Virus record (IMG/VR): IMGVR_UViG_3300025435_000018
Location: 1-64,000 of that record
Length of the DNA: 64,000 nt
Reading direction: 5' to 3' (one strand)
Origin: a virus
Under the pieces are notes generated by a model that was not told where the DNA came from, made no database searches, and was given only the letters and a program-made list of their open reading frames with translations. The position numbers and the translations under genes were made by a program. Of this stretch, positions 1 through 64,000 are shown piece after piece (position 1 is the stretch's first letter; each line of letters opens with the position of its first letter).

Positions 1-171
1 TCATTCTTCAACTCCGAAATGTTTCTTTAATTCAAGTGAATACATCTGTAGCATACGGTCGATATAAAATCGTGTGCCGTCACCTGTATGATAAGCCGGA
101 GCCAATAAACCTACTTTTTCAGCAAGTTCTTTGAACTCTTTGTCCAGGTAAGGTTTGTTAACATCGTTCAT
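1..171 (-). CDS. small hypothetical protein (56 aa)
   Basis: I do not recognise a family. The frame begins MNDVNKPYLDKEF and ends KKHFGVEE, and its stop is the first codon of the window. Its ATG overlaps the TGA of the zinc-ribbon gene upstream (ATGA, 168-171), so the two are probably translationally coupled. The C-terminal HFGVE ending resembles that of the 95-residue protein at 25342-25629, which suggests a small paralogous group. The protein is charged, has no membrane segment, and is probably cytoplasmic. Confidence 0.75.
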   Translation of the reverse strand: MNDVNKPYLDKEFKELAEKVGLLAPAYHTGDGTRFYIDRMLQMYSLELKKHFGVEE

Positions 172-368
172 TGATATCTACTTCCTGTTTGTCCTGGATT
201 GTTGCTGTTAGTACAAGCCAAGCGATGATCAGTTGCGTGTGGGCAACGTTTGTTGCCACAGTTGGGGCACAAGATCATACGAGTCAACGGATACGGAATG
301 CCGTTTACCTTTCGATCTTTGTTGCATCTATAGCAATAACAATCGTAGTTATTGGTTCGCGGGATCAA
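168..368 (-). CDS. small zinc-ribbon protein
   Basis: The protein has a Cys pair (CYRC) about 25 residues before a second cluster CPNCGNKRCPHATDH, followed by a final ACTNSN-x-PGQ-x-GS segment. This is the layout of a short zinc-binding protein common in T4-like phages; its role is unknown. The frame stays open to an ATG at 503, but that start would overlap the convincing neighbour (349-612) by 155 bases. I therefore prefer a start near 368 (TTG); an ATG at 278 is also possible. The stop overlaps the next gene's ATG. The start is uncertain. Confidence 0.6.
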   Translation of the reverse strand: MIPRTNNYDCYCYRCNKDRKVNGIPYPLTRMILCPNCGNKRCPHATDHRLACTNSNNPGQTGSRYQ

Positions 369-612
369 TACCGTTTCGTCGGTTATATTCTGCCAAAGCC
401 TCTTGATACGCTGCTTCCGTGAGCCCGTGCCAGCCGCAGCACTTGCCGTCAGGACTGCGTCCACAACCGCAGCTACCGAATTCTTTTTTGTCTTCTTGAA
501 CACGAGGTGTCATCTCTTTCTTTCTAAAAATTGCATCGTAGTTGTTGCCAAAAGTCTCTTGACTCACACTAAATGGTCTTGGACTAGATCCTTTTCCACC
601 GTCACTCATCAT
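349..612 (-). CDS. Cys-rich small protein (87 aa)
   Basis: Unrecognised function. The centre holds a cysteine-rich motif CGCGRSPDGKCCGWH followed by a helix (LTEAAYQEALAEYN), a pattern seen in small metal-binding phage proteins. The N-terminus is basic and polar. Two adjacent ATG codons (612 and 609) are possible starts, and both overlap the stop of the upstream gene at 602-604. It is co-transcribed on the minus strand with its neighbours. Confidence 0.75.
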   Translation of the reverse strand: MMSDGGKGSSPRPFSVSQETFGNNYDAIFRKKEMTPRVQEDKKEFGSCGCGRSPDGKCCGWHGLTEAAYQEALAEYNRRNGIDPANQ

Positions 613-886
613 CGTCCGTTACCTCTTCTAGTTCGTCAAAGCCATCACCCACGTGATGATTGTATTCAATGTTGCCTATACGCCACGATGTAGTCCAGAC
701 ACGTTGATTGTTTGATGCCTCACCGGGACCTAGCAGTCGCAACATGGTTAGTACTTGTTCAAGTTCTTCGCCTTCAAGTATCCGCCGCTTTTTAAGCAGG
801 CCAAGACTTTTAAGGAAAGCACGGGCTACTTCGGGAGTCTTTGGCGCCACAGCTCTTAACTGCTCAAGGTATTCTTCGTGAGTCAC
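602..886 (-). CDS. hypothetical protein, GTG start (94 aa)
   Basis: Unrecognised. The frame can be opened further upstream, but a GTG at 886 overlaps the TGA of a newly found 49-residue membrane-protein gene (GTGA, 883-886). This makes a start at VTHEEYLEQL the most economical choice. The C-terminus is strongly acidic (ELEEVTDDDE). The protein looks soluble and mainly helical in its first half (PEVARAFLKSLGLLKKRR). Confidence 0.65.
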   Translation of the reverse strand: MTHEEYLEQLRAVAPKTPEVARAFLKSLGLLKKRRILEGEELEQVLTMLRLLGPGEASNNQRVWTTSWRIGNIEYNHHVGDGFDELEEVTDDDE

Positions 887-1032
887 AATAACTCCAAATC
901 TTTCTTGACTTGTTGCCAATATTTCTTGGGATTCATTATGACCCATATAGCAATTATAAACGGAGCTGCCAATAAAAGCAACCAAACTGGAAAAGGCCGT
1001 TTGCTTTTTACTTCTGATTCAGGATTTCCCAT
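883..1032 (-). CDS. small single-pass membrane protein (49 aa)
   Basis: This gene was found by reading the gap. An ATG at 1032 opens MGNPESEVKSKRPF, then a hydrophobic helix (WLLLLAAPFIIAIWVIM, about residues 17-33), then a basic tail (PKKYWQQVKKDLELL). It overlaps the upstream gene's 3' end by 25 bases in another frame and ends with GTGA shared with the next start. The short polar N-terminus, one helix and positive tail suggest an inner-membrane peptide of unknown role. Confidence 0.65.
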   Translation of the reverse strand: MGNPESEVKSKRPFPVWLLLLAAPFIIAIWVIMNPKKYWQQVKKDLELL

Positions 1033-1247
1033 ACTCGTTTCTTTTCTTCTGCTTCGAGCCATTCGGTTTCACCTGCGTAGGTGGCACTCTTGGCCAGGGT
1101 GTCGTCTATCAACCATTTCAGCTGATACAGTCTTGTTTTGGTTTCCCAAGCAACATAACTGTCGGTCCTGGGGTTTAGTAATTCAGCCCGCATTGACCAA
1201 ACGCCATGCCGTATGGCGTTGTCGTCATAGTCTCTACGATATCCCAT
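1008..1247 (-). CDS. hypothetical protein (79 aa)
   Basis: Unrecognised. It is a soluble, Trp- and charge-rich protein (e.g. AGETEWLEAEEKKRVWEIL at the C-terminus). The ATG at 1247 shares bases with the TAA of the co-chaperonin-like gene upstream (TAATG), a typical coupled junction. No domain is visible. Confidence 0.7.
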   Translation of the reverse strand: MGYRRDYDDNAIRHGVWSMRAELLNPRTDSYVAWETKTRLYQLKWLIDDTLAKSATYAGETEWLEAEEKKRVWEILNQK

Positions 1248-1630
1248 TAGCGTGACAATGCTGAGACGCTGAGTGCGTCACTGACGCCTTCAATGTTTTC
1301 GGGTTCCTCGTCACTGACCAACAAGATGTCGTTGTGGTCAACACGGCGCAACTGTTTCTTCTCGCCGTTGACTTCAATATCATTGGCACGTGTCCAGCGT
1401 CCGTGTGCTACTAGAATCCACTGTCCTACCTCAACATCATGCTGGTCGGGACCTACTGCAAACACACGACACCAACGTGGACGAATGCCTTCGCCCTTGC
1501 CATCGTCGTTGGGCAGAATAATACCACTGCCCAGTTTGCGTTGTCCGAAGTACATGTCTGTTACTAGTACATGTGAATTCAGTGCGCGAATTCGCTCAAT
1601 TTTCTTTGCTTCAAATGCTGCTTTTGCCAT
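1247..1630 (-). CDS. GroES-like co-chaperonin (T4 gp31 analogue)
   Basis: The sequence has the Cpn10 layout. An N-terminal strand ALNSHVLVTDMYFGQRKLGSG leads into a mobile-loop-like segment, followed by PRWCRVFAVGPDQHDVEVG (compare the V-x-AVGPG and V-GD of GroES) and a C-terminal DILLVSDEE strand. T4 gp31 replaces GroES on GroEL to fold the major capsid protein, and I infer the same role here. At 127 residues it is longer than GroES (97) and close to gp31 (111). A variable tail (ENIEGVSDALS) follows the fold. The neighbouring downstream genes are structural. Confidence 0.75.
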   Translation of the reverse strand: MAKAAFEAKKIERIRALNSHVLVTDMYFGQRKLGSGIILPNDDGKGEGIRPRWCRVFAVGPDQHDVEVGQWILVAHGRWTRANDIEVNGEKKQLRRVDHNDILLVSDEEPENIEGVSDALSVSALSR

Positions 1631-2026
1631 TTAGATTCTCTGTGGTCCTTTGGGTTTGTGCATGTCTTTGTCCAATAGTTTTTGCTCAACAGTTGTTTGC
1701 TTGGCAATGCTATCGGCCAATGTGCCACGTAGTTTTGGTTCTAGTGGTTTAATTTCTTCTGCCTTGGGCATATCTGGCGGATCAAAACTTTCTCCGTCGG
1801 GTGCCACATTGTGCGTTGGTGGGTTGTCTGATATCATAGGTGTTTGTAGTTTGTATTGTTGGTTCATTACCTCGTTGCGACCTGCAACGATTTTACCGCC
1901 TTGGCCCAATTGATCTCCTCGGGCATTTACCTTCATATTGCCCACAGCAATAGTCTTTTCATTGACCAAACGTAGTTTGTCAATGTCCAACTGTTTGCCG
2001 TGTGCTGTTCTATACTTGTTTGACAT
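1631..2026 (-). CDS. conserved phage protein, probably virion-associated (131 aa)
   Basis: The N-terminus (MSNKYRTAHGKQLDIDKL, then NEKTIAVGNMKVNARGDQLG) looks like a conserved protein of cyanophage-type T4-like viruses that is often listed as a structural component. The rest is Pro-, Lys- and Asp-rich and probably extended. I recognise the pattern, not a function. It lies between the co-chaperonin and a tail-region gene block. Confidence 0.6.
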   Translation of the reverse strand: MSNKYRTAHGKQLDIDKLRLVNEKTIAVGNMKVNARGDQLGQGGKIVAGRNEVMNQQYKLQTPMISDNPPTHNVAPDGESFDPPDMPKAEEIKPLEPKLRGTLADSIAKQTTVEQKLLDKDMHKPKGPQRI

Positions 2027-2046
2027 GTTTACTCCTGTCTAATTAT

Positions 2047-2562
2047 TTACTTTAAAAATTCGCCGATGTCTAGATCATAGTACATGCTGTTGATACGGTG
2101 TACACCAATCAAGTATAGCACATAACTGGCTACACTACTACCACGACCTAGACCCCAGACTACCCCATTTGCTCGCATGGTGTCTACAAAATACTTCAAA
2201 TAGCGTAAGAGATCAATTAGCTCACGATCTACGTACAACAACAATTCTTCGCCCACACGCTGTAGTTCTGCATCTGTTTGACATTGATCCAATATCCACT
2301 GTGCAATGTCCATGCTCTTGTATTCATCAGGCATGTACCATATGGATTGATTGTGACGATCAAATCCATCTGCACCGCCCCAATCTACTCTATGAAACAC
2401 AGTCAACAAGGGCACATCAGCATATAGTGATTTGACTGCATCATTATACTTAAACGGATCTTCAACACGAAACTTACCAATATCCAACTCGGGGTTTTGA
2501 TACAGTAGTTCAAACAGTTCCGCTTCTGTTGTATATGATTGTCCGTAGTGATCGTACTTCAT
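2047..2562 (-). CDS. protein with a DnaE-like GRGSS motif (171 aa)
   Basis: The last 40 residues (WGLGRGSSVASYVLYLIGV, then YDLDIGEFLK) closely resemble the palm entry of bacterial DNA polymerase III alpha, where G-x-GRGS-x-x-x-S-x-V-x-Y is followed by a Y-DL-x-FERFL segment. The catalytic aspartates that follow in DnaE are absent because the protein stops there, so it is not a polymerase. The N-terminal 130 residues show no known domain. Its ATG overlaps the stop of the upstream gene (2559-2562). Function unknown. Confidence 0.7.
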   Translation of the reverse strand: MKYDHYGQSYTTEAELFELLYQNPELDIGKFRVEDPFKYNDAVKSLYADVPLLTVFHRVDWGGADGFDRHNQSIWYMPDEYKSMDIAQWILDQCQTDAELQRVGEELLLYVDRELIDLLRYLKYFVDTMRANGVVWGLGRGSSVASYVLYLIGVHRINSMYYDLDIGEFLK

Positions 2563-2816
2563 CCAATGTTGATAATATCTTTAAAGCCGCCGCCTTTTTT
2601 GCCCGATTTGTCCATCTTCTCTTGCATTTCCTGCATCAGTTTGGCATTACGTCTAGCCATTTCATCTTGGTAGTCTTGGATCAGCATCTGTAGTTGTGGA
2701 ATGATCTGGTGTGGGCCAATTCGATAAGCCTGTACATAACGCTTGTTGAGATCTGCGAGCTTTTTGGTTACCTCATCGTCGCTCAATTTTGATAAATCGT
2801 TTCCTAGTGGGTGCAT
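2559..2816 (-). CDS. helical small protein (85 aa)
   Basis: Predicted to be almost entirely helical with coiled-coil character (LSDDEVTKKLADLNKRYVQ, then LIQDYQDEMARRNAKLMQEM), ending in a Gly-rich tail KKGGGFKDIINIG. It resembles small conserved T4-like proteins, but I cannot name it. The ribosome binding site AAGGAG sits in the distal arm of the hairpin at 2823-2862, whose loop carries a late-type promoter, so translation may depend on which promoter made the transcript. Confidence 0.7.
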   Translation of the reverse strand: MHPLGNDLSKLSDDEVTKKLADLNKRYVQAYRIGPHQIIPQLQMLIQDYQDEMARRNAKLMQEMQEKMDKSGKKGGGFKDIINIG

Positions 2817-2822
2817 AGAAAA

Positions 2823-2862
2823 ACTCCTTGCTGTAAGTATAAACTATTTACAGGCAAGGAGT
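2823..2862 (-). terminator. hairpin with late-promoter box in loop, overlapping next RBS
   Basis: The arms 2823-2836 and 2848-2862 pair over 14 bp with one bulge and are followed on the minus strand by a U-run, giving an intrinsic terminator for the structural gene ending at 2881. The loop region reads TGTAAATAG on the minus strand, a variant of the late box. The distal arm contains AAGGAG, the ribosome binding site of the gene starting at 2816. Read-through RNA would hide that site; RNA started in the loop would not. Confidence 0.7.
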
Positions 2863-2880
2863 CAAGTGGTTTGGAAAATA

Positions 2881-4131
2881 TTAGAATGTGCTTAGAGCAG
2901 CACGTTTCCAGTTTCCTGGCCCAATGCAGATATAGATATTTCCAGAATCGTATGAGATTTGGCCAGCTTTACCGCCAAATGTTGCTGAGCTGCTTGGTAC
3001 AAATACGTTGGCAGTGATCACGTTACCGTAGAACTTGGTACTTTGGTCGTTCTCAATACCCACTGCTTGGTAAACTGTGTGCGTTGCTGCAACGTCACCA
3101 TCTTTACCTGTGGCCATTACAATGTTACCACCTAGTCCATAAACAACGTTTGAACCTGTTGCATAGAATGCAATGGTACTGACCTGTTGGAACACGTTAC
3201 CAATTGTAGGAGTACCGTTACCAGTTAGTGTAACTGCATTGTGATAACCCAGTAGGTCGCCACCTTGTACAGGAGTAAATGTACCTGTTTGCAAGTTACC
3301 GCGTGTAGCAGTGATGTTGTAACCGCTTAGTGGACCTGTATCTAATGTGCTATAGATCAAGTTAGCTAACTGTAGGTTACCAACGCTGGTACTGCTGTAC
3401 TGTCCAGCAGCGACAATGGTACTGCGTCCTGCATCGGCACCCACTGCATAGTTCAATAGTGCAGCGTTTGCGCCAAATCCTGCAAACAATGTGCTGGTGA
3501 TATTGTCGTTCCAGTAGAAGTTTGGATCACGTAGAGTTGCAGCATTGCGACTCAAGTCAGTGATGAAGATGTTGCTACCGTTGTCAACTGTTGTGAACTG
3601 TAACAGATAGTTGCCAACTTGGTCAAATGTCAATACACCTGTACTGGCATTGGCACCAGCGATATCATTTAGGCCAATTGTAACACCTGGGCTAGAAATT
3701 GGCAGGGTAATTGTGTGGCTAGTGCTTGCTACATAGACCCATAGTGTAAGGGTAGCAAGTTGACCGCTTGCAGGCCAGTTAGTAAATGCTAGTGTGTAGC
3801 TGCCGTTTGTAGTAAACTTCTGTGCGCTACCTTGGCTATAGTCAAGAGTCACAGTTGAACTGGCAGTAGGAGTACCAATATTCAAATAAGTGTAACTTGG
3901 ACTAAACAACTGTGCATTTTGAATAGCATTGTAGCCCATGCTGTTGTTTAGCGTAGCACCATTCAGTGCGCTGGTTGTAATAGCTTTGGCTTGCAAGTCT
4001 GCAATTTCACTTTGTGCATAACTGAAGTTGTTACGAATATTAGTGAAGTTATCACGGAAACCTTGGCTGCTGTTGTCTTGGCCAGCAACGGGAAAGGTTC
4101 CGTCGATGTTATTTGGGTTAATGTTTGACAT
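2881..4131 (-). CDS. virion structural protein, fibre-like (416 aa)
   Basis: The N-terminus (NIDGTFPVAGQDNSSQGFRDNF, with I-x-NNF and a short coiled segment) matches the attachment module found at the start of the two neighbouring structural proteins. The remainder is a Ser/Thr/Gly/Asn-rich beta-structured chain with few charges, as in tail fibres or decoration proteins. It ends with a compact segment (GQISYDSGNIYICIG-x-GNWKR) like the terminal module of many phage fibre proteins. It has its own late promoter at 4154-4161. The exact position in the virion is unknown. Confidence 0.75.
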   Translation of the reverse strand: MSNINPNNIDGTFPVAGQDNSSQGFRDNFTNIRNNFSYAQSEIADLQAKAITTSALNGATLNNSMGYNAIQNAQLFSPSYTYLNIGTPTASSTVTLDYSQGSAQKFTTNGSYTLAFTNWPASGQLATLTLWVYVASTSHTITLPISSPGVTIGLNDIAGANASTGVLTFDQVGNYLLQFTTVDNGSNIFITDLSRNAATLRDPNFYWNDNITSTLFAGFGANAALLNYAVGADAGRSTIVAAGQYSSTSVGNLQLANLIYSTLDTGPLSGYNITATRGNLQTGTFTPVQGGDLLGYHNAVTLTGNGTPTIGNVFQQVSTIAFYATGSNVVYGLGGNIVMATGKDGDVAATHTVYQAVGIENDQSTKFYGNVITANVFVPSSSATFGGKAGQISYDSGNIYICIGPGNWKRAALSTF

Positions 4132-4153
4132 TTAGAAAAAACTCCGGTATAGT

Positions 4154-4161
4154 GTATTTAT
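4154..4161 (-). promoter_or_regulatory. late promoter box ATAAATAC
   Basis: ATAAATAC on the minus strand lies 22 bases upstream of the ATG at 4131. It matches the T4-type late consensus TATAAATA except at one end. It lies at the 3' end of the Ig-domain gene. Confidence 0.6.
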
Positions 4162-7079
4162 GTCAGCAGCGGACCATTATAGGGGAATTTTAGCCAAGTG
4201 TCGCTGGATTCTGGATTTCCATAACTGATTCGATTATTGAGGAATCTCGTACCGTAGTTGTCAAATTTGGTCTCTGCACCAGCGTCAGCAAGGCGTGTCT
4301 GCAATGGTGTGTATGCAGGTACACTGAATCCTGACTGTAGGGACGTATTGTACAGCACCACTGTTTCGGTATGTGTGTTTCCTCGGTTGATTTGCACACG
4401 ATCGCCAGCTGATACCACACTATAGATCTGGGAGAAATTGACTCCGGTGCCAGTGTTGCGTAGGAAAATTACCGGAGTTAGTGTGACTACGTTGGTGTTG
4501 GAGATGTTGATTTGCCAAACATTAACACGTAGGTTAGCGACTTTCCATACTGTGTCTATGACATTACCGTTGTTGTCGTAGTCAATTACATATTGATAAT
4601 ATACGTTGTTAACTAATGCCGCTTGTCCAACAGATGGATTGCTTGGAAAGCCAGCAGTGCCATTGGAATACTTGGCGCTGTTGGTAAATTCAACCCAACC
4701 TGGAATGATTGCAGCACCATTAGTCCAACCATCGTAGCTGCCAGTTTCTCCAGGGTAGTTTTCTTGTCGTACAAATATCAGTGTCTCGCCATTGGCAAAG
4801 TTCTTAACACCATCAAGTCCACCGCGGGAATTTATCTGCGCCACAGTTTGATTGTTGATCATGTTGAAGGCTAGATTATTGATACCATATGTAACACTGG
4901 TAGCAATAGTACCTGTGCGTACAATGCGATCAAATGTAGTTTCCTTGCTGAGGTTGTAGCTCTTTGCTGTGATATTGTAGTTGGCAGACAGGCCGTTGTC
5001 AAGATCGTAACGATCAGCAACAAAGTTGACATTGTTGAATACAATACCATTTGATTTTAGTCTATAAGCAATCAATTTGCTTGCACCCGGTACGGTATAG
5101 GCCAATACGATTGCTCGTGTAAATCCCAGTGTTTTTAAGTCGCTTTGTGGGCTACTCATCCAATCAGGAATAGCGCCAATGTTGGCATAACCTGTTGTGT
5201 TGGTTACAACGCTGCTCATGTTCTCAAAGCTGTTGGGATAAACAGTCTTGTCAATTGTGCTATTGTAACGACTGTTGGCAGGACTATTGCCTTTGTATAC
5301 TGCGTTGTCAATCAGCTCAACATAGACAACTTCGTATTTGACATTGAAGTTAGCATCAACTGCCTGTGCTGTTTTAACTTCACTAAACTCAATGCGCTTT
5401 TGATATGTGTTTGTTGCAATAGATGCAATATAAGAATCAACTGCTGTAGGTGCAAGGCCTGCTAGGAACAGACTGCGAATATCTGTGGCACGACCAAACC
5501 ATGGATCGCTTGGTCTGTAGATCAATTCTGCAGGGAATATGTCATTGTTGTTAACAATGCTCAAGAATGTATTGCGCTGATCCACAGTAGGCAACGCTTT
5601 CAAGTAAACATTCTCGTAAGGTGTCATGTTGACATTCTTGACTAGAATTGTAAATGACTGTTGGCTGCTGGCTGTGCCGTCTGTGGTAGTTGCTTGCACA
5701 GTAAAACTATAGCTATTGTCAAAGTTGCTGATAACACCATCTACTGTAGTTGAACCACCATCTAGACTAAAGAATTCAAATCCTGTACGTCCCACAATCA
5801 ATCCCGAACTTTGCAGTTCAAGTCCCTGTGGCAAACGGCTGGTGTCTGGCACTAGAGAATATACAAGGCTCTTGCCTGCATGGTTTACAGCACTAACGCC
5901 AAGTTGACTGACAGTACCGTTGTCAATAGTGCCTAGGTCTCTGCCAGTTACCCATGTTATATTGTTAGTAATATCACCAAGCACAGTCATGGTGTACTTG
6001 ATGGGCAAGCTGGCTCTAGTAGGGTCACCTGTTTCAAAAGCATATACTTCAAATACATAGTCTTGCACTGCCTGTACTTGTCCGCCAACTGTGCCACCAA
6101 ACCATCCTGTAGTAGCATCCAAGATCAAGCCTGGAGGCACACTTAGGTTTTCTTGGTCAAATGCCAGTGTATCAAAACCTTGCGTACCATTGTAGTCAAA
6201 TCCTGATCCTGCTCCGCCTAGGCTCAGTGCGTAACTTAGTGCAACATCGTTTGGATCAATGGCTTGGAATTGAAATGCAAACTTGCTATTACTACGCACT
6301 TCAGGCAGTGCTTGACTTGGCGTAGTCATAATAGGCAAGTACTTGTTGTCTTGATCAATGGTCAAATGTGTGTCATTGATCTTGATTGTGGTGTTGTCTG
6401 CGCTGTAGTAGTCCTTGGCAACAACATAGAGTTTATAGGTTAAACTGTCATAGTTAGCACCATCGAATACCTTGACTGTGAACTTGTAGGTGTTGTTTTG
6501 ATAACTGGCGGCGTTTTCATAACCAAACTCTTCGTAGGGTGTTGCGTTGAAACCAAACAGTCCATTGTTACCAAATGTGGCCAATGGTAAAATAAAGCCG
6601 CTAATCAGTCCGGATGAACTCAATGTTAGTCCGTTTGGTAAACTGCCTGCGTCAAGACTCCAAGTCAGCGTAGCATAGGGATTAAGTTCAATGGCTTCTA
6701 GTTGTAGGCTATAGAACTCGCCGTCAAATACTTCTCCAAGGTCAGTTACTCTTGGCGTGATAACAGGAGGATTGATGTTGGCAACTGTCAGTGTAAACGA
6801 CTTATCACTAACCAGTCCGTTTTGATCTGTTGCACGAACTGCAAACTCAAAAGTACGCGATTGGTTTGCAACGTCTTCAATTAAGGGACCGCCTTGGATA
6901 AAGCCGGCTGCGTTGATACGTACACCTGGAGGTAATGTTCCTGCTAGAAACTTGTAGGTGACTGCACCACCAGCTGGATCGTAGGCATCTAAAGGCACTT
7001 CAAAGTAGTTGCCTTCAGTTACGGTGCCTAGATTTATTAAATTTGCGCCGTTACCAGTTATCCAAATTGGGTTTGCCAT
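4158..7079 (-). CDS. Ig-like repeat structural protein (973 aa)
   Basis: Several bacterial/phage Ig-like (He_PIG / cadherin-like) domains are visible. Each carries the signature of a strand with LPPGL or LPNGLTLSSSGLISG, then an F-x-V-x-A-TD segment and a TLTV strand. Examples lie near residues 10-105, 105-225, 250-370, 375-480. The C-terminal half is a different Tyr/Asn-rich beta region without clear repeats. Such proteins decorate tails or baseplates and bind surface carbohydrate weakly; that role is inferred. The ATG overlaps the TAA of the preceding gene (TAATG at 7077-7081). It forms a structural block with the genes on both sides. Confidence 0.8.
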   Translation of the reverse strand: MANPIWITGNGANLINLGTVTEGNYFEVPLDAYDPAGGAVTYKFLAGTLPPGVRINAAGFIQGGPLIEDVANQSRTFEFAVRATDQNGLVSDKSFTLTVANINPPVITPRVTDLGEVFDGEFYSLQLEAIELNPYATLTWSLDAGSLPNGLTLSSSGLISGFILPLATFGNNGLFGFNATPYEEFGYENAASYQNNTYKFTVKVFDGANYDSLTYKLYVVAKDYYSADNTTIKINDTHLTIDQDNKYLPIMTTPSQALPEVRSNSKFAFQFQAIDPNDVALSYALSLGGAGSGFDYNGTQGFDTLAFDQENLSVPPGLILDATTGWFGGTVGGQVQAVQDYVFEVYAFETGDPTRASLPIKYTMTVLGDITNNITWVTGRDLGTIDNGTVSQLGVSAVNHAGKSLVYSLVPDTSRLPQGLELQSSGLIVGRTGFEFFSLDGGSTTVDGVISNFDNSYSFTVQATTTDGTASSQQSFTILVKNVNMTPYENVYLKALPTVDQRNTFLSIVNNNDIFPAELIYRPSDPWFGRATDIRSLFLAGLAPTAVDSYIASIATNTYQKRIEFSEVKTAQAVDANFNVKYEVVYVELIDNAVYKGNSPANSRYNSTIDKTVYPNSFENMSSVVTNTTGYANIGAIPDWMSSPQSDLKTLGFTRAIVLAYTVPGASKLIAYRLKSNGIVFNNVNFVADRYDLDNGLSANYNITAKSYNLSKETTFDRIVRTGTIATSVTYGINNLAFNMINNQTVAQINSRGGLDGVKNFANGETLIFVRQENYPGETGSYDGWTNGAAIIPGWVEFTNSAKYSNGTAGFPSNPSVGQAALVNNVYYQYVIDYDNNGNVIDTVWKVANLRVNVWQINISNTNVVTLTPVIFLRNTGTGVNFSQIYSVVSAGDRVQINRGNTHTETVVLYNTSLQSGFSVPAYTPLQTRLADAGAETKFDNYGTRFLNNRISYGNPESSDTWLKFPYNGPLLT

Positions 7080-7483
7080 TAGAATGTCATCCAGCGATTG
7101 TTGCTTGTTGTATAGGTTAGACGTGCTGTTACATTACCGCCACTGAAGAAACCGTTGCCAAGCCACAGTATGTTCTGTCCGTTTTGATTTACGAAACAAC
7201 TTGAAATAGGCACTAGACTAGTAAGCAATAGTTCCTGTCCGTCCCAACCGCTAGTGGGCAAGTTGATCCATACATTGCTGAATGTGCCAATACCGTTTGC
7301 TACAAATTTGCGTACTCCTGTGTTGGCATAAAGTACGCTGTTATTGGTTGCAACGTTTGCAATGGTATAGCTGGTGATGTAGCTGAAGTTGTTGTTAACT
7401 GTTTGAAATGCGCTACGGATAGTATCACCGGTACCATCGTTTGCCGATGTACCAGTGTTGACTAAATTGATGGGTGTGGTCAT
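7079..7483 (-). CDS. fibre-like structural protein, short (134 aa)
   Basis: It begins with the shared module NLVNTGTSANDGTGDTIRSAF-type sequence (residues 5-32, including NNNFSYI) also seen in the 465-residue neighbour. A roughly 90-residue beta-rich domain with no charged core follows. It is probably a small virion fibre or adaptor attached through the same module. It is expressed from a late box inside the hairpin at 7490-7527. Confidence 0.7.
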   Translation of the reverse strand: MTTPINLVNTGTSANDGTGDTIRSAFQTVNNNFSYITSYTIANVATNNSVLYANTGVRKFVANGIGTFSNVWINLPTSGWDGQELLLTSLVPISSCFVNQNGQNILWLGNGFFSGGNVTARLTYTTSNNRWMTF

Positions 7484-7489
7484 GTCTAA

Positions 7490-7527
7490 AAGCCTAAATA
7501 TTTCTAGTATTTAGCTGATTTAGGCTT
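7490..7527 (-). terminator. hairpin carrying late box CTAAATAC in loop
   Basis: AAGCCTAAAT (7490-7499) pairs with ATTTAGGCTT (7518-7527) and is followed by T-rich sequence on the minus strand. It overlaps the stop codon of the upstream fibre gene, so it is probably that gene's terminator. The loop holds the late-type box CTAAATAC, about 20 bases before the ATG at 7483. Confidence 0.6.
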
Positions 7528-8924
7528 TAGTGACCGATGTTGGCTAGACGTCCAGCAAGTTGATTCAGTGCGTCTTGCACGTTGTATACAGGAACTGTCC
7601 ACTGTGCCACGTTGGCCATAGTAAATGCGGTGTTTCCAGTGACCTGCAGGTTTCCAAATACTGTGGTAGTGTTGGAGTGAAACTCAATTGAGTTATTTGA
7701 AAATTTTGCCGACAGTGTAGTGGTATTAGCACCAATTGGTATGGTGGCAATTCGAATGTATGTGCCTTGATTGGTGTTGGTATAGTTTTCTGCGGCAAAC
7801 ACACTGAAGTTAGAACCCAAGTAGGTGGGGCCTGTGAATCCGTTAACACCACTCCAGCCTTTTGCTGCAAACGAGGCAATAATGTCATCGGCTAAGAGCG
7901 GAGCTGGTGAAGAGCTTGTGCCTCTTGCTTTTCTCAATAACATTCCCGAGTAAACAGTACTGTCACCAAAACTGTCAGCACCGTACTGGCCGCTCTTACC
8001 ATCAGGGGCACTCATGTGAACGATGTTGTTTGGTGCGTTCAGTGGTGTAGCTGAGTTTTGATTGATAGTTAAAATACTGTCAGCTGATGCTACAACGTTA
8101 CCAATGCCTAGCAAGATATTGCCGCGGATGTTGTGCAGACTTTTGTTATATTGCCCAACGTTGAGGTTGCCACTGACTCCGACCCCACCAACAACTACCA
8201 AAGCTCCTGTGCTGACGCTTGTAGGATTAGTACCTGGGTTGTTGATTGACACCGCAATATTACTGCTGTTGATACCGCCTGCTAGGAAGTTAATGCTGGT
8301 TCCAGGCACTGTTGTACCCAAGACCAAGTTACCGCCTGCTGTTCCGGGTGTGCTGCCCTGTACATACACGTAACCGTCGTTGGGGTAAAGGCTAGTGCCT
8401 AGACTGTTGCTGGGCACTGTGCCATCGTATGAACCGCCGGCAATACCCATGTCAATGTAGTTTGAAGTATTGCTTCCGTTGTCGGCAGTGGCCACATAGT
8501 CAGTGGTGCTTTGATTGCCGCTTGCAGTATTTTGACTGTTGATTTGACTGTAGCTGTTGAAATTGCCTGTGTGCTGTGTAAGCAGGTTAGGAACTACTGT
8601 GAAGCCCGTTTGACGTCCAACATAGAGACTGTTATATCCAGTTACGGCATCGCCACTGGTTTGAAGTTTAACAACTGCTAGGTTCCCGGTAAAGCTAGTT
8701 AACTGTGCTTGCAGGTTAGCAATAGTCATTGTACCTGCAACATCACTGGCAGTCAGTACAATATTTCCCGTGCGTCCAGCTACAGTTAGTACCGGAGCAT
8801 TGACAGTGATCTGCCCTGCAGCAATATTGGCAAAATTTTGATTTATTTTATTAAAGGCGGTGCGTAAGGGATCTCCTGATCCGTCCCCGGCGGTAGTACC
8901 TAGATTAACATTAGCAAACGACAT
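7527..8924 (-). CDS. fibre-like structural protein (465 aa)
   Basis: The N-terminal module (NVNLGTTAGDGSGDPLRTAF, then NQNF) is shared with the protein at 7079-7483. The central region is low in charge and rich in Gly, Thr, Asn and Val (GALVVVGGVGVSGNLNVG), typical of trimeric phage fibres with collagen-like or beta-helical folds. The end (QDALNQLAGRLANIG) is probably a short helical cap. The upstream late box is CTAAATACA at 8941-8949. It is the first gene of the structural block. Confidence 0.75.
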   Translation of the reverse strand: MSFANVNLGTTAGDGSGDPLRTAFNKINQNFANIAAGQITVNAPVLTVAGRTGNIVLTASDVAGTMTIANLQAQLTSFTGNLAVVKLQTSGDAVTGYNSLYVGRQTGFTVVPNLLTQHTGNFNSYSQINSQNTASGNQSTTDYVATADNGSNTSNYIDMGIAGGSYDGTVPSNSLGTSLYPNDGYVYVQGSTPGTAGGNLVLGTTVPGTSINFLAGGINSSNIAVSINNPGTNPTSVSTGALVVVGGVGVSGNLNVGQYNKSLHNIRGNILLGIGNVVASADSILTINQNSATPLNAPNNIVHMSAPDGKSGQYGADSFGDSTVYSGMLLRKARGTSSSPAPLLADDIIASFAAKGWSGVNGFTGPTYLGSNFSVFAAENYTNTNQGTYIRIATIPIGANTTTLSAKFSNNSIEFHSNTTTVFGNLQVTGNTAFTMANVAQWTVPVYNVQDALNQLAGRLANIGH

Positions 8925-8940
8925 AAATTATCCTGTTTGC

Positions 8941-8949
8941 TGTATTTAG
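8941..8949 (-). promoter_or_regulatory. late promoter box CTAAATACA
   Basis: The minus strand reads CTAAATACA about 17 bases upstream of the ATG at 8924, followed by AGGATAATTT before the start. The box matches the late promoters found ahead of the other structural genes. Confidence 0.55.
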
Positions 8950-9495
8950 TTATTTTCCCGAGTAAATCCTGCGGTTGACCATTTCCCAGTTGATACAGCG
9001 CCAGAGATTATTGAGGTATTTCTTCTTGTCTGACCCATAGTCCAAGGCCCAAGCATGTTCCCACCAGTCAACCAAGAGTGCAATATCTGTGCGTTCTGCG
9101 TGATTTTTGATGGTCTTGATCTGGCCACTACGGCTTAGGTAGATCCAACCCGAACCCTGTATCTTCATGGCTTCGGCTTCAAAGTCCCGTTTAAAGTCTA
9201 GGAAGTTTCCAAAGTGTTTGTTAATAAGAGCCAGACTTGCACCGTGTGGGGCATTGGCGTTCTTGGGTGCCTTCAGTTGCGGGAACCAGATGGCATGTAA
9301 GAATGCTCCGGCCTTGTTGAAGTTCTTGTCGCCTTCGCCCTTGTTGAAACGATCTACGTAGCCCTTGTACAGCTTGCCGTAGTGGTTATCTATATTGGTT
9401 TTGCTTAGTACAGGAGCCAATGCACTACGGTTGTAGGGCAGAGCTTTTTGTTCTAGCTTTTCTTTTGCTTCTAGTAGTTCAATGATATGTCTCAT
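8950..9495 (-). CDS. Fe/Mn superoxide dismutase-like protein
   Basis: The protein keeps the metal ligands of the Fe/Mn family: His38 in NHYGKLYKGYV, His67 in AFLHAIWF, and Asp143 and His147 in VDWWEHAWALDYG. The helical hairpin and the GSGWIYL segment are also present, so dismutation of superoxide is plausible. Compared with E. coli SodB, the gateway His of HYGKHHQTYV is Leu42 while Tyr46 is kept. The loop between the first two ligands is about 18 residues shorter. A late box lies immediately before the ATG, so it is probably made late and may be packaged. Confidence 0.85.
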   Translation of the reverse strand: MRHIIELLEAKEKLEQKALPYNRSALAPVLSKTNIDNHYGKLYKGYVDRFNKGEGDKNFNKAGAFLHAIWFPQLKAPKNANAPHGASLALINKHFGNFLDFKRDFEAEAMKIQGSGWIYLSRSGQIKTIKNHAERTDIALLVDWWEHAWALDYGSDKKKYLNNLWRCINWEMVNRRIYSGK

Positions 9496-9499
9496 TGAA

Positions 9500-9513
9500 T
9501 ATTTATATAAATA
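9500..9513. promoter_or_regulatory. overlapping divergent late promoters
   Basis: TATAAATA occurs on the minus strand at 9500-9507 and on the plus strand at 9506-9513. The boxes share two bases and drive the dismutase gene leftward and the GIY-YIG gene rightward. On the minus side the box lies only 4 bases before the ATG, so that transcript would be essentially leaderless. Confidence 0.7.
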
Positions 9514-9576
9514 AGGGTGTAGTTCGCGATATTGGCGTATCCAACTACTCTAATGCTTGAAGGAGCGATCAGCGAC

Positions 9577-10080
9577 ATGAATATTTATTATGTATATGCT
9601 TACCTACGTAAAGATGGTACACCTTATTATATTGGCAAGGGAAAGAATAAACGTTATATAGAAAAGCATAACGTAGAAGTTCCTAAAGATAGAAAATTTA
9701 TTGTTTTCTTAGAAACTCATCTCACTGATATTGGTGCCCTTGCATTAGAAAGAAGATATATTAAATGGTACGGACGCAAAGATCTAGGTACCGGAATTTT
9801 ACGCAATAAAACAGATGGCGGAGAAGGTCCTTCTGGGCAAATCGCTCATAATAAAGGGCAACGTATTCCAAAAGAGATTTGCGAGTCAGTTAAGATTAAA
9901 AAAGAAAAAATTCGTCCAGGCACCGGAGCGCATGTAGGTAAAAAGTTTTCAGACGAAACAAAAGCAAAAATGTCGGCTGCTAGAAAAGGTAAACCACTGT
10001 CAGCAGAAACCCGTGCTAAAATGTCAGAGGCAAGAAAGAGACTTTTTGCTGCGGTTAAAGCAAATCATTTGTTACGATAA
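9577..10080 (+). CDS. GIY-YIG homing endonuclease with NUMOD3 motifs
   Basis: The GIY-YIG core is at the start ([24 protein letters not shown]). A catalytic Arg/Glu region follows ([22 protein letters not shown]). The C-terminus has two NUMOD3-type DNA-binding repeats ([18 protein letters not shown] and [17 protein letters not shown]). I chose the ATG at 9577 because an upstream AAGGAG fits it and the domain starts there. It is on the opposite strand to its neighbours, ends 16 bases inside the convergent IF-1 gene, and is probably a free-standing selfish element like the T4 Seg genes. Confidence 0.85.
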
Positions 10081-10283
10081 ACCACCCGTCCACGATTCAT
10101 GTCATATGGTGACATTTCAACGTCGACTGTGTCTCCCAATAAAATGCGTATATTATGCTGTCTAAGTTTACCACCAATTGTGGCAATGATCTTGTGGTTG
10201 TTTTCCAATACCACACGAAACATAGCATTGGGCAAAACTTCTTCTATTTTGCCCGATAGTTTGATTAAATCTTCTTTTGCCAC
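10065..10283 (-). CDS. infA: translation initiation factor IF-1
   Basis: The 72-residue length and the full S1/OB-fold pattern match bacterial IF-1: [19 protein letters not shown], then [22 protein letters not shown], then [18 protein letters not shown] (bacterial: I-x-G-D-x-V-x-VE-x-SPYD-x-x-x-GRI-x-R). IF-1 occupies the ribosomal A site during initiation. The phage copy may compete with or replace the host factor. The 3' end overlaps the convergent GIY-YIG gene by 16 bases. Confidence 0.9.
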
Positions 10284-10309
10284 TTTGGCTAGTTCTCCTA
10301 AAAAGTTAT

Positions 10310-11062
10310 TTAGCGGCGCTCAATGTCTTCTTCTGTACAATCAGTGCCGTACTGTATTTCTACCAGTGTGCAAGGCTCGTCAAATGGATTAGTAAGTTGA
10401 TGCCAGCCCATTTTGGGAACAGAATACATGCTGTGTATTTGCAGTTCACGAGACGGAAAAGCATAACCGCTGTTGCCCTGTTCGTTTACAATACAACGCC
10501 CGCCTGTAACGTGCCAGTGTTCTGCTCGGTCACGATGCCGTTGCATACTCAGCTTTTGTCCCGGCATGATGGTGAGTTCTTTGACTTTTGTGCCGTTTAC
10601 TTCATGCAAAACACGATAATAGCCCCAGGGACGCTCGGTTTTAGGAGCCTTCCATTCATCAAGAATCCAACTGCTACTGTTGGCTTTGCAGTCTCCGCCA
10701 ACGCCAAACACAAACTCCACACCCTCTACTGACATTTCAGGAATGTTGTCGGCAGTACGATCACCGCCATTGGCAAAGATGATTTCATCATTCGGGTAAC
10801 GAGTCTTTATATTTTCCAATAACTTAATCGCGCTACCATCACTGTCATCCCAATATGTGGTTCTATCAACAAATTTTAAGTTATTAACCACTGATTCGCG
10901 TTCATGCCATGGCATAAATGCTCTGCCTTTTTTGCGTTCAAGCCAAGCATTGCTGTTTAAGCCAACAATTAATATATCACCCAGTTGTTTGGCTGCTCGT
11001 AAGTATGCGATATGACCGCTGTGAATGGGATCAAAGCCCCCTGTTGCTAATACTATTTTCAA
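10310..11062 (-). CDS. cytidylyltransferase-cupin fusion (sugar nucleotide type)
   Basis: Residues 1-130 form a nucleotidyltransferase of the HIGH superfamily: [21 protein letters not shown] with the [10 protein letters not shown] motif, as in HldE and glycerol-3-phosphate cytidylyltransferases. Residues 140-250 form a cupin like the C-terminus of ManC-type mannose phosphate enzymes ([19 protein letters not shown], then an H-x-L-x-NP segment). I infer activation or isomerisation of a phosphosugar for a surface glycan or nucleotide-sugar pool. The fusion order is unusual. The start overlaps the upstream stop (11059-11062). Confidence 0.8.
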
Positions 11063-11325
11063 TTAATATCCTTTGCTTGTAATTTGGCCCACGCAAACTC
11101 CTGCATGGCTTTTTCGTCTCGGGTTATGTAACCGTACTTGCGTAACCAGTCGGGAAACTTTGACCAGTTGTAGTGGACCAAGCGTACTCCACCTTGGGGA
11201 CCTTGACACCAAACTATGTCATAGTTTGCATGGTACCAACTTGTATTGCGTGGAGGAGCGTTTGAGGTAAGATGTCGAACCTCATTGCCTTTTGTGACGC
11301 AGTAATAATGATAACGCTCAGCCAC
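11059..11325 (-). CDS. hypothetical protein, GTG start (88 aa)
   Basis: Unrecognised. It is a Trp/Tyr-rich soluble protein (NTSWYHANYDIVWCQGPQGG, then WSKFPDWLRKYGYIT). The frame extends to 11400, but the preceding gene is clearly real to 11318. A GTG at 325 (VAERYHYYCV) giving an 8-base overlap is therefore the likely start. It is coupled to the cytidylyltransferase gene downstream by ATGA. Confidence 0.65.
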   Translation of the reverse strand: MAERYHYYCVTKGNEVRHLTSNAPPRNTSWYHANYDIVWCQGPQGGVRLVHYNWSKFPDWLRKYGYITRDEKAMQEFAWAKLQAKDIN

Positions 11326-11710
11326 GGCGCATACGGCTGATTTCCACAGCCTCTTCATCTGAGAACACTGGCACAGCGTTGCTCTTGTGCATGGTGGCAA
11401 TGCCCTTGACCTTGGTGCCTGTGTAGACTTTGGTCACAGAGGCAGTGCTTGCGCCTGCTGTTACCTTGCTAGGAATGTGATTGGTATTGCCGCGACCTGC
11501 TGGTGCACCAAGCGAATAGGTCAATGCAGGTGCAGACATGGCACGTTGACGTTTCTTAGCGTCAGCATCCACGCCCCACTTTTTCTGTAGCTCTTGCCAA
11601 TCAGCGTCTAACTGGCGTGACTTGCGAGCTTCTTCAGCGTTGCGAAATTTAACCTTGCCTTTTTTCTTGCCAGCAAGGCTAAGACTGGGGTGATGTAAGT
11701 GCATTGTCAT
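11318..11710 (-). CDS. basic hypothetical protein (130 aa)
   Basis: Unrecognised. The first 65 residues are Lys/Arg-rich and helical (GKKKGKVKFRNAEEARKSRQ). The rest is Thr/Ala/Val-rich, with a segment KVYTGTKVKGIATMHKSNAVPVFS that could be a short beta domain. The ATG lies only 6 bases downstream of a consensus -10 box with no ribosome binding site between, implying a leaderless message. Confidence 0.7.
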   Translation of the reverse strand: MTMHLHHPSLSLAGKKKGKVKFRNAEEARKSRQLDADWQELQKKWGVDADAKKRQRAMSAPALTYSLGAPAGRGNTNHIPSKVTAGASTASVTKVYTGTKVKGIATMHKSNAVPVFSDEEAVEISRMRRG

Positions 11711-11716
11711 AACTGT

Positions 11717-11745
11717 ATTATAACAACAAAATCATTTTGGGTCAA
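11717..11745 (-). promoter_or_regulatory. sigma-70 promoter with AATG spacer element
   Basis: TTGACC (11740-11745), a 17-base spacer starting CAAAATGA, and TATAAT (11717-11722). The ATG of the downstream gene is at 11710. Confidence 0.8.
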
Positions 11746-12061
11746 GTTGAGATTTCTTAATACTTTTTACTGCTTGAGTAAGCGTGTCTGCGTAGTTAAG
11801 TGCCTGCTGTTCACTCATGCAAATAGTTGCTTCATATTCCACGTAACCACGTGTAAGCAAACGCCAGATCTGTCGCCAACGATTTAGTTCCCACCACTGG
11901 CTTTTTACCTGTGTGTAGATGTTGACCTGCACACCAGTATCATCGGCCTCAACCCAAACATTGTGATCATGTTCAGGATCGCCGCAATCGCATACAACTC
12001 CAAACAAGGCAGCATCGTCCCAAGTTTTACGAACATAAACACCTTCAATTGCCTGCTTCAT
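11732..12061 (-). CDS. hypothetical protein (109 aa)
   Basis: Unrecognised. The N-terminal half is acidic with a Cys/His-rich stretch (VCDCGDPEHDHNVWVEADD). The second half is Trp-rich (QWWELNRWRQIWRLLTRGYV) and then helical (MSEQQALNYADTLTQAVKSIKK). The stop-proximal sequence contains the promoter of the next gene. It is coupled to the upstream gene by ATGA at 12058-12061. Confidence 0.7.
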   Translation of the reverse strand: MKQAIEGVYVRKTWDDAALFGVVCDCGDPEHDHNVWVEADDTGVQVNIYTQVKSQWWELNRWRQIWRLLTRGYVEYEATICMSEQQALNYADTLTQAVKSIKKSQLDPK

Positions 12062-12489
12062 AGTCGTCCCTGTGCTTTCATTCTGTCAATCATCTTGTTG
12101 GCAAATGTCTGCCCCATTTTGTCTGCATCCGCTGCTTCCTGTAGCTCATAGTCAGGTCCTGCCATGACGTGTGTGCCGTTGATTAAAAAGATATGATCTT
12201 TCCAACGCTGTTTGAGATGTTCACGAATCTCATCCACTGTGCGCCCTTGTGCTAGGAAGGCATCACTTTCTTCATCAAACCAGTAGATTACATCTTTATG
12301 TTTTTCCTGCTTGACACCGTGCATGATCTTGCTCAAGGTTGCAACCATTTCTTCACGTAGCTCTCCTGCTTCTTCTACCGCTGCTCGCAGGTCAATGACC
12401 CAACGAATGGCCCTAAACACAAAGAACCAAAACATACTCCATACTGCCAGGTCCAGTAACCAAGCGCCAAATGCCATGAGATCTTCCAT
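12058..12489 (-). CDS. membrane-anchored hypothetical protein (143 aa)
   Basis: An N-terminal hydrophobic helix (about residues 7-27, FGAWLLDLAVWSMFWFFVF) is followed by a long amphipathic helix (RAAVEEAGELREEMVATL). A soluble domain follows with a DVIYWFDEESDAFLAQGRT segment that resembles small phage proteins carrying a YWFD strand. The topology suggests an inner-membrane anchor with a cytoplasmic domain. Function unknown. Confidence 0.7.
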   Translation of the reverse strand: MEDLMAFGAWLLDLAVWSMFWFFVFRAIRWVIDLRAAVEEAGELREEMVATLSKIMHGVKQEKHKDVIYWFDEESDAFLAQGRTVDEIREHLKQRWKDHIFLINGTHVMAGPDYELQEAADADKMGQTFANKMIDRMKAQGRL

Positions 12490-12498
12490 TACTACTCC

Positions 12499-13371
12499 TT
12501 AGATGTCAAAACCTTCAGTTGGATCAAAAACTTCTGCCCGTTGCTCATACATTTTATAACCACGTGGGTTACAAATGACCTCACAGTCGCCAACCCGATA
12601 ACGGAATGGTTCGTGTGTATGACCATGTGTCCAGAACTTGATTTCTGGATTTTCTAAAATGAATTCTTCAAGATCACTACTGTAGGCACCGTTCATGATT
12701 GTATCGTGTGCGTATCGTGGATGAGTGCTCTGCTTGCTGGGACTGTGATGTGTCACAACCACAACCGGCTTGGGATTGGCACTCTGACGATTTTCACTCA
12801 GAACGTGCCTAAAGTACTGCTTGGTCTTGACATGCTGTTCAACTGTGTATTCTGGAGTCAGCTTGTGATAAATGTGCTTGGCTTCATTCAGCATGGTGAT
12901 GTGACGGTAGTCGTTCATCATGCTTTTCATGTGATACATGGTAAGCTGATCCATGTTGTTCATGTCAGTCCACAGTGTGGCACCCAAAAACAATACCCCA
13001 TCCAGTTCAAATGTTTCGTTTTCAAGCAGATGGATGTTGCCGGGCAACTGTGCTCGAACATGCTCAAATGTCTTGTGGTAAGTAGATCCATAGTGTTCGT
13101 GATTACCAAACACATAGATGACCTCACGATACTTGCTGCATTCTTCTTCAAGAAAGCGATAGTAACGATCAATTCTACGATCATCACGCCCACCCTCTAC
13201 TAGTATCTTTTTCATGTCTGGATGTGCAGCCATGAATTCAGGAGTCTTGTACAAGTCCTTTTTGATACTTTTTGCTTCACACAAGTCGCCGCTCAAGATT
13301 AGTACATCACCGCCCGGCAGAGTCAAGTCTGCAAAGTCAAGATGTAGATCACTCATTACACTTACACGCAT
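12499..13371 (-). CDS. calcineurin-like metallophosphoesterase (290 aa)
   Basis: The dimetal phosphoesterase motifs are in order: D-x-H (MSDLHLDF, residues 7-12), G-D (LILSGDL, about 29), GNH (VFGNHEH, about 91), H (VVVTHHSPS), and G-H-x-H (WTHGHTHEPF). The fold hydrolyses phosphomono- or diesters; the substrate is not predictable, and phage members include nucleases and cyclic-nucleotide phosphodiesterases. It has its own promoter at 13393-13421 and an AGGAAT ribosome binding site before the ATG at 13371. Confidence 0.85.
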   Translation of the reverse strand: MRVSVMSDLHLDFADLTLPGGDVLILSGDLCEAKSIKKDLYKTPEFMAAHPDMKKILVEGGRDDRRIDRYYRFLEEECSKYREVIYVFGNHEHYGSTYHKTFEHVRAQLPGNIHLLENETFELDGVLFLGATLWTDMNNMDQLTMYHMKSMMNDYRHITMLNEAKHIYHKLTPEYTVEQHVKTKQYFRHVLSENRQSANPKPVVVVTHHSPSKQSTHPRYAHDTIMNGAYSSDLEEFILENPEIKFWTHGHTHEPFRYRVGDCEVICNPRGYKMYEQRAEVFDPTEGFDI

Positions 13372-13392
13372 ATCTATTCCTATAATATACTT

Positions 13393-13421
13393 ATTATAGC
13401 ATAACTGTCATTAGTGGTCAA
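13393..13421 (-). promoter_or_regulatory. sigma-70 promoter
   Basis: TTGACC (13416-13421), a 17-base spacer with ACTAATGA at its start, and TATAAT (13393-13398) upstream of the metallophosphoesterase gene. The -35 box overlaps the stop of the upstream gene. Confidence 0.75.
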
Positions 13422-14065
13422 TCCCAAAGACTGCTGTAGTACTTGCCAAACAGTCGCAGTCCATTTTGTTTGCGTTCACGCCAAGCATCCAACCCTTCTT
13501 GGTCAATACGGATTGCACTAATTTGGGCATTGAGTCCGGTACTATGGTCCACAGCACTGTGATCAAAAAACTGAGATTCTGCATCATCGTCCACAATCTG
13601 CTCAAAGGTCCAAATTATTTCATCCAAGACCCATTCCCAGCGTTCATGTATGGTGTTGTCAGTGTAGTGATTGCTGGGACCTGCATCTTCGGTAGGGATC
13701 AAATGATCTGGTACATCACTGTAGTCAACCATGCCTGAACCGTGTTTGGTTTCTTTCAGCTTTTTCAAGAGTGGCAAAGTAATCAAGGCCAAGGTGTGTT
13801 CTGCGTTCCAGTGATCATAGTAATCCAACTTGATTTTTACGCGGCGCCGGCGGCGTTCGTAAATCCAATTGCAAAAATGTGTGAGCCGGCTGTCTTTGCC
13901 GTGTCGGTCTTTGGACAACCAATCACCAAACCAATCGTGTAGGCGGTAGTCCCAACGTTCGGTCAACTTGTCATTGTCGGGGTATTTTTCAACCCAAAAG
14001 AAGATGGCATCAGCAATTTGATATGGTCCCCAATGATTGAGGTAAGGTCCAATAGAAACTTTCAT
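13418..14065 (-). CDS. conserved phage hypothetical protein (215 aa)
   Basis: Unrecognised, though the pattern (GPYLNHWGPYQIADAIFFW near the start, then a basic run ERRRRRVKIKLDYYDHWN, then HERWEWVLDEIIWTFEQI) is like a conserved T4-like protein. It is rich in Trp, Asp and His. A TATAAT-like -10 lies 5 bases before the ATG at 14065 with no Shine-Dalgarno between, suggesting a leaderless start, but I see no -35 at normal distance. Confidence 0.75.
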   Translation of the reverse strand: MKVSIGPYLNHWGPYQIADAIFFWVEKYPDNDKLTERWDYRLHDWFGDWLSKDRHGKDSRLTHFCNWIYERRRRRVKIKLDYYDHWNAEHTLALITLPLLKKLKETKHGSGMVDYSDVPDHLIPTEDAGPSNHYTDNTIHERWEWVLDEIIWTFEQIVDDDAESQFFDHSAVDHSTGLNAQISAIRIDQEGLDAWRERKQNGLRLFGKYYSSLWD

Positions 14066-14085
14066 AGTGTATTATAATTTGTGTG

Positions 14086-14364
14086 TCAACTTTGATATTT
14101 AAGCAAAAATAGTAAATATTTCTGCTCATCTACAATCTTAGCTTCGGGCGCATATCCAATACCACCAAATTCACCAATGGTGACAGCAAGCTCTACCCCA
14201 AATTCATCCAACACATAGTTTGCAATTTCAAATGGGTCAGTAATGTTTGCTGGCTTGGCTCTGCGTAGACAGCGCCAAAACGTCACGTGGCTACGATCCA
14301 AAATCGTGTCTATACGATCATCTGGTGTAGCGTAAAGATTTTTCAAACTGTCGTCGTTGTCCAT
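14086..14364 (-). CDS. small protein of the F-x-L-[RK] tail family (92 aa)
   Basis: Unrecognised by name. Its end (QKYLLFLLKYQS) is a divergent copy of the C-terminal signature D-x-x-x-F-x-L-[RK]-W found in many small proteins of this window. The ATG lies inside the Lys-Trp codons of the upstream family member (AAATGG), giving a 22-base overlap in another frame. The rest is acidic and soluble. Confidence 0.7.
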   Translation of the reverse strand: MDNDDSLKNLYATPDDRIDTILDRSHVTFWRCLRRAKPANITDPFEIANYVLDEFGVELAVTIGEFGGIGYAPEAKIVDEQKYLLFLLKYQS

Positions 14365-14624
14365 TTTAATGCAAACATAGTGGCATCGGCGTCACGTCGG
14401 AATGTGAATATCAAGTCGGCCTCGGCCTCGTCATCTTCATCTTCCAACTCTTGGTCATCTTCAGGCAACTCGGGCCAGTCGTCATAGTAGAACCAATCTT
14501 CAATGCCCAACCAAGTATTCTTATTGGTACGATGACTGCCCAGGCCAATGTTGTCGCGTAGCCATGCTTCCATTTCAATCATGCGCTCATCATCGGGTCT
14601 ACGGATTCGAATTTCTGTTGCCAT
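14343..14624 (-). CDS. small acidic F-x-L-K-W family protein (93 aa)
   Basis: A member of the small-protein family defined by the C-terminal F-x-L-[RK]-W motif; here DADATMFALKW followed by TTTTV. The middle contains a long acidic run (LPEDDQELEDEDDEAE). Its AAA-TGG codons for Lys-Trp supply the ATG of the next gene. The upstream neighbour is another member, so the two look like tandem paralogues. Function unknown. Confidence 0.7.
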   Translation of the reverse strand: MATEIRIRRPDDERMIEMEAWLRDNIGLGSHRTNKNTWLGIEDWFYYDDWPELPEDDQELEDEDDEAEADLIFTFRRDADATMFALKWTTTTV

Positions 14625-14625
14625 G

Positions 14626-14940
14626 TCAGCTCCACTTTAAAATAAATGCAGTTAAATCTTTTTTGTTTTGAAACCAAAACTCTTGGCCAATCAGTCTATA
14701 TCCGCCAGTGGAGTTGAGGTGAATCCATTCAACTACTTCGTCGAGACAATAAGCAAATGGCCAAGTAAACTTGCGTGTGGTAAACGGTGCCTTGGACCAA
14801 CTGTCGTCCACTATCAGTTCTTTTGAACTGAGCAGTGCGTGTTCCATTTTGAGCATCGCTTGTTCCATTTCTCGTGTCATTGCTTCGGTCAGAATTTTGG
14901 AGAATTCTTCATCAAGTGTGAGTTCTTTCATTTTGCCCAT
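14626..14940 (-). CDS. small F-x-L-K-W family protein (104 aa)
   Basis: The C-terminus KKDLTAFILKWS carries the family signature. The N-terminus is a Met/Glu-rich helix (FSKILTEAMTREMEQAMLKM). The ATG is 5 bases from the -10 box of the promoter at 14946-14974, so the message is probably leaderless. The AAGTGGAGC that encodes the Lys-Trp-Ser end precedes the next gene's ATG and can act as its ribosome binding site. Confidence 0.7.
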   Translation of the reverse strand: MGKMKELTLDEEFSKILTEAMTREMEQAMLKMEHALLSSKELIVDDSWSKAPFTTRKFTWPFAYCLDEVVEWIHLNSTGGYRLIGQEFWFQNKKDLTAFILKWS

Positions 14941-14945
14941 AGTGT

Positions 14946-14974
14946 ATTATAGCATCAAACGCCGTTTAAGTCAA
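14946..14974 (-). promoter_or_regulatory. sigma-70 promoter, leaderless geometry
   Basis: TTGACT (14969-14974), a 17-base spacer, and TATAAT (14946-14951). Only 5 bases separate the -10 box from the ATG at 14940. Confidence 0.75.
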
Positions 14975-15247
14975 GTTGGTATTATTCATGATGTTCCACA
15001 TGTCCAATTTCTCTCTTAGCAGTCGATTTTCTCGCTCTAGCTGTTTTATATCAGACTTGGAGTCATTATAGAGTTCTTTGTAGTATTCGGCATTTTCTTC
15101 GGCTTCACTTAACTGATCCTCCAATTCAATTCTTCTTATTGTGGACTGAGCGATCACAATTTCGCACAGACGTCGTACCAGAGGATCGGTGCTGGTTAGA
15201 TCAAGATAGCTTAACAGTTCTTCGTCTACGAGATGATTGGTCTTCAT
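14966..15247 (-). CDS. coiled-coil hypothetical protein (93 aa)
   Basis: The C-terminal half is a heptad-rich coiled coil (KSDIKQLERENRLLREKL), ending in MWNIMNNTN. This ending resembles MRVWNTLKNKN of the protein at 19406-19777, so the two may share a C-terminal module. The ATG overlaps the TGA of the newly recognised 38-residue gene upstream (15244-15247), which argues for this start over in-frame codons further upstream. Confidence 0.7.
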   Translation of the reverse strand: MKTNHLVDEELLSYLDLTSTDPLVRRLCEIVIAQSTIRRIELEDQLSEAEENAEYYKELYNDSKSDIKQLERENRLLREKLDMWNIMNNTNLT

Positions 15248-15360
15248 GCCAACTCCATGATGTGATATTGTGAGTAGGGATAGTTGTCCTGTAGCCATTC
15301 CAACAGTCCAGGTTCCCAAGGCAGTTGAATATTGCCCATGCGATTAGTAATACACTTCAT
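15244..15360 (-). CDS. very small hypothetical protein (38 aa)
   Basis: Found by reading the gap: ATG at 15360 opens MKCITNRMGNIQLPWEPG, then LLEWLQDNYPYSQYHIMELA, and a TGA. Both ends overlap neighbours by four bases (ATGA), which fits the local gene-packing rule exactly and is the main support. No family recognised. Confidence 0.6.
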   Translation of the reverse strand: MKCITNRMGNIQLPWEPGLLEWLQDNYPYSQYHIMELA

Positions 15361-15722
15361 TGTACCAATGCCTTTACAGTTTCATAACGTTTAATAGCTT
15401 CTTCTACCGCGGCCCAAGCATCTTGCACAGCTGGAATCTCAGAATGAGTTCCTCGTGCTCGATATCCAGGACGAATCTTTATGCTGGGTGGATCTGCATC
15501 AACCCAATGCTCTGGATCTGCATCTGTCCAGTAGTAGACTATGGCACTATCTCGCATATCACTGTAGTCATACCAACCATCGGACTTGCGATCATACCAC
15601 ATATAGCCATTGGCGTGATCGTAGTCACTCATGCCGCCCATGCCAAATCCACGATAGCTGAGATAGTAGCCACTCTTAGCCGGTGACTGTTCTTCTGTAC
15701 GATACCAAATACTAGTTCTCAT
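15357..15722 (-). CDS. Tyr/Asp-rich hypothetical protein (121 aa)
   Basis: Unrecognised. The chain is rich in Tyr, Trp, Asp and Gly (SYRGFGMGGMSDYDHANGYM, then WYDYSDMRDSAIVYYWTDAD) and ends in a helix (PAVQDAWAAVEEAIKRYETV). I start it at MRTSIWYRTE (15722), giving an 11-base overlap with the upstream gene. A longer opening in the same frame would run through that gene. Confidence 0.7.
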   Translation of the reverse strand: MRTSIWYRTEEQSPAKSGYYLSYRGFGMGGMSDYDHANGYMWYDRKSDGWYDYSDMRDSAIVYYWTDADPEHWVDADPPSIKIRPGYRARGTHSEIPAVQDAWAAVEEAIKRYETVKALVQ

Positions 15723-15963
15723 CTGCCAACACCTCAAAAAGTTCTGCATACTCCACGTGGGGTTCCATGTGAAACCCTTTGCCCCAAACTGCCCAGAAAC
15801 GCTGCTTGTAAATCTTACGCAACCAAACACGCTTGCCGCTGATTGTCTTTACTGGCCAAAATGCAAACACTTCGCGCCAAGGATAGCAGTCTGCGCCATT
15901 GTATATTCGTTGTGTTATTTCCATACCGCCGGGCGCCAATTTGCCTGCTCCACTGTAACTCAC
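15712..15963 (-). CDS. Trp-rich hypothetical protein (83 aa)
   Basis: Unrecognised. Conserved-looking core WREVFAFWPVKTISGKRVWL followed by KIYKQRFWAVWGKGFHMEP and a short acidic end. The GTG at 15963 overlaps the TGA of the upstream F-x-L-R-W gene (GTGA), and the upstream codons AGG TGG form its ribosome binding site. An internal ATG at MEITQR is an alternative start. Confidence 0.65.
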   Translation of the reverse strand: MSYSGAGKLAPGGMEITQRIYNGADCYPWREVFAFWPVKTISGKRVWLRKIYKQRFWAVWGKGFHMEPHVEYAELFEVLADEN

Positions 15964-16190
15964 GACCACCTCAATACAAATTCAGTCAGCGTTGCCTCAT
16001 CCTTGATCACCACTGTCATGCCCTGTGTCACAGAATCTCGCGCTTGACACCAAGCTGCCAACTCATCTGAGTGCTGGGCCCAATAACGATAATCAGTCAG
16101 CACAATCAAGTGTACACCATCATCCACCAGCTCGCGTGGTGCAATGATGAATCGATTCTGCTTCCATTCAGCGAATACGTCATCACTCAT
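15960..16190 (-). CDS. small F-x-L-R-W family protein (76 aa)
   Basis: Ends EATLTEFVLRWS, the clear form of the family motif, encoded ...TTG AGG TGG. These codons sit 4-10 bases ahead of the next start. The body contains LTDYRYWAQHSDELAAWCQ, so a W-x-x-x-x-x-W-C helix precedes the motif as in several paralogues. Function unknown. Confidence 0.7.
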   Translation of the reverse strand: MSDDVFAEWKQNRFIIAPRELVDDGVHLIVLTDYRYWAQHSDELAAWCQARDSVTQGMTVVIKDEATLTEFVLRWS

Positions 16191-16548
16191 CTGCGTAGTC
16201 TCGGTTTAATACTGAAAGAATGATCTGTTGTTCCATAGTATGCACAAACTGTTCTGCTTGCGCTCTAGTTTCAAACGCAACACCACTAAGTGGCAATATG
16301 TGATCAAGAAATAATCTTGCCGGAGAATACCGGTGTTCTTCTACCAGTATTCGTTCAATAATCATCACACCATGATTTATACCAGTGAATGCTACTTGCC
16401 GTGAATTGGTATCCCAAGCAGCGGCCCACATTTTATCCAATGCCTTTGAATCAGGTTTGCCAACAGTGCCATGTCCTTCCCAGGATACACTCCATTGAAA
16501 CTCACGGTAGTCGATGTCACGGATTTTGAAAAGGTCACTGACTATCAT
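16183..16548 (-). CDS. hypothetical protein (121 aa)
   Basis: Unrecognised, apparently a mixed alpha/beta domain (ALDKMWAAAWDTNSRQVAFTG, then INHGVMIIERILVEEHRYSP). It overlaps both neighbours by a few bases (ATGA at 16545-16548). No membrane segment or motif is visible. Confidence 0.65.
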   Translation of the reverse strand: MIVSDLFKIRDIDYREFQWSVSWEGHGTVGKPDSKALDKMWAAAWDTNSRQVAFTGINHGVMIIERILVEEHRYSPARLFLDHILPLSGVAFETRAQAEQFVHTMEQQIILSVLNRDYADE

Positions 16549-16772
16549 AGATACTTCAATCTAAACAGAGTTTCCATTGCATCATTGTAGAAGTCAAGGT
16601 AGATGATTTCTTGTGAGCCATGTTGGTGCAAATATGTCTTGTGATAGCGTGTTGTGAATCCTAGTTCACGCTTCATGGTTTCACGTATCATAAACACACT
16701 GGGCTTCCAGTGATATTCTTCATAAATCTTGACGCGGATCTTCGCCCATTCTCTAGCGGTTAGTGTAATCAT
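16545..16772 (-). CDS. small F-x-L-K family protein (75 aa)
   Basis: The end DAMETLFRLKYL is a variant of the family signature with Tyr in place of Trp. The N-terminal half (LTAREWAKIRVKIYEEYHWK) is helical and aromatic. It overlaps the KAS gene's 3' end by 20 bases, placing it at the tail of the lipid operon. Confidence 0.7.
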   Translation of the reverse strand: MITLTAREWAKIRVKIYEEYHWKPSVFMIRETMKRELGFTTRYHKTYLHQHGSQEIIYLDFYNDAMETLFRLKYL

Positions 16773-17922
16773 ATGCTACCATCTTTGACAAAGCCAAAAC
16801 AACATTAGTTCCGCCAAATGCAAAACTGTTGTTTAGACAAACTTGTTGTTTACAATCAATTACAGTAGTTGGCAAGTTAATGCCCTCCGGGATCGCTGGA
16901 TCCGGGTTGTTTAGATTCCAATTTGGAATGATTCGATCTTGCTCAAGTGTTGCCAAACAGGCAATCAATTCCATTGCGCCTGAACAGCCCAGCAGGTGTC
17001 CGTGTAGGGCCTTTGTTGAGCTGATGGGAACACCCTTTGGTAAAATTTTATCTATGCTGTGCAACTCTACTAGATCTCCAATGGGAGTACCTGTGCCATG
17101 TGCGTTCACATAGGTAACACCAGCAGGATCTATGCCTTTCAATGCCTGTGTGATTGCTGCTATTTGTCCTGCTTCACTGGGCTTGGTTAACGTCTCGCTA
17201 CCACAGCTGATGCCATATCCACAAATTTCTGCGTAGATTTTTGCACCACGTGCCACAGCGCGATCCATGCTTTCTAAGATGTAGATCACGCTGCCTTCAC
17301 CTAGGATAATACCGTCACGGTCAGCACCAAATGGTCTTGAGTCTGTGCCCAAGGCTCGCATGGCACGCCATTGTTCGATCAGTAGGGGACTTAGACAAAA
17401 CTCACTGCCGCCTGCCGCCATTACATCAACTTCGCCTGACCGAATAGCTCGGTATGCTTCGCCAATGCTGACACTGCTACTGGCGCAGGCTGCGCTGTGT
17501 GTAAACACAGGACCTGTGATGTTGTCTCGTGTTGCAACAAAGCTGGCGCCACCACTGCTCATTGAGCTGACTAGACTGTTAGGACGAACACGCCCACGTT
17601 CGTTAAATTCTGTAATGGCCCGGTTGACCTCGTATGCTGCACCGGCACCTGTACCAAGATAAAAACCATCTACATCTGTGCCAGCATCTGTTTTGGCCTG
17701 TTGGTACGCAATCCAGGCAGCACGTCCAAAGCGATCTGTTGCTGCCATGTCATAACGGTCAAACTGTGCGTCAATGTCTAAGGTGACCTTGGCAACACGA
17801 GCCTTGACATTGTCACCATACTGGATGCCGCTGTGACCAGCGTACATGGCAGCGACAATCTCTTGGTAACTGTTGCCCAAGGGACTGACTGCTCCAACTC
17901 CAGTAATGACCACACGATTCAT
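16753..17922 (-). CDS. beta-ketoacyl-ACP synthase (KAS I/II, FabF/FabB type)
   Basis: Condensing enzyme of fatty-acid elongation, joining malonyl-ACP to acyl-ACP. The Cys-His-His triad is intact: Cys146 in THSAACASSSVS, His275 in VNAHGTGTPIGD, and Lys304/His309 in STKALHGHLLG. The FGGTN glycine loop lies near residue 370. At 389 residues it is slightly shorter than FabF (about 410). The start MNRVVITGVG at 17922 overlaps the desaturase stop by ATGA; an earlier in-frame start would lie inside the desaturase gene. It is the last gene of ACP-desaturase-KAS, so it probably acts on acyl chains held by the phage ACP. Confidence 0.92.
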   Translation of the reverse strand: MNRVVITGVGAVSPLGNSYQEIVAAMYAGHSGIQYGDNVKARVAKVTLDIDAQFDRYDMAATDRFGRAAWIAYQQAKTDAGTDVDGFYLGTGAGAAYEVNRAITEFNERGRVRPNSLVSSMSSGGASFVATRDNITGPVFTHSAACASSSVSIGEAYRAIRSGEVDVMAAGGSEFCLSPLLIEQWRAMRALGTDSRPFGADRDGIILGEGSVIYILESMDRAVARGAKIYAEICGYGISCGSETLTKPSEAGQIAAITQALKGIDPAGVTYVNAHGTGTPIGDLVELHSIDKILPKGVPISSTKALHGHLLGCSGAMELIACLATLEQDRIIPNWNLNNPDPAIPEGINLPTTVIDCKQQVCLNNSFAFGGTNVVLALSKMVAYDYTNR

Positions 17923-18674
17923 TTTGCGATAGCCTTTATAAACTGCGCCGCATAATCCACTTCCCACCAACGTTCGCGTTGATTCCACTGTTGCGGATTA
18001 GCATGATGATTGTTGTGCCATTCGCCAATGACAACTGCCACGTAACTGTTACTGCTGTCATCACGTGTCTCATGATTACGATATGTAGTCACGCCCTGTG
18101 TATGACATACAGTATTGACAAAGCCCATGGCCAACAATGCACCCACAGTACCAATATTATAACACCAAACGAGATTTGTGTCAATTGTGTACAAAACTAG
18201 TGTAAACAAAATAATTACCAGCGTGTAGTAATCGTGTGTGAACTTGATCCAAGGGTCACGTAGTTCTTTGAACACGTTCCACATGGTAAGGTGTTCAAGT
18301 CGCCAGTTAAAGAATATGATGTTGAAAAAGCCTAGATATTTTTGAGCATGTGGATCTAGTTCAGTGTCTGTGTGTACATGGTGTGCTCGGTGTATTACAC
18401 TATATCCGGCTGGTGATCCAAAGCAGACTAGACAACTGGACAAGCAGAGAAACGCATGCCAGAACCTGTTGACTTGATAACTGCGATGTGCAAAATATCT
18501 GTGCAGGCCTGCATGATGTCCAATAAACAGTAAGAAACTGTAAAAGCCCAGAATGTAAAGTGCATAGTACCATTGCCAGTGCAGTGCCAACGCAGGCACA
18601 CTGATCAAAGTGACTAGCAACTGTGTGACCATGACCTGTTTGGTATGTCTGGGATCCGCTTGGAAGATCATCAT
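17919..18674 (-). CDS. acyl-CoA/acyl-lipid delta-9-type fatty-acid desaturase
   Basis: A membrane-bound di-iron desaturase. The three histidine boxes are complete: HRYFAH (residues 58-63), HRAHH (95-99) and HNNHH (220-224, preceded by GEW). Four hydrophobic stretches fit the usual hairpins (about 17-35, 37-52, 72-90, 150-185). It would introduce a cis double bond in fatty acyl chains and so fluidise host membrane lipid. At 251 residues it is compact (bacterial DesC types are about 300). It is coupled by ATGA to both the ACP gene upstream and KAS downstream. Confidence 0.92.
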   Translation of the reverse strand: MMIFQADPRHTKQVMVTQLLVTLISVPALALHWQWYYALYILGFYSFLLFIGHHAGLHRYFAHRSYQVNRFWHAFLCLSSCLVCFGSPAGYSVIHRAHHVHTDTELDPHAQKYLGFFNIIFFNWRLEHLTMWNVFKELRDPWIKFTHDYYTLVIILFTLVLYTIDTNLVWCYNIGTVGALLAMGFVNTVCHTQGVTTYRNHETRDDSSNSYVAVVIGEWHNNHHANPQQWNQRERWWEVDYAAQFIKAIAK

Positions 18675-18934
18675 TTTTTGCTGTTCACTGCCTGTGTAAG
18701 GCTATCAATGATTTCTGCTAGGTTAGCAGGTTGGCTCATGTCATTGTTGTTTACCTTGATGCCAAGTTCGTCTTCAACATCAAAGATCAACTCAATCACC
18801 GCCATTGAATCAACCTTGGGATTAAGGTCCTTGAGTTCGGCCAAGGGTGCGTCTTCTGCAAACGTGTCCAAGTCCAATTGGTATTTTTCTCTGCTGACTT
18901 TTAACAGTACAGCCTTAACTTGATCTCTTGTCAT
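18671..18934 (-). CDS. acyl carrier protein
   Basis: An 87-residue acidic four-helix protein. Ser43 lies in the VDSMAVIELIFDVEDELGI segment, the canonical DS[LM] site for 4'-phosphopantetheine attachment by a host transferase. The helix II pattern is that of fatty-acid or secondary-metabolite ACPs. The first helix (REKYQLDLDTFAEDAPLAEL) matches distant ACPs better than host AcpP, so it may have specialised partners. It is first in the cassette, with its AGGAAAACACATG-type leader. It would present acyl groups to the adjacent desaturase and KAS. Confidence 0.9.
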   Translation of the reverse strand: MTRDQVKAVLLKVSREKYQLDLDTFAEDAPLAELKDLNPKVDSMAVIELIFDVEDELGIKVNNNDMSQPANLAEIIDSLTQAVNSKK

Positions 18935-18943
18935 GTGTTTTCC

Positions 18944-19207
18944 TTAGTTAAAATTAACATGTCCACTCCATTTGAGTTGATGAAAGGTATAGTCTTGTTC
19001 TTTAAGCTCACCACGCACCACGCATTTATAGCCATAAGTGTTCATGTCAGGCACAATGTTGTACACTGGTTCTCGTACACAATGTGCCATGCACCATTGG
19101 CCATAATCTGTGCATTGCCACTCCCACAAGGGTTGGGCAGCATACAGCTCGGGGTCTTCGACATCCGCCATGCTAAACTTATACAGCGTGGTGGTTATTG
19201 TAGCCAT
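18944..19207 (-). CDS. small Q-L-K-W family protein (87 aa)
   Basis: The C-terminal TFHQLKWSGHVNFN keeps the Leu-Lys-Trp of the family motif. It contains a Cys/Trp-rich centre (LWEWQCTDYGQWCMAHCV). Its ATG lies inside the AAATGG that encodes Lys-Trp at the end of the preceding member, a direct reading-frame overlap. Function unknown; it is the gene immediately before the ACP. Confidence 0.7.
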   Translation of the reverse strand: MATITTTLYKFSMADVEDPELYAAQPLWEWQCTDYGQWCMAHCVREPVYNIVPDMNTYGYKCVVRGELKEQDYTFHQLKWSGHVNFN

Positions 19208-19374
19208 TTAAGTGCGAAATGTGTTGCGTCTTGGGCATTGTTAAATTTGAATGTATAGACAGGGTCATTGCCCATCATGCCAAGATCCAAATTCCACGTT
19301 GCGCCAATATTTTCGTTTGCCCACTCGCCAGCAGCCAGTGCAAGGTCGACACCCCGGATAGTTACAGAACTCAT
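19195..19374 (-). CDS. small F-x-L-K-W family protein (59 aa)
   Basis: Ends NAQDATHFALKWLQ, a clear family copy with the usual preceding strand VYTFKFN. The ATG at 19374 sits 6 bases from the -10 box (leaderless geometry). An in-frame ATG at 19392 would lie upstream of the -10. Two-strand plus helix architecture is likely. Function unknown. Confidence 0.7.
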   Translation of the reverse strand: MSSVTIRGVDLALAAGEWANENIGATWNLDLGMMGNDPVYTFKFNNAQDATHFALKWLQ

Positions 19375-19380
19375 GTCACT

Positions 19381-19409
19381 ATTATAACACATATTTGATT
19401 ATTTGTCAA
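19381..19409 (-). promoter_or_regulatory. sigma-70 promoter, near-consensus
   Basis: TTGACA (19404-19409), 17 bases, TATAAT (19381-19386); both hexamers are perfect. It probably drives the small gene and the ACP-desaturase-KAS cassette behind it. Confidence 0.85.
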
Positions 19410-19777
19410 ATGTTCTTATTTTTGAGTGTGTTCCAAACCCGCATCTTTTCCCTACATTCGGCTTCCAATTTTTTGTATTGTTCACTTAGGGCACGTAGTT
19501 CATCAAACTGGCCTTCCAACTCGGGATTTGGAACCAGTAGGCCAAGTCGGTCTTGGATCAACTTGAGTGTGGCAGAGAGGCTAACACCGTTTATGGTAAT
19601 GTCAGCATTGTCACCTTTGAGGTCCACACGACCACTTTGATTCACAGACATTGCGTTGGGCATAGTGGCACTGGTAGTCCACGTTGGTGCAAAGGTGGTT
19701 GCCGATGTAGTGGCAGGTGTAATGGTAATGTTACCGTAGGGGCTTGAGTAAGTAGATGGATTTATATAGTAGCTCAT
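19406..19777 (-). CDS. conserved phage protein with C-terminal coiled coil (123 aa)
   Basis: The first third is Thr/Ser/Ala/Pro-rich and unstructured. A conserved DITINGVSLSATLKLIQDRL segment follows, then a coiled coil (QFDELRALSEQYKKLEAE) ending in MRVWNTLKN. I have seen this layout in conserved hypothetical proteins of T4-like phages but know no function. The start follows a -10 box by 7 bases, so the message has almost no leader. Confidence 0.7.
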   Translation of the reverse strand: MSYYINPSTYSSPYGNITITPATTSATTFAPTWTTSATMPNAMSVNQSGRVDLKGDNADITINGVSLSATLKLIQDRLGLLVPNPELEGQFDELRALSEQYKKLEAECREKMRVWNTLKNKNI

Positions 19778-19784
19778 AGCACAT

Positions 19785-19812
19785 AGTATAACAAAGTACT
19801 AGACTTTGTCAA
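19785..19812 (-). promoter_or_regulatory. sigma-70 promoter
   Basis: TTGACA (19807-19812), 16 bases, TATACT (19785-19790), directly upstream of the gene starting at 19777. Confidence 0.65.
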
Positions 19813-19827
19813 CTATTTTGAGCCGTG

Positions 19828-19850
19828 AAAAAGCCCACTTAGTGGGCTTT
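19828..19850 (-). terminator. intrinsic terminator
   Basis: AAAAGCCCACT pairs with AGTGGGCTTTT around a one-base centre. T-runs occur on both strands. It lies just past the stop of the small gene at 19854. Confidence 0.75.
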
Positions 19851-19853
19851 TGT

Positions 19854-20009
19854 TTACTTGCCTGCTGCCTTTGGCTTTGGTGCTACAGGAGCTTTGGTCT
19901 TCTGTGCTGTTGCAGGTGCTGCAACATAGACCTTGGTCTTTGGTGCTGTTACCGGACTTGCCACTTCTGTGTTGGCTTTTGGTTTTGGTAGTGTTGCTGG
20001 TTGTGTCAT
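19854..20009 (-). CDS. Ala/Pro/Lys-rich small protein (51 aa)
   Basis: Found by reading the gap: MTQPATLPKPKANTEV followed by repeats of (V)APKTK, (A)PATAQKTK and APKPKAAGK. It is low-complexity, basic and likely disordered; it could bind nucleic acid or act as an extended linker. It lies 3 bases after the next Ala/Thr/Val-rich gene and before a strong terminator, so the two probably form one unit. Confidence 0.6.
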   Translation of the reverse strand: MTQPATLPKPKANTEVASPVTAPKTKVYVAAPATAQKTKAPVAPKPKAAGK

Positions 20010-20011
20010 GA

Positions 20012-20254
20012 TTATTTTCCTAATGAAGTTGCTACTGTACGGTCAAATCCTGCTGCTGTTGCAGGAACCACTGTGACTGCTGGGCGTGGTGCTTGTACGA
20101 TTGCTGCCACTGTTGAAACTGCTGCCTTAGTGAGTACTGCTGTTGCTACTGCTGTGGTTTCTACTGTACCTTGCCCGCGAGTTACCGAGGTCAATGTCAC
20201 TGCCGGTGCAGCTACAACAACCTTGTTCTTTTGTGATACTTCTCTATCTGCCAT
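20012..20254 (-). CDS. Ala/Thr/Val-rich low-complexity protein (80 aa)
   Basis: Composition is dominated by Ala, Val and Thr (TTAVATAVLTKAAVSTVAAI), with a basic N-terminus and no clear fold. AAAGGATATCCC precedes the ATG as ribosome binding site, and a late box lies upstream at 20279-20286. It is paired with the Pro/Lys-rich gene downstream. Function unknown. Confidence 0.6.
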   Translation of the reverse strand: MADREVSQKNKVVVAAPAVTLTSVTRGQGTVETTAVATAVLTKAAVSTVAAIVQAPRPAVTVVPATAAGFDRTVATSLGK

Positions 20255-20278
20255 GGGATATCCTTTGATGTTATTTTA

Positions 20279-20286
20279 TATTTATT
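20279..20286 (-). promoter_or_regulatory. late promoter box AATAAATA
   Basis: AATAAATATA reads on the minus strand 25 bases before the ATG at 20254. It follows directly after the terminator at 20301-20320. Confidence 0.5.
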
Positions 20287-20300
20287 GTAAACTCAAAGAA

Positions 20301-20320
20301 AAACCCGCCGAAGCGGGTTT
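20301..20320 (-). terminator. intrinsic terminator (AACCCGC-TTCG-type)
   Basis: AAACCCGC / GCGGGTTT with a CTTCGG-type tetraloop and a U-run on the minus strand. The same hairpin recurs at 32961, 50957 and 51408. It ends the transcript of the gene at 20341-20607. Confidence 0.85.
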
Positions 20321-20340
20321 TGGATTAACTGTGCAGTTAA

Positions 20341-20607
20341 TTAAACAAGGCCCAATGCCATTGCTTTGTAACCAGCTGCAACGATCTTGCGGCTTGCTTT
20401 ACCATGACGGTATTCAGTAACTGTAACACCGTTACCTGCTACACGCTTGTTGGCGTAGATTGCAAAACCTTCTTGACGGATACGGCTTGCTTCTGCGCTC
20501 AAGTTGCCAATGCCAAAACGCTTTTTGGCTTCTGCGGGAGTCAATGTTTCGCCATTCAAGACCAATGCTTTGAATGCTTTACCAGTTTTTGTTTCCATGT
20601 TAATCAT
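20341..20607 (-). CDS. helix-turn-helix-like phage protein (88 aa)
   Basis: LTPAEAKKRFGIGNLSAEASRIRQEGFAIY is written as a winged-helix pattern: helix, turn at GIGN, recognition helix, then a beta wing (VTVTEYRHGKASRK). I have split it here only for description. The protein is basic and small, suited to DNA binding. Similar proteins occur in T4-like phages without assigned roles. AGGAAC 8 bases before the ATG at 20607 supports this start. A weak promoter (TTGCAT-17-TACAAT) lies upstream near 20660-20690. Confidence 0.7.
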   Translation of the reverse strand: MINMETKTGKAFKALVLNGETLTPAEAKKRFGIGNLSAEASRIRQEGFAIYANKRVAGNGVTVTEYRHGKASRKIVAAGYKAMALGLV

Positions 20608-20695
20608 TTTAAAGTTCCTATAAAGTATGTGCCGCTAATGTTGTGCAGCTAATATCTATTGTAATGTGTTTGTTACACAAATGCAAGAGTCAATT

Positions 20696-21223
20696 TTACC
20701 AATCTTGTTCATTGTAGGGCAAGACGTTCCAACCTAAGGCAAGTAGGTCAGCTTCAATTTCCTCTGTGACCGCACCTTCTGGTACATAGTGTGTTTTGTC
20801 GTAGAGATAGAGTTCCTGTTGCTCCTTGGTCATAGCGTAAAACTCTTCATCTGTCACGTCACCACGAATACCACTACAGTACCAATCCAAGTAGTCGCCT
20901 GATCCCAGCATGTCGGCTACAATTCCGCCAGCATAGCGCCAGCTGCAATGCCATAATTTGTCTGTGAGAATCTGCATGACGTCACGCTTTTGGAAGTCGT
21001 TGTTGCAGAGTGCCGCATAAAGATTTTGGGCATAAGACTTGCTACCACGTGCCTTGTTTAAAATCCATTCTGTTGTACGTAGATCGTACTCAAGATTGTT
21101 CGCTTGCCAAGTAGGATCTGCTTCATAGTCTAATTGCTGCTCTGCGGATGATTTAAACAGGTCTTCGTATGCCTTAGGTAATTTGGCTTTGTGCCGTTCA
21201 CGGTCCGGACTAGTGCTGATCAT
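20696..21223 (-). CDS. conserved phage hypothetical protein (175 aa)
   Basis: Resembles a conserved T4-like protein with the central signature WHCSWRYAGGIVADM-x-GSGDYLDWYCSGI. An N-terminal acidic/helical region (LPKAYEDLFKSSAEQQLDYE) precedes it. The role is unknown; length and motif make it a real gene. It is coupled to the upstream gene by ATGA. Confidence 0.8.
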   Translation of the reverse strand: MISTSPDRERHKAKLPKAYEDLFKSSAEQQLDYEADPTWQANNLEYDLRTTEWILNKARGSKSYAQNLYAALCNNDFQKRDVMQILTDKLWHCSWRYAGGIVADMLGSGDYLDWYCSGIRGDVTDEEFYAMTKEQQELYLYDKTHYVPEGAVTEEIEADLLALGWNVLPYNEQDW

Positions 21224-21594
21224 TCAATCACCTGTGTCCGTTTGGCAATGCTATCACTGTACAACTTGGTACCACGATCACGAATCAGCTCTGCTGCTGC
21301 CTGTGGATCATCTTCAAACAGGCGTTCAAGAGTAGACTTATCAATGTCATCCACAGTTTGGATACTGTAGATCTCATAGTGACGCTGTGTGTTGGCACGG
21401 GCACGTAGAGTCATTGATTGAATGATGTTACTGATTCTGCGCCACGGTTCATTGCCATGATTTGCTTCAGGTTCTTTGAGTATGTCAAACAACATCTCCT
21501 GATCTCTCAGTTCACCCGCGGCAAGATCTTGAGTGACATCAACTACTGCCTCAAGACCTGTCATATCCCAACTGATGATAAATGTATTGGTCAT
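21220..21594 (-). CDS. hypothetical protein (124 aa)
   Basis: Unrecognised. N-terminal strand TFIISWDMTGLEAVVDV followed by helices (DQEMLFDILKEPEANHGNEP). No catalytic motif is evident. It overlaps both neighbours by four bases. The N-terminal pattern suggests a small cytoplasmic binding domain. Confidence 0.7.
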   Translation of the reverse strand: MTNTFIISWDMTGLEAVVDVTQDLAAGELRDQEMLFDILKEPEANHGNEPWRRISNIIQSMTLRARANTQRHYEIYSIQTVDDIDKSTLERLFEDDPQAAAELIRDRGTKLYSDSIAKRTQVIE

Positions 21595-21785
21595 GCCTTT
21601 TTAGTCAGTGTGATTTGGTGTGTGACATCGTCAACGTTCCAGATCAGTTCGTCACCAAAGTCCCATCCCATTTGATTGATCACTTCTTCGGGCAACTGCA
21701 TGATGAGTTCGCCCGGATGTTCTGGGTCATCTTCTAGTTGTACTTCCCAACGTGTGTCACTGATTTTTTTAACTTTGTCCTGCAT
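21591..21785 (-). CDS. AbrB/MazE-like small protein (64 aa)
   Basis: The segment LIMQLPEEVINQMGWDFGDEL followed by IWNVDDVTHQITLTKK has the swapped-hairpin AbrB layout (P-x-x-V...L-x-W-x-x-GD-x-L). Such domains bind DNA as antitoxins or transition regulators. No toxin gene is recognisable next to it, so a regulatory or purely structural role is open. The start overlaps the upstream gene by 17 bases. Confidence 0.65.
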   Translation of the reverse strand: MQDKVKKISDTRWEVQLEDDPEHPGELIMQLPEEVINQMGWDFGDELIWNVDDVTHQITLTKKA

Positions 21786-22080
21786 CTAGTACCTTGATAT
21801 GTGTTACATTCTCAACTCTAAAACTTCTCCACTCTCCGCGGTCCAAGCACCAGGCGCTGAGTGTTTTGTAGTTGATGGCTTTGGTAGTATGATTTTCGTT
21901 AACTGCCTTTGGAGGCAAGTAACTGTCAACCAGTGTGCAGGGCATGGTGCGTACTGTGCCATCCACTTTGGTAAATGTTACTTCAACTTGGTATCGGCCC
22001 AGCAAGTGGAAAATTTCATGCCAACGAGTCTCGAGATCAAAGTCTGGGTTGTCGTTGTTGTATTCAAATTCTAAACTCAT
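21769..22080 (-). CDS. small beta-rich protein (103 aa)
   Basis: Contains LLGRYQVEVTFTKVDGTVRT and then MPCTLVDSYLPPK, with a C-terminal WCLDRGEWRSFRVENV. This resembles the phage family of WYL/SH3-like proteins that end in a W-RSFR-x-x-x-I segment. No enzyme motif. It is coupled by ATGA to the membrane-protein gene upstream. Confidence 0.65.
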   Translation of the reverse strand: MSLEFEYNNDNPDFDLETRWHEIFHLLGRYQVEVTFTKVDGTVRTMPCTLVDSYLPPKAVNENHTTKAINYKTLSAWCLDRGEWRSFRVENVTHIKVLDAGQS

Positions 22081-22250
22081 CGTACAGCCCTTGCATCAAC
22101 TGCAATAAATGCACCTAACAAGACCATTGCAACACCAATAACAACATTACCGTTGGTGATGTCAACGACACCACCAAAAATGTTCAGTGCCGCAATGGTG
22201 TAGCCAATTGGACGACGATATGCGCTTAACCAATTAAAAAATCTATTCAT
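22077..22250 (-). CDS. two-helix membrane protein (57 aa)
   Basis: Found in a gap: MNRFFNWLSAYRRPIGY, then two hydrophobic segments (TIAALNIFGGVVDI and VVIGVAMVLLGAFIAV) and a short basic end. It ends in ATGA shared with the next start, and it overlaps the methyltransferase gene by four bases on the other side. It is probably an inner-membrane peptide. Confidence 0.7.
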   Translation of the reverse strand: MNRFFNWLSAYRRPIGYTIAALNIFGGVVDITNGNVVIGVAMVLLGAFIAVDARAVR

Positions 22251-22852
22251 TTTATTCCTCTTCCAAGTATTGTGCCGTACACAGGCTCTTCTTCTGTGTA
22301 TAGTACTTCAAATCCATAATTCAGCAGGTAAGGCACGACTGCCCCACTCTTGCCACTGTAGTGTCCCCACCACTTGTTGTACCAAGTGTCATCGCATACC
22401 ACAAGACTCTTGGGTGCCATGGCCTTGATGGCCAGTTCAGCCTGCCGCAAGTGTGCTCGTTGACTGTTGACATTGTTCATTTCGTAGCCTAGTTCTTTGT
22501 AGCGTTGCTGTTGCTCTAGTACAAAGCCTTCGGTCTTTTCCGGATGCCAGTCCCAATCAAAGTTGTCTAGATATAAGAAACTGATATAATTGGTATGTGC
22601 CGGAAATGATTCTAAGAAACTTTCTCCACTGCTGTTGACGACCTCCACATTGGGAATGGTCATCAGTCTCAAGGTGTTGCAGTGATAGGGATCAATGTCT
22701 ACAGTGAACAGGTATTTGCCGCGCTGTTGTGCCCAAGCGGCAATGGTCTTGGTACTACCATCGTCACCGGCACGACCACAGCCAATCTCAATCCAAGTAC
22801 CAACTTCAAGTTGGTCAAGGTATTGCTCGGCTTGACGAAATACCTGTCCCAT
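22247..22852 (-). CDS. class I SAM-dependent methyltransferase-like (201 aa)
   Basis: Motif I is WIEIGCGRAGDDGSTKTI (residues 19-36) and motif II is FTVDIDPYHC. A motif IV-like FLYLDNFDWDW segment follows, then ALVVCDDTW-type strand (KSLVVCDDTWYNKW). The layout resembles CmcI / Methyltransf_24 small-molecule methyltransferases. Substrate unknown; in a phage it could modify a sugar, a base or a protein. The start overlaps no other gene, and the upstream gene ends 3 bases before. Confidence 0.7.
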   Translation of the reverse strand: MGQVFRQAEQYLDQLEVGTWIEIGCGRAGDDGSTKTIAAWAQQRGKYLFTVDIDPYHCNTLRLMTIPNVEVVNSSGESFLESFPAHTNYISFLYLDNFDWDWHPEKTEGFVLEQQQRYKELGYEMNNVNSQRAHLRQAELAIKAMAPKSLVVCDDTWYNKWWGHYSGKSGAVVPYLLNYGFEVLYTEEEPVYGTILGRGIK

Positions 22853-22854
22853 GT

Positions 22855-23025
22855 TTACTTGTCGCCGCGATTACGAGCACTACGTTGGCGGCTTGCGTCT
22901 TGTTCAATCTTGACAAAACTGCGAATAAACGCACCACGAGCGTGATTGTCAGTGATCTGTGCCGCGGCACGTTTCACTTCTTTAGAGATTTTTACAGCCT
23001 TGCTGTCATAGCCTTTACATGTCAT
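22855..23025 (-). CDS. small basic protein (56 aa)
   Basis: Found in a gap: MTCKGYDSKAVKISKEVKRA, then AAQITDNHARGAFIRSFVKI and a basic end. AAGGAG sits 9 bases before the ATG, a strong ribosome binding site. It is Lys/Arg-rich and helical; a nucleic-acid-binding role is possible but unproven. Confidence 0.7.
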   Translation of the reverse strand: MTCKGYDSKAVKISKEVKRAAAQITDNHARGAFIRSFVKIEQDASRQRSARNRGDK

Positions 23026-23026
23026 T

Positions 23027-24157
23027 TTACTTAGCTCCTTTAAAATTGCCTTGTTGGTCGTAGTTATTCATATCTGCCATGGCCTCGTCCTCAGCAGTCA
23101 GTATCTCAACAGATTTACCGCAGTCCGGACATGCCATATTACCGTCTACATCGTGTGTATCGTCGATTGGCCCTTCCCATGCACACGCTGTACACGCACA
23201 GTTAATGATTCCAGGGACATGATGTGATTCACTAAAATTGGTAATAATTTGATCTAGTTCATCGCGTAGATCCTGCTCGTCCGGGTCATAGGCAATGCCT
23301 TGCCATTCCTTAATTTTGATTTCGTCTTCGCTGTAGGCGCTGGTCCAATGTGTGCCAGTCCAACGTGCTTGATAGGTGTAACTGTTCTTACCTGCTGTGC
23401 GAACCAGATAGTTGCCCACACGCACTGGTTTGATTTTCTTAGGAAACCATTCAGTCATGGTATACTCAATGTCATCCATGTTGCTGTACTTTTCCCAGGT
23501 GTTCGAATCTTTGATGAGATAAAAAGCAAGGTCGCTGCTTTTACCATTAGTGTTGCCACCCCAGTTGTCTATAGTGTTGCCGGCATATTCAACCTGGTTA
23601 ATGATGTCGTTGCCATCCACTTCATCGTAACTGAGTGTGAGTTGTGTGATGTCAAACGGCTGTGTGAGTTCAATCTCACCTTCAAAGAATGTGCCCTTTT
23701 CGTTGCTCACACCCAAGAACACCACTGTGCCTGCGGGCTTGCTGCCAATGTACACTTCTTCACCGCCGCCCCATTCGGGTTCATCTTCTTCACCGCCCGA
23801 GATGTCTTCAAGGCTGCGTTCATACACCACTTGATCGTTCTCGTCCAGAATCTGTAGTGTGCCAGCCGAGCGGTCAACACCATGACAGTGTCCCATGTCA
23901 TCGCATTCGTACCAACTACCTGGAGGGAATGGTTGCATATCTTCGGGGATGTTGTGTTCTTCAGCATAGTCACTGTCCCAGCAATAGTCGCTGAGATCAA
24001 GTCGGCGTGCTCGAAAGTAATCGTAGATCTTGCGATCCACTGTGCCCATGACGTATTCACCACCATAGCCCCACATTTGAATCTTGTAGGTACGTGGTGT
24101 AAACTTGAGTACTTCCATTAACTTTTCATGTTCAGTGTTGACTGTTTCTGTTGACAT
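23027..24157 (-). CDS. large hypothetical protein with C-terminal zinc ribbon (376 aa)
   Basis: Unrecognised overall. A Trp/Asp/Gly-rich N-terminal half (PPGSWYECDDMGHCHG, then EEDEPEWGGGEEVYIGSKPAG) is followed by a beta-rich middle (TQLTLSYDEVDGNDIINQVE). Near residues 325-355 there is a zinc-ribbon-like CxxC pair (CACTACAWEG ... MACPDCGK). It is very acidic and comes after a -10 box and an AGGAGC site before the ATG at 24157. It may be a regulatory or scaffolding protein; no function can be assigned. Confidence 0.75.
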   Translation of the reverse strand: MSTETVNTEHEKLMEVLKFTPRTYKIQMWGYGGEYVMGTVDRKIYDYFRARRLDLSDYCWDSDYAEEHNIPEDMQPFPPGSWYECDDMGHCHGVDRSAGTLQILDENDQVVYERSLEDISGGEEDEPEWGGGEEVYIGSKPAGTVVFLGVSNEKGTFFEGEIELTQPFDITQLTLSYDEVDGNDIINQVEYAGNTIDNWGGNTNGKSSDLAFYLIKDSNTWEKYSNMDDIEYTMTEWFPKKIKPVRVGNYLVRTAGKNSYTYQARWTGTHWTSAYSEDEIKIKEWQGIAYDPDEQDLRDELDQIITNFSESHHVPGIINCACTACAWEGPIDDTHDVDGNMACPDCGKSVEILTAEDEAMADMNNYDQQGNFKGAK

Positions 24158-24224
24158 ATAGCTGCTCCTGATTAAATGCTATTATAACACGGTTGATGCT
24201 GTCTTGTTGCGTTTTTGGCTAACA

Positions 24225-24518
24225 TCATGTTCCAACCTTTAGTAGGGCCAGGGTCAAGGCACTTTCTTCTCGAAGATAGAAACGTCTACGCTTGGCACTG
24301 AATGACTGTTCATAGTGATAGTCTGGGTTGAACTTTTTAATAGGAAATCCATGGGCATTGGGTTCCTCTATGATGTGGTCTCCATACATCTCTTTGAACT
24401 GACCGATCAGCTTGACAAACAACAGACGATCTTCACGATGTTGCCAACGAAACTCTACAATGTAATGATAGCCCAAGCCATAGTACTTGTAGCGGCCATC
24501 ACTTTTAAACTGTCGCAT
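24225..24518 (-). CDS. small protein, divergent family member (97 aa)
   Basis: Ends REESALTLALLKVGT, a decayed version of the F-x-L-[RK]-W tail. Upstream is an aromatic-rich beta region (YKYYGLGYHYIVEFRWQHRE), as in the other members of the family. A gene of unknown function at the end of its transcription unit. Confidence 0.6.
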   Translation of the reverse strand: MRQFKSDGRYKYYGLGYHYIVEFRWQHREDRLLFVKLIGQFKEMYGDHIIEEPNAHGFPIKKFNPDYHYEQSFSAKRRRFYLREESALTLALLKVGT

Positions 24519-24520
24519 GT

Positions 24521-24814
24521 TCAGCCCTTAAGGGTGTGCCAGTACTCGGGATCACAGCCCAGGTACAGAGCATATTGACGATAGTTTCGCCACTTGACAA
24601 AACGGTTTACTGAGTTTTCGCACCAGCGAAAAAAGCTGTCTCTAAACCACAGTGGATTCAGTACAGCCACAATACACAGCGTCAGCACAAATGGAAATGC
24701 CACAATGGTTGTGACCCAGCGCCAGGTCTGTGCGCGATAATAGTTGCCGCCGTCTCTTGTTAGTTCTACTGTGTCTGGTAATCGACTGGTTTTTGGTGAT
24801 TGTGCTTCCATCAT
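24521..24814 (-). CDS. membrane protein (97 aa)
   Basis: One or two hydrophobic segments (TIVAFPFVLTLCIVAVL, about residues 35-52, then LWFRDSFF) between a polar N-terminus and a basic aromatic C-terminus (WRNYRQYALYLGCDPEYWH). CAGGAGAGT precedes the ATG, and a promoter of the standard type lies at 24830-24858. Unknown function. Confidence 0.7.
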   Translation of the reverse strand: MMEAQSPKTSRLPDTVELTRDGGNYYRAQTWRWVTTIVAFPFVLTLCIVAVLNPLWFRDSFFRWCENSVNRFVKWRNYRQYALYLGCDPEYWHTLKG

Positions 24815-24829
24815 ACTCTCCTGTACTGT

Positions 24830-24858
24830 ATTATACAGCCTTGTTCATTTAGTGTCAA
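24830..24858 (-). promoter_or_regulatory. sigma-70 promoter with AATG element
   Basis: TTGACA (24853-24858), a 17-base spacer beginning CTAAATGA, TATAAT (24830-24835), upstream of the ATG at 24814. Confidence 0.8.
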
Positions 24859-25058
24859 TATCTACGCAAAACTCGTATGGCAATTTCGCCACAACAATCG
24901 CAGGCACGGGATTGATAGTCGATATCATAGGCACCTTCTTTACGATGAGCTGGTTTGCCCCATTTTGTCCAAGTGTGCCAACCAAGCCAGCACCAACGGC
25001 TGGTCACAAGTTCGGGCTTGTCTGCTAGAATTCTAGCTGTGTTTTCCACTTCGTTCAT
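24855..25058 (-). CDS. Cys/Trp-rich small protein (67 aa)
   Basis: Unrecognised. It contains CWLGWHTWTKWGK and a later ACDCCGEIAIR zinc-like pair. This W-H-x-W ... C-x-x-CG arrangement occurs in small phage proteins of unknown role. It overlaps the upstream gene by ATGA at 25055-25058. Confidence 0.7.
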   Translation of the reverse strand: MNEVENTARILADKPELVTSRWCWLGWHTWTKWGKPAHRKEGAYDIDYQSRACDCCGEIAIRVLRRY

Positions 25059-25345
25059 GATGCATTTCCTGCGTCATCATAGTTGTAGTAACGACCAGCC
25101 TTCGCATTCCAATGGCGTGTGTCGTAGTAGTGTAACATGACTGTATATCCAAGTAAACCGATATCCAACATGACGCCAGCGTGATCCTCTCTGGTAGTCC
25201 ATCTAATACGGAAGTCCACAATGTTGTTGTCTTTGATGACTTGAATTTCCGCGCCAGTGTGTTTGCCCAACATGGCACTATTGTGATAGACAATGGCCCA
25301 ACGGTCACTAAATGGATTTTGTAATCCGAAACTAAAATTAATCAT
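25055..25345 (-). CDS. hypothetical protein (96 aa)
   Basis: Unrecognised. Beta-rich with DFRIRWTTREDHAGVMLDIG, then GLLGYTVMLHYYDTRHWN, which resembles small conserved phage proteins with a YDxRHW end. It is soluble, cytoplasmic and ends next to another small gene (ATGA coupling at both ends). Confidence 0.7.
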   Translation of the reverse strand: MINFSFGLQNPFSDRWAIVYHNSAMLGKHTGAEIQVIKDNNIVDFRIRWTTREDHAGVMLDIGLLGYTVMLHYYDTRHWNAKAGRYYNYDDAGNAS

Positions 25346-25629
25346 AGTTCAACTCCGAAATGTTCGTCCAGTTTATTGCGTAAGGTGGCCTGGTAAAGGT
25401 TCACACTTGTTTTGAGCGCAGGCATCTGGATGGTTTCATCTGCCTTTAACTCATTGCAAGTTTCTTTGCTTATTTTGGCACATTCCCGGACAATCAACTC
25501 GGCGAACCGTTCAGCAAAGCAATCTGGAATATACATCTTCTGTAATTCCAAATTGGTGTATTCATCATCTCGAATATAGTCAACATCGCTGACGGCCTTG
25601 TCAAAAAGTTCTTGAATTCGTTTGTTCAT
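25342..25629 (-). CDS. hypothetical protein (95 aa)
   Basis: Unrecognised, mainly helical (CFAERFAELIVRECAKIS). It ends LDEHFGVEL, which matches the HFGVE ending of the first gene in the window. The two may be remote paralogues. It overlaps a 38-residue membrane-peptide gene upstream by ATGA. Confidence 0.7.
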   Translation of the reverse strand: MNKRIQELFDKAVSDVDYIRDDEYTNLELQKMYIPDCFAERFAELIVRECAKISKETCNELKADETIQMPALKTSVNLYQATLRNKLDEHFGVEL

Positions 25630-25742
25630 CGTCCTGCCTTTGCATCGTTATAACCAATCAGATAACCCATCACCAATGCAAACATCATACCCGCAATGGC
25701 AATCGCTGTGCCAATGACAGGTCCCCAATCAAATTTGTTCAT
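25626..25742 (-). CDS. membrane peptide (38 aa)
   Basis: Found in a gap: MNKFDWGPVIGTAIAIAGM followed by MFALVMGYLIGYNDAKAGR. One transmembrane helix with a basic end. Both junctions are four-base ATGA overlaps, which strongly supports it as a gene. Confidence 0.65.
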   Translation of the reverse strand: MNKFDWGPVIGTAIAIAGMMFALVMGYLIGYNDAKAGR

Positions 25743-25912
25743 AGTAAAAATCCTATGGCTGCGCCAATCACAAATCCTGCCGAAGCCAGTAGGCTCCAAA
25801 AGGCCACAAAGCCCCAGTGGCTGTCAATCAAGCGCATGAATGGGCCAAGTTCATCGAGCCAGGCATTTTCTTGTTTGAGCAGGTCGGCTTCTCGTTGTTG
25901 CCAATAGTTCAT
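25739..25912 (-). CDS. membrane peptide (57 aa)
   Basis: Found in a gap. A soluble helical start (NYWQQREADLLKQENAWLDE) leads into a C-terminal hydrophobic helix (FVAFWSLLASAGFVIGAAIGFLL, given here as its span). It is a tail-anchored type peptide. It ends in ATGA with the next gene's start, and its own start lies close to the stop of the upstream gene. Confidence 0.65.
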   Translation of the reverse strand: MNYWQQREADLLKQENAWLDELGPFMRLIDSHWGFVAFWSLLASAGFVIGAAIGFLL

Positions 25913-25913
25913 G

Positions 25914-26240
25914 TCACGCTCCCAACATGGCCCACACGGCTGTTTTCTCTAAGTCTTGTTCAAACTCTGGATAAACTTCATCCAATCGTTGCTTATCAAC
26001 TTCTTGATAGCCTTTGTTCAACTTCTTGCGTTTCATGCCATCCACATCCCAGTCGCTGCCTTCCCAGATTTTTGTCTGTAGTGCTTTGCCGCGACGTCCC
26101 CAGAATGTCACGTACTTGTCTAGTGATGTGTAAAAATAATTCGGGGGCAACTTCTTGCCTCGTTCTAGCAAGATAATTCCCCACACTTTGTCACTGTTGG
26201 CTTTTTCATCTCGGCACCACAAAATATGTTCATACTTCAT
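25914..26240 (-). CDS. WGR-like domain protein (108 aa)
   Basis: The segment KYVTFWGRRGKALQTKIWEG followed by helices (LNKGYQEVDKQRLDEVYPEF) is reminiscent of WGR domains, which bind DNA ends or poly(ADP-ribose)-type partners. Similar small proteins are found in T4-like phages. I choose the ATG at 26240, after the GAGG ribosome binding site in the upstream gene. Function unproven. Confidence 0.65.
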   Translation of the reverse strand: MKYEHILWCRDEKANSDKVWGIILLERGKKLPPNYFYTSLDKYVTFWGRRGKALQTKIWEGSDWDVDGMKRKKLNKGYQEVDKQRLDEVYPEFEQDLEKTAVWAMLGA

Positions 26241-26457
26241 CAACAACCTCCGATCCTGTTTTCAAATCCCAACGTACTCGACTGCCCAATGCTGGCAGAA
26301 CTTTTTCGTATTTGTCCCACTCACTTCGGCAACGATTGGGCATACCAATTGAGCATACCACAGCCGCGCACAATTCACAACGATAGCCATAGCCCGAGCC
26401 TTCATCAAAGTGTGCTGTACCACCGCAAGGCAGATACAGTGGGTCATACTGATCCAT
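26230..26457 (-). CDS. Cys-rich protein (75 aa)
   Basis: Start at MDQYDPLYLPCGG (26457). Cysteines form CGG...YRCELCAAVVCS...NRC, suggesting a zinc-binding knuckle. The rest is short and charged. A longer frame reaches 26580 but would run through the upstream gene, so I shortened it. Unknown function. Confidence 0.65.
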   Translation of the reverse strand: MDQYDPLYLPCGGTAHFDEGSGYGYRCELCAAVVCSIGMPNRCRSEWDKYEKVLPALGSRVRWDLKTGSEVVDEV

Positions 26458-26818
26458 TACTTGCCTTTCGTTTGGCCTGTGTACGCTTGAACATTGCTGT
26501 ATAAGCTGGATTGTCTTTGACTGCTTCGATATAGTCTGCTGGTGGCCGTTCAATCCGGCCCACGCCAGTGTTGGGATCAACTAAACGCCACGCACCATTC
26601 ACCAACTGCGGATATGCTTTGCCTTCTGCGAACAACCGCACTTGACGATAACGTGCCTCAGCAATCATAATATCAAGCATTTCCTTTGTATAGGATTCTG
26701 GATTGTCATGTATCCAATTGATCACATTGACCAAATGACCGTCCTTCATGTCCTTGATCGGGATGCTACGGCCATCGGCTGTGCGCCACCAGCGCTCTCT
26801 ATCCAGTTCATGACTCAT
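26444..26818 (-). CDS. hypothetical protein (124 aa)
   Basis: Unrecognised. Soluble with a helical middle (GHLVNVINWIHDNPESYTKE). It is coupled by overlap to both neighbours. The N-terminal RWWRTADGRSIPIKDMKD segment is a conserved-looking motif for a small phage protein. Confidence 0.7.
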   Translation of the reverse strand: MSHELDRERWWRTADGRSIPIKDMKDGHLVNVINWIHDNPESYTKEMLDIMIAEARYRQVRLFAEGKAYPQLVNGAWRLVDPNTGVGRIERPPADYIEAVKDNPAYTAMFKRTQAKRKASNGSV

Positions 26819-27222
26819 ATCACAAATCCCACTCTACTAAGACTGGCCACGGCCTGACTATACTGTTCAGGATCGACCGTGATATATTCTTGACTGGGGC
26901 CACTGTTAAAGGTACGATTACGCAAACGGTCATACATATCTTTGCTGTCCTTAAGACCAAGTCCAGTCCAGGCACGAATCTCTTTGATACAATTCACTGC
27001 ATTGTTCTGTGCCGACGCACCAATGCCCTTCAACAAGATGCGATCATTGTAAGTACCAGTAATCATGGCAAAGAAGATTTGACCCTTTACATCAGGATCC
27101 AGCACACCGGCAATCTGCTCCCACAGTTCCAAGCCTGCATCAGCGCCATAGGCTTCTGTTATGCTACGCATAAAGTGAAGTCCATTGCTGATAATGGCTG
27201 TCTTGTGTTCTTCGGGTATCAC
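26815..27222 (-). CDS. ribosomal protein L7/L12 C-terminal-like protein (135 aa)
   Basis: After a helical N-terminal region, residues about 72-130 have the fold of the L7/L12 C-terminal domain: NAVNCIKEIRAWTGLGLKDS then KDMYDRL, matching K-x-x-x-IK-x-VR-x-x-TGLGLKEAK-x-L. The final strand AVASLSRVGFVI fits as well. In bacteria this domain recruits translation GTPases to the ribosome stalk. A phage copy could imitate or decoy that site; the role is inferred. Confidence 0.7.
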   Translation of the reverse strand: MIPEEHKTAIISNGLHFMRSITEAYGADAGLELWEQIAGVLDPDVKGQIFFAMITGTYNDRILLKGIGASAQNNAVNCIKEIRAWTGLGLKDSKDMYDRLRNRTFNSGPSQEYITVDPEQYSQAVASLSRVGFVI

Positions 27223-28529
27223 AGTTTTTCACCCTTAGCAAAGCCACGGAATGTTTTGAAACGTGGAAAGCGCAGGCTCCAAACGTCAGTGCTACCTTGG
27301 TTCAGTGTTGCGGCATCTGCACGTACTTCAATCACGCTACCAATGATGTCATCTGTGTAGAACTCGTCACGCTGTGCATCTGTATAGCCACCGCCAACTG
27401 ACACACGGATAAACTTGCCCGCATCTGTGCCTTCACAAAGCAGTGCGCCCATACGGCCCACATTCTTACCTGTGCCTTCTTCAACTGACACCACAGTAAG
27501 ACTGACTTCAATAAAGGGCTTCAGCTTCATCCAAGCACGACCACGCTTGCACTCATAGCCAGCGTCCAGGTCCTTGATCATGATGCCTTCATAGCCACCG
27601 GCTACTGCGGCAGCATTGATCTCAGTAAAACGTGCCTGACCTTCCACAGTGTCAAGGTCCACAACCTCTTGTCCCACTACTGTGACATTGGGCATGTGTT
27701 CGGCAATCAAACTGTACCAACCAAGCAGGCGTGCGCTACGCTCAACCTGTGCTGTGTTGCTACGACCCGCTAAAAACTCGTCTAAGGTGATCATGTCAAA
27801 CAAGTTCAACACGGCATCTTGTGTTTGTGCATTTTCTTTGCGGCGTGCCTGCTTCATCAAGTCTTGGAACGTGGCGCTCATGATCTCGCCATCCAACACC
27901 ATGGGCTCTTTAAAGAACTTGGCATGTCGAGCAATTTGTGCAACCACAGTAGGAAAGTTCACCAGCTCTTTGCCATTGCGGCTGTACTGGTCTACTTTGC
28001 CATCGGGGTAGACAATGGTAATAACACGCATACCATCAAGTTTGACCTCAATGATTTTCTTGCCCGTCATTTCATTTTCGTTGTTGGCGCTGTCCACAGC
28101 CAGCTGACATGAGAACACAGGAATCTCATACTTGCTGTTGATCTTGGCGACCATCTTGTTCACTGTTTTCTCACTGACACCACAGCGCAAGTCTTTGATT
28201 AGAATACGTCGGTACCAGTGATTCCATTCAGTTTCAGTTGCGTTTAGTCGCATGTGGTTCACTGCTGTGCGAGCAGCATCACCTGTGAGCTGGCGTTTAG
28301 CCAACTGTTCTGCTGTCTTCCAAAAAGTGTCTGGATTCAGCCCCCGACCGTCGCCTGTCTTTTCATCAACCTGCTTGATGCCAAATGTGATCATGCTGTC
28401 TAGGGTAGCACGTAGACCACGGAAGAATTCATCGTTGCCTGCTGTAGCTTCACGTTTGACCACTGCTTCTTTAAACAGGCGGCTGTTGTCTGATTCAAGC
28501 TCGATGATAACGTCCCAGGGTTTGTTCAT
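27219..28529 (-). CDS. ATP-dependent DNA ligase (T4 gp30 type)
   Basis: The catalytic lysine is in motif I (EVKLDGMR, Lys163; T4 uses Lys159). Motif III (LDGEIMSATFQDL) and motif IV (YEGIMIKDLDAGYE) follow, then motif V with AWMKLKPFIE. At 436 residues it is close to T4 ligase (487). It seals nicks in replicating DNA using ATP. I start it at ATG 28529 with AAAGGACC before it; a longer frame would start inside the promoter region. The promoter is at 28560-28588. Confidence 0.9.
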   Translation of the reverse strand: MNKPWDVIIELESDNSRLFKEAVVKREATAGNDEFFRGLRATLDSMITFGIKQVDEKTGDGRGLNPDTFWKTAEQLAKRQLTGDAARTAVNHMRLNATETEWNHWYRRILIKDLRCGVSEKTVNKMVAKINSKYEIPVFSCQLAVDSANNENEMTGKKIIEVKLDGMRVITIVYPDGKVDQYSRNGKELVNFPTVVAQIARHAKFFKEPMVLDGEIMSATFQDLMKQARRKENAQTQDAVLNLFDMITLDEFLAGRSNTAQVERSARLLGWYSLIAEHMPNVTVVGQEVVDLDTVEGQARFTEINAAAVAGGYEGIMIKDLDAGYECKRGRAWMKLKPFIEVSLTVVSVEEGTGKNVGRMGALLCEGTDAGKFIRVSVGGGYTDAQRDEFYTDDIIGSVIEVRADAATLNQGSTDVWSLRFPRFKTFRGFAKGEKL

Positions 28530-28559
28530 TGCAGGTCCTTTGTGTTTCTGTATGTGTAT

Positions 28560-28588
28560 ATTATAGCAGGGTTTGAGTTTCGAGTCAA
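28560..28588 (-). promoter_or_regulatory. sigma-70 promoter for DNA ligase
   Basis: TTGACT (28583-28588), a 17-base spacer ending in TGC (extended -10), TATAAT (28560-28565). It lies in the gap before the ligase ATG. Confidence 0.8.
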
Positions 28589-28612
28589 ATCCAAAAAAGT
28601 AGTACTTGAGTA

Positions 28613-28840
28613 CTACGTCCACCTCAACACGAATGCGGTGTAATCCGATTCTCGTTTAAAGTAGAATCTGACAATGGGACGACCACAATATGCATCATTA
28701 TAGACATACATAGACCTGCGCCACCACAGCATTTGGCTCATCTTGACACCGTCGGGCTTGGATTTGCCAAACGTTGCTCGTGCCCATTTAGTCACTGTGG
28801 GTGCGTTACTGTCTTCAATATCGAATGTGTAGTGTTTCAT
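28613..28840 (-). CDS. small F-x-L-R-W family protein (75 aa)
   Basis: Ends SDYTAFVLRWT, encoded ...TTG AGG TGG. It is the last of five consecutive family members here. The body is an aromatic beta region (YCGRPIVRFYFKRES). The ATG overlaps the TGA of the previous member (ATGA). Unknown function. Confidence 0.7.
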   Translation of the reverse strand: MKHYTFDIEDSNAPTVTKWARATFGKSKPDGVKMSQMLWWRRSMYVYNDAYCGRPIVRFYFKRESDYTAFVLRWT

Positions 28841-29070
28841 AGCCAAGTCAGGGCAAATACAGAGGCCAGGCCACCATCGCGAAACTTGAATGTTTGTGTA
28901 TTGTGTGTAGCGGGGCCTATGACATAGTTCTTACGCCTTGTGTGCCATTTCAACCAACCTTTGGCCTGCTCTACCCTGCGATCAAAGTCAAGGTATCTGT
29001 CACCGTTGCGTGGCACCAGTGTTACTTCGTGTTCATACACACGCTGACTTCTTCGTTGTCTACTGTTCAT
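28837..29070 (-). CDS. small F-x-L family protein (77 aa)
   Basis: Ends GLASVFALTWL, a variant where Thr replaces Lys/Arg. Basic N-terminus (NSRQRRSQRVYEHEVTLVPRN). AAAGGAATTGCA precedes the ATG. Same paralogous group as its neighbours. Confidence 0.65.
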   Translation of the reverse strand: MNSRQRRSQRVYEHEVTLVPRNGDRYLDFDRRVEQAKGWLKWHTRRKNYVIGPATHNTQTFKFRDGGLASVFALTWL

Positions 29071-29080
29071 TGCAATTCCT

Positions 29081-29326
29081 TTATGCCCACTTCAATACAA
29101 ATGCTGTGTGACTAGCTTCTTCATCCCAACGCAAGTACCAACCTTGAGTACTAGTTTGAATCAATTTACCACCCAAGGGTTTGAGTTTAAAATTAGCGAC
29201 AGTGATTTGTCGCCAGTCGTTATTATTAGCAACTTCTCCACAATGAATCCAAAAATTTTCAAAGTAATGCGGAAACTCGGCATCAAAGATACCAGCGGTT
29301 ACATCAACACGAAACTTGTCTGGCAT
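29081..29326 (-). CDS. small F-x-L-K-W family protein (81 aa)
   Basis: Ends EASHTAFVLKWA. The ATG at 29326 shares bases with the TAA of the upstream member (TAATG). The AGGTGG that encodes Arg-Trp of the upstream member lies 5 bases before this start and acts as the ribosome binding site. Function unknown. Confidence 0.7.
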   Translation of the reverse strand: MPDKFRVDVTAGIFDAEFPHYFENFWIHCGEVANNNDWRQITVANFKLKPLGGKLIQTSTQGWYLRWDEEASHTAFVLKWA

Positions 29327-29526
29327 TACAACCACCTCAATATGTACCAGTCGCGATCTCGTTTATCACGGAACTGTATTGTGTACTCCAAAGCCATCCA
29401 GCGTTGTCGAAACCCTGGCTCGCCAAAGTTTTCTCTGCACCATTCCAATACATCAGTTTTCTCACCAGCACGGGCTCGTGGCAAATCCACTGCCCATCTA
29501 ATTCCCGACGGTGTTAGTGTGTTCAT
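29326..29526 (-). CDS. small F/Y-x-L-R-W family protein (66 aa)
   Basis: Ends DRDWYILRWL. Typical small member with a central CRENFGEPGFRQRWMALE segment that is shared with other paralogues (W/C-x-E-x-F/W). The start (ATG 29526) overlaps the TGA of the gene upstream by four bases. The upstream AGG TGG codons serve as its ribosome binding site. Confidence 0.7.
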   Translation of the reverse strand: MNTLTPSGIRWAVDLPRARAGEKTDVLEWCRENFGEPGFRQRWMALEYTIQFRDKRDRDWYILRWL

Positions 29527-29729
29527 GCCCACCTCAATACAAACATCAAGTGATTGTCTGCGCGGCGAAATTCAAACACACCTTCGCTGACAAAGCGCCA
29601 ATTGTGTTGTTCGAAATTTTCAGCACACCACTGCATACAAGGTGTCCAACCTAGATACCCGCCGTTGGTCCACGGACTTGGCACACTTGCCACAATCCAC
29701 CCGTTGATAGGATTACGGGGCAGTTGCAA
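29523..29729 (-). CDS. small F-x-L-R-W family protein, TTG start (68 aa)
   Basis: Ends DNHLMFVLRWA. It has the recurrent CAENFEQHNWRFVSEGVFEFR segment (helix then two strands) preceding the motif. The best start is TTG at 29729, since GGAGG lies 6 bases upstream. Function unknown. Confidence 0.65.
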   Translation of the reverse strand: MQLPRNPINGWIVASVPSPWTNGGYLGWTPCMQWCAENFEQHNWRFVSEGVFEFRRADNHLMFVLRWA

Positions 29730-29730
29730 G

Positions 29731-30114
29731 TTATGCCTCCACAGATTGTTCGTTGAGTGCCATCCACATTTCTTCTTGCTCAGTGTAGATCAATTGATGC
29801 CGTTCAAGCACAGCACGACGGTCTGCCTCATCCATGTGAAGCCAAGCCTGTACTCGATCGTAACTGCCATATGCCTCAAGCGGCGCACAGTTAACAATCC
29901 AACGAGCCAGGTTCTTAAATGCTGTCACTGAGTTGGCGAGGTGGCTATGCAACATAGCACCTAAAAAGTCATTGGCCAAGACCGAAGTAAAACAACTGCC
30001 GGGCTCAAAGCCATAGAGCAAATAGCGATATACAGGATAAGCAAATTCGTCATCCACATGCCAGTAACTGAATGAGTCTTGGAATCGTTTTGTGCTGTAT
30101 TTTGTCAGTTTCAT
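29731..30114 (-). CDS. hypothetical protein (127 aa)
   Basis: Unrecognised. Helical with conserved-looking stretch FLGAMLHSHLANSVTAFKN and a C-terminal ERHQLIYTEQEEMWMALNE. It starts at ATG 30114 after an AAGGTGG site; a -10 box TATAAT is 22 bases upstream. It does not carry the C-terminal family motif although it lies inside the cluster. Confidence 0.7.
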   Translation of the reverse strand: MKLTKYSTKRFQDSFSYWHVDDEFAYPVYRYLLYGFEPGSCFTSVLANDFLGAMLHSHLANSVTAFKNLARWIVNCAPLEAYGSYDRVQAWLHMDEADRRAVLERHQLIYTEQEEMWMALNEQSVEA

Positions 30115-30162
30115 TATAGCCACCTTAGTCTACGCATTATAGCATCTGATTCACAGTTGTTG

Positions 30163-30387
30163 TCATAACTTCAATAAAAACATTAGATAGTGTTGTTCAT
30201 TATGGAATACCAAATAGCTTTGTCGTTCTCGATTACTGTAGTATTGTCCAATATCGTATTCTTCATCAAGCCAATGCCAAACTTTGGTTTGAGTTTTTGC
30301 TTTAAGGTAAGCATCTTTGATCTGGTCAAAATGAGTGTCAATTGACACCTTGTGTTTGAACCAATGATTAAACAAGTGTACTTTCAT
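30163..30387 (-). CDS. small F-x-L-K family protein (74 aa)
   Basis: Ends EQHYLMFLLKL, a form lacking the final Trp. The ATG (30387) overlaps the TGA of the upstream member, with TTGAGGTGG placed as the ribosome binding site. Tyr/His-rich body. Unknown function. Confidence 0.7.
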   Translation of the reverse strand: MKVHLFNHWFKHKVSIDTHFDQIKDAYLKAKTQTKVWHWLDEEYDIGQYYSNRERQSYLVFHNEQHYLMFLLKL

Positions 30388-30587
30388 GCCCACCTCAACA
30401 AGAATGCTGTTACTTCTTCAGGAGTCTTGAACTGCCACATGTCATAGCTCATTCTAACACCGCATGAATTTTCCTGGCTCCACTGTTGGACTTGATACAA
30501 CACAATGTCGAAGTTTATGGGCTCAGTCCAAGTACACTGGAGCCAAAGGCCCTGGGGTTTGCGATCAAGCGTGGTCCATTTTAACAT
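30384..30587 (-). CDS. small F-x-L-R-W family protein (67 aa)
   Basis: Ends PEEVTAFLLRWA. I start it at the ATG at 30587 (MLKWTTLDRK) because GGAG precedes it; a longer frame in the same phase lacks such a site and would reach into the divergent GIY-YIG promoter. Central QVQQWSQENSCGVRMSYD segment as in paralogues. Confidence 0.7.
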   Translation of the reverse strand: MLKWTTLDRKPQGLWLQCTWTEPINFDIVLYQVQQWSQENSCGVRMSYDMWQFKTPEEVTAFLLRWA

Positions 30588-30617
30588 GCTTACAGTCTCC
30601 ACGAAATTTGAAACCGC

Positions 30618-30625
30618 TATAAATA
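30618..30625 (+). promoter_or_regulatory. late promoter TATAAATA, leaderless geometry
   Basis: Perfect TATAAATA on the plus strand, 5 bases before the ATG of the GIY-YIG gene at 30631. It is bracketed by a four-base inverted repeat CGCT/AGCG. Confidence 0.75.
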
Positions 30626-30630
30626 AGCGT

Positions 30631-31323
30631 ATGACATACAAACTTTATATCAAAACACATACAAAGACGGGATTGAAATATCTTGGGTATACCCGCCAAA
30701 ACCCACTCACTTACAAAGGTTCTGGAAAATACTGGAAACTTCATTTGACTAAACACGGAAATGATGTTGAAACAGAAATACTCCACGAAACCTCCGATAA
30801 GAAAGAAATCAATCGTCTTGGTATACATTATAGCACACTTTGGAATATTGTCGCAAGCCCAGAATGGGCTAATCTTAAAGAAGAAGCAGGGGATGGTGGA
30901 GCGATTCCACAAAAACCAGAATGGAACGCAAAACGATCAGCTGCCTTAAAAGGTCGCAAATTCAGCGAAGAACACAAAGCAAATTTGTCAAAAGCAAATA
31001 CAGGTAGAAAAGATACCCGAAGCCCAGAGACAAAGGCGCAAGCCGCTATAAAAGCATCAGCAAAACTCAAAGGTCGCAAAAAGCCCGAAGGGTTTAGTGG
31101 AGCTGTTAGTAAAAGAAAACTTGGCACAAAACACTCCGAAGAAACATTACACAAAATGAAAACGGCTTGGACCGCGGAAAGAAAGGCCGCACAAGCAGAA
31201 AGGCGGCAAATTCAAAATGAAAATGCCCCGTTGCTTGTTTGCCCACATTGTGGAAAACAAAGCAAAAATAAGGGCAATATGAACAGATATCATTTTGATA
31301 ACTGCACCAAGTGCTTACACTGA
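30631..31323 (+). CDS. GIY-YIG-type homing endonuclease with C-terminal zinc finger (230 aa)
   Basis: The N-terminal TYKLYIKTHTKTGLKYLGYT is a degenerate GIY-YIG core with a following KGSGKYWKLHLTKHG, a pattern also seen in T4-like phage endonucleases. Middle: NUMOD3-like repeats (GRKFSEEHKANLSKANTGRK and GTKHSEETLHKMKTAW). C-terminus: CPHCGKQSKNKGNMNRYHFDNC, a zinc finger. It is on the plus strand, flanked by minus-strand genes, and is probably an intrusive mobile gene. The stop overlaps the convergent gene by 34 bases. Confidence 0.8.
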   Translation: MTYKLYIKTHTKTGLKYLGYTRQNPLTYKGSGKYWKLHLTKHGNDVETEILHETSDKKEINRLGIHYSTLWNIVASPEWANLKEEAGDGGAIPQKPEWNAKRSAALKGRKFSEEHKANLSKANTGRKDTRSPETKAQAAIKASAKLKGRKKPEGFSGAVSKRKLGTKHSEETLHKMKTAWTAERKAAQAERRQIQNENAPLLVCPHCGKQSKNKGNMNRYHFDNCTKCLH

Positions 31324-31640
31324 CTTCTAAAACGGAATCCTGAACAAGTACAGGTCATGCCGTTTTCAGTACGCTCCACCGTATACTTGTCACCCTTGCT
31401 ACCTGTCACAGTCCAACGTGGATTGAGATTTTCTTCAGTGGCAATTTTGTAGCCCCAAGTATTTTTAACCGGGGTGAACTTGCGTCCACGAGTGTCAATG
31501 CGAATAAAACGCTTGAAGGTCTTTACCTCACCGCTGTTTGGCGCCACGTAGGCATACATCTTGCTTTTGTCATCACTGAGCAGGTAAACGCCGTTGGCGG
31601 TATTGTCTTGATAGACTGTGGTCTCTTGATAAAATTTCAT
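31290..31640 (-). CDS. SWIM-type zinc finger protein (116 aa)
   Basis: The C-terminus has CTCSGFRFRSQCKHL, a C-x-C-x(n)-C-x-H SWIM zinc finger. The rest is a beta-rich domain (GVYLLSDDKSKMYAYVAPN, then TFKRFIRIDTRGRKF). SWIM domains bind nucleic acids or proteins. It starts at MKFYQETTV (31640), sharing TGATG with the upstream gene; an earlier in-frame codon would lie inside that gene. Confidence 0.75.
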   Translation of the reverse strand: MKFYQETTVYQDNTANGVYLLSDDKSKMYAYVAPNSGEVKTFKRFIRIDTRGRKFTPVKNTWGYKIATEENLNPRWTVTGSKGDKYTVERTENGMTCTCSGFRFRSQCKHLVQLSK

Positions 31641-31891
31641 CAGTAGTCTCCGCTCAACAAGAACATGGTCAAGTCCGGGCCTTCGACACGCACACATTGA
31701 TTGGCATAACGTGTTGCGCTTTGGCTGTGAACTGTGCTGTTGTTGCCTTTGTAGGTCCATTCCACACGAATCTGCTTGGGCGTGAACTTGATGATCTTAC
31801 CCAGCTTCATGCCACCATAGGGTGCAGGAAACACCACATAGTCGTCGATGGCCAATTCACGTTTAAGAAAATCTCGATGTTCAGTAGTCAT
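31640..31891 (-). CDS. KOW/SH3-like small protein (83 aa)
   Basis: RELAIDDYVVFPAPYGGMKLG followed by IIKFTPKQIRVEW has the SH3-type beta barrel pattern seen in small phage regulators. It ends PDLTMFLLSGDY, a decayed F-x-L tail. A similar protein occurs at 36389-36640. Coupling by ATGA/TGATG at both ends. Confidence 0.7.
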   Translation of the reverse strand: MTTEHRDFLKRELAIDDYVVFPAPYGGMKLGKIIKFTPKQIRVEWTYKGNNSTVHSQSATRYANQCVRVEGPDLTMFLLSGDY

Positions 31892-32088
31892 TGTGAGTCC
31901 TGTTTAGTAGTGGGTACAAAATCAAAGCGCCAGTCTGTGCCCCGGTACAGGTCACGGGCCATTTCTTGCATTTCACGCTCTAGTCCTTCTAGAGTACGAG
32001 TCTGCCAAACTGACGTGCTGAACAGACGCTCGCCGGTGCGAAAACGAAGATCACGCTTGTAAATGTACATGGTGTAGGTTTGTTTCAC
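31888..32088 (-). CDS. hypothetical protein, GTG start (66 aa)
   Basis: Begins VKQTYTMYIYKRDLRFRTGE. CAGGAACTCGCA before the GTG at 32088 copies the arrangement CAGGAGTTGGCA/AATG used by nearby genes, so I prefer it to the leaderless ATG at 32109 (in frame, 6 bases from the -10). Charged, soluble. Unknown function. Confidence 0.55.
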   Translation of the reverse strand: MKQTYTMYIYKRDLRFRTGERLFSTSVWQTRTLEGLEREMQEMARDLYRGTDWRFDFVPTTKQDSQ

Positions 32089-32115
32089 TGCGAGTTCCTG
32101 CGTTGTCATATGCGT

Positions 32116-32144
32116 ATTATACAACCAAAATCATTTTGGGTCAA
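32116..32144 (-). promoter_or_regulatory. sigma-70 promoter with AATG element
   Basis: TTGACC (32139-32144), a 17-base spacer starting CAAAATGA, TATAAT (32116-32121). The sequence is nearly identical to the promoter at 11717-11745. Confidence 0.8.
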
Positions 32145-32398
32145 ACAAGTTGAAAGTATTTTTGATTGCTTTGGATTTTGACCACTTGCAACAGGCCCAT
32201 TTTGTAGAGGTAGTAGTCGGTGTACTCGTTGCCTGGATAACCTGTAGAAGTGCGAGGATTGGGATCAATATTAGCAGCTCGCAACATGTCAGCGCGACTA
32301 CGAACTTGACCGTCTTGCATCAAGTCCAGAACCTGTTGCATTTTTTTGTTGATTTTAGCAGGAACTCGTGTTGCCCAAGTATCGTAGTTGCATTTCAT
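32141..32398 (-). CDS. winged-helix-like small protein (85 aa)
   Basis: INKKMQQVLDLMQDGQVRSR then ADMLRAANIDPNPRTSTGYPGN looks like a helix-turn-helix with a wing; the first 20 residues are a Tyr/Trp-rich lead. It could bind DNA. AGGAG 7 bases before the ATG at 32398 fixes the start. Confidence 0.65.
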   Translation of the reverse strand: MKCNYDTWATRVPAKINKKMQQVLDLMQDGQVRSRADMLRAANIDPNPRTSTGYPGNEYTDYYLYKMGLLQVVKIQSNQKYFQLV

Positions 32399-32430
32399 TT
32401 CCAACTCCTGTTTTGCTTTGCTATGTGTAT

Positions 32431-32459
32431 ATTATAGCACGGATGCCATTTCTGGACAA
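32431..32459 (-). promoter_or_regulatory. sigma-70 promoter with AATG element
   Basis: TTGTCC (32454-32459), a 17-base spacer beginning AGAAATGG and ending TGC, TATAAT (32431-32436). Confidence 0.75.
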
Positions 32460-32476
32460 ATCACAACAAGTAATAC

Positions 32477-32755
32477 TCAAGTAGTACTAAATCGAGCCCT
32501 GTGTGCTTGTACTGCACGGGCACGGGCCACAGCCAATCTTATTTTAATGTAGTCACTCAGTTCAAGATCATCCTGTGCTCGGCGCTCAGGCGCAAGCACA
32601 ACTTCAGGACGGCGATATAAGACCTGTAGGTCCAATTCGTCAGGACCCGGTGCATCATCGTTGTCGTCGTCAGTTAACTCATTTAGTGTTAGTAGACGTC
32701 TTTGCGCTTTTGGTAGTGCATGGACCAAAGCGCTTCTGGTCACAGTCCGACTCAT
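32477..32755 (-). CDS. helical protein, start uncertain (92 aa)
   Basis: C-terminal part is clearly coding: QVLYRRPEVVLAPERRAQDD then LELSDYIKIRLAVARARAVQ. I begin it at MSRTVTRSALVHAL (32755). The frame is open to 32866, where it would add a hydrophobic signal-like stretch (RFVILALALLAASS). That region is also covered by another plausible frame (32679-32891), and only one of the two is likely real there. Confidence 0.6.
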   Translation of the reverse strand: MSRTVTRSALVHALPKAQRRLLTLNELTDDDNDDAPGPDELDLQVLYRRPEVVLAPERRAQDDLELSDYIKIRLAVARARAVQAHRARFSTT

Positions 32756-32891
32756 CAAGACGGAACGTTTGTGGTAGACGAAAGTTCCGTCCACCGAAGT
32801 CGTCTTTGCCGGGCTTGGGCTCGAAGCGGCTAAAAGGGCCAGAGCCAGAATTACAAATCTCATCATAATAGTGTCGATTAAAATCTAACAT
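32679..32891 (-). CDS. hypothetical protein, overlaps next gene (70 aa)
   Basis: The frame gives a protein-like composition (SRFEPKPGKDDFGGRNFRLP, then QTFRLDESDCDQKR) and starts at an ATG close to a TATATATAG box. It overlaps the downstream gene by 77 bases even with that gene shortened, which is unusual here, so I rate it as possible only. Confidence 0.4.
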   Translation of the reverse strand: MLDFNRHYYDEICNSGSGPFSRFEPKPGKDDFGGRNFRLPQTFRLDESDCDQKRFGPCTTKSAKTSTNTK

Positions 32892-32960
32892 GGGTTGATA
32901 GCATCTAATTGCTATATATACAACGTGTTAGCGACTGTTTGCGTTGACACGTTTGGAAAA

Positions 32961-32982
32961 GAAAAACCCGCCGAAGCGGGTT
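32961..32982 (-). terminator. intrinsic terminator downstream of the tmRNA
   Basis: AACCCGC / GCGGGTT hairpin with TTCG-type loop and U-run on the minus strand. It ends the tmRNA transcript. Confidence 0.85.
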
Positions 32983-33390
32983 CTGCTATTTTGGTTAAGA
33001 AGGCATAACTGCCCCCTGGGTTTCGCTGTTTAGGCGAATGCTGCCTCTGTACGAGCAACTCGGGTTCCGCCGAAACGGAAACCTTTAGCTGCTTTTACTT
33101 TGACTGCCCCGATTTTTGTAGATGTTTTTGCATTTACGTTTTTTTGTCGTCTTCGGCCAGGTTCCCCCAACCCTACGGCTTCCACATTGCCGAGCGCCAT
33201 TACCCTTACTCTTTGCCCTGTCGAATCCTTTCAGGCCCAACTAAGTAGTTTAACCCAAGTGCTTCGTGTCCTGTCTTAAGGGGTCACGGCCTTGTCCGAT
33301 AGAAGACAGGCAAGAAAATCGGTTAACTAAATCAAACTACTTAGGTGGACCTGCCGGCATACGATAGCCGGGTCCAGAACACTTTTCTTA
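32983..33390 (-). ncRNA. ssrA: putative circularly permuted (two-piece) tmRNA
   Basis: A stretch of about 400 bases with no convincing protein gene has tmRNA features in permuted order on the minus strand. (a) Coding piece: 5' GGGCCTG (33232-33238), then the signature GGATTCGACAGGG (33217-33229), then a tag frame from GCA at 33131 to TAA at 33030 (33 residues: AKTSTKIGAVKVKAAKGFRF then GGTRVARTEAAFA). (b) Acceptor piece upstream: P2 strand TGTTCTG, GAC, T-arm-like CCGGC-TATCGTAT-GCCGG (33354-33371), then CAGGTCC-ACC (33344-33353). CAGGTCC pairs with GGGCCTG over 7 bp (one G-U). (c) The intervening 33239-33343 folds by itself with a long inverted repeat. tmRNA rescues stalled ribosomes and tags the product for proteolysis; ClpP is encoded in the same window. 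The T-loop is non-canonical. Ends are approximate. Confidence 0.8.
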
Positions 33391-33412
33391 ATAACAGTTT
33401 ACGCTGTTCTTT

Positions 33413-34267
33413 TTATTTAACTTTTCTTGCACGGAACGCAACTCTTATGCTCATAATAGTGTTGTTTCTATTACGTGTTGGTTGTGTACTGTGCAGGGTA
33501 CGTCCATCATAGATGATTAATCTGTTGGGACGCAAACACACCAAGGCACCTTCATCTTGCCATCCAATGTTATAGTTACGGCGTTGTTGACTAGGCCCGT
33601 CATTGAATTGTTGATGATCACCTGTAGCACCTGTGGGGTCTTCAGGATAGAATACAAGTTCACCGCCCCAACTTGGATACCATTCAAGTGTGGCGACATA
33701 CAACATAGTCACAGTATTTTCATCACTGAGATCGGATGTGTCTCTATGTACATAGCCCTGTAGTGTCAGTTCATCATGTCGACTACCGTTGGCATAGCAT
33801 CTCCAGCCCTGTTCAATATTGGGATCTTGTGTAGCAGGCATGGGGTAGTCTTTCCAAGCCATGCCCTCGGGCTCGCCGTCTAGGGTATACTGGTTGTCTA
33901 ACTTGAGATTAATGCTGTCCCACAGTTCACCAATAACGGGATGTTTTTCTTTAACACTGGCCTCATCAACACCAAACATGGTGCGCGGCTGTGAACAAGT
34001 TGGTCTACGTGCCGCAGGCCCAATCCAAGATGCATCCCATTCATTGGGTTTGAACAGTTGCATTTCAGAGTGCGTACCTATCCAATATTGGTGCCAAGGG
34101 CAGTTCATTAGATAGTCATAAATTTTCTTGTGCTGTGCTTGATCAAGAAAATTGTCATGCACTTCCCAATTGGGCAGTCGTTCAACTCCAGGAATTGAAA
34201 AGGGCGGTTCGTTGTGTTCTTTGAACACGCTGGGTTTTTCTTTGTAGGGTAGTCGGACGTAGCTCAT
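33413..34267 (-). CDS. 2-oxoglutarate/Fe(II) oxygenase (284 aa)
   Basis: Has the HxD iron site in YVHRDTSDLSDE and the distal His plus Arg of the facial triad in LIIYDGRTLHSTQPTRNRNN (His, then Arg ~10 residues on). A WGGELVFYPED strand lies between. This is the prolyl-4-hydroxylase-like fold common in T4-like phages, hydroxylating a protein or small molecule; substrate unknown. A late box (AATAAATA, 34283-34290) lies 15 bases upstream of the ATG. The gene ends immediately before the tmRNA acceptor piece. Confidence 0.8.
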   Translation of the reverse strand: MSYVRLPYKEKPSVFKEHNEPPFSIPGVERLPNWEVHDNFLDQAQHKKIYDYLMNCPWHQYWIGTHSEMQLFKPNEWDASWIGPAARRPTCSQPRTMFGVDEASVKEKHPVIGELWDSINLKLDNQYTLDGEPEGMAWKDYPMPATQDPNIEQGWRCYANGSRHDELTLQGYVHRDTSDLSDENTVTMLYVATLEWYPSWGGELVFYPEDPTGATGDHQQFNDGPSQQRRNYNIGWQDEGALVCLRPNRLIIYDGRTLHSTQPTRNRNNTIMSIRVAFRARKVK

Positions 34268-34282
34268 AATTGATTATACAGA

Positions 34283-34290
34283 TATTTATT
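34283..34290 (-). promoter_or_regulatory. late promoter box AATAAATA
   Basis: AATAAATA on the minus strand 15 bases before the ATG of the oxygenase at 34267. Confidence 0.55.
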
Positions 34291-34413
34291 AGTCTAGGCA
34301 GTGCATCTGACTTCACAGATAGTAGGGCGAACATCCCTAGACACTGTAAGCCGGTATAAGCGGTCGTGTCGTCCTAGCTAATACCCACGAAAGGGGCACA
34401 GGGCCCCTTTTTT
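34290..34413 (+). ncRNA. possible structured small RNA with terminator
   Basis: No protein gene fits here. On the plus strand a closing helix CAGTG/CACTG encloses two hairpins, ATCTG-acttca-CAGAT and TAGGG-cgaacat-CCCTA, giving a three-way junction. An intrinsic terminator follows (AAGGGGC / GCCCCTT plus six T, 34391-34413). The multi-branched fold plus terminator suggests a stable small RNA. I see no promoter of consensus type, and no tRNA can be fitted. Confidence 0.4.
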
Positions 34414-34427
34414 GCACACTTGCAGAA

Positions 34428-34772
34428 TTACTCTGCGGCTTCTGTGTCTTTGGCTTCAGCACGTGCCTTGATGGCTTCCATGCTGGGCTTTGCCTTGACC
34501 TTAGTGGCCTTGGTCTTGACTGTGGCCACTGAATTGTATTTTGCATCTGCGCTGTCAATAGCCTCGCGGTATGCTGGGTTAGCATACAGCTCATGTGTCT
34601 TGAGGAAAGTGACCACTGCGGGCTTGTCCATACCGTGTGGCAACTCGATCAGCTGAATGTCTTGATCGCTCTTGCTCAAGATCTTGATACGGCTCACAAT
34701 GTCGTTAGCGAAACGAACCTTGTATGCGCCTTTGTTTTTGCTAACGCCTGCAACAGTGAAAAGTTTATCCAT
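34428..34772 (-). CDS. conserved phage protein (114 aa)
   Basis: N-terminus MDKLFTVAGVSKNKGAYKVR then FANDIVSRIKILSK is like a conserved T4-like protein often found near replication genes. The C-terminal 40 residues are Lys/Ala/Thr-rich and probably disordered. GGAG precedes the ATG (34772); an earlier in-frame start lacks a site. Promoter at 34833-34861. Confidence 0.75.
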   Translation of the reverse strand: MDKLFTVAGVSKNKGAYKVRFANDIVSRIKILSKSDQDIQLIELPHGMDKPAVVTFLKTHELYANPAYREAIDSADAKYNSVATVKTKATKVKAKPSMEAIKARAEAKDTEAAE

Positions 34773-34832
34773 TTGAAATACTCCAGTTAAGTTGATTGAA
34801 AAACCAGTTGTCTTCATCGACAACGTATTCAA

Positions 34833-34861
34833 ATTGTAGCAGATAAGTCATTTGGCGTCAA
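34833..34861 (-). promoter_or_regulatory. sigma-70 promoter with AATG element
   Basis: TTGACG (34856-34861), a 17-base spacer starting CCAAATGA and ending TGC, TACAAT (34833-34838). Confidence 0.7.
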
Positions 34862-34889
34862 CCACAATTTGAATTTCTTTTAGCCAAAA

Positions 34890-35018
34890 TTACTTGGCCA
34901 ATTCTTGACTTTGGGTTTTGACTGCTTCAACACCATGGTCCATAATTCGAGCTACACCCGAAAAGCCCACAGTGGCAACAATCAAACCCAACACGAAACC
35001 AATTGCAAGTTTGGTCAT
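34890..35018 (-). CDS. membrane peptide (42 aa)
   Basis: Found in a gap: MTKLAIGFVLGLIVATVGF, one N-terminal membrane helix, then a soluble tail ending SQELAK. AAGGGG lies upstream of the ATG. It is followed closely by the start of the conserved phage gene's promoter. Function unknown. Confidence 0.65.
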   Translation of the reverse strand: MTKLAIGFVLGLIVATVGFSGVARIMDHGVEAVKTQSQELAK

Positions 35019-35020
35019 GC

Positions 35021-35242
35021 TTACCCCTTAGAGTTAGTGCTAGTTGAACTTTTGAACAAGAGACCGAACAATGCGCTCAGGCCCCACCCTTGCAACCAAG
35101 TGATTTCTTTCACTCCGGTTACTGCATCCACCAAGCAACCATTCCACAGCATGTAGACTGGCCAACTCAGCAAGAAACTGATAAACAGGATAGTGGCAAT
35201 GACTACCACTGCACCTGTAACTACTAACAAAAATTTATCCAT
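35021..35242 (-). CDS. small membrane protein (73 aa)
   Basis: Two hydrophobic regions: residues 4-25 (VVTGAVVVIATILFISFLL) and about 50-62 (GWGLSALFGLLF). The pattern LW-x-x-x-L ... W-x-ALGL occurs in small phage membrane proteins. It sits beside a 42-residue membrane peptide gene. Function unknown. Confidence 0.7.
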   Translation of the reverse strand: MDKFLLVVTGAVVVIATILFISFLLSWPVYMLWNGCLVDAVTGVKEITWLQGWGLSALFGLLFKSSTSTNSKG

Positions 35243-35253
35243 TTACTATCTCC

Positions 35254-35703
35254 TTAGGCTTCCACGGGTTGAACTGCAAGTGCTTGTGTCAAGGGTACCA
35301 ACTTGTTGCCAAATTCAGCATCACTGCCGTAAGTGGTGCCCACGTACCACACACCATCACGCATGATGTAGTAGTATTCTGCGGCACAGTTATCGCATTG
35401 TTCCAAAAACTGTTCAAACGTGTGTGCCACTTGAAACTCTGTACCAGTCTCTTTACGATCGCGTCCGTAAAAGACTGTGCAGATGCCCGAGGGCTTGTCA
35501 AAACTGTGTTCAACACCTTCGGGAATTTCCACTTCAGGGCACAGGCTGCTCAAGTCACCTAGCGCCACTAGGAAGTTGGCCTTAGAGCTGTCATAGTGCT
35601 CTTGCAACATCTTGCCATTATAATCCAGATAACCGTCCCAATGACAGTAAACTGATTTACACTTGTCACCGTGCATGACACCAATACGACTACGTGTTCC
35701 CAT
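35254..35703 (-). CDS. conserved hypothetical phage protein (149 aa)
   Basis: Starts MGTRSRIGVMHGDKCKSVYC, then HWDGYLDYNGKMLQEHYDSS, a recognisable conserved phage motif (R-IGV-x-HG-K-x-x-x-YCHWDGY). The middle has LEIPEGVEHSFDKPSG and ends with a YYIMRDGVWYVG strand. AAGGAG before the ATG at 35703 is a good site. Possibly an ADP-ribose/nucleotide-binding or antirestriction-like fold; not proven. Confidence 0.75.
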   Translation of the reverse strand: MGTRSRIGVMHGDKCKSVYCHWDGYLDYNGKMLQEHYDSSKANFLVALGDLSSLCPEVEIPEGVEHSFDKPSGICTVFYGRDRKETGTEFQVAHTFEQFLEQCDNCAAEYYYIMRDGVWYVGTTYGSDAEFGNKLVPLTQALAVQPVEA

Positions 35704-35714
35704 TCTGCTTCTCC

Positions 35715-35954
35715 TTAAGCCATGTTGAGTTGAACTTGCAAACCTTCCCAAGTGCCGGCGAGACCGCAAGCAGATTGGTCTGCGGCGCCTGTGCCGCTAC
35801 GTGTGAATTCCAGTGCATCCAATGCCTTTTGTGTTGCGGCATTGCATTTCATGAAGTCGCCAACGCCTGCACGAATTTGTCGTGCAGTAGCATAAAATGA
35901 CACTTCGCCAACATTAACACGAAAACGCTGTGCCTGTTTAAAACGCTTGATCAT
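35715..35954 (-). CDS. hypothetical protein (79 aa)
   Basis: MIKRFKQAQRFRVNVGEVSF then YATARQIRAGVGDFMKCNAA: basic and helical with a beta start. AAGGAGTTGGCA is placed correctly for ATG 35954; an upstream ATG at 35978 would be leaderless. Unknown function. Confidence 0.65.
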   Translation of the reverse strand: MIKRFKQAQRFRVNVGEVSFYATARQIRAGVGDFMKCNAATQKALDALEFTRSGTGAADQSACGLAGTWEGLQVQLNMA

Positions 35955-35984
35955 TGCCAACTCCTTTTTGCTTAACATGTCATT

Positions 35985-36013
35985 ATTATAGCAAAGATTT
36001 CATTTCTGGGCAA
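35985..36013 (-). promoter_or_regulatory. sigma-70 promoter with AATG element
   Basis: TTGCCC (36008-36013), a 17-base spacer beginning AGAAATGA and ending TGC, TATAAT (35985-35990). Confidence 0.75.
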
Positions 36014-36030
36014 ATCACAAAAAGTAATAC

Positions 36031-36297
36031 TTAATGCTGAACTTGCAACAAGACCACGCTGGCGTCGGCTTCGTTGACAAAGCTGATCCAGTAGGGACGA
36101 TATACGCTACCCCGATTGGCGTGCCCAAAATTTGCCTTCCAAATGCAAGATGCTTTGTATTGGCTACCGTGCATGGCATAGAAAATATTTTCAACACGGG
36201 GACAAGACTTGGTATCATAGCTGTCCCAACGGAAAGCCCATCGGTGGCCTAATTCTTTGTAGGCTTTGTGTCTACGATTTAATTTTACCAACTTCAT
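36031..36297 (-). CDS. small protein, divergent L-L tail (88 aa)
   Basis: Starts MKLVKLNRRHKAYKELGHRW and ends NEADASVVLLQVQH, a weak copy of the F-x-L tail (D-A-x-x-V-x-LL). The overlap with the 32-residue gene upstream (ATGA, 36294-36297) supports the start chosen here; a longer frame lacks a ribosome binding site. Function unknown. Confidence 0.65.
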   Translation of the reverse strand: MKLVKLNRRHKAYKELGHRWAFRWDSYDTKSCPRVENIFYAMHGSQYKASCIWKANFGHANRGSVYRPYWISFVNEADASVVLLQVQH

Positions 36298-36392
36298 TTC
36301 TTTAATCCATATGACTTGGCAGCGTATTCGTAGCTGTCTCGACTCTGTTGCCAAGATTTAGAGAACAACCAATTGGCCAGACGAGTAATCAT
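36294..36392 (-). CDS. very small helical protein (32 aa)
   Basis: Found in a gap: MITRLANWLFSKSWQQSRDS then YEYAAKSYGLKK. Both ends are ATGA overlaps. An amphipathic helix is likely. Unknown function. Confidence 0.55.
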   Translation of the reverse strand: MITRLANWLFSKSWQQSRDSYEYAAKSYGLKK

Positions 36393-36640
36393 TGATAACC
36401 TTTCCGGAGTAACCACACAGTCACATCCTCTGCTGGGATCACGCACATTTCGTCACTGAACTTTACTACACTTTTTGTGGTCTTGCTGGGCTCTGCCAGT
36501 TTGATACGTACAGGGCCTCCTGAGTTTTGTCCGCCGGGGTGGGGCTTGCCAACGCCAATTACCCGGTAAACATTGGAGTAGAATACCACAAAATCATCCA
36601 CGTGAATTGGACGACCAATAATGTCTAATACTTCGTTCAT
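36389..36640 (-). CDS. KOW/SH3-like small protein (83 aa)
   Basis: DIIGRPIHVDDFVVFYSNVY and later VIGVGKPHPGG are a small beta-barrel pattern similar to the protein at 31640-31891. It ends PAEDVTVWLLRKGYQ, a divergent F-x-L tail. Starts at MNEVLD (36640), overlapping the RMF-like gene upstream by ATGA. Confidence 0.65.
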   Translation of the reverse strand: MNEVLDIIGRPIHVDDFVVFYSNVYRVIGVGKPHPGGQNSGGPVRIKLAEPSKTTKSVVKFSDEMCVIPAEDVTVWLLRKGYQ

Positions 36641-36852
36641 ACTGTTTTTCCTTCCTGTGCCACGATGCCTGTAAGAGTGCCATTCCAACCCTGTTGCCAC
36701 CACTGACCCATCATGCCACCATAGGGGCAGGCTGTGATGGGCAGGCCTTTGTCTCTGGCTGCACGTCCTGCTGCCCTTGCCTCTGTGGCTAGTCGGGCGT
36801 CTGTTTCATAGGTTGCGATACTGGCTGTTGCACCTGCTACTGGATTTATCAT
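36637..36852 (-). CDS. ribosome modulation factor-like protein (71 aa)
   Basis: The stretch AGRAARDKGLPITACPYGG then MMGQWWQQGWNGTLTG matches RMF: G-x-x-A-x-x-x-G-x-x-x-x-x-CPY-...-W-x-x-GW-x-x-A/TL. In bacteria RMF dimerises 70S ribosomes into inactive 100S particles. The first 28 residues (NPVAGATASIATYETDAR) are an extra N-terminal part not present in RMF (55 aa). A phage copy may hold ribosomes idle or protect them; inferred. Confidence 0.65.
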   Translation of the reverse strand: MINPVAGATASIATYETDARLATEARAAGRAARDKGLPITACPYGGMMGQWWQQGWNGTLTGIVAQEGKTV

Positions 36853-37157
36853 TCTTTGCCTGCTTCCTTCAGTGTATCAAACAACATCAAGGCCTCGTGC
36901 GCCTCCCGTGCTTCTTCAAATGCTTTGTTCAAACGTTCCAGCTCACGGGACACTTCTTTAAATCGTGTGCCGTCCAGCTTACGTAAACTGTCCAGAGTTT
37001 CAAATGCCCGTGCCAAGTCATGTTCTATCCCGACCCGTAGGAAATCGCTACTCCAGCCTTTGTCGTATACACTAGAGTAGCCACGCAAGCGGGCAATCTC
37101 TGCGGCACTGACTTCGCACAACACCACATAATCACTGATTTTTGCCATTACTTTCAT
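36849..37157 (-). CDS. coiled-coil hypothetical protein (102 aa)
   Basis: A long helix with heptads (LRKLDGTRFKEVSRELERLN, then KAFEEAREAHEALMLFDTLK). An N-terminal beta part (SDYVVLCEVSAAEIARL) precedes it. It overlaps the upstream family gene by ATGA. Unknown function, probably an oligomer. Confidence 0.65.
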   Translation of the reverse strand: MKVMAKISDYVVLCEVSAAEIARLRGYSSVYDKGWSSDFLRVGIEHDLARAFETLDSLRKLDGTRFKEVSRELERLNKAFEEAREAHEALMLFDTLKEAGKE

Positions 37158-37414
37158 AATTCATCCCAACTGCAAAGTCCCAACATATATTGTTTTTCTT
37201 TTGAAACACAATATTCGCCCCACTGCAATACAAACGCACTTGCGTCTGTGTCATCACGAAAACCAAATTCTACATAATCCTCGGTGTCACGGGCGAAGTT
37301 TATGTTCCAACGAACATAATCCTCTTTGCCGAACACTTCACTGCACCAGTCATGAATCTTGATCATGTTATTGTAGTCAGCCTGACGGGCACGGGGCACA
37401 ATGTAGTGTTTCAT
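37154..37414 (-). CDS. F-x-L-x-W family protein with extended tail (86 aa)
   Basis: Carries DASAFVLQWGEY at about residue 62, i.e. the family motif followed by a 20-residue extension (SKEKQYMLGLCSWDEL). It has the same CSEVFGKEDYVRWNINFARD pre-motif region as the paralogues. It starts at ATG 37414, overlapping the gene upstream by four bases. It shows the motif is not tied only to the C-terminus. Confidence 0.65.
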   Translation of the reverse strand: MKHYIVPRARQADYNNMIKIHDWCSEVFGKEDYVRWNINFARDTEDYVEFGFRDDTDASAFVLQWGEYCVSKEKQYMLGLCSWDEL

Positions 37415-37716
37415 CGCCATTCGCTTCCTGAACGCATTTCTTCTTCGGTGAACTGTCCACCTGAGCGGTCCGGATTACGAGTCCAACTGTCCAGATTGGC
37501 CTGTTCGCAACATGCTTCTACATCCTGCAGAATACGCTTGAGTTCGTCAATATTGATTTCAAGGAATTCAACAGTTGCAAAATAAGCCGCTTGCTTGGCC
37601 ATGTCTCCTTGCCAACTACCATCGCCAAATGCTCGTTGGAACTTCATGTCCTTTAGCATCTTTTCCTTGCCGGCGATGGTGTTCTTCAAGTTGTCTCGGA
37701 CGGTTTGGATGTTCAT
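37411..37716 (-). CDS. hypothetical protein (101 aa)
   Basis: Unrecognised. Helical (EFLEINIDELKRILQDVEAC) with a Cys-poor surface. It is coupled by ATGA to the 52-residue gene upstream. Probably soluble and coiled-coil forming. Confidence 0.65.
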   Translation of the reverse strand: MNIQTVRDNLKNTIAGKEKMLKDMKFQRAFGDGSWQGDMAKQAAYFATVEFLEINIDELKRILQDVEACCEQANLDSWTRNPDRSGGQFTEEEMRSGSEWR

Positions 37717-37871
37717 TTTGCTTCTTTCATATTGGTTAGACTAAAGTAAGTGTGGCCTACAGTCCAATCAGTGTTCCAACGAACCATTACATTGTAGATA
37801 CGAATCCAACCATTACGCCAATTTAAGCACCACATATAGTTGCCTTTGAGATTGTAGCGTGTCAGTTTCAT
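37713..37871 (-). CDS. small Trp-rich protein (52 aa)
   Basis: Found in a gap: MKLTRYNLKGNYMWCLNWRN then GWIRIYNVMVRWNTDWTVGH. Very aromatic and basic. Four-base ATGA overlaps with both neighbours. It resembles the N-terminal domain of the F-x-L family but lacks the tail. Unknown function. Confidence 0.6.
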   Translation of the reverse strand: MKLTRYNLKGNYMWCLNWRNGWIRIYNVMVRWNTDWTVGHTYFSLTNMKEAK

Positions 37872-37987
37872 CGCTTGCTCCAAAGACGAGATTGACTATA
37901 ACCTTGTGCCGACAGTTGACGGCGAAAATCTTGTGTGGCCTTGCGGAATGCCAAACGGCTCATCAGTCGGCGGAATAGTTTTTTCAT
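37868..37987 (-). CDS. basic small protein (39 aa)
   Basis: MKKLFRRLMSRLAFRKATQD then FRRQLSAQGYSQSRLWSKR: 11 Arg/Lys in 39 residues. It starts at ATG 37987; a longer in-frame version would overlap the next gene by about 65 bases. It overlaps the 52-residue gene by ATGA. Possibly nucleic-acid-binding. Confidence 0.55.
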   Translation of the reverse strand: MKKLFRRLMSRLAFRKATQDFRRQLSAQGYSQSRLWSKR

Positions 37988-37988
37988 T

Positions 37989-38192
37989 TCAACAGTCCTT
38001 TGTAGTATTGACTTTGATAGTTTCTTTTTTGCGTTGTTTTGTTTTGGGATCAAAATAATCCAAAGTAAGCCCTTGTTTCAGGAGATTTTCAAATTGTCTA
38101 CCTACATTAGAACAGCGTGAGCATAGAGCAATTCCAATCGAAACTTTTTTCATTTCACACCCACAATTGATACAATTAACTTGTTCGTTCAT
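37989..38192 (-). CDS. zinc-finger small protein (67 aa)
   Basis: Two Cys pairs: NCINCGCEMKKV and ALCSRCSNVG, spaced as in a zinc ribbon, then a helix (FENLLKQGLTLDYF) and a basic end (TKQRKKETIK). It probably binds nucleic acid. The start overlaps the gene upstream by ATGA. Confidence 0.7.
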   Translation of the reverse strand: MNEQVNCINCGCEMKKVSIGIALCSRCSNVGRQFENLLKQGLTLDYFDPKTKQRKKETIKVNTTKDC

Positions 38193-38407
38193 AGTTCAAC
38201 CTCAACGTCTTGGACTCGAAATTTTGGAAATCTGCCGGTATCAACATATTGAAAGTTATTCACTGTGTCCAGTAATCCATTTAAATCATTGGACAGGCAT
38301 TTCTTCATTGTCATAAAATCTTTGTTTTCTAACCAATAAAATAACCAGACGACTTTGCCCGGTTCAATCTGTCGTTTGAAAATGTATTTCACGTCTGAGA
38401 GTGTCAC
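38189..38407 (-). CDS. hypothetical protein (72 aa)
   Basis: Unrecognised, soluble, with VWLFYWLENKDFMTMKKCLS in the middle. It starts at ATG 38407 and ends in ATGA with the zinc-finger gene downstream. No motif. Confidence 0.65.
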   Translation of the reverse strand: MTLSDVKYIFKRQIEPGKVVWLFYWLENKDFMTMKKCLSNDLNGLLDTVNNFQYVDTGRFPKFRVQDVEVEL

Positions 38408-38418
38408 GGCTCAACTCC

Positions 38419-38610
38419 TTAGTCTTTCATTTTGCGGACACCTACATAGATGCCTGCTTCGTGTGGAATCTCTTTGACCTTTGCTCGAGCCTCATCTTCT
38501 GAGAGACCCCGGAACAACACTTCTTCACTAGAGTAAGTTCTACCGTACTTGCTTGAGAAGAAGCGTTCTCGGTAGACTTCGTAGAATGCTGGGTAGTAAT
38601 CTGATCTCAT
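38419..38610 (-). CDS. hypothetical protein (63 aa)
   Basis: Unrecognised: MRSDYYPAFYEVYRERFFSS, then GLSEDEARAKVKEIPHEAGI. A short Tyr-rich lead and an acidic helix. AAGGAGAG precedes the ATG at 38610. Unknown function. Confidence 0.6.
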   Translation of the reverse strand: MRSDYYPAFYEVYRERFFSSKYGRTYSSEEVLFRGLSEDEARAKVKEIPHEAGIYVGVRKMKD

Positions 38611-38620
38611 GATACTCTCC

Positions 38621-38944
38621 TTAGTGTGTGTTCAACTCTGGCATCGCGTCGTTGATGATTTCACGTTCAACACCGTGTGCTGGCTTGCGGCCACGCACAA
38701 CATCAACCAACAACATCACAAACGCACCAGCACCGTGTTCACGAATGCTACGGCACAGAGCCCAATCTTTGTTTTCTGTCAGTGCGCGACGCACATGCTT
38801 TTGAAAACGAACTTTGAGTGCTCGGTTTACAGCATTGCCGCAAACTGTGATGCCAACATAGTGTTCATTTGTGTTAGTGTTGACTAACATGTAGACAGCA
38901 TGTTTAGTATCTTGTCTGCGTTTACGAGTGTTTTTTGCTTCCAT
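38621..38944 (-). CDS. GIY-YIG endonuclease-like protein (107 aa)
   Basis: The core KHAVYMLVNTNTNEHYVGIT fits GIY-YIG (V-Y-x-L ... Y-V-G-I-T). A helix with R/K and HVRRALTENKDWALCRSIRE then follows. At 107 residues it has only the catalytic domain, so it resembles small UvrC-like phage nucleases rather than a full homing enzyme. The start (MEAKNT, 38944) is 6 bases from the -10 box at 38951, so it is leaderless. Unlike the other two GIY-YIG genes it is co-oriented with its neighbours. Confidence 0.7.
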   Translation of the reverse strand: MEAKNTRKRRQDTKHAVYMLVNTNTNEHYVGITVCGNAVNRALKVRFQKHVRRALTENKDWALCRSIREHGAGAFVMLLVDVVRGRKPAHGVEREIINDAMPELNTH

Positions 38945-38950
38945 GTGTAT

Positions 38951-38979
38951 ATTATAGCACTCTAGCCATTTTTGGACAA
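38951..38979 (-). promoter_or_regulatory. sigma-70 promoter with AATG element, leaderless geometry
   Basis: TTGTCC (38974-38979), a 17-base spacer beginning AAAAATGG and ending TGC, TATAAT (38951-38956), then 6 bases to the ATG at 38944. Confidence 0.8.
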
Positions 38980-38989
38980 ATAAGCAAAA

Positions 38990-39015
38990 ACCCTGTTGTT
39001 TTCGTGCAACAGGGT
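38990..39015 (-). terminator. intrinsic terminator
   Basis: ACCCTGTTG / CAACAGGGT with an eight-base loop and U-run on the minus strand, downstream of the gene at 39031-39240. Confidence 0.8.
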
Positions 39016-39030
39016 TGTAGTACTTGGGTA

Positions 39031-39240
39031 TTACCGGACTGGTCCCTCGTAATCGGCACGTACATACCATTCAGGGGCAGAATCTAAATTGTTGTGTTTA
39101 GTATTATAGTCGATGGCCCACTGTCGAGCTTCGGCCTCGTTGTCAAAATACTTGGTGTCCCAGGGCTTGCGTCCCGAGAAACGATCGTATTCAGTTAGCT
39201 GTACACGGTAAACTTTTTGTGTAAATTTGACTTCTGCCAT
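39031..39240 (-). CDS. small phage protein (69 aa)
   Basis: TQKVYRVQLTEYDRFSGRKP then WDTKYFDNEAEARQWAIDYN: a beta-alpha unit in which FDNEAEARQWAIDYN resembles a common small phage fold. GGAGAAGCAAG precedes the ATG at 39240. No known function. Confidence 0.65.
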   Translation of the reverse strand: MAEVKFTQKVYRVQLTEYDRFSGRKPWDTKYFDNEAEARQWAIDYNTKHNNLDSAPEWYVRADYEGPVR

Positions 39241-39297
39241 CTTGCTTCTCCTTTTGCTACAGTTTCAGTATAACATCACTGTAGAAAAGAGCAAGAG

Positions 39298-39321
39298 GCC
39301 TGTTGCGTATTTACAACAGGC
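39298..39321 (-). terminator. hairpin with late box in loop
   Basis: GCCTGTTG (39298-39305) pairs with CAACAGGC (39314-39321). The loop reads TAAATACG on the minus strand, a late-type box. It overlaps the stop of the nucleotidyltransferase gene (39311) and precedes the gene at 39031-39240. Confidence 0.65.
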
Positions 39322-40012
39322 TTAGATCCTGGTCCTGCTGCTCAAGGTAAGCGTCATGTAGGGCTCGGATCAAGCCCATGTTGCGTAGTGTTTTGAATGC
39401 AAGATTTTCCACGCTGAATTCGCCACCTTGGTCCAGGCCTGCTTGTCGCATGGTGCGTAGGCGTGCAGTTAGACGTTTTAGGTCCATGGGGTCATCTGCT
39501 GTAGCAATACAACGTTCAATTTGATCCGCTAGTTCTTGCACCTTGCGTACTACCGCAGTGTCATTGACATTGGGTGTTTTGTGCTCAGGTACCTTAAGCC
39601 ACTGACCGTTGAGTACACTGTACACACCACCGCTAACAGGAGGCTCATTGATATCTTCAACATATAGTTCCGTTTCATGGTCATAAATTGTAATGTCGTG
39701 CTGATCATTCCAAATGGTTTTCTTAGCACGATAAAAAGCATCCGCTATGTCATCTGCGTTCAAGTCTCTATAGTCAGTGACCACGTGTAGATCAAAGTCA
39801 CTAAATTTTGTCCAGTTGTAGTTGGCCAAGCTGCCAGTCAGCACAATGTCCAGTACGTTAAAGTTGTCGACTTCAAGATAATCAACAAACAACTGTGCTA
39901 TTTCAAGCAGTCGTTCGCGTACTTCGGGTCGCATCGTATCACCAGTCCATGCTGCTGGGCATAGCTCATCATGATATGCTACTGTTGCTCTTACTAGGTC
40001 ACTTGCTCTCAT
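39311..40012 (-). CDS. nucleotidyltransferase-fold protein (233 aa)
   Basis: LTGSLANYNWTKFSDFDLHV has the pol-beta superfamily signature G-S-x(9-13)-D-x-D (here D-F-D), about residues 59-78. A later NDQHDITIYDHETELYVED supplies a possible third acidic residue. These enzymes transfer NMP to a substrate, as in antibiotic nucleotidylation or tRNA repair. It is the last gene of the amidoligase operon, all coupled by ATGA, so I infer a linked pathway. Confidence 0.75.
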   Translation of the reverse strand: MRASDLVRATVAYHDELCPAAWTGDTMRPEVRERLLEIAQLFVDYLEVDNFNVLDIVLTGSLANYNWTKFSDFDLHVVTDYRDLNADDIADAFYRAKKTIWNDQHDITIYDHETELYVEDINEPPVSGGVYSVLNGQWLKVPEHKTPNVNDTAVVRKVQELADQIERCIATADDPMDLKRLTARLRTMRQAGLDQGGEFSVENLAFKTLRNMGLIRALHDAYLEQQDQDLSLL

Positions 40013-40557
40013 AGTTGTGGATTTCCAAATACTGTTTCTTTAATCTGTTGGCCAGTGGGTAATCTGCGTATATAGGTCATGTGGTCGACCATGGTCAAGT
40101 CATCATCATTAAATAGTCTACGCAACAGGGCCACATCAGTGACTGGTTCAAGTTCACGGCTCAAAATATGACGCATGGCATCACTGCTTTCAATCCACCA
40201 ACCCGTGCGCTGTAGCATTTGTTTTACCTTGCCAATGGCCTGTTGCTTGCTGGCGCTTTGTGCATCATGCCCAATGCCCTGTATTTTAAAACCACGCCAA
40301 GTTTCGCCTGAGCGAGCTGCTCTAAAGAACACAGTTGAATCAACGCCAGGATCACGATCCCAATCCAACACTTCCCAATCACTTGGTATTACATCTTTGA
40401 GACTGTTGACAAAACTGCCCTGCGGAGTATTGCTGTAGGCCTGCTGCACAAGATCAATTAGGTTATCGCCTAGCTCGTGTTTGTCTGCGCTGCTGACAAT
40501 CAACTCCCAAGAGTTTTTGGATAAGTCGGCTTCGGTAACGAATTCAATGGCTCTCAT
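40009..40557 (-). CDS. hypothetical protein in the amidoligase operon (182 aa)
   Basis: Start MRAIEFVTEADLSKNSWELI (40557) after a four-base overlap. A beta-rich middle (VFFRAARSGETWRGFKIQGI then GHDAQSASKQQAIGKVKQML) contains the shape of an acyltransferase-like domain, but I cannot confirm it. The N-terminal MRAIEF and acidic start resemble the amidoligase and GNAT neighbours (MKINEV, MKIIEL), so the starts may share a common lead peptide. Unknown function. Confidence 0.7.
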   Translation of the reverse strand: MRAIEFVTEADLSKNSWELIVSSADKHELGDNLIDLVQQAYSNTPQGSFVNSLKDVIPSDWEVLDWDRDPGVDSTVFFRAARSGETWRGFKIQGIGHDAQSASKQQAIGKVKQMLQRTGWWIESSDAMRHILSRELEPVTDVALLRRLFNDDDLTMVDHMTYIRRLPTGQQIKETVFGNPQL

Positions 40558-40919
40558 TTTTGTTCCCAAACTCTTACATCTTTGCCGCGGTGCTTGTTCC
40601 AAAATCCTGCGCCAGCATCGGTTTGATCATAGCTACGATGAATCTCGTAACCCTTGCTTTTTGCATAATCGTACATGACCCGAGCAATGCCCTGGCCTTG
40701 ATATCTTTCATCAACTTTTAAGTCTTGTGGATCTAGATCATTGTCATCGCCAATGTTAAAAGCCACCGAACCCAAAATGTTATTACCCCAATCATCAAGT
40801 GCATGGATTACTAGCACATGACCATTCTTGATCATCTCAATGGTCATGCCCTCAAACTCTTCTCGTGTTGATTTGGCTTCTGTGATGATTTCAGTGATTA
40901 TGACTTCGTTTATTTTCAT
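40554..40919 (-). CDS. GNAT-family N-acetyltransferase (121 aa)
   Basis: The acetyl-CoA loop is visible: LKVDERYQGQGIARVMYDYA (R-x-x-G-x-G/A), followed by the YEI strand. Preceded by LGSVAFNIGD. GNAT enzymes transfer an acyl group from acyl-CoA to an amine. It starts at ATG 40919, coupled to the second GNAT gene by ATGA. It sits in the operon of amidoligase, GNAT, GNAT, unknown, nucleotidyltransferase. Confidence 0.8.
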   Translation of the reverse strand: MKINEVIITEIITEAKSTREEFEGMTIEMIKNGHVLVIHALDDWGNNILGSVAFNIGDDNDLDPQDLKVDERYQGQGIARVMYDYAKSKGYEIHRSYDQTDAGAGFWNKHRGKDVRVWEQK

Positions 40920-41425
40920 TTGGTCCACAACAATAGGTTATATGTGCCGCGGTCACTGGCGTATGGTTCACCTGTAACTCTAAAGCCGGCAAATTTTAAT
41001 ATGGTATTGATAACTGTGTTTTGCTCGCGTGTTGTAGCAAATACTTGAGCAGGCATACGATTTCGCATTGCACCTAATAGACGAACACTAACACCACTGG
41101 TTCTATGTGCTGGGTCTACAAAAGCATATCCAACTTCAAGATTGTAGTTGCGTTCTTGTTCAGGTACACCTGCTTTGTCAAATACACGTTGTTTATACTG
41201 TGGGTTTGGTACTTTAAGAACCACGGCACCGACCATTTGTCCGTTAACACTGGCACTGGCAATCATGGGAGATCTTGACAAATTTTGCTGCACCAGGCTC
41301 ATGTTGACTTCGCCACCTTGTGCTATCAGATTGGCAATCTGTTCAAGCTCTTGGGCTGTGTAAGCTGAACTAGGCTCAACTCGAACGTTAGAGTCAACAG
41401 ATTCTGTTAGTTCAATTATTTTCAT
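40916..41425 (-). CDS. GNAT-like N-acetyltransferase (169 aa)
   Basis: MVGAVVLKVPNPQYKQRV then LEVGYAFVDPAHRTSGVSVR: strand beta4 (GYAFVDPAHRTSGVS) is a degenerate GNAT motif A, followed by a helix and the ATTREQNTVINTILKFAGFR segment. An acyltransferase role is likely though the pyrophosphate loop is atypical. It starts at ATG 41425, sharing TGATG with the amidoligase stop, so it is translationally coupled. Confidence 0.7.
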   Translation of the reverse strand: MKIIELTESVDSNVRVEPSSAYTAQELEQIANLIAQGGEVNMSLVQQNLSRSPMIASASVNGQMVGAVVLKVPNPQYKQRVFDKAGVPEQERNYNLEVGYAFVDPAHRTSGVSVRLLGAMRNRMPAQVFATTREQNTVINTILKFAGFRVTGEPYASDRGTYNLLLWTK

Positions 41426-43575
41426 CAATCATCACCCATAATTGGATAGACTGCAATGTCACTCATGTCGGCACCTTCGGGACCATTGTCTCTTAACCAT
41501 TGGTCTGCTACTCGGTTGGCATCTGCCTGACTGTTGCCTACTCCACTGAATCTGTATAATTCTTGACCAGTGCTGTCATCAACTACCCGCCAGGCACCAG
41601 TGAACTCGCCTTGTGCTCGACGTTGCTGTCGGTCTACTGTTGAACCTGGTACGGGTGCGGTGGGCTCAATTTCAGGGAACAGGTTGATATCGCCCACTGG
41701 TTCTTGTGTGGGTTCAATCTCACGTACTTCAATATCGGTACGCATAGTAGGGCGTGAGGCACGTTGCTGTTCAATCCATTGTTCAGCAGCCTCGCGACTT
41801 GGGAATCTATACAATGGTACCCCGGCACCTCTTGCATACCATCCAGGTAGGTTAGCAAAACGATTGTTGCCATTGACCCAAATGCCCCAGTTGCCCTGTG
41901 TTTGTGCTGGTTGTGCTGCTGGTTGTTGTGTTGCAGCCACTGAGTGCAATGACACATCAACGATGTTGCGGAATCTGCTGGGATACTGCTCACGTGCCAT
42001 CTGCATGGCTTGGTTAGGATTACGTGCTTGGAACATCATGGCATAGCCACTGGCGTCTTTGACATCGTAGTATTGCAGGCCTTCTTCACCACCATCCTTA
42101 TTGGGATCGCGTTCTCGCTGTGCTTGACGTACAAAACTCTTGAGTGCTGCCTGTGGAATCTCACCAGCAACATATCGGGCAAAGTATTCAATGGTGCTCT
42201 TGTCACCGCTGGGCGCCAACAGTTTGTACAGTTTCTTCAAGTAGTCTTGTTTGTATTTGTTTTCATCAATAGCAGCATCTAAGGCCACAACAAAACGCAA
42301 CAAGGTTGGTTCAATCTTGTTGTAGAAGTCGTTTAGCCAATCACCGCCGGGACTGCGAAACTCAATATAACCGTCTTTGGTATTGATACTGGTGTACTTG
42401 TCGGTGGTACCTGCATGTATGGCCTTGCTGGCAGCAACATTGACATGTTCTTTCATCTTGTCCAATGCTTCTCGGGCTGTATGCGGATTACGTTTAATGG
42501 TGTCTTTGATGATGCCCAAGGCGCTCTTACAATAGGTATTGCTGAGTCGGTCAAATTCTCGTAACACATATTCATCGCCCATCAACAAGGCCAACTTGAC
42601 ATAGTCAAGTTTGGCTAGTGTGTAACCTTGAACGCTGACATTGATGTGTAGGCCTGTGTTGTAGTCAGCTCCGGTATAGCAGCCTTCACTCTTGGCCCAC
42701 TGTTTGACTTTTTGTAAGTCACTTAACAGTTCACCAATGGGCAAGGGTGGGCTAACAAACTCTAGGCCAGTGTCGCCCGGATTGCTGGCTTCAAGACTGC
42801 TGTCGGGTTCAACCACATAGTGACCTTCTTCACGACGAGCACTGTGATAGCTGGTGGCAGCATTTACTGGGCGGCCAATGGCACGACTAAAATCGTCAGC
42901 TATGTCTTCGGGCGAGCGCCCATCACCGCTGCTGCTGGGACTGGTATAATAGGGCCATGTGATGTCATAGTTGTTGGCAATGTTTGTCATGCGACGATAG
43001 CCTGAGTCCTGTAACCATTCACTGTCATCGTGGTCCTCGCGATATTCTTCGTCAAATTCTTCACGGGCGCTATCATAATAGCTGTTGTTTTCTTCGTAAC
43101 TCTTTTGAGCCAACTTGGCGTATTCTTCAGAGCCAACATCAGGATAGTCGCCATCCTCATTTGCTTCAATGCCCAATTCGTCACAGACTTCATCGTCACT
43201 GAGATTTTCTTTTAGATATTTGAGTAGGTATTCAAACCCACTGTGTTCCCAGGCCTCATCAAGGTGTTCTTGTTGCCATGAGTAGAAATCTTCTTCCATG
43301 CTCTGACGTAGCCGATCAATTTCTCTGCGTCCGTTCATATCGCCGTCATGAAAGAACTCGCAAATGTCATCAATGCTTCTAGCACGTTCGTCCATGTCGT
43401 AGTCGGGTTCACTTTCAAAATCTTCCTCGGAACCTTCTGCGTTGGGCACAATCATTTCAAATTCCATGCCTGCCCGAGCATTGATCTTGCTAGCCAACTG
43501 ACGCAGGCTGGTGGGACTCATATTGACTTCTGTTAGAGTCTGTTCAACAACTGGTTTAATCTGTTTATAACGCAT
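41425..43575 (-). CDS. amidoligase-family protein (716 aa)
   Basis: Shows the amidoligase_2 pattern: ARAGMEFEMIVP near residue 35, LEFVSPPLPIGELLSDLQ near 270, TGLHINVSVQG near 310, and DGYIEFRSPGGDWL near 405. This fold (glutamine-synthetase/GCS-like) forms peptide or amide bonds, and published comparative work links it to GNAT genes. A 150-residue acidic insert (residues 45-200) precedes the core. The C-terminus carries two similar beta units (GIWVNGNNRFANLPGWYARG, then GAWRVVDDSTGQELYRFSG). It leads the operon from the late box beside 43583-43606. Confidence 0.8.
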   Translation of the reverse strand: MRYKQIKPVVEQTLTEVNMSPTSLRQLASKINARAGMEFEMIVPNAEGSEEDFESEPDYDMDERARSIDDICEFFHDGDMNGRREIDRLRQSMEEDFYSWQQEHLDEAWEHSGFEYLLKYLKENLSDDEVCDELGIEANEDGDYPDVGSEEYAKLAQKSYEENNSYYDSAREEFDEEYREDHDDSEWLQDSGYRRMTNIANNYDITWPYYTSPSSSGDGRSPEDIADDFSRAIGRPVNAATSYHSARREEGHYVVEPDSSLEASNPGDTGLEFVSPPLPIGELLSDLQKVKQWAKSEGCYTGADYNTGLHINVSVQGYTLAKLDYVKLALLMGDEYVLREFDRLSNTYCKSALGIIKDTIKRNPHTAREALDKMKEHVNVAASKAIHAGTTDKYTSINTKDGYIEFRSPGGDWLNDFYNKIEPTLLRFVVALDAAIDENKYKQDYLKKLYKLLAPSGDKSTIEYFARYVAGEIPQAALKSFVRQAQRERDPNKDGGEEGLQYYDVKDASGYAMMFQARNPNQAMQMAREQYPSRFRNIVDVSLHSVAATQQPAAQPAQTQGNWGIWVNGNNRFANLPGWYARGAGVPLYRFPSREAAEQWIEQQRASRPTMRTDIEVREIEPTQEPVGDINLFPEIEPTAPVPGSTVDRQQRRAQGEFTGAWRVVDDSTGQELYRFSGVGNSQADANRVADQWLRDNGPEGADMSDIAVYPIMGDD

Positions 43576-43582
43576 ATGAAAA

Positions 43583-43606
43583 AAGGGTATATTTTACTAT
43601 ACCCTT
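43583..43606 (-). terminator. bidirectional hairpin before the amidoligase start
   Basis: AAGGGTATA (43583-43591) pairs with TATACCCTT (43598-43606), with A/T-runs on both sides. A late box ATAAATAA lies just upstream on the minus strand (near 43606-43613), so a late transcript would begin in or before the hairpin. Confidence 0.7.
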
Positions 43607-43632
43607 ATTTATGCTGCTATGAGTGTAGCAGG

Positions 43633-44460
43633 TTAATCGGTGCTTGCGTTAGCTCCGCACTTTTGACGTTTGCTGTTGGTCAGCGCACCAAAGTCCACTT
43701 TCCATTCAGCGCCCGGAGCAAGTTCTCGTGTGCCTGCTGGCAATGCGTAGGCAACTCCGGCTTGTTGTTCAATCTGAGCAATTGGCATACGGAATTTAGT
43801 TAGATCATTACCCAAGTTAGGATAAGGAGCGGTGTGCGGGAACATCCAACCAGCTGCTTCGCCAGTTTGATTGTTTACAACGATCTTGTAGAAAGCGTGT
43901 GGAACTACAACACCTTTACCGATTGTTTTGTCGCCTGCACCATAAACGCCGCCAGCTACAACCCAATACGATTGGTTACGTTGGAAAGCCCAGCCACGTA
44001 CTGACGTTTCAAGCAGTTTCCAAATACCACGATTCAATGAACCAGCTTGTGGGCTCATGTTGGTCATCAAGAACGATTCAAACTCTACTTGAACATCCCA
44101 CGAAAGGTCGCCATCGGGTGCCATGTGTCCTTTGTCGTATCCTGTAGCGGCGTAGTCGCCAGGTACGGCTCCATTAGGAACAAACTGATTGGCAGCAAAA
44201 GCATTAGTACGAGCAACACAGCCCAGAGCATTTTGTGGTAGTAGTTCATACATTACAAACCTTGGTAGTTTGGCAGCGGCATCATAGCCAACTAGATATG
44301 CCTGTTGACATAGGGGTTGGATCTGGCCTTGTACTTGTGGGAAACCATATGGGGCATGTGCCTTACATTGGTCGACTGGGAACGGTGGACGTTGATTCCA
44401 TGCCATCGCGCCTGATGCGAAGCCAAGGGTCAACATGAATATTGCAAATAATTTTCTCAT
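43633..44460 (-). CDS. secreted DNA/RNA non-specific endonuclease (275 aa)
   Basis: Signal peptide residues 1-20 (FAIFMLTLGFASGAMA). The NUC1/Serratia-type site is YDKGHMAPDGD (Asp109, Lys110, His112; the usual form is DRGH), with the metal ligand Asn143 and Glu151 in SLNRGIWKLLE. Four to six cysteines suggest a periplasmic disulfide protein. A phage could use it to degrade host or competing-phage DNA, or act at lysis. Late box at 44485-44492. Confidence 0.85.
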   Translation of the reverse strand: MRKLFAIFMLTLGFASGAMAWNQRPPFPVDQCKAHAPYGFPQVQGQIQPLCQQAYLVGYDAAAKLPRFVMYELLPQNALGCVARTNAFAANQFVPNGAVPGDYAATGYDKGHMAPDGDLSWDVQVEFESFLMTNMSPQAGSLNRGIWKLLETSVRGWAFQRNQSYWVVAGGVYGAGDKTIGKGVVVPHAFYKIVVNNQTGEAAGWMFPHTAPYPNLGNDLTKFRMPIAQIEQQAGVAYALPAGTRELAPGAEWKVDFGALTNSKRQKCGANASTD

Positions 44461-44484
44461 CGAAAATCTCCTGTTAATGTATTT

Positions 44485-44492
44485 TTATTTAT
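44485..44492 (-). promoter_or_regulatory. late promoter box ATAAATAA
   Basis: ATAAATAA on the minus strand 24 bases before the ATG at 44460. It overlaps the stop codon of the HAD-ParB gene. Confidence 0.5.
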
Positions 44493-45462
44493 GGTAGGGC
44501 ACCAGTGCAGGGATACGTTTAATGCCTGCTGCCCGTGCCGCTGTCACACGATGGTTGCCGTCAAGAACCCAACCTTGATCATCTGCTACAACAGGCTTGT
44601 TCTTGATGTCCTTGCGTGTAATGTGACTGATGTGATCCCAGTCTAGATCAATGATGCGACGATAGCGATCATCTTGATCATACTTTTCAGGGCTGCTGAG
44701 ATCATGTGTAGGCACCATGCGTAAGACCCAGGCCTTGTGATCCTTAATAGGCTTGTCTAGACTATAGCCGTCGACGTGTACACCCTTAACATAGTCAAGT
44801 ACATCTCGGCTGGTGTAGAGTCGTTTAGTTAGATCCAGTCCGTGATCGTAACTTTCATCCATGTTCTGCTCAAGTTCTCGTTGTAGAATGGCCAGTGGCA
44901 TCTTATAAGTGCGTCTAAATTTGCCGTGTAGTGCGGCATGTAGTTGTTTTAGCGCACGATCACATTCCGCATCACTGTACAAGATACCAATGCCGCCATT
45001 GGCTTCCCACAAGTGAATATTGGTTTCGTAGTCGTCGATCAAGATATTGGGCGTACCGTCGGCCTGCTTGGCAAACTTGAACTTCTCGTGATCAAATAGC
45101 ACCGCACGTGGTGCGTTTTTTCTTAGATGTTTTTGTAGCCACTGGCTTTTTTCACGGCTGCTTTGTTCAACGCAACTCAGCATGGGACTGCTTAAGATGT
45201 TGTACTCGCCGCGCAACTTCATTACACCATTGATCAACTTGCCTGCGTTGGGCAAGGGTTTTAAGTGTAGGAAGTAGCCAGGCTTGCTGGCAAGTTTATC
45301 AATTTTGCCACCACCGGCAGCACGTTGTCGACGGGCCTTGCGCCAGTTGGTGACGCCGTGGTGTTTGGCTACAGGTCCAAAGAAGTCTGCAAGCACACCG
45401 TCCATGTCAACATAAACTTCAGGTCGGGCTGCATAATCGTTGGTGTATTCAAATAATTTCAT
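44485..45462 (-). CDS. HAD phosphatase - ParB-like fusion (325 aa)
   Basis: Residues 14-175: HAD 5'-nucleotidase type, with the nucleophile motif VYVDMDGVLADFFG (Asp19, Asp21), a NILIDDYETNIHLW motif IV, and a Lys region around EKSQWLQKHLRK. Residues 210-325: a ParB/Srx-like segment GWVLDGNHRVTAARAAGIKR with V-x-DGNHR, the nuclease/CTPase-type motif. The combination is unusual; it may couple nucleotide dephosphorylation to DNA binding or act on a small molecule. A late promoter in a hairpin lies right before the ATG. Confidence 0.75.
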   Translation of the reverse strand: MKLFEYTNDYAARPEVYVDMDGVLADFFGPVAKHHGVTNWRKARRQRAAGGGKIDKLASKPGYFLHLKPLPNAGKLINGVMKLRGEYNILSSPMLSCVEQSSREKSQWLQKHLRKNAPRAVLFDHEKFKFAKQADGTPNILIDDYETNIHLWEANGGIGILYSDAECDRALKQLHAALHGKFRRTYKMPLAILQRELEQNMDESYDHGLDLTKRLYTSRDVLDYVKGVHVDGYSLDKPIKDHKAWVLRMVPTHDLSSPEKYDQDDRYRRIIDLDWDHISHITRKDIKNKPVVADDQGWVLDGNHRVTAARAAGIKRIPALVPYHK

Positions 45463-45463
45463 C

Positions 45464-45484
45464 GTACAGTATTTATAACTGTAC
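45464..45484 (-). promoter_or_regulatory. late promoter TATAAATA in a hairpin loop
   Basis: GTACAGT (45464-45470) pairs with ACTGTAC (45478-45484). The minus-strand loop is the late box itself (TTATAAATAC). The distal arm ends one base from the ATG at 45462. Confidence 0.7.
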
Positions 45485-45487
45485 TGA

Positions 45488-46045
45488 TTATCCGTATACT
45501 TCGTCTAGATATGGGACCATGCGCTGCAACATCATGCGGTATACGTTGCGATTGCGTATGATGACTTCTTCTGTAATAGTATGCAGATCAGCTGGGGACA
45601 AGGGCATTTTGGTTTCAGTCTCGCCTGCTTCACTGTGCAGTTTCATACCGTGCTTGGTACACAAATGCTTGATGGGTTGATTCCATTGTAGGCAGTGCAT
45701 ATACAAACTATGATAGCCGCGATTACGTGCCCATAACACAGCTTCTTTCAGCATACGATCAGCAATGCCGCGTCCACGATGTTCTCGATCAACAATGACC
45801 CCGAACTCAACTTCATCAATGGCAGTCTCGGCAATGTGGATTGTACCAATCCATGCACCACGATATTCTGCTACCAGGAAGTGATGTTCGCGGGCGTTGT
45901 CTTTGATTCCTTTAACCAAATGATCAATGCTGTCATCGTTTTGAGGAACACCAAAATAGGTTTGTCGAGTTTCAAAATCCAGCTGCTTGAGCCAGGCAGC
46001 ATACTGCCCGTATTCACTGGTGTGTAGGAATCGTGTTGTAATCAT
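45488..46045 (-). CDS. GNAT-family N-acetyltransferase (185 aa)
   Basis: GVIVDREHRGRGIADRMLKE is a textbook GNAT motif A (R-G-R-G-I-A). Preceded by HHFLVAEYRGAWIGTIHIAE; followed by YHSLYMHCLQWNQPIKHLCT (motif B). Acetylates an amine, substrate unknown. The start shares ATGA with the 27-residue membrane gene upstream. It is a third acetyltransferase in 6 kb. Confidence 0.85.
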   Translation of the reverse strand: MITTRFLHTSEYGQYAAWLKQLDFETRQTYFGVPQNDDSIDHLVKGIKDNAREHHFLVAEYRGAWIGTIHIAETAIDEVEFGVIVDREHRGRGIADRMLKEAVLWARNRGYHSLYMHCLQWNQPIKHLCTKHGMKLHSEAGETETKMPLSPADLHTITEEVIIRNRNVYRMMLQRMVPYLDEVYG

Positions 46046-46125
46046 GATGTTAACACAAGATAAGTGACTACAACAACAATACCCACAAGGGCAAGTTTGG
46101 GTCCTAGGTCTTGTCGTGTAAACAT
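46042..46125 (-). CDS. very small membrane peptide (27 aa)
   Basis: Found in a gap: MFTRQDLGPKLALVGIVVV then VTYLVLTS: a single membrane helix with a short basic lead. It ends in ATGA with the GNAT gene. Very short; the overlap is the main support. Confidence 0.5.
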   Translation of the reverse strand: MFTRQDLGPKLALVGIVVVVTYLVLTS

Positions 46126-46126
46126 A

Positions 46127-46222
46127 TTAATACCAGTATTGGCCTCGTTTGATCATTTCTCTTGCTCGTAGGTCCTGCACTTCTACAATGAATTCCCAGG
46201 CTGCTCGTAAGTATTTACTCAT
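46127..46222 (-). CDS. very small helical protein (31 aa)
   Basis: Found in a gap: MSKYLRAAWEFIVEVQDLRA then REMIKRGQYWY, an amphipathic helix. It overlaps the next gene upstream by ATGA (46219-46222). Unknown function. Confidence 0.55.
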   Translation of the reverse strand: MSKYLRAAWEFIVEVQDLRAREMIKRGQYWY

Positions 46223-46380
46223 AGTGCCCAGTCTTTCTTGTGTTGATCGTAGTGACGAATCCAATATTCAACTTCGCTTGTGGTTTGTGGGTGCTTGCTT
46301 GCTACGAAATATTCCACGCTGTCTTGGTAAGACTTGTCTTCGAATAGACTTTTGATCCATCCAACTAGTGCTGTAAACAT
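46219..46380 (-). CDS. small protein with SKHPQTT-type motif (53 aa)
   Basis: Found in a gap: MFTALVGWIKSLFEDKSYQD then SVEYFVASKHPQTTSEVEYW. The VASKHPQTTSEVEYWIRHYD unit matches small conserved proteins of proteobacterial phages (SK-x-P-T-x-x-EVE-x-W-x-R). AAAGGAG 7 bases before the ATG. Unknown function. Confidence 0.7.
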   Translation of the reverse strand: MFTALVGWIKSLFEDKSYQDSVEYFVASKHPQTTSEVEYWIRHYDQHKKDWAL

Positions 46381-46409
46381 AATGTTTCTCCTTTGTGTGT
46401 ATACTAGTG

Positions 46410-46438
46410 ATTATACTAATATATTTACCTAATGTAAA
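46410..46438 (-). promoter_or_regulatory. sigma-70 promoter
   Basis: TTTACA (46433-46438), a 17-base spacer, TATAAT (46410-46415). It drives the three small genes ending at 46127, 46042 and beyond. Confidence 0.6.
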
Positions 46439-46463
46439 GAGAATCATTATGGTTTCTACTTAG

Positions 46464-46670
46464 TCACTTTAGCCATTTCAAGTTGAGGTATGTGGCAAGA
46501 TGCTCGTCATGGCATTCAAAGACAGCATATTCCTGTTCGCCTGCATAGCTATCTCCCGGATGCCAGGCCCAAGTAAAATCTTGATCCATGACATAGCCAA
46601 GACTTTTTATGTCCTGCACTATGTCAAGAATGTCGTTCACACTGTTCTTGTAGATCACAACTGTGGTCAC
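46464..46670 (-). CDS. F-x-L-K-W-like family protein, GTG start (68 aa)
   Basis: Ends [12 protein letters not shown], a remote member of the motif family. [20 protein letters not shown] opens with a beta strand and helix. Its GTG overlaps the ClpP stop (GTGA, 46667-46670), so it is coupled to ClpP. Function unknown. Confidence 0.65.
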
Positions 46671-47290
46671 GGACGTTTAGCAACAACCTGATCAGCTAGC
46701 CCATATGCCACTGCTTCTTCGGCGCTCAAGAAAGTGTCAAACTTCATGTCGCCAAACAGTTCGTCGTAGGTTTTGCCCGCTGTATTGTGCTTGACGTAGA
46801 GTTCAGTTAAGCGTTGATTGATACGAACTGACTCATCAAATGCACGTTTTGCGTCTTCAAATTGCAGTTCTTGCACATGAACTGAACCACGTGTGCCTGG
46901 AGTACCACTACTGACACGGTGAATCATTGTACGTGATTCTGGAAGTACTAGGCGTTTGCCTGCTGTGCCTGCTTGGGCAAGGAAGCTGCCCATGCTACAG
47001 GCCTGCCCCAATACAATGGTGCTGACATCAGGGCGAATGAATTGCATAGTATCGTAGATTGCCAAACCAGCAGTGACTGAACCACCGGGGCTGTTAATGT
47101 AGAATAGAATATCGGCATTGGGGTCTTCGCTTTCTAAAAAGAGCATTTGGGCAACAATGAGGCTGGCGCTGTGTTCGTTGACATCAGTGTCCAGCATGAC
47201 AATACGATCCTTTAGCAAACGACTGTAGATGTCGTAAGCACGTTCACCATTTGATGTTTTTTCAAGGACTGTGGGGACGAAATTGGGCAT
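46667..47290 (-). CDS. clpP: ATP-dependent Clp protease proteolytic subunit
   Basis: Catalytic triad intact: Ser99 in [14 protein letters not shown], His124 in MIHRVSSG, Asp185 in [19 protein letters not shown]. The [19 protein letters not shown] stretch is also canonical. At 207 residues it matches host ClpP. It would form a tetradecamer with a host Clp ATPase, or mix with host ClpP and redirect it. With the tmRNA in the same window, it could degrade tagged proteins; this link is inferred. Promoter at 47321-47349. Confidence 0.93.
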
Positions 47291-47320
47291 TGTTTTCCTA
47301 CAATAGTTAATGTGCTACTA

Positions 47321-47349
47321 TTATAGCGGAAAACAAATCACGTGTCTAG
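47321..47349 (-). promoter_or_regulatory. sigma-70-like promoter for clpP
   Basis: TAGACA (47344-47349), a 17-base spacer, TATAAT (47321-47326). A leader of about 25 bases with AGGAAAAC precedes the clpP ATG at 47290. Confidence 0.65.
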
Positions 47350-47843
47350 CATTTAGAAAAATCTTGGTAAAGAAACCATTTGCGCTGTCTAAAAAAGGTT
47401 TTGAGATTTAGCCCATAATAGTCAAATTCTTCGCGCCAAGCAAAAAAATTTGGACCATGCCCGGCGCTGACTACATTCATTTCTCTACCGTACTCGTCTA
47501 GGTGATCCCAGCGATAAACGTCCCACTGCCACTGATGTATCATCTCGTGTGCAAGTGTGTTCATGAACCATTGTGGACAGAACCATTTGTCGGCTAGCCA
47601 AATATCGCATTGTGTACCGGGACTTTTCTCTCCATAGTACCAACCACACATTCCCCAAGCCGGTCCCAAGCGTCCAGTGGTGATTTTGGGTTTGCGTAGC
47701 TGATTGCGAAATACGTGTCTATTGATTATGTTGTAGGCGTAAGTGATATCCGCAGCACTAGGACGGAACTCTTTGCGGCGTTGACTGGTGATACTGGGAA
47801 GTTCAGCCTCCATTATTGATCGAATTGGATTTGGTCTCGCCAT
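47346..47843 (-). CDS. SprT-like zinc metalloprotease (165 aa)
   Basis: HEMIHQ (His99, Glu100, His103) is followed by a third zinc ligand His129 in SAGHGPNFFAW, the SprT/Spartan arrangement. Human Spartan cuts DNA-protein crosslinks; bacterial and phage SprT proteins are less known. It probably cleaves proteins on DNA or coat proteins during assembly. Expression is controlled by a late box in a hairpin (47851-47883) whose distal arm carries the GAGGG ribosome binding site. Confidence 0.8.
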   Translation of the reverse strand: MARPNPIRSIMEAELPSITSQRRKEFRPSAADITYAYNIINRHVFRNQLRKPKITTGRLGPAWGMCGWYYGEKSPGTQCDIWLADKWFCPQWFMNTLAHEMIHQWQWDVYRWDHLDEYGREMNVVSAGHGPNFFAWREEFDYYGLNLKTFFRQRKWFLYQDFSKC

Positions 47844-47850
47844 AGAAAAA

Positions 47851-47883
47851 CCCTCGCTACGGTATTTAAGTACCGTACGAGGG
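47851..47883 (-). promoter_or_regulatory. terminator hairpin with late box in loop
   Basis: CCCTCGCTACGGTA (47851-47864) pairs with TACCGTACGAGGG (47871-47883) with a one-base bulge; U-run on the minus strand. The loop reads TTAAATACC, a late-type box. The distal arm GAGGG is the ribosome binding site for the ATG at 47843. Confidence 0.75.
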
Positions 47884-47900
47884 CTGGTTAACTACGCTGT

Positions 47901-48614
47901 TTATTGTGCTTGGAGTGTGGTCTGTCCGATCACAGCACCGGGCTTTTGTAGGGCCTCATCACGTTTGCGCTTGTATTCAGCATTGTCTACGTTGAGTAGA
48001 GTAATACCTTCAACACGGCTCTGTGGAGCTTCGCTAACCGGGGCACGTGCCTTGTCGTTCAACTCATCAAGTTCTTTGAACTCTTTGCGAGCATCGCTGT
48101 CAATTTGTTGATCTTGAGCACGGCGTTGCTGTCTCAAGGTAACTTTGTTTTTGTCGCCTAGGGGCAAGGCAACCAACACAAAGGCATGATAGCGTCCGTT
48201 TTCAAGAATGATTTGACTACGGTCCACACGACTGCCTGCTACACTGACATCAGCACAGAAGTTTCGAATAGCAGTAGTTGAAGTGCTCTTGCTGCCAGTT
48301 TCAGTGTCTTGTCGGTAGATCTTTGTTTGACTACGAACAGTACCACCTGCACCTTGACAAATACCTTCAAAGGCATTTGCACGAGCATTGCCCAGCGCAC
48401 CACTGGCGCTGCCACTGACACCATCGCCTACTGCGTAGAGATGATCTTCGTCATTGGGCACACTTGTAAACCAATCGGGAATACCGTTGGGGTTAACAGG
48501 TGCAGCCACCTGTACAGGTTGTGCTGTGGGCTGTGGTGCCAAGACAGTCTGGGGCTTAGTTGAACTACAGGCAGCAAGACCTGCTACGGCAAAAACGACT
48601 AACAGTTTACGCAT
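47901..48614 (-). CDS. LPP20-like lipoprotein (237 aa)
   Basis: Start MRKLLVVFAVAGLAACSST (48614) gives a lipobox L-A-A-C at about residue 16, so it is an outer-membrane lipoprotein. A conserved PDWFTSVPNDEDHLYAVGDG segment matches LPP20-like proteins (P-x-W-x-x-x-P-...-YAVG-x-G). AGGAGTAATC precedes the ATG. Possibly alters the outer membrane to block superinfection; unproven. Confidence 0.75.
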   Translation of the reverse strand: MRKLLVVFAVAGLAACSSTKPQTVLAPQPTAQPVQVAAPVNPNGIPDWFTSVPNDEDHLYAVGDGVSGSASGALGNARANAFEGICQGAGGTVRSQTKIYRQDTETGSKSTSTTAIRNFCADVSVAGSRVDRSQIILENGRYHAFVLVALPLGDKNKVTLRQQRRAQDQQIDSDARKEFKELDELNDKARAPVSEAPQSRVEGITLLNVDNAEYKRKRDEALQKPGAVIGQTTLQAQ

Positions 48615-48646
48615 GATTACTCCTTTGCGTGGGTTACAAAAATTAC

Positions 48647-48675
48647 AGTTTAACACTGATTTCATTTTGAGTCAA
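48647..48675 (-). promoter_or_regulatory. sigma-70 promoter with AATG element
   Basis: TTGACT (48670-48675), a 17-base spacer starting CAAAATGA, TAAACT (48647-48652). Confidence 0.6.
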
Positions 48676-49075
48676 CCAATGGGTCCCAACGGTTAACAAC
48701 AGGACGTTCCGCAGGGCCTAGTCCATGTGGGTTGCTGTTACAGACTGTGGCTTGGCCTGTACCATTCTGCATGTCCTCTCGCACATGAACGCAACCAACA
48801 GGTTTGGGTTTTTGCTGTGGACAATAGGTCTTGATCTCGTTCAAGTTCTTGTAGATGATGGCACGACGATTAGCATCAAACGCAAACGGTGTCGTAGTTG
48901 CCAACTGTTGGCGCAGGAACACAGTTTGTTCTGCGGCATGTTCGCAGTCCCATTTAAAATGGTTCAAGTCACCAAATGCCATGCCCTGTGGTGGAGGGTT
49001 GTAGAGTGGGGTGTTGTTGGCACAGGCAGCAAGTGTGAGCGCGGCCACAACAATCAACGATCTTTGCAGTACCAT
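48662..49075 (-). CDS. lipoprotein (137 aa)
   Basis: N-terminal signal SLIVVAALTLAACANNTPLY with lipobox L-A-A-C. Mature chain is Cys-containing (WDCEHAAEQ, KTYCPQQKPKPVGC) and probably periplasmic or outer-membrane anchored. Overlaps the upstream gene's end by 22 bases. With the neighbour at 49054-49305 it could form a host-envelope protein pair. Confidence 0.7.
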   Translation of the reverse strand: MVLQRSLIVVAALTLAACANNTPLYNPPPQGMAFGDLNHFKWDCEHAAEQTVFLRQQLATTTPFAFDANRRAIIYKNLNEIKTYCPQQKPKPVGCVHVREDMQNGTGQATVCNSNPHGLGPAERPVVNRWDPLVDSK

Positions 49076-49305
49076 TCTAGTCTTTCAACGTAGAGATCAA
49101 TCGCATGATTGTATTCTTCTACAGTTACACGATCACCAGTACGCATGGGCAAGGGTTTCAAACTTGTCAAATAGCTGATATGACGATCACGGTTTAAACA
49201 ATCCGGTGTGGGCCCGTATGTGGTCCAGAGACTATCATACAGGGGCCTAGGGTCCGGGGGAAGACAATCAGCCATGCCCATCAGCAAGGCGATCAGCATA
49301 CACAT
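49054..49305 (-). CDS. secreted small protein (83 aa)
   Basis: Short hydrophobic lead (MCMLIALLMGMADC) followed by a conserved-looking CLNRDRHISYLTSLKPLP and YVERLEWYCKDR. A signal peptide or a lipoprotein with a short hydrophobic stretch is plausible. The overlap with the lipoprotein gene in another frame recalls Rz/Rz1-type pairs, but I cannot show it is a spanin. Confidence 0.6.
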   Translation of the reverse strand: MCMLIALLMGMADCLPPDPRPLYDSLWTTYGPTPDCLNRDRHISYLTSLKPLPMRTGDRVTVEEYNHAIDLYVERLEWYCKDR

Positions 49306-49307
49306 GA

Positions 49308-49463
49308 TCAGTGCTTGTGGAAAGTTACAGTCTGCTTGACGGCCTGGACTGCTTCGGTCTCACCAACTCCTGCGTTACGCTGTACATAACGCACAGCATC
49401 ACGGCTGTTGAATTGAAGAACAAAAATTGCTTCATTGGCGAAGCGCTCGACGGTTGCGTTCAT
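49308..49463 (-). CDS. small hypothetical protein (51 aa)
   Basis: Found in a gap: MNATVERFANEAIFVLQFNS then RDAVRYVQRNAGVGETEAVQ. AAGGAG 7 bases before the ATG at 49463. Amphipathic, soluble. Unknown function. Confidence 0.65.
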   Translation of the reverse strand: MNATVERFANEAIFVLQFNSRDAVRYVQRNAGVGETEAVQAVKQTVTFHKH

Positions 49464-49473
49464 GTATAACTCC

Positions 49474-49704
49474 TTACTTGACGCGGTTGATAATCTCTAA
49501 GGCCTGACTACAATCCAAGCCTGCTTCATTTTGCAGAGCTTCTTCCATTTCCATCAGCTCAACATCTTTTTCAACACGATAGCGCTGGATCAGTTTTACT
49601 GCATAGATACGGTCTTCTTGATCCAGGCTCTCGGCCCACTCATTGAACTGGTCATCAGTCAAGCCAATGATGTAGTTGAGATTGTTGCGATCATAATCAT
49701 TCAT
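49474..49704 (-). CDS. small helical protein (76 aa)
   Basis: NLNYIIGLTDDQFNEWAESL then RYRVEKDVELMEMEEALQNE, all helix. Unrecognised. It ends next to a small gene upstream and starts after an AGGAGCTGAC site. Function unknown. Confidence 0.65.
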   Translation of the reverse strand: MNDYDRNNLNYIIGLTDDQFNEWAESLDQEDRIYAVKLIQRYRVEKDVELMEMEEALQNEAGLDCSQALEIINRVK

Positions 49705-49721
49705 AGTCAGCTCCTGCGTGT

Positions 49722-50063
49722 TTAGGCTTGCGTTGGTAACGAGGTTTTGCGTTCACTACCTTGGGTTTGAACGGCGTGTCGCTTCGAAACAGAACCCGGT
49801 GCGCTCTTGGCTCGGGGCTTTGATGCTTGAGTTTTATTTTTAGTTTTTCGACTGCCATTTCCAAACTCCTGTGTGATATAGTAGGCCAGCATCTTGTCGT
49901 TGATGTAGCTTACCAAATCTTGGTCCAGTGCCTCGGCCATGAACCGTACCGGGCACCGACCCCATGTTTTGTATTTAACAAATTCCGAATACCATCTGCG
50001 GTGATCAGGATTGTCAACATCAAATGCAACAATGGGACGACTTCCACGAAACAGTATACTCAT
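49722..50063 (-). CDS. conserved phage protein (113 aa)
   Basis: N-terminal FDVDNPDHRRWYSEFVKYKT then WGRCPVRFMAEALDQDLVSY is a pattern of conserved T4-like proteins. C-terminal 35 residues are basic and disordered (KTKNKTQASKPRAKSAPGSV). Function unknown. Confidence 0.75.
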   Translation of the reverse strand: MSILFRGSRPIVAFDVDNPDHRRWYSEFVKYKTWGRCPVRFMAEALDQDLVSYINDKMLAYYITQEFGNGSRKTKNKTQASKPRAKSAPGSVSKRHAVQTQGSERKTSLPTQA

Positions 50064-50072
50064 TGTGAGTCC

Positions 50073-50303
50073 TTATTTGATTTCGTTCAACTTTTTCAAA
50101 GACTCAGCCATTTCCAGTTTGCTGACTTCCATCTGATAAATGCAGTAGATGCAAAACACAAGACATGAGCCTGAAAATACATTGATCAAGATGTTTACAG
50201 GCACGTACATGAGTGCTAAGAAGAAAGCAGCTGAGGCTACAAGCATAGTTAAGAAGACTTTCAACACATTGACTGCGGCTCGTTGTTTAAGTGTAAGTGA
50301 CAT
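50073..50303 (-). CDS. membrane protein (76 aa)
   Basis: Two hydrophobic helices (VFLTMLVASAAFFLALMYV and ILINVFSGSCLVFCIYCIY), short soluble ends, and a final helical tail. AAGGAAC lies before the ATG at 50303. Promoter at 50327-50355. Unknown function. Confidence 0.75.
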   Translation of the reverse strand: MSLTLKQRAAVNVLKVFLTMLVASAAFFLALMYVPVNILINVFSGSCLVFCIYCIYQMEVSKLEMAESLKKLNEIK

Positions 50304-50326
50304 TGTTTTGTTCCTTGTAAAACTGT

Positions 50327-50355
50327 ATTATAACACATCTGCCATTTGGGGTCAA
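50327..50355 (-). promoter_or_regulatory. sigma-70 promoter with AATG element
   Basis: TTGACC (50350-50355), a 17-base spacer starting CCAAATGG and ending TGT, TATAAT (50327-50332). Confidence 0.75.
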
Positions 50356-50358
50356 CTT

Positions 50359-50631
50359 TTATTCGTCGTCACCTTCGTCGTCGTATTCGTCAATCAAGCA
50401 ACCATCAAACACAGATTCCAGCGCATCACCGGCACCAGGTTGGGAGTTCAACTCGCCCCAAGCTGTCAATAAATCATCTGCCAAGTAGTCTTGGAATTTT
50501 TTGGAATCCATCATTGCATACAGTTTTTCTTCGTCAACCTTAAAGCCAGCTTCTTCCAAACTGCCAATCAAAAAACCAGCGGACACTTTGATTGTCATGG
50601 TCATTGTTTTTGTAGATTTCTTTGATGTCAT
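50359..50631 (-). CDS. acidic small protein (90 aa)
   Basis: MTSKKSTKTMTMTIKVSAGF then LIGSLEEAGFKVDEEKLYAM; helical core and a very acidic end (DEYDDEGDDE). AAGGAGTTGGAA before the ATG at 50631 is a perfect site; an earlier ATG at 50655 would be leaderless from the -10 at 50662. Unknown function. Confidence 0.65.
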   Translation of the reverse strand: MTSKKSTKTMTMTIKVSAGFLIGSLEEAGFKVDEEKLYAMMDSKKFQDYLADDLLTAWGELNSQPGAGDALESVFDGCLIDEYDDEGDDE

Positions 50632-50661
50632 TTCCAACTCCTTTTGTTTCAACATGTATGT

Positions 50662-50690
50662 ATTATAGCACTTTGCTCATTTCTGGGCAA
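50662..50690 (-). promoter_or_regulatory. sigma-70 promoter with AATG element
   Basis: TTGCCC (50685-50690), a 17-base spacer starting AGAAATGA and ending TGC, TATAAT (50662-50667). Confidence 0.75.
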
Positions 50691-50691
50691 A

Positions 50692-50892
50692 TCAAGCTGT
50701 CAAACGTGCCAGGATGAGATTTTGCAATTCTGCAACATCCGCATCGGCAACGTAGAAATCGGTAGTAGGATCGTAGTACTTTCCTTCTTTGGAATCGTAG
50801 TACAAAGTAGCACCATTGGGATAGTGAAAGGGACCTTCCAGTCCTTTACGTGGACCAAAACGTGCATCATGTTGAAAAACGGTGTATGCCAT
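50692..50892 (-). CDS. small beta-hairpin protein (66 aa)
   Basis: FHYPNGATLYYDSKEGKYYD then PTTDFYVADADVAELQ. The YYDSKEGKYYDPTTDFYV repeat is seen in small phage proteins of unknown role. AAAGGAGTCC precedes the ATG at 50892. Confidence 0.7.
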   Translation of the reverse strand: MAYTVFQHDARFGPRKGLEGPFHYPNGATLYYDSKEGKYYDPTTDFYVADADVAELQNLILARLTA

Positions 50893-50919
50893 GCTGGACT
50901 CCTTTGTTGCTATGTCGTT

Positions 50920-50948
50920 ATTATACTGCCAAAGTCATTTCTGGGCAA
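50920..50948 (-). promoter_or_regulatory. sigma-70 promoter with AATG element
   Basis: TTGCCC (50943-50948), a 17-base spacer starting AGAAATGA, TATAAT (50920-50925). Confidence 0.75.
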
Positions 50949-50956
50949 CCAAAAAG

Positions 50957-50976
50957 AAACCCGCCGAAGCGGGTTT
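50957..50976 (-). terminator. intrinsic terminator (AACCCGC-TTCG-type)
   Basis: AAACCCGC / GCGGGTTT with CTTCGG-type loop and U-run on the minus strand. It ends the gene at 50995-51375. Confidence 0.8.
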
Positions 50977-50994
50977 GCAAGTAGTACTTGAGTA

Positions 50995-51375
50995 TTACTC
51001 TGTGACCTTGACATTTGGATCACTACAATAACGATTCCACCAATATTTAAACTCGGCAACTTCCCGTGCTGTTACATTGCTGCTCCAGATTGCTGACTGC
51101 CCGGTAAAGACAGTGTGTTCAGTTGGAGTCAATGTTTCCTGAGCCCACAGCCAAAGTCCAAAATCGTTAGAATAAACTGGTTGCAAAGTTCTGTAATAAT
51201 AGGTAATTCCATTGTGATTAATAGTACCACTGGCATTGGCAGTTAACTGTGCAATTACTGTTGATGACGTACTTGGAGTCGAGTTTCCAATTATGTAATT
51301 GAGCTGACTAACTGTATTTGCACTGGTATATGTTATCTTTGTTCCAGATAAATGGGTGTATTCTACTTGTTGCAT
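50995..51375 (-). CDS. beta-rich hypothetical protein (126 aa)
   Basis: VIGNSTPSTSSTVIAQLTAN then ASGTINHNGITYYYRTLQPV resembles short tail or decoration proteins. It ends AREVAEFKYWWNRYCSDPNV. It is bracketed by two copies of the AACCCGC terminator and has a late box (51395-51402) 20 bases before the ATG, so it is a single-gene late unit. Possibly virion-associated. Confidence 0.65.
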   Translation of the reverse strand: MQQVEYTHLSGTKITYTSANTVSQLNYIIGNSTPSTSSTVIAQLTANASGTINHNGITYYYRTLQPVYSNDFGLWLWAQETLTPTEHTVFTGQSAIWSSNVTAREVAEFKYWWNRYCSDPNVKVTE

Positions 51376-51394
51376 TTTGGATTCCTATATGCAA

Positions 51395-51402
51395 GTATTT
51401 AT
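51395..51402 (-). promoter_or_regulatory. late promoter box ATAAATAC
   Basis: ATAAATAC on the minus strand, 20 bases before the ATG at 51375 and just after the terminator at 51408-51425. Confidence 0.6.
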
Positions 51403-51407
51403 GAAAA

Positions 51408-51425
51408 AACCCGCCGAAGCGGGTT
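51408..51425 (-). terminator. intrinsic terminator (AACCCGC-TTCG-type)
   Basis: AACCCGC / GCGGGTT hairpin with U-run on the minus strand, ending the gene at 51445-51714. Confidence 0.85.
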
Positions 51426-51444
51426 ATTCTGTAAACTTTACAGA

Positions 51445-51714
51445 TTACTTTTTGACGTTGAAAGATTTCATTGCGTCTTCGGCTGCTTTCCAGTAGTTAA
51501 ACTTTAGAGCGTCTTGTGTGAGTTTGGTAAATTCACTGGCAACTTGTGTGGCACTGTCTGTACCTGCTTTGACTGCCTTTTTGGTGTATTCAGTTTGTGC
51601 ATCAACGAAACCGTTCAATGCGTCAGCGATGGTGCTGTTGTTTGCGAATACTGTGTTAACGAAGTTCTTTTTGCCTGTTTGGATCAGGTCGATTGCTGGA
51701 TCAAGTGTAAACAT
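51445..51714 (-). CDS. helical protein, possibly phasin-like (89 aa)
   Basis: Long amphipathic helices (ADALNGFVDAQTEYTKKAVK, then ATQVASEFTKLTQDALKFNY) with the Ala/Lys/Phe pattern of phasins, the coat proteins of polyhydroxyalkanoate granules. The match is by composition and periodicity only, so the call is weak; a general helical scaffold is equally possible. It is flanked by promoters of both classes in 51715-51904. Confidence 0.5.
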   Translation of the reverse strand: MFTLDPAIDLIQTGKKNFVNTVFANNSTIADALNGFVDAQTEYTKKAVKAGTDSATQVASEFTKLTQDALKFNYWKAAEDAMKSFNVKK

Positions 51715-51904
51715 GGTTTTCTCCTTATAAAGCGAGTTTACTATACTGTGGGCCCAACTATTGGCACCCTACAAAGTATTTAGTTATTGTACATGCTGCG
51801 GTGCAGCGAAGTCAATGGTTTTCACTAGTGAGCTGTCACTAATTTTATTTTTACTGTAATATTTGCAGGTGTAAATACTTTACCATTCAAATAGGAGATC
51901 TCAA
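51715..51904. promoter_or_regulatory. divergent regulatory region
   Basis: No gene here. On the minus strand TTGACT-18-TACAAT and a late box CTAAATAC precede the helical protein gene. On the plus strand a GTAAATAC late box (51871-51878) lies 34 bases before the ATG at 51905 and AGGAGATC is its ribosome binding site. A GCTGC-GGT-GCAGC hairpin is between them. Confidence 0.55.
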
Positions 51905-52249
51905 ATGGAATTGGATTTTGGAACATGCGCTGCCATTGCGCTAGTCTTAGTTATTTTGGCAATACTGATGACCGGACGCCGTAAAAAAGAAGAAGTCATT
52001 GAGGAAGCTGCACCTGTTGCACCTTACAAAGTCGAAACACCTGCTGTTGCCGAAACTGTTGAAGCTGCACCTGTTGCTTTACCAGTTGAAGGCGCAGGCA
52101 CAGTTGAAGTACCGGCTAAACCAGCACGTAAACCACGTGCTCCTAAAGTTGGCGCTACCACTGCTGCCAAAGCTAAAGCTGCTGACAAAAAGCCAGCCGC
52201 AAAAGCCAAAGCACCTGCTAAAAAAGCTCCAGCTAAAAAGACCAAGTAA
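51905..52249 (+). CDS. membrane-anchored Lys/Ala/Pro-rich protein (114 aa)
   Basis: N-terminal hydrophobic helix (AIALVLVILAILMTG, residues 10-24), then a short acidic linker, then a 70-residue tail like histone H1 (KAKAADKKPAAKAKAPAKKA). It could tether DNA to the inner membrane or bind lipid/negatively charged surfaces. It is on the plus strand and its stop shares TAATG with the next gene, so the two are coupled. Confidence 0.7.
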   Translation: MELDFGTCAAIALVLVILAILMTGRRKKEEVIEEAAPVAPYKVETPAVAETVEAAPVALPVEGAGTVEVPAKPARKPRAPKVGATTAAKAKAADKKPAAKAKAPAKKAPAKKTK

Positions 52250-53334
52250 TGAGTCAACAAACGGGGGTATTTGTTCCGCAAGGCACAGATGCCCTTTTTT
52301 CTTTTCATTTCACCAAGTGTTGGCTAACACACGCTATCACAGTCTACAATGACCGTGATCTATTTGTAGCTAGTCAACATGAACGTAAGATTGCTTGCTT
52401 TCAAATGCCTTATCCTGTTGATAGTGCATTTGACAGCACTGTACAAGATCTCTTGGCGCATTGTGACCATGTATTAATCTTAATGAGTGAACTGCATGAT
52501 CGTACAGTAGAGTTTATAACCCGTAACGATCATGCTCGCATAAGCTATTTCATCTGCGGTGAACTAAACTTTACTCTAGCCAATAGTCCTGTACACAAGT
52601 TCTATGATTGGTTCACTACTACTGCACACTTCTACAAATACGAACGCCCACAACTGTTAAACAATAGTCTGCACCCGTATGCGGTCAAACCCAAACAGTT
52701 TGATGCACTCTTGGGACGCAAGAAATTACACAGAGACATTGCCTACAATGGCCTAGACCGAGATGCTAATGTTGTTACCTATTTAAACACCACAGACTGT
52801 GACTTTAGTGATGCAACAAAATGGCGTTGGGAAGATACAGGACTAGTAATCGAAAAACCAGTGGAGTGGACTGTGGACCGTGTCAACTATCACGGGCACC
52901 GAATGAGTCTAAGTCAGATTGTACCGCTTGAAGTCTATAATGAAACTGCTTACAGTCTAGTAGCTGAGACCTGCTTCAGTAATCATTTTAGTTTTTACAC
53001 AGAAAAGACTGTCAAGCCCATATTAGGTCAACGCTTGTTTGTACAACTAAATGGACAGTACGCACTACGCAATCTACGTGCCATGGGCTTTAGAACCTTT
53101 GATGGTATCATTGACGAAAGTTATGATCAAGAACCTGGCCTTGTAGAACGCTGTAACATGGTACTAGAACAAGTAAAATATCTCGGTACGCTCAAACAAG
53201 AAGCAGTACTCAAGGAAATCTGCCCTATCTGTGAACACAATTATGCTCACTTGATGAGGACAGATTGGTATGGCAGTTATTTTATGCCAGCGTTTGTTTC
53301 CTACTTTTTACAAAATCCGCAAACGCAAAACTAG
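52249..53334 (+). CDS. putative glycosyltransferase-like protein (361 aa)
   Basis: The C-terminal region FYTEKTVKPILGQRLFVQLN then GFRTFDGIIDESYDQE is shared with the 415-residue protein at 60691-61938 (TEKVFKPIVAQRPF ... GFKTFDRWIDESYDTE). T-EK-x-x-KP-I-x-x-QR followed by GF-x-TFD-x-x-IDESYD is like the donor-binding half of fucosyltransferase-type GT-B enzymes (EK-x-x-x-P-I), but I cannot prove it. It follows the membrane-anchored gene and overlaps the convergent UV endonuclease gene by 53 bases. Confidence 0.6.
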   Translation: MSQQTGVFVPQGTDALFSFHFTKCWLTHAITVYNDRDLFVASQHERKIACFQMPYPVDSAFDSTVQDLLAHCDHVLILMSELHDRTVEFITRNDHARISYFICGELNFTLANSPVHKFYDWFTTTAHFYKYERPQLLNNSLHPYAVKPKQFDALLGRKKLHRDIAYNGLDRDANVVTYLNTTDCDFSDATKWRWEDTGLVIEKPVEWTVDRVNYHGHRMSLSQIVPLEVYNETAYSLVAETCFSNHFSFYTEKTVKPILGQRLFVQLNGQYALRNLRAMGFRTFDGIIDESYDQEPGLVERCNMVLEQVKYLGTLKQEAVLKEICPICEHNYAHLMRTDWYGSYFMPAFVSYFLQNPQTQN

Positions 53335-54316
53335 CCAAGTTCTTGGCCTTGCTCTCGCACATGATGTCAAAGTTTTCAGCAAAGCCGGCGGCCCATTCAT
53401 TTACTGCTGTATTCCAGTAGAAGTCACTGTGTGCCCGCATCTTTTGCTTTTTGTAACCCTGTGTCAAAAGAAGTCCAAAGTCCGGAGCAACTGTGGGCGA
53501 ATGGCCCACAAGTACATCCTCACGGCTGATACTATAGTGCATAGTAGGACGCTGACCACGCCAGCTATCAATAACCTGTCGCACCATAGGATCATCAGGT
53601 TGGATGTAAACACCTTCCCGGCACCAGTGATGATGTACGTCAAGAACGATAGGAACCAAATCACTAATAGTAAGGCAATCAGCAAGTCCATGACTATTCT
53701 CCTCGTTCTCGATTGTTAAGCAGTTACGTGCCTCAGGGCTAAGACGGCCATATACATCTCTAATGCCTTGGGCGCCACGTTTACCGGAGATGTGTACATT
53801 GATCTTAAGATCCTGAAATTCTCTGCCGTATCCCATCCAACGAGCCATATCGACATGGTATTCAAACTCCTCTATTGAACGTGCAACAATGTTATCGGAT
53901 TCGCTAGCAAGAACAACAAACTGCCCAGGATGAAAACTAAGGCGCACTCCACGGGCGCGAGCCACAGCACCAATCTCGTTAAAGCCGTTTTCGCAAAACG
54001 ACTTAACGGCTGGTTGATGATGAAATACACGATAAGTAGGTTCAGTGTACATAGGCAGGATATCACTGCCAAGGCGTACCATGCGAAGGCTGTCATCAAG
54101 TTCTCCTACTCGTTCAACGAGTCGTTTGGTTGCAGAAAGGTTGTGGCGAACAATTTCCCACATCTTGTCATCGGCTACACTAGCAGTCTGGCGTTTAAGC
54201 CAAGCCACAGTGGTACCTTTGAGATTGAGCTCAGGAACTGACGCAGGTTGCCCTTTTGCGTCAAGTTCAGAGTACTTGCAGGCAAAGCCAATGCGCGGAA
54301 TAGAATGTGTAGTCAT
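53282..54316 (-). CDS. UV DNA damage endonuclease (UvdE type)
   Basis: Has the UVDE TIM-barrel pattern: RIGFACKYSELD start, LRMVRLGSDILPMYTEPT, VRLSFHPGQFVVLASESDNI (the key H-P-x-Q-F metal strand), KINVHISGKRG, CLTIENEEN, and LDVHHHWCREG. UvdE nicks 5' to UV photoproducts and abasic sites, starting an alternative excision repair. T4 uses DenV instead. Transcript is leaderless: -10 box at 54322-54327 is 5 bases from the ATG. It overlaps the plus-strand gene at its 3' end. Confidence 0.9.
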   Translation of the reverse strand: MTTHSIPRIGFACKYSELDAKGQPASVPELNLKGTTVAWLKRQTASVADDKMWEIVRHNLSATKRLVERVGELDDSLRMVRLGSDILPMYTEPTYRVFHHQPAVKSFCENGFNEIGAVARARGVRLSFHPGQFVVLASESDNIVARSIEEFEYHVDMARWMGYGREFQDLKINVHISGKRGAQGIRDVYGRLSPEARNCLTIENEENSHGLADCLTISDLVPIVLDVHHHWCREGVYIQPDDPMVRQVIDSWRGQRPTMHYSISREDVLVGHSPTVAPDFGLLLTQGYKKQKMRAHSDFYWNTAVNEWAAGFAENFDIMCESKAKNLASFAFADFVKSRKQTLA

Positions 54317-54321
54317 GCTGT

Positions 54322-54350
54322 ATTATAGCATGTTTGCCATTAGGGGTCAA
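54322..54350 (-). promoter_or_regulatory. sigma-70 promoter with AATG element, leaderless geometry
   Basis: TTGACC (54345-54350), a 17-base spacer starting CCTAATGG and ending TGC, TATAAT (54322-54327), then 5 bases to the ATG at 54316. Confidence 0.8.
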
Positions 54351-54784
54351 GTGTAGATCCAGCCCAGGTGTTCTAGCTGGTGAATCCAAGTAAAAATGGG
54401 CGTCGAAAAGTGTAGGCACCAACGTCCGTTCCAACCCATGTAGGTCGATCCGTGATACACACTGGGTAATACTTTTGTTTGCTCACTTGCCCAGGGTTCA
54501 GGATACACTGGTGTGTAGGTACTGCTCCACTTGAAACGATCTAGTCGCATACCTTCAAACTCTACATAGGCAATTTCAACAGCCATGTCAGGATCATTGT
54601 CGGGCTTGTTGTAAAAGTCAATGAACAATTCATGCGGTCCTGCTGCTAAATCCAAATTAAAGTTGAGCTCGCAAGGCTCTGCTAACTGCAATCCCTTAGT
54701 CACATCAACACCATCTAGTCCATAGTTGATACAGGCGGCACCGTGCGGTACAAGTCCAATCTTAAACTTGGTATTGTATTGCAT
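54347..54784 (-). CDS. carbohydrate-binding-like protein (145 aa)
   Basis: FNLDLAAGPHELFIDFYNKP then DNDPDMAVEIAYVEFEGMRL fits a beta-sandwich module that binds sugars (similar proteins occur beside glycosyltransferases in cyanophages). Its C-terminus WNGRWCLHFSTPIFTWIHQL is aromatic. It overlaps the radical SAM gene by 23 bases, so they are probably co-translated. Function inferred. Confidence 0.65.
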   Translation of the reverse strand: MQYNTKFKIGLVPHGAACINYGLDGVDVTKGLQLAEPCELNFNLDLAAGPHELFIDFYNKPDNDPDMAVEIAYVEFEGMRLDRFKWSSTYTPVYPEPWASEQTKVLPSVYHGSTYMGWNGRWCLHFSTPIFTWIHQLEHLGWIYT

Positions 54785-56051
54785 CTAAAAACTCTCGGTA
54801 CTCGGGATAGTAACTGTATGCATCTAGTTTGTACTCACGGTCCCAACGTTGTAACCAAACAGCCAGTTCTTGTCTCAGTTTTGCTACATCATTGGGTTCA
54901 GGAGCACCCAACAAATTAATCATTGCATCACATTCTCTACGCAAAGTTGTATTCAACGTGCCTACATTACGTCCAGTAGCCAATCCAGTAAACTGTCCGG
55001 GATCAATTGAATCCTTTACCCGTTGATAATGTTCGACAAACTGTTGTCGTAATTTGCAAGGTAGAACTGATATCTGTAGGTATTCAGGTGCAGTTACCGG
55101 AATGCCTTGTAAGGGTAATTGTTGTTGCCATGCCCAAGCAATTAATTTATAATAGTTGTTAATGCTGAGTAGTTGTGGCGCACTTCTCAATACTACATGA
55201 AACGTGTCTGACTGTTGCTGGACCAATTTGGCTATGTTGCCCATGACCACAGTTGTATCAGTTCCTGTACGCAAATAGTCGTTGTTGGATTCAATACTTT
55301 CAATGCTGACTTCAATATCACAACTGCGGAATCGTTTCAGTCTATCTACAATGGTTTGATCAAATAGTGTTCCGTTGGTTACAAAACTAATTGACACGTT
55401 GGCTTTGTCGTTGTCTAGTAGAAAGTCTAACAGTTCAGGAAAACGCTTGTTCAGCAGGGGCTCGCCGCCCATGAAATGTATTCTGTTTAGATTGGGTGTT
55501 GCCAGTACGCTATCTGTAAAGTTTTGCCATGACAGTGGATCTAGTGTCCAGTTGCGATTGGCACTGACATCTATCAGTTGCCACTTGGTGTAGAGACTGG
55601 ATATCTTACTGCTGGCGCTGGGTCTGCACATTCTGCAGGTGAGGTTACATTCATTGCCTAGATCCACGTGCCAATCAACAGGTTGTCTAGCACCAATGGG
55701 ATTCTCAAAGGCAGCATACATGGGACTCTGTTGATAGCTGCGTTCAAATGCCTGTTCTGTAAAAATTACGCTCTTGAAGTTTTCTTTGATACGTCGACTT
55801 TCGTATCCCACTGCTTCTTCTCGATAGCAGGCTGTGCATTGTGACAAGGGTTGACTACCCTTGATTTGTTCACGTGCTTGGGTCATGACATCTGTAGCAT
55901 ACCACTGTGCCACAGTCATGTTTTTTAGATTGTATTTTGTGGGTTCTTGATGTGGTGCGTGACGTTCACTGCAACACATGCCAAAACTGCCGTCCCAATA
56001 TATGTGCGTATTGGTCCAAGGCACATTACAAAATATCTTCTGATTGGACAT
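54762..56051 (-). CDS. radical SAM protein with twitch/SPASM-like N-terminus (429 aa)
   Basis: CNLTCRMC (residues about 134-141) is the CxxxCxxC cluster motif. Upstream: FCNVPWTNTHIYWDGSFGMCC and LSQCTACYREE hold extra Cys, as in twitch-type radical SAM proteins. MGGEPLLNKRFPELLDFLLD matches the GGEP motif and LR-x-GTD...; DIEVSIES strand also. The reaction is not clear; such phage proteins often lie near glycan-related genes. Confidence 0.85.
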   Translation of the reverse strand: MSNQKIFCNVPWTNTHIYWDGSFGMCCSERHAPHQEPTKYNLKNMTVAQWYATDVMTQAREQIKGSQPLSQCTACYREEAVGYESRRIKENFKSVIFTEQAFERSYQQSPMYAAFENPIGARQPVDWHVDLGNECNLTCRMCRPSASSKISSLYTKWQLIDVSANRNWTLDPLSWQNFTDSVLATPNLNRIHFMGGEPLLNKRFPELLDFLLDNDKANVSISFVTNGTLFDQTIVDRLKRFRSCDIEVSIESIESNNDYLRTGTDTTVVMGNIAKLVQQQSDTFHVVLRSAPQLLSINNYYKLIAWAWQQQLPLQGIPVTAPEYLQISVLPCKLRQQFVEHYQRVKDSIDPGQFTGLATGRNVGTLNTTLRRECDAMINLLGAPEPNDVAKLRQELAVWLQRWDREYKLDAYSYYPEYREFLDAIQYQV

Positions 56052-56052
56052 G

Positions 56053-57300
56053 TTAGTCTATGATGCCAAAGTTGGCCCAACGTGCATCACCGAGGCTGAC
56101 CCATCCCAGTGGTCCTCCCAAATTTGGATTCTCGTTGAATACAATCATACCACGCACTGCATCGTAGTTGGGAGGAGTTGCAGCAGATGTAAAAGTCAAG
56201 TTGCCTATCTTGATAGTTTTAACAGTTACACTACCATCAGCTTCAATGGTCAAGTTTTGTTGTTGATTGCTGCTCAATACCAATGTGCCACGTTCGGCGG
56301 AGATCTCTGCCGTGTCTTGACGTAGTTTACCAATGTTGATTTCAACTTCTTCGTCCCATACACTGAGTGCAGCATTGGGACTCATGGTGTTTACACCTAC
56401 ACGCTTATTGCTGGCATAGACTGTTTCACTTAAGAGTGTTTCACCTGAGGTTTGTAGATCTTGCAGTATGCCCACTGACTGTAGCTGGCTGTGGAACACA
56501 TTGAGCAAGCGTTGTCCATCAACAATCACACGTCCGTTGAGACTGATCTTGCCTAGGTCAAGTCCTTCTGTTAGGATACGTTCAAAGATCTTGTCTTGGT
56601 GTGCAGTCAGCACGTCATCAGTAATAACTGCTTTGGCTGCACCTGCTGCATCACTGATCAACTGTTGATACGCAGGACCATCTACAATGCGTCCCTGAAT
56701 GTCTAGGTCGCCATCAATGATTGCACCACCCTTGACTTCAACTCTTGGTGCGTAGAGTGTGTTTTCAAATATTGTACCTTGATCAAGAATAGTAACACGA
56801 CAATCTGTTGCTTGATCGTCAATACCTGTGCTGCCAAAGTTTTTAATAACTCCGCCTACAACATGGTCGCCTGTAATGACTAAATCTTTGAGATCCAGTG
56901 CGGCACTGTCAATGCTGGCGTCAGGAAATGGGTAGTGTGCATTGTTGGGATCTAGTTTTAGATTCACCTGCTCCACAATCATGCCGCCAAGATCATAAGA
57001 TGCAATACGCTCGTTGACCATTGTTTTTACCAGTCCATTTGCAGTAGCAATCATCTGCTCTGCTGTGTCCCTAGCAACGGTTTCCAAACGCTCATCAAGG
57101 TGTGATACATTGGGAGTGAAGTTGTGCAACTGTTGTTCGATGCGTGTATTGACCATTCGGTCAATGTAGTCACCACTGATCAGTTCATCAAGCCTGTTGA
57201 CAACGGCGGCAGTTACAACGGTACCAATTTGTTCTTGTACCTGTTGTAATACTTCTGCTGTGATGTCTGTTACTAAATTTTCGAATATATCCTTGGACAT
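56053..57300 (-). CDS. fibre-like structural protein (415 aa)
   Basis: Helical N-terminus with repeated coiled stretches (EVLQQVQEQIGTVVTAAVVN, then EQMIATANGLVKTMVNERIA), then beta-repeat-like modules (VTITGD, RVEVKGGAIIDGDLDIQGRI). The C-terminal VSLGDARWANFG is like a fibre tip. It is adjacent to a Rossmann-like protein and sugar enzymes, so it may be a receptor-binding or decoration protein. Confidence 0.65.
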   Translation of the reverse strand: MSKDIFENLVTDITAEVLQQVQEQIGTVVTAAVVNRLDELISGDYIDRMVNTRIEQQLHNFTPNVSHLDERLETVARDTAEQMIATANGLVKTMVNERIASYDLGGMIVEQVNLKLDPNNAHYPFPDASIDSAALDLKDLVITGDHVVGGVIKNFGSTGIDDQATDCRVTILDQGTIFENTLYAPRVEVKGGAIIDGDLDIQGRIVDGPAYQQLISDAAGAAKAVITDDVLTAHQDKIFERILTEGLDLGKISLNGRVIVDGQRLLNVFHSQLQSVGILQDLQTSGETLLSETVYASNKRVGVNTMSPNAALSVWDEEVEINIGKLRQDTAEISAERGTLVLSSNQQQNLTIEADGSVTVKTIKIGNLTFTSAATPPNYDAVRGMIVFNENPNLGGPLGWVSLGDARWANFGIID

Positions 57301-58037
57301 TAGTTGAAAGTGATTGTGATCACGTGCTCATAGTTTTTTCGAATAAGTCCCTTGTACATAAGGTTCTTGTGAACTACAAAATCTTCTGCTCCTACTGCTG
57401 CGCTAAAGTTAGCCAACTGTTTAAAGTACATGGTACGTCGATCAAACGCACCAAAACTCTGCATGGTATTATCTGTTTGGTCAATAGCATAGATCATGCT
57501 GGTCCAATTTGCACGGTCTTTTTGGCTCCAAGCGTGGCTTTCCAAAAAGACCGTGCTGGCATCTCCGTCACGTACAATGCTAGGCTGACTGAACTCTCGC
57601 TCTTTGTAGTCTTGGTTTTTGTAGTCTCGTAATGTAGTTATCACATAGTCTGTGGCGAGGCTACAAATCTGTGCCACATTTTCTTTTTGTGCTTGGTCGC
57701 TGTCGGCGTAGGTAAAGTACTCGTCAACGGCTACAACTACTTCAAATTGCTTGCGATAGTTTAGCAATTCAATTTCGGGAATGTAACGAAACTTAACGCC
57801 CTGTGCTCGCAGGTACTGCTGTACTTCTTCACTTACCGCGGTAATGGCGATTTCCTCTGGGAAACGTGCCAATACAAAACTGCTAAATCCCACAAACAGT
57901 ACATTCGTGGGCGCAAGATTATAGTACTGCGCCAGACTATCTAAGATATCCTGCTTCTTGTTTACCACGTCTTGAGTTCGACTGTTGTTCTTGAGTGCCA
58001 ACACATTGACATCACCTATAGTTGCAAATCCTGTCAT
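57300..58037 (-). CDS. Rossmann-fold protein, possibly methyltransferase-like (245 aa)
   Basis: NVLFVGFSSFVLARFPEEIA then ITAVSEEVQQYLRAQGVKFR is a first beta-alpha-beta unit, and VVVAVDEYFTYADSDQAQKE plus YVITTLRDYKNQDY form later strands as in class I SAM methyltransferases. The glycine loop is degenerate (G-F-S-S). The family is conserved in T4-like cyanophages without a known role. It starts from the late box at 58057-58064. Confidence 0.6.
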   Translation of the reverse strand: MTGFATIGDVNVLALKNNSRTQDVVNKKQDILDSLAQYYNLAPTNVLFVGFSSFVLARFPEEIAITAVSEEVQQYLRAQGVKFRYIPEIELLNYRKQFEVVVAVDEYFTYADSDQAQKENVAQICSLATDYVITTLRDYKNQDYKEREFSQPSIVRDGDASTVFLESHAWSQKDRANWTSMIYAIDQTDNTMQSFGAFDRRTMYFKQLANFSAAVGAEDFVVHKNLMYKGLIRKNYEHVITITFN

Positions 58038-58056
58038 AATTCTTTCTTATTATGCT

Positions 58057-58064
58057 GTATTTAT
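58057..58064 (-). promoter_or_regulatory. late promoter box ATAAATAC
   Basis: AATAAATAC on the minus strand about 20 bases upstream of the ATG at 58037. Confidence 0.6.
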
Positions 58065-58975
58065 TTGCTACGGTGTAAATCAAGTGTAACACAATGGAAC
58101 CCGCCACCTAATGTGCGACTATGGCGTAGTTCCAGTGGAATAACAGTAAAACTAGATTGTTCAAGTTTTTTAATCAATTCAGTTTGATTTTTATCACAGA
58201 TGACTGTGTGTGGATCAACTACCAACATGTTGAGTGCAATCCATTTACTGGCATAGGGATATTCGTGGAATCCTTGTGCTACTACATCGTCAACGTAGAT
58301 CTTATCCCATTGATCAAATACTTGGGGACAATTTGTTTCATTTACTCGGGAACCATTTAGCATCACAAGTCCTTCTCGCAAAGGTACAATGGTACTGTCA
58401 ATATGCACTCCTGCGTAGAAGTTACAAAGTTCAATATTGACTGCGGGAAACTGTCTGCATAACCAATCATATGCCGCACGGTTACCACTTGCTGATTCAA
58501 GATATAACATGCTGTCACCAAGTCTGCAAACATTGGCCGCATCAAATACTAGCCCATCTTTACGAGGCATGTGATAAATGTGAGCAGCATCTGGCAAGAT
58601 ATCCATATAACATTGATATTCCATGTCACGGCAAGGATACATCATAGCAGGGTCCACAATGGTATTGCCGTAAACTAGAAAGCGATCGCGTGGGCAATAG
58701 TTGTACATGCCATCGTGTACTTGGAAGTTCAATGAATCTGGGCGCACAACTTCTACACCTAGCTTGGCAAGTGTTTCGCATAGTATATGCAAATCTTCAT
58801 TAGTTTCATCAATGATCCATTGAGGCACTGGACCTGATGGGAGTGGGGTTTCCTTCCACAATGTATTCTCTTCTTCTGCTCGAAAGACTTTATCTAACAC
58901 TGGCCAATTGGCATGTGTAGCATCTCCTACCACAATTTTTTTAAGTGGGTCCCACTCGTTGTAACTTGAAATCAT
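58061..58975 (-). CDS. amidinotransferase (glycine/inosamine amidinotransferase-like)
   Basis: Catalytic Asp-His-Cys: Asp145 in VFDAANVCRLGD, His191 in GVHIDSTIVPL, Cys295 in GGGFHCVTLDLH. The start MISSYNEWDPLKKIVVGDAT is typical. Enzymes of this fold transfer an amidino group from Arg to an amine (AGAT, StrB). A phage version may modify a sugar or make guanidino compounds used in surface structures. It overlaps the next gene by ATGA (58972-58975). Confidence 0.88.
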   Translation of the reverse strand: MISSYNEWDPLKKIVVGDATHANWPVLDKVFRAEEENTLWKETPLPSGPVPQWIIDETNEDLHILCETLAKLGVEVVRPDSLNFQVHDGMYNYCPRDRFLVYGNTIVDPAMMYPCRDMEYQCYMDILPDAAHIYHMPRKDGLVFDAANVCRLGDSMLYLESASGNRAAYDWLCRQFPAVNIELCNFYAGVHIDSTIVPLREGLVMLNGSRVNETNCPQVFDQWDKIYVDDVVAQGFHEYPYASKWIALNMLVVDPHTVICDKNQTELIKKLEQSSFTVIPLELRHSRTLGGGFHCVTLDLHRSK

Positions 58976-59484
58976 ACATGTCCTGTTATTTGAAGTGTGT
59001 AACGCGGTGCAATACCAATATTGGCTGCTGCGTGTGGAGTATCATAACTCCATTCTAATACTGTGCCTGCTGTCCAGTTTACCATACCTACACCATTAAT
59101 CTCGCTGTAGTGTCCTGGTTGCCAGTCTTCTAAAAATATCACTGCACGACGAATAGTATCTTCACGTCCTTGCAAGTTATGTATTGTAACATATCTTGCA
59201 TATAAGTCACTATGTGTTGGCAAAACTGTTCCAGTGTCCATGCGGTAATAACTGGTGCCAATATCCTTCCAGCCCAAGTCTTGATAAATTTTTACAAACT
59301 GATCATTCCAGCTAGGCTGTTGTGTACGCATGTCGGCCATGTAGCCAGTAAATTGATTGGTGTAGCCCATACTGGTCCAACGTTGGATACTGGCAGAGTC
59401 ATTGAACTCCTCTTGTGTATAAACCAACTGTCGGTATTCGTCGTCCCAAAATACTGGGATCTTATACCTGGCGTGTATTGCCAT
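58972..59484 (-). CDS. hydroxylase-like (aspartyl/prolyl beta-hydroxylase fold) protein (170 aa)
   Basis: TGTVLPTHSDLYARYVTIHN has H-x-D, and YDTPHAAANIGIAPRYTLQI has the distal His and Arg of a 2OG/Fe(II) facial triad, spaced about 60 residues. The HSDLYARYV ... RRAVIFLEDW arrangement is like Asp beta-hydroxylases. It would oxidise a protein or sugar. It overlaps the amidinotransferase and dehydrogenase genes; the overlap with the dehydrogenase gene is 23 bases. Confidence 0.65.
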   Translation of the reverse strand: MAIHARYKIPVFWDDEYRQLVYTQEEFNDSASIQRWTSMGYTNQFTGYMADMRTQQPSWNDQFVKIYQDLGWKDIGTSYYRMDTGTVLPTHSDLYARYVTIHNLQGREDTIRRAVIFLEDWQPGHYSEINGVGMVNWTAGTVLEWSYDTPHAAANIGIAPRYTLQITGHV

Positions 59485-60688
59485 AGTGTAAGACCTTTAT
59501 GCCTGCTGTGTCACGTGGATATGTGCGCCATGGATCAACAATGATACTGCCCGCTTCAAACTCACAATACTGTTGCTGTGCTTGATCCACACCCGCATAA
59601 CCATAAGTTATTATGCGATTGTGTGCCAATAACACAACACCTTTAATACTTGCAGGAGTTGTTGCTTCTGTTAATGGATCAATGTATGTAGGCTCGTGTC
59701 CAAACTCAGTACAGTAGTGTCCAACCAACAAACTGTAGCTGCCTTCCAAATAGTCTACATCTGGTTTATAGGCCTTACCATGTATGTAGATAGGCAGTTC
59801 GTACAGCTCGGCTTGTTCCACTAAAGCCAGTGCCATTAGTTTAGCCTGCTTTTCTCTGGCCCGCATGATAGCATCAAACAGATCATAGCCCAGTTCTAAC
59901 TTCTCTGCCAAGAAGCGTAGAGCAATGTTGTCACGTGGGTGGCACGGGCCTGCATCTCCTAACCCCGCAGTCATATATTTAGGTCCCATGATTCGCATAC
60001 TTGATTTTGCAAGTGCGTTTGTCACAACATCAACGTTGATGTTTCCCTGCTTTATTGCAACGTCCTGGATCATGTTTACTAAACCGATCTTGGCGCTGAT
60101 AAAGGTATTATAGAAGACCTTAATGCACTCTGCTTCATCCCATGTGCCAACTTCATAACGTGGATCGTTTTGCATCAAGCCACGATAGAACTCAATCAGT
60201 TCTGCTGCATCTCCAGTTACGCTGCCATCTTCTGTGCCAATAATAACCATTTCAGGGTTGACCATGTCCCATTCAACTGAGCCCATGGCAATTAGATAAG
60301 GATTGTAAATGAATCGGCCATTTGTAATCAGTGGGCGTAAGCGTTCACGAGTAGTGCCAGGCAATACTGTACTAATCAATACAACCAGCTGATTAGGCCT
60401 AACATAGGCATTGACCTGCTTGAGCACATTCTCAACAATGGTATAGTCAAAGTCCACGTTCTCAAGATGTGTAATGGGTTCAGCGCCACCGTACTTGGGA
60501 TCATGTGGAGTTTGTACAGCGATAAAGATAATGTCTTGCCCAACAACTGCCTCACTCAGTGTATCAGCAATTTTAATTTTATCGCTATCTTTACGATAAA
60601 TATCATATCCAGTAACAGAGTGCCGGGTAGCCATTACTTCGGCACAGGCCATTCCTAGTTTTCCAATTCCAATAAATCCTACATTCAT
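59462..60688 (-). CDS. UDP-glucose/GDP-mannose 6-dehydrogenase family
   Basis: N-terminal Rossmann loop VGFIGIGKLGMACAEVMA, catalytic Cys249 in GLGDAGPCHPRDNIAL (canonical G-G-x-C-x-P-K/RD), Lys200 in FISAKIGLVN. The middle and C-terminal domains are complete at 408 residues. It oxidises a nucleotide sugar to uronic acid for a surface polysaccharide. The ATG at 60688 is only 2 bases from the divergent gene's ATG at 60691. Confidence 0.88.
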   Translation of the reverse strand: MNVGFIGIGKLGMACAEVMATRHSVTGYDIYRKDSDKIKIADTLSEAVVGQDIIFIAVQTPHDPKYGGAEPITHLENVDFDYTIVENVLKQVNAYVRPNQLVVLISTVLPGTTRERLRPLITNGRFIYNPYLIAMGSVEWDMVNPEMVIIGTEDGSVTGDAAELIEFYRGLMQNDPRYEVGTWDEAECIKVFYNTFISAKIGLVNMIQDVAIKQGNINVDVVTNALAKSSMRIMGPKYMTAGLGDAGPCHPRDNIALRFLAEKLELGYDLFDAIMRAREKQAKLMALALVEQAELYELPIYIHGKAYKPDVDYLEGSYSLLVGHYCTEFGHEPTYIDPLTEATTPASIKGVVLLAHNRIITYGYAGVDQAQQQYCEFEAGSIIVDPWRTYPRDTAGIKVLHYGNTRQV

Positions 60689-60690
60689 TT

Positions 60691-61938
60691 ATGTTTTCCT
60701 TAGATAAATTTTATCAAATTCTGCATGACAATCTAATATCAAAATATAAAAATAGTCATACCTTTTATTTTACACCATTTGGTACTTACGACGAATACAT
60801 GTACGTTCAAAACAAACATGACCAACGTCTTCATACAGATATCGGTTCTTTTGCAGGTGCCAGTATCTGTTGTTACTTTCTTGATCAAGAACCCTTATAC
60901 GATTTTACTCCTATCATAGGCCCTGAGTCTGATTATCATGTTTTTCCAATACACGAAGCAGGGGCAAGGAAATTACGAATAATTGCTAATAGCGAAATTT
61001 CCGATTTCAAGCAACAATGCCTCAAAGGTAATCCGTCACCATACGACTGGTACACAGAAACAAATTACGATTGGTATTATTTCTTTCACGGATTTGCTGC
61101 ACTTGATTGGTATCGAAATTTTCAGTACGTAAGACCTGATTTGTTTGACGGTTTCAATAAAGTATTTATATGTTACAACAACCTTATATCAGAATTACGT
61201 AGCTACAGACTGCATCTGGTTAGTAATTTAATAAGTCAAGATCTAGTTAAACATGGACTGGTTAGTTTGCCCTTGCGTGACAAAAACGGCACTTGGCAGG
61301 AAACCATTACTTCGGCAGATTGCCCATTGACCACACAGGCCAAGGTAAAAGTTTATCAGGTACTTAGACACCTTGAACATCCATTGATAATTGATACTGA
61401 CAAACCTCACGGAGCACTCAGTGCCGAAGTTGATCTTGATCAATTGACTAGTGCATTTTGGCACGTTGTAACTGAAACTGTCTATTTCCTTCCCAAGCTG
61501 CACCTTACTGAAAAAGTGTTTAAGCCTATTGTAGCACAAAGGCCTTTCATATTAGTAGCTGCTCCGGGCAACCTTGCCTACTTAAAAAGCTATGGGTTCA
61601 AGACCTTTGATCGTTGGATTGACGAAAGCTACGATACAGAAGAAGATCATTATGTACGCATAGAAAAGATCACTGCTGAAATAGAAAAGCTGTGTGCCCT
61701 AAGCAAAGGTGAACTAGATGACATGTATGCAGAAATGAAAGAAGTATTGGTCTACAACTACAATCACTTTTATGGCAAGTTCAAAGAAATTATTGTTAAC
61801 GAACTTGTTGACAACTTTGAAGGGGTGCTCATGCAGTTTAACAATGGACGACAGCCAAACAATCACAGCAAATATCATTTTAGATTTGAGCCCGACCACG
61901 AGTACCTGCAAGAGGTTAAACAGCGATTACTCAAATAA
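60691..61938 (+). CDS. putative glycosyltransferase-like protein (415 aa)
   Basis: Plus-strand homologue of the protein at 52249-53334; both contain T-EK-x-x-KPI-x-x-QR and GF-x-TFD-x-x-IDESYD. Here TEKVFKPIVAQRPFILVAAP then GFKTFDRWIDESYDTEEDHY. N-terminal half (DEYMYVQNKHDQRLHTDIGS, SICCYFLDQEPLYDF) is likely an acceptor domain. A glycan or lipid sugar target is plausible with the adjacent dehydrogenase. Function inferred. Confidence 0.6.
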   Translation: MFSLDKFYQILHDNLISKYKNSHTFYFTPFGTYDEYMYVQNKHDQRLHTDIGSFAGASICCYFLDQEPLYDFTPIIGPESDYHVFPIHEAGARKLRIIANSEISDFKQQCLKGNPSPYDWYTETNYDWYYFFHGFAALDWYRNFQYVRPDLFDGFNKVFICYNNLISELRSYRLHLVSNLISQDLVKHGLVSLPLRDKNGTWQETITSADCPLTTQAKVKVYQVLRHLEHPLIIDTDKPHGALSAEVDLDQLTSAFWHVVTETVYFLPKLHLTEKVFKPIVAQRPFILVAAPGNLAYLKSYGFKTFDRWIDESYDTEEDHYVRIEKITAEIEKLCALSKGELDDMYAEMKEVLVYNYNHFYGKFKEIIVNELVDNFEGVLMQFNNGRQPNNHSKYHFRFEPDHEYLQEVKQRLLK

Positions 61939-61942
61939 ATAC
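61935..61942 (+). promoter_or_regulatory. late promoter box ATAAATAC
   Basis: ATAAATAC on the plus strand over the stop of the preceding gene, 32 bases before the ATG at 61975; ACAGGAGAC is the ribosome binding site. Confidence 0.6.
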
Positions 61943-61974
61943 TGTGTCGATAACAATAATAACAGGAGACATCA

Positions 61975-62568
61975 ATGGCCTTATTCGATTCAGTATTAAA
62001 CTTGGTTAACAAACAAGCCAAGGTACCTAAAGATGCAACTGCCTTTGACATTCAGGCACGTCAAGCAAGCGAAGCAAAGATGAAGGACCGTGCTGGTATG
62101 GTCATTTCAGTGTTTGCCTTAATACTAGCAGTTAATAGCTGGTATGGTAACAAGTTAAGTAGCCAAACACTCAATGACACTATTGCAGCCAATGACGTTT
62201 GGAGTTTTTATGAAGCCAAGAGTATCAAACAGATGTTGGCTGAACAAAATCTAGAAGCTGCTGTGGCACGTAAAGATACTGAACGTGTGGAAAAACTAGA
62301 GGCCAAAATTGCTCGCTATGAAAGCGAACCTGCCACAGGCGAAGGTAAACGAGAATTAATGGCCAAGGCACGTGCTCTTGAAGCAGAACGTGACAAGGCT
62401 AAAAAGCAAAGCCCTTGGATTGGTTTTGCTGGTACACTATATCAATTGAGCATTGTTGTACTGTCCGCCAGTATCCTTGCTGTTAGTATGAGCATGTTCT
62501 GGGGCAGCTTTTTTGTAGCCGGACTGGGCTTGTTGCTGTCAGCGCAAGGCGTGTTTTTGTTCTTTTAA
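61975..62568 (+). CDS. DUF4337-like membrane protein (197 aa)
   Basis: MVISVFALILAVNSWYGNKL then NDVWSFYEAKSIKQM is the DUF4337 signature (a membrane helix followed by W-S-Y/F-Y-x-AK-SIK). A coiled coil (VEKLEAKIARYESEPATGE) and two C-terminal helices (GTLYQLSIVVLSASILAVSM and SFFVAGLGLLLSAQGVFLF) follow. Function unknown; this family is mostly bacterial, so it may come from a host. Confidence 0.75.
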   Translation: MALFDSVLNLVNKQAKVPKDATAFDIQARQASEAKMKDRAGMVISVFALILAVNSWYGNKLSSQTLNDTIAANDVWSFYEAKSIKQMLAEQNLEAAVARKDTERVEKLEAKIARYESEPATGEGKRELMAKARALEAERDKAKKQSPWIGFAGTLYQLSIVVLSASILAVSMSMFWGSFFVAGLGLLLSAQGVFLFF

Positions 62569-63278
62569 TCAGTATTGCGGATAATAATTTCCGCTTCAGG
62601 AATTCGGGTGTGCGTGTTTTTGCTACCAAGTAGCACTAGAATACGGCGCCCGACTTCCGTATCTAACATCATTACCAAACAACCTCCACTGGCTCGTATG
62701 TAGCCAGTTTTGCTGACTATAACGTGTTGATTGTATCCAATGATGGGATTGGTGTTGTGAAATACAAACCAGCGTTTCTTTACTCGAACTTTGGCTGTAC
62801 TGGTATGTGCTGCGGCAGTAATGACGTCATAGTGACTTGCTGCCTGTACTAAATTGATCAGTTCATTTGCTGTGCTGACATTGAATACACTGAGTCCGGT
62901 TGCTTCAATAAAGCGTGTATTGGTCATGTGTAGTTCTTGTGCTTTGGCATTCATTGCACGTACACAGCTATCTTTGCCACCGGGGTAGGCATCACATAGT
63001 AAGGCAGCACTCTTGTTGTCGCTTTTGACTAGAGCCAATTGTATGTGCTCTTCTCTGGTATAACCGCCTATGCGTTCTTTAAGATCTTGATGTGCATCCA
63101 TGACAACCATGACAGTCATTAGTTTGCTAATACTGGCAATTGGTTGTACTTGATCTATGTTTTGGCTGTGTAGTACAGTGCCTGCTTCGTCTGCAACTAA
63201 CCAACTAGTTGCTGTTATGTCACGGGCCGACACTGTGCTTGCTGCAAAGGCAAGCAACAGAATTAATTTGCGTATCAT
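62565..63278 (-). CDS. D-Ala-D-Ala carboxypeptidase/endopeptidase (PBP7/S11 type)
   Basis: Signal peptide (LILLLAFAASTVSA). Active-site motifs in order: SxxK in PIASISKLMT (Ser49, Lys52), SxN in ALVKSDNKSA (Ser87, Asn89), KTG in VSKTGYIRA (Lys191). This is the PBP7-like S11 peptidase that cleaves peptidoglycan cross-bridges. At 237 residues it lacks the C-terminal anchor domain. It is probably a lysis or envelope-remodelling enzyme alongside the GH19 protein. A hairpin with a late box adjoins the ATG. Confidence 0.88.
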   Translation of the reverse strand: MIRKLILLLAFAASTVSARDITATSWLVADEAGTVLHSQNIDQVQPIASISKLMTVMVVMDAHQDLKERIGGYTREEHIQLALVKSDNKSAALLCDAYPGGKDSCVRAMNAKAQELHMTNTRFIEATGLSVFNVSTANELINLVQAASHYDVITAAAHTSTAKVRVKKRWFVFHNTNPIIGYNQHVIVSKTGYIRASGGCLVMMLDTEVGRRILVLLGSKNTHTRIPEAEIIIRNTD

Positions 63279-63409
63279 GCTGTTAAGTATTTTAACAGTA
63301 GTCGTACTTCGGGTTCAATCAAAGTGGAAAAACAAACACACCAAGCGGCTGCTGCACCAATGTAGAATACCCATTCCAATTTAGATAGTTTTAGTTGTTC
63401 TTGTTTCAT
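63275..63409 (-). CDS. membrane peptide (44 aa)
   Basis: MKQEQLKLSKLEWVFYIGAA then AAWCVCFSTLIEPEVRLLLK: a single membrane helix (WVFYIGAAAAWCVCFSTLI) between charged ends. I start it at ATG 63409. The stop overlaps the DD-peptidase ATG by four bases (ATGA, 63275-63278). Its place next to two wall-hydrolysing genes suggests a holin or antiholin, but no motif confirms it. Confidence 0.65.
   Translation of the reverse strand: MKQEQLKLSKLEWVFYIGAAAAWCVCFSTLIEPEVRLLLKYLTA
63280..63298 (-). promoter_or_regulatory. hairpin with AAATAC-like box before the DD-peptidase start
   Basis: CTGTTAA (63280-63286) pairs with TTAACAG (63292-63298). Minus-strand sequence is TTAAAATAC, a weak late box. The distal arm ends two bases from the ATG at 63278. 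Confidence 0.5.
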
Positions 63410-63410
63410 G

Positions 63411-64000
63411 TTAGGCCTTTCTTGACGCCCACTGTTTGACCGCTGGATAATAGGTAGCAAACAATTGGTCACGCTTTTTGATTTCGTGCTGTGGTGCTGC
63501 ACGTCCATTGATAGCTCTAGTAACTGTAGCAGTGTCAGCAAAGTTGCGAACACGCGGCTTGACATTCTTGTTCCAAAACCAAGTGGCAATTTTGGCAGCT
63601 TCTTGTGGATCCGCTGCTCTGCTGGGATATTCTACATAGTAACTTTCGTCATTATGTACTCCGGCACCGGCTGCAATATAGTTGTTTTTACCAGTCAGCT
63701 GTATGAAGCCACGGCCAGCATACTCAAGAGCATCATTTTGTCCAGCATTGCCTGTGCTGTGTGCGTATTTGTGTGCTAGTTTAGCAGGACGACCTATCTC
63801 ACCTAGGTGTGCAAAGTTGCCTGTTTCTGCGCTGCATTGTGCCAGGAACTGTGCTAGTTCTGTTGGCTCAGTCATGCCCGACTGTATGGCGTGTGCTGAC
63901 AAGATACGGCGTGCTGTGTCAGGATCTACTTTAGGAGCCTGTACAACCTGTTGAACTTTTGTGCTGTGTGGATCTACTGCGGGCTTGGCATGTGGGGCTG
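63411..64000 (-). CDS. GH19 chitinase/lysozyme-like glycosidase, partial at window end
   Basis: FLAQCSAETGNFAHLGE carries the first catalytic Glu (AET), and the next Glu lies near LGE; then YAGRGFIQLTGKNNY (GRG-x-IQLTG-x-NY), the GH19 signature. The frame is open to the window edge with a Pro/Ala/Val linker (APHAKPAVDPHSTKVQQVVQ) on the upstream side, so the start lies beyond 64000. GH19 enzymes cut peptidoglycan or chitin; in phages they are lysins. Adjacent membrane peptide and DD-peptidase suggest a lysis unit. Confidence 0.85.
   Translation of the reverse strand, partial: APHAKPAVDPHSTKVQQVVQAPKVDPDTARRILSAHAIQSGMTEPTELAQFLAQCSAETGNFAHLGEIGRPAKLAHKYAHSTGNAGQNDALEYAGRGFIQLTGKNNYIAAGAGVHNDESYYVEYPSRAADPQEAAKIATWFWNKNVKPRVRNFADTATVTRAINGRAAPQHEIKKRDQLFATYYPAVKQWASRKA

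Follow-up and report, generated by a model that had tools for sequence, protein, structure and literature searches.

A phage-encoded circularly permuted tmRNA with a long, conserved tag

The locus and its permuted tmRNA gene

The window, by which we mean the whole 64,000-nucleotide stretch that was analyzed, comprises positions 1 to 64,000 of IMGVR_UViG_3300025435_000018, an IMG/VR viral contig of 65.7 kb. On its minus strand, at 33405-33030, lies a complete circularly permuted tmRNA gene, which we checked on the sequence. The gene starts about 8 bases after a co-directional gene for a putative 2OG-Fe(II) oxygenase (33413-34267, minus strand), whose match is below the Pfam cut-off, and is closed by an intrinsic terminator (32963-32984, minus strand; sequence prediction). 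As no sigma-70-type promoter was found for the tmRNA gene, the upstream oxygenase gene is the likely source of its transcription. A sequence-only reading of this locus had claimed a circularly permuted two-piece tmRNA in a phage, with no convincing protein gene for about 400 bases. Both claims held, the second because no open reading frame of at least 80 amino acids lies between 32868 and 33413, and the first on the strength of the Rfam match, the anatomy and the covariation described below.

The permuted arrangement is plain from the order of the parts, all on the minus strand. The acceptor (3' tRNA-like) piece comes first (33405-33344), and the match to Rfam RF04321 begins at its first base. 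It contains the 3' strand of P2 (TGTTCTG, 33381-33375), GAC and the T-arm CCGGC-TATCGTAT-GCCGG with its non-standard 8-nt loop (33374-33354), the 3' strand of the acceptor stem (CAGGTCC, 33353-33347) and ACC; the GGAC before the T-arm is kept, and the A of CCA is not encoded, a T coming next. An intervening sequence of 105 nt follows (33343-33239), which is expected to be removed and whose ends, TAAGTAGTTT and AAACTACTTA, pair as a 10-bp helix by sequence and fold. The coding piece, from 33238, opens with the 5' acceptor strand GGGCCTG (33238-33232) and continues with the D-loop signature, GGATTCGA in the transcript and GGATTCGACAGGG at 33229-33217 by sequence and Rfam alignment, and with the 5' strand of P2 (CAGGGCA, 33221-33215). 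Next come a PK1-like region (33195-33152; CTCGGC...GCCG...GGCCGAAG), where a pseudoknot is predicted from the Rfam alignment only, and the tag reading frame (33131-33030), with the resume codon GCA (33131-33129), 33 codons (AKTSTKIGAVKVKAAKGFRFGGTRVARTEAAFA) and the stop TAA. The acceptor strands form a full 7-bp stem that includes G3.U70, and the P2 strands pair at seven of seven positions.

The sequence-only reading had placed the signature, the tag frame and the acceptor strands (CAGGTCC-ACC, 33353-33344, with GGGCCTG) at these same positions, and had described the 7-bp stem, the TGTTCTG-CAGGGCA pairing, the retained GGAC, the folding back of the 105 intervening bases and a 33-residue frame from GCA to TAA; all of this held on checking. 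Its count of about 11 Lys/Arg residues in the tag failed, as there are 8 (five Lys and three Arg), and the charge of the tag was thus overstated.

We also observed T-loops that lack the usual TTCRANY and are unusual for a tRNA-like domain: TATCGTAT occurs in the window (33359-33366) and in the related locus L006, and GGCAGTG-like loops occur among L193, L205 and L216.

Covariance models recognized the window gene as a permuted tmRNA. RF04321 (tmRNA_permuted) scored 71.3 bits against a cut-off of 47 (E 1e-11 over the whole window). The sole other family match shown was RF01850 (beta_tmRNA) at 41.7 bits (E 1.4e-11), below its cut-off of 84, so that the gene is beta-like without meeting strict subtype membership. 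None of 100 shuffles folded as well as the transcript (z-score -3.75). ARAGORN made no call for the window gene, which is thus shown to escape that program; among 110 relatives it called 62, in each case with this same frame of the long tag. Of the two checks that the sequence-only reading had proposed, then, the covariance search was positive and the ARAGORN run was not. The ARAGORN miss, the RF01850 score below cut-off and the non-standard T-loop are points against what we consider the best explanation overall, and a likely one: a phage-encoded, circularly permuted two-piece tmRNA of betaproteobacterial type, whose rescue action and long-tag handle are inferred.

The record is that of a tailed phage, possibly incomplete, for its gene products include an ATP-dependent DNA ligase and nucleases as well as a head maturation protease and a tail protein. 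The nearest ligases of cultured phages are only about 35% identical to that of the record. The same tmRNA also occurs in a second record, IMGVR_UViG_3300025449_000140 (L015), where the oxygenase upstream of it is identical too. Class-wide and order-wide surveys of bacterial genomes turned up neither the host nor the long tag. No SmpB (PF01668) was found in the source record or 20 relatives (21 phage records, which may be incomplete), and no SspB was found in the phage records searched; the phage tmRNA must therefore rely on the host. Transfer RNA genes lie within 1.5 kb of the tmRNA in 50 of 114 loci.

Elsewhere in the window, a gene at 30505-31323 (plus strand, among mostly minus-strand neighbors) carries a NUMOD3 motif, typical of homing endonucleases. 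A large protein with an Amidoligase_2 domain (41425-43575, minus strand) has only three IMG/VR relatives, at 43-57% identity, and a radical SAM/SPASM enzyme (54762-56051, minus strand) and a UDP-glucose dehydrogenase (59462-60688, minus strand) are possible surface-glycan or modification genes.

Covariation of the RNA among relatives

Relatives were gathered by five pattern scans of IMG/VR viral contigs, in which complete tags of 27-34 amino acids were counted. The scans yielded 110 loci with conserved tags of this length, representing 85 unique tmRNAs and 68 unique tags; long tags are thus spread over many phages, and the resume codon, the tag frame and its stop are conserved. RF04321 was over cut-off in all 50 related viral records of one batch, three short-tag records included, and in 24 of 26 of a second. 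One of the two misses, L280, begins so close to its contig end that there is no room for the acceptor piece.

The acceptor stem is paired at seven of seven positions in all 128 related phage tmRNAs, with long and short tags alike, across 20 distinct stem sequences. Because the parser kept whichever T-arm-bearing candidate paired best, and only if it had six pairs or more, this count is biased upward; compensation between stems is independent of that bias. Positions 4-7 vary as pairs (G-C, C-G, U-A, A-U and G-U), pair 2 is U-A in two stems, and the alanine-identity wobble G3.U70 is invariant in 20 of 20. Full compensation is also seen among the stems of the tag class to which the window belongs (GGGCCTG, GGGGGTG, GTGGCGG, GGGCCGG and GGGGGTC). 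P2, whose pairing played no part in the choice of candidates, averages 6.26 of 7 pairs over 47 distinct helices, against 4.09 for shuffled partners (sd 0.16, maximum 4.72 in 5000 shuffles). The sequence-only reading was to be refuted if acceptor pairing were lost in homologous phages without compensating changes; as the pairing is kept through compensation, this did not occur.

These data bear on whether the locus is a tmRNA gene at all. It could be a gene fragment, either decayed or captured, or else a structured RNA of another kind with a signature mimicking that of tmRNA, and in favor of this the window gene is among the weaker-scoring members and is missed by ARAGORN. However, relatives retain all of the functional elements, with compensating changes, so that covariation contradicts this reading; the tag frame is intact and under selection, and the covariance-model match is strong. 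We therefore regard it as very unlikely. The RNA itself is secure; the role of its long tag is inferred, without data on expression, charging, SmpB binding or tagging.

Several variations among the relatives deserve mention in their own right. The acceptor, intervening, PK1, tag and terminator modules appear to be freely recombined. The tRNA-like domain has a variant form in L155, L178, L210, L238, L265 and others: CAAGAC stands in place of TGGAC before the T-arm, and the D-loop reads ATCGATTGG instead of TTCGACAGG, so that P2 differs in a concerted way, U-A for C-G. Many members (L172, L181, L227, L244 and others) have a short hairpin-like stretch such as ACAGTAGGCGATGACTGT instead of the PK1 region. 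The intervening sequence can itself contain reading frames. In L009, L011, L027 and L029 a small frame with a Shine-Dalgarno-like AAAGGA encodes MFENWHWVYMWGILVVVNYMFWIIKSLF, likely a membrane micropeptide; L018 has a different one (MIEAIGFFVTLLVLMWIATILGEIFF), and L233 and L250 have similar ATG-started frames. Micropeptide genes may thus nest within permuted tmRNAs. In L008, L010, L014, L023, L025 and L026 the intervening sequence encodes PTTCCG[RK]GCEGCVWISYFEAL without a start codon; this resembles the end of an oxidoreductase-like Cys-rich protein, and L244 and L249 have a comparable reading immediately before the tmRNA.

Selection on the long tag and its exchange

The window tag has 33 amino acids against the usual 10 or so and ends AAFA, and so does not qualify as a canonical short LAA/AA degron. 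The long tags fall into three related, alignable classes. The first (VSGK) reads VSGKxVKFSAR..LAV, more fully A[KN][AT][SN]T-GEVTVSGK[NG][VI]KFSAR...[LF]AV. The second (FSGK) is represented by FSGKGVKLASARREAVLA, more fully AKASTxGSFKFSGKGVKLASARREAVLA. The third, the window's own (KGFRF), reads KGFRFGG..TEAAFA, more fully AKTSTxxGxVKVxAxKGFRFGGSKVAxTEAAFA, and its members are L055/L282/L291, L280, L281 and L283-L290. A Pfam search gave no match for the tag, and the best hit of a profile search of the PDB had an E-value of 1.4. The tag may bear some resemblance to the C-terminus of ribosomal protein bL28. A predicted structure of the tag (pLDDT 58, pTM 0.15, a C-terminal helix only) was of low confidence and was not used.

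The tag is under selection at the protein level. Mean dN and dS were 0.090 and 0.467 for the VSGK core (45 haplotypes) and 0.263 and 0.875 for the KGFRF core (10 haplotypes), giving a dN/dS of about 0.2-0.3. The third codon position is the most variable in the tag, both alternative frames hold stops in every KGFRF haplotype, and codons switch between families for Ser (TCN/AGY) and Arg (CGN/AGA). Together, these four observations argue that the peptide, its middle included, is selected and not the RNA alone. A frame error was considered, because in the Rfam alignment the tag stops at GCAGCTAAA, which is out of frame and reads Ala-Ala-stop. It was rejected, since ten KGFRF haplotypes keep the frame past GCAGCTAAA with codon-level variation up to their stops.

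If only the last few hydrophobic residues matter, the locus would be an ordinary tmRNA with an over-long but ordinary degron, the remainder being a passive spacer. This is possible. The C-termini remain small and hydrophobic (LAV, FAV, AFA, VLA, VAA and LAA), and sister phages have canonical ANDEQFALAA-type tags on the same backbone. However, conservation is highest in the tag's interior (VSGKxVKFSAR, KGFRFGG), which also shows the protein-level selection and Ser and Arg codon switches described above, which counts against a passive spacer, as this should drift.

A second possibility, which we rank slightly below the passive spacer, is a stabilizing or decoy tag: an ending of ...LAV or ...FA would escape ClpXP, sparing the phage's incomplete proteins or titrating host proteases. 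The canonical LAA is indeed rare. Among the 110 loci, 59 tags end in LAV, 29 in FAV, 9 in AFA, 4 in VLA and 9 in other residues, so that LAA is replaced in 107 (VAA and LAA counted as kept), and cultured phages with a permuted tmRNA keep LAA or IAA. In Escherichia coli, C-terminal changes weaken turnover by ClpXP (ADAS variants, PMC8512704), which supports this reading. Against it, the conserved basic core is left unexplained, an AA ending persists in three members of the class that includes the window, and no measurement of a ...LAV ending was found in the literature searched.

Long and short tags are exchanged on the same RNA. The parsable loci of the first scan comprised 14 short tags, mostly of the AND..FALAA type, and 8 long ones. 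Up to the resume codon, 273 nt of L009 and L011, with the long tag AKANTTVTVSGKNVKFSARTAKESLAV, match L027, with the tag ANDSQFALAA, exactly; from there on the sequences diverge. Phages thus replace canonical tags by long ones, or long by canonical, while keeping the RNA; that long-tag and short-tag phages infect the same host would be an inference only.

The long tag appears to be new, within the genomes, phages and literature searched. By tblastn, nothing was found for VSGK- or KGFRF-class tags in 50,697 phage records or for the VSGK tag in 72,556 plasmids. The sensitivity of these searches is limited: a match must score about 34 bits by our estimate, a level attainable for most VSGK tags but, in the KGFRF class, only for near relatives of the query. 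In 84,980 bacterial and archaeal species genomes, a VSGK/FSGK core pattern, which does not cover the KGFRF class, gave 13 matches, none in a tmRNA context. Two-piece tmRNAs in phages have been published, with 53 structures, mostly marine and including that of Melnitz (PMC9004378, 2022), and a tmRNA database lists 79 unique phage tmRNAs with a commonest tag length of 10 amino acids (PMC11915505, 2025). As no long phage tag was found in the literature searched, which leaves out most subscription journals, the novelty lies in the long conserved tag and not in a permuted phage tmRNA as such. The suspicion in the sequence-only reading that a long basic tag is undescribed held to that extent.

Proposed action and comparison with known systems

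We propose a model in which a single precursor would be cut at the intervening sequence by host tRNA-processing enzymes (RNase P and 3' processing), leaving an acceptor piece of about 60 nt and a coding piece of about 230-260 nt held together by the acceptor stem and P2. Once CCA is completed, host AlaRS and host SmpB would load the tmRNA, which would enter ribosomes stalled on broken mRNA during infection; resumption at GCA would add Ala and the 33-amino-acid tag, and the ribosome would be released at TAA. The phage may benefit where infection, mRNA decay or host defenses leave ribosomes stalled, and the nearby tRNA genes would fit a translation-support module.

What the long tag does is less certain. 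It may retain a degron in its small hydrophobic C-terminus, perhaps a weaker one where ...FA or ...LAV replaces ...LAA, and add a conserved basic module, V-x-V-x(2-4)-GK-x-[VF]-[KR]-F/L, followed by a short helix. This module could be a phage-specific handle by which rescued proteins are redirected, whether to a given protease, an adaptor or some other partner. We favor a handle with a modified degron over a passive long degron or a stabilizing or decoy tag, although the handle itself remains tentative, falling a little short of probable. It is inferred from conservation alone, with no Pfam or structure match and a low-confidence fold. A bolder reading, to which we would not quite commit, is that a large, freely recombining family of phage tmRNAs has replaced the host proteolysis tag by a conserved basic module of 27-34 amino acids with its own partner, so that rescue in infected cells would mark incomplete proteins with a phage-specific address and not simply a degradation signal.

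Tags of tmRNAs are regarded as short C-terminal degrons. The finding of a long phage tag with a conserved interior, in place of the canonical one and with the rest of the RNA identical, suggests that the output of trans-translation has acquired a new function through selection in phages. Why phages carry tmRNA at all is an open question that the tag swap makes directly testable, and the long tag supplies a ready peptide for pull-down.

Among known systems, the window gene shares with the betaproteobacterial two-piece ssrA (RF04321/RF01850) the order of acceptor piece, intervening sequence and coding piece, as well as the acceptor stem, P2, the D-loop signature and the resume-codon context UAAAUGCA. 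It differs in its 33-amino-acid basic tag, where those of ssrA have about 10 residues and end LAA, in its non-standard 8-nt T-loop and in its score under the RF01850 cut-off. Melnitz and about 50 other, mostly marine, phages likewise encode permuted tmRNAs (PMC9004378), but that of Melnitz is alpha-type whereas the window's is beta-type; the tmRNA passages of that paper do not mention a long tag. A further difference is that Rfam found no glutamine riboswitch in the window.

Cultured phages also have beta-type permuted tmRNAs, over the RF01850 cut-off and some beside tRNA genes. Unlike the window gene, these encode short canonical tags of 12-14 amino acids ending LAA or IAA: ANDDSYTVRIAA in Stenotrophomonas Menderavirus (with an N-terminal VA per the ARAGORN call), ANDTSFDVRLAA in Pseudomonas SM1, ANANTFDYALAA in Xanthomonas XacN1, ANDNVFGAKTLAA in Acinetobacter BUCT628 and ANDDSFAPMAIAA in Stenotrophomonas DLP6. 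The XacN1 tag shares its ANANT start with many long tags, from which we infer that long tags may have originated when residues were inserted into a short tag of this kind. Finally, Mycobacteriophage DS6A also has a phage-modified tmRNA (PMC4131195); it is tRNA-like only and lacks a tag frame, whereas in the window phage the tag is enlarged.
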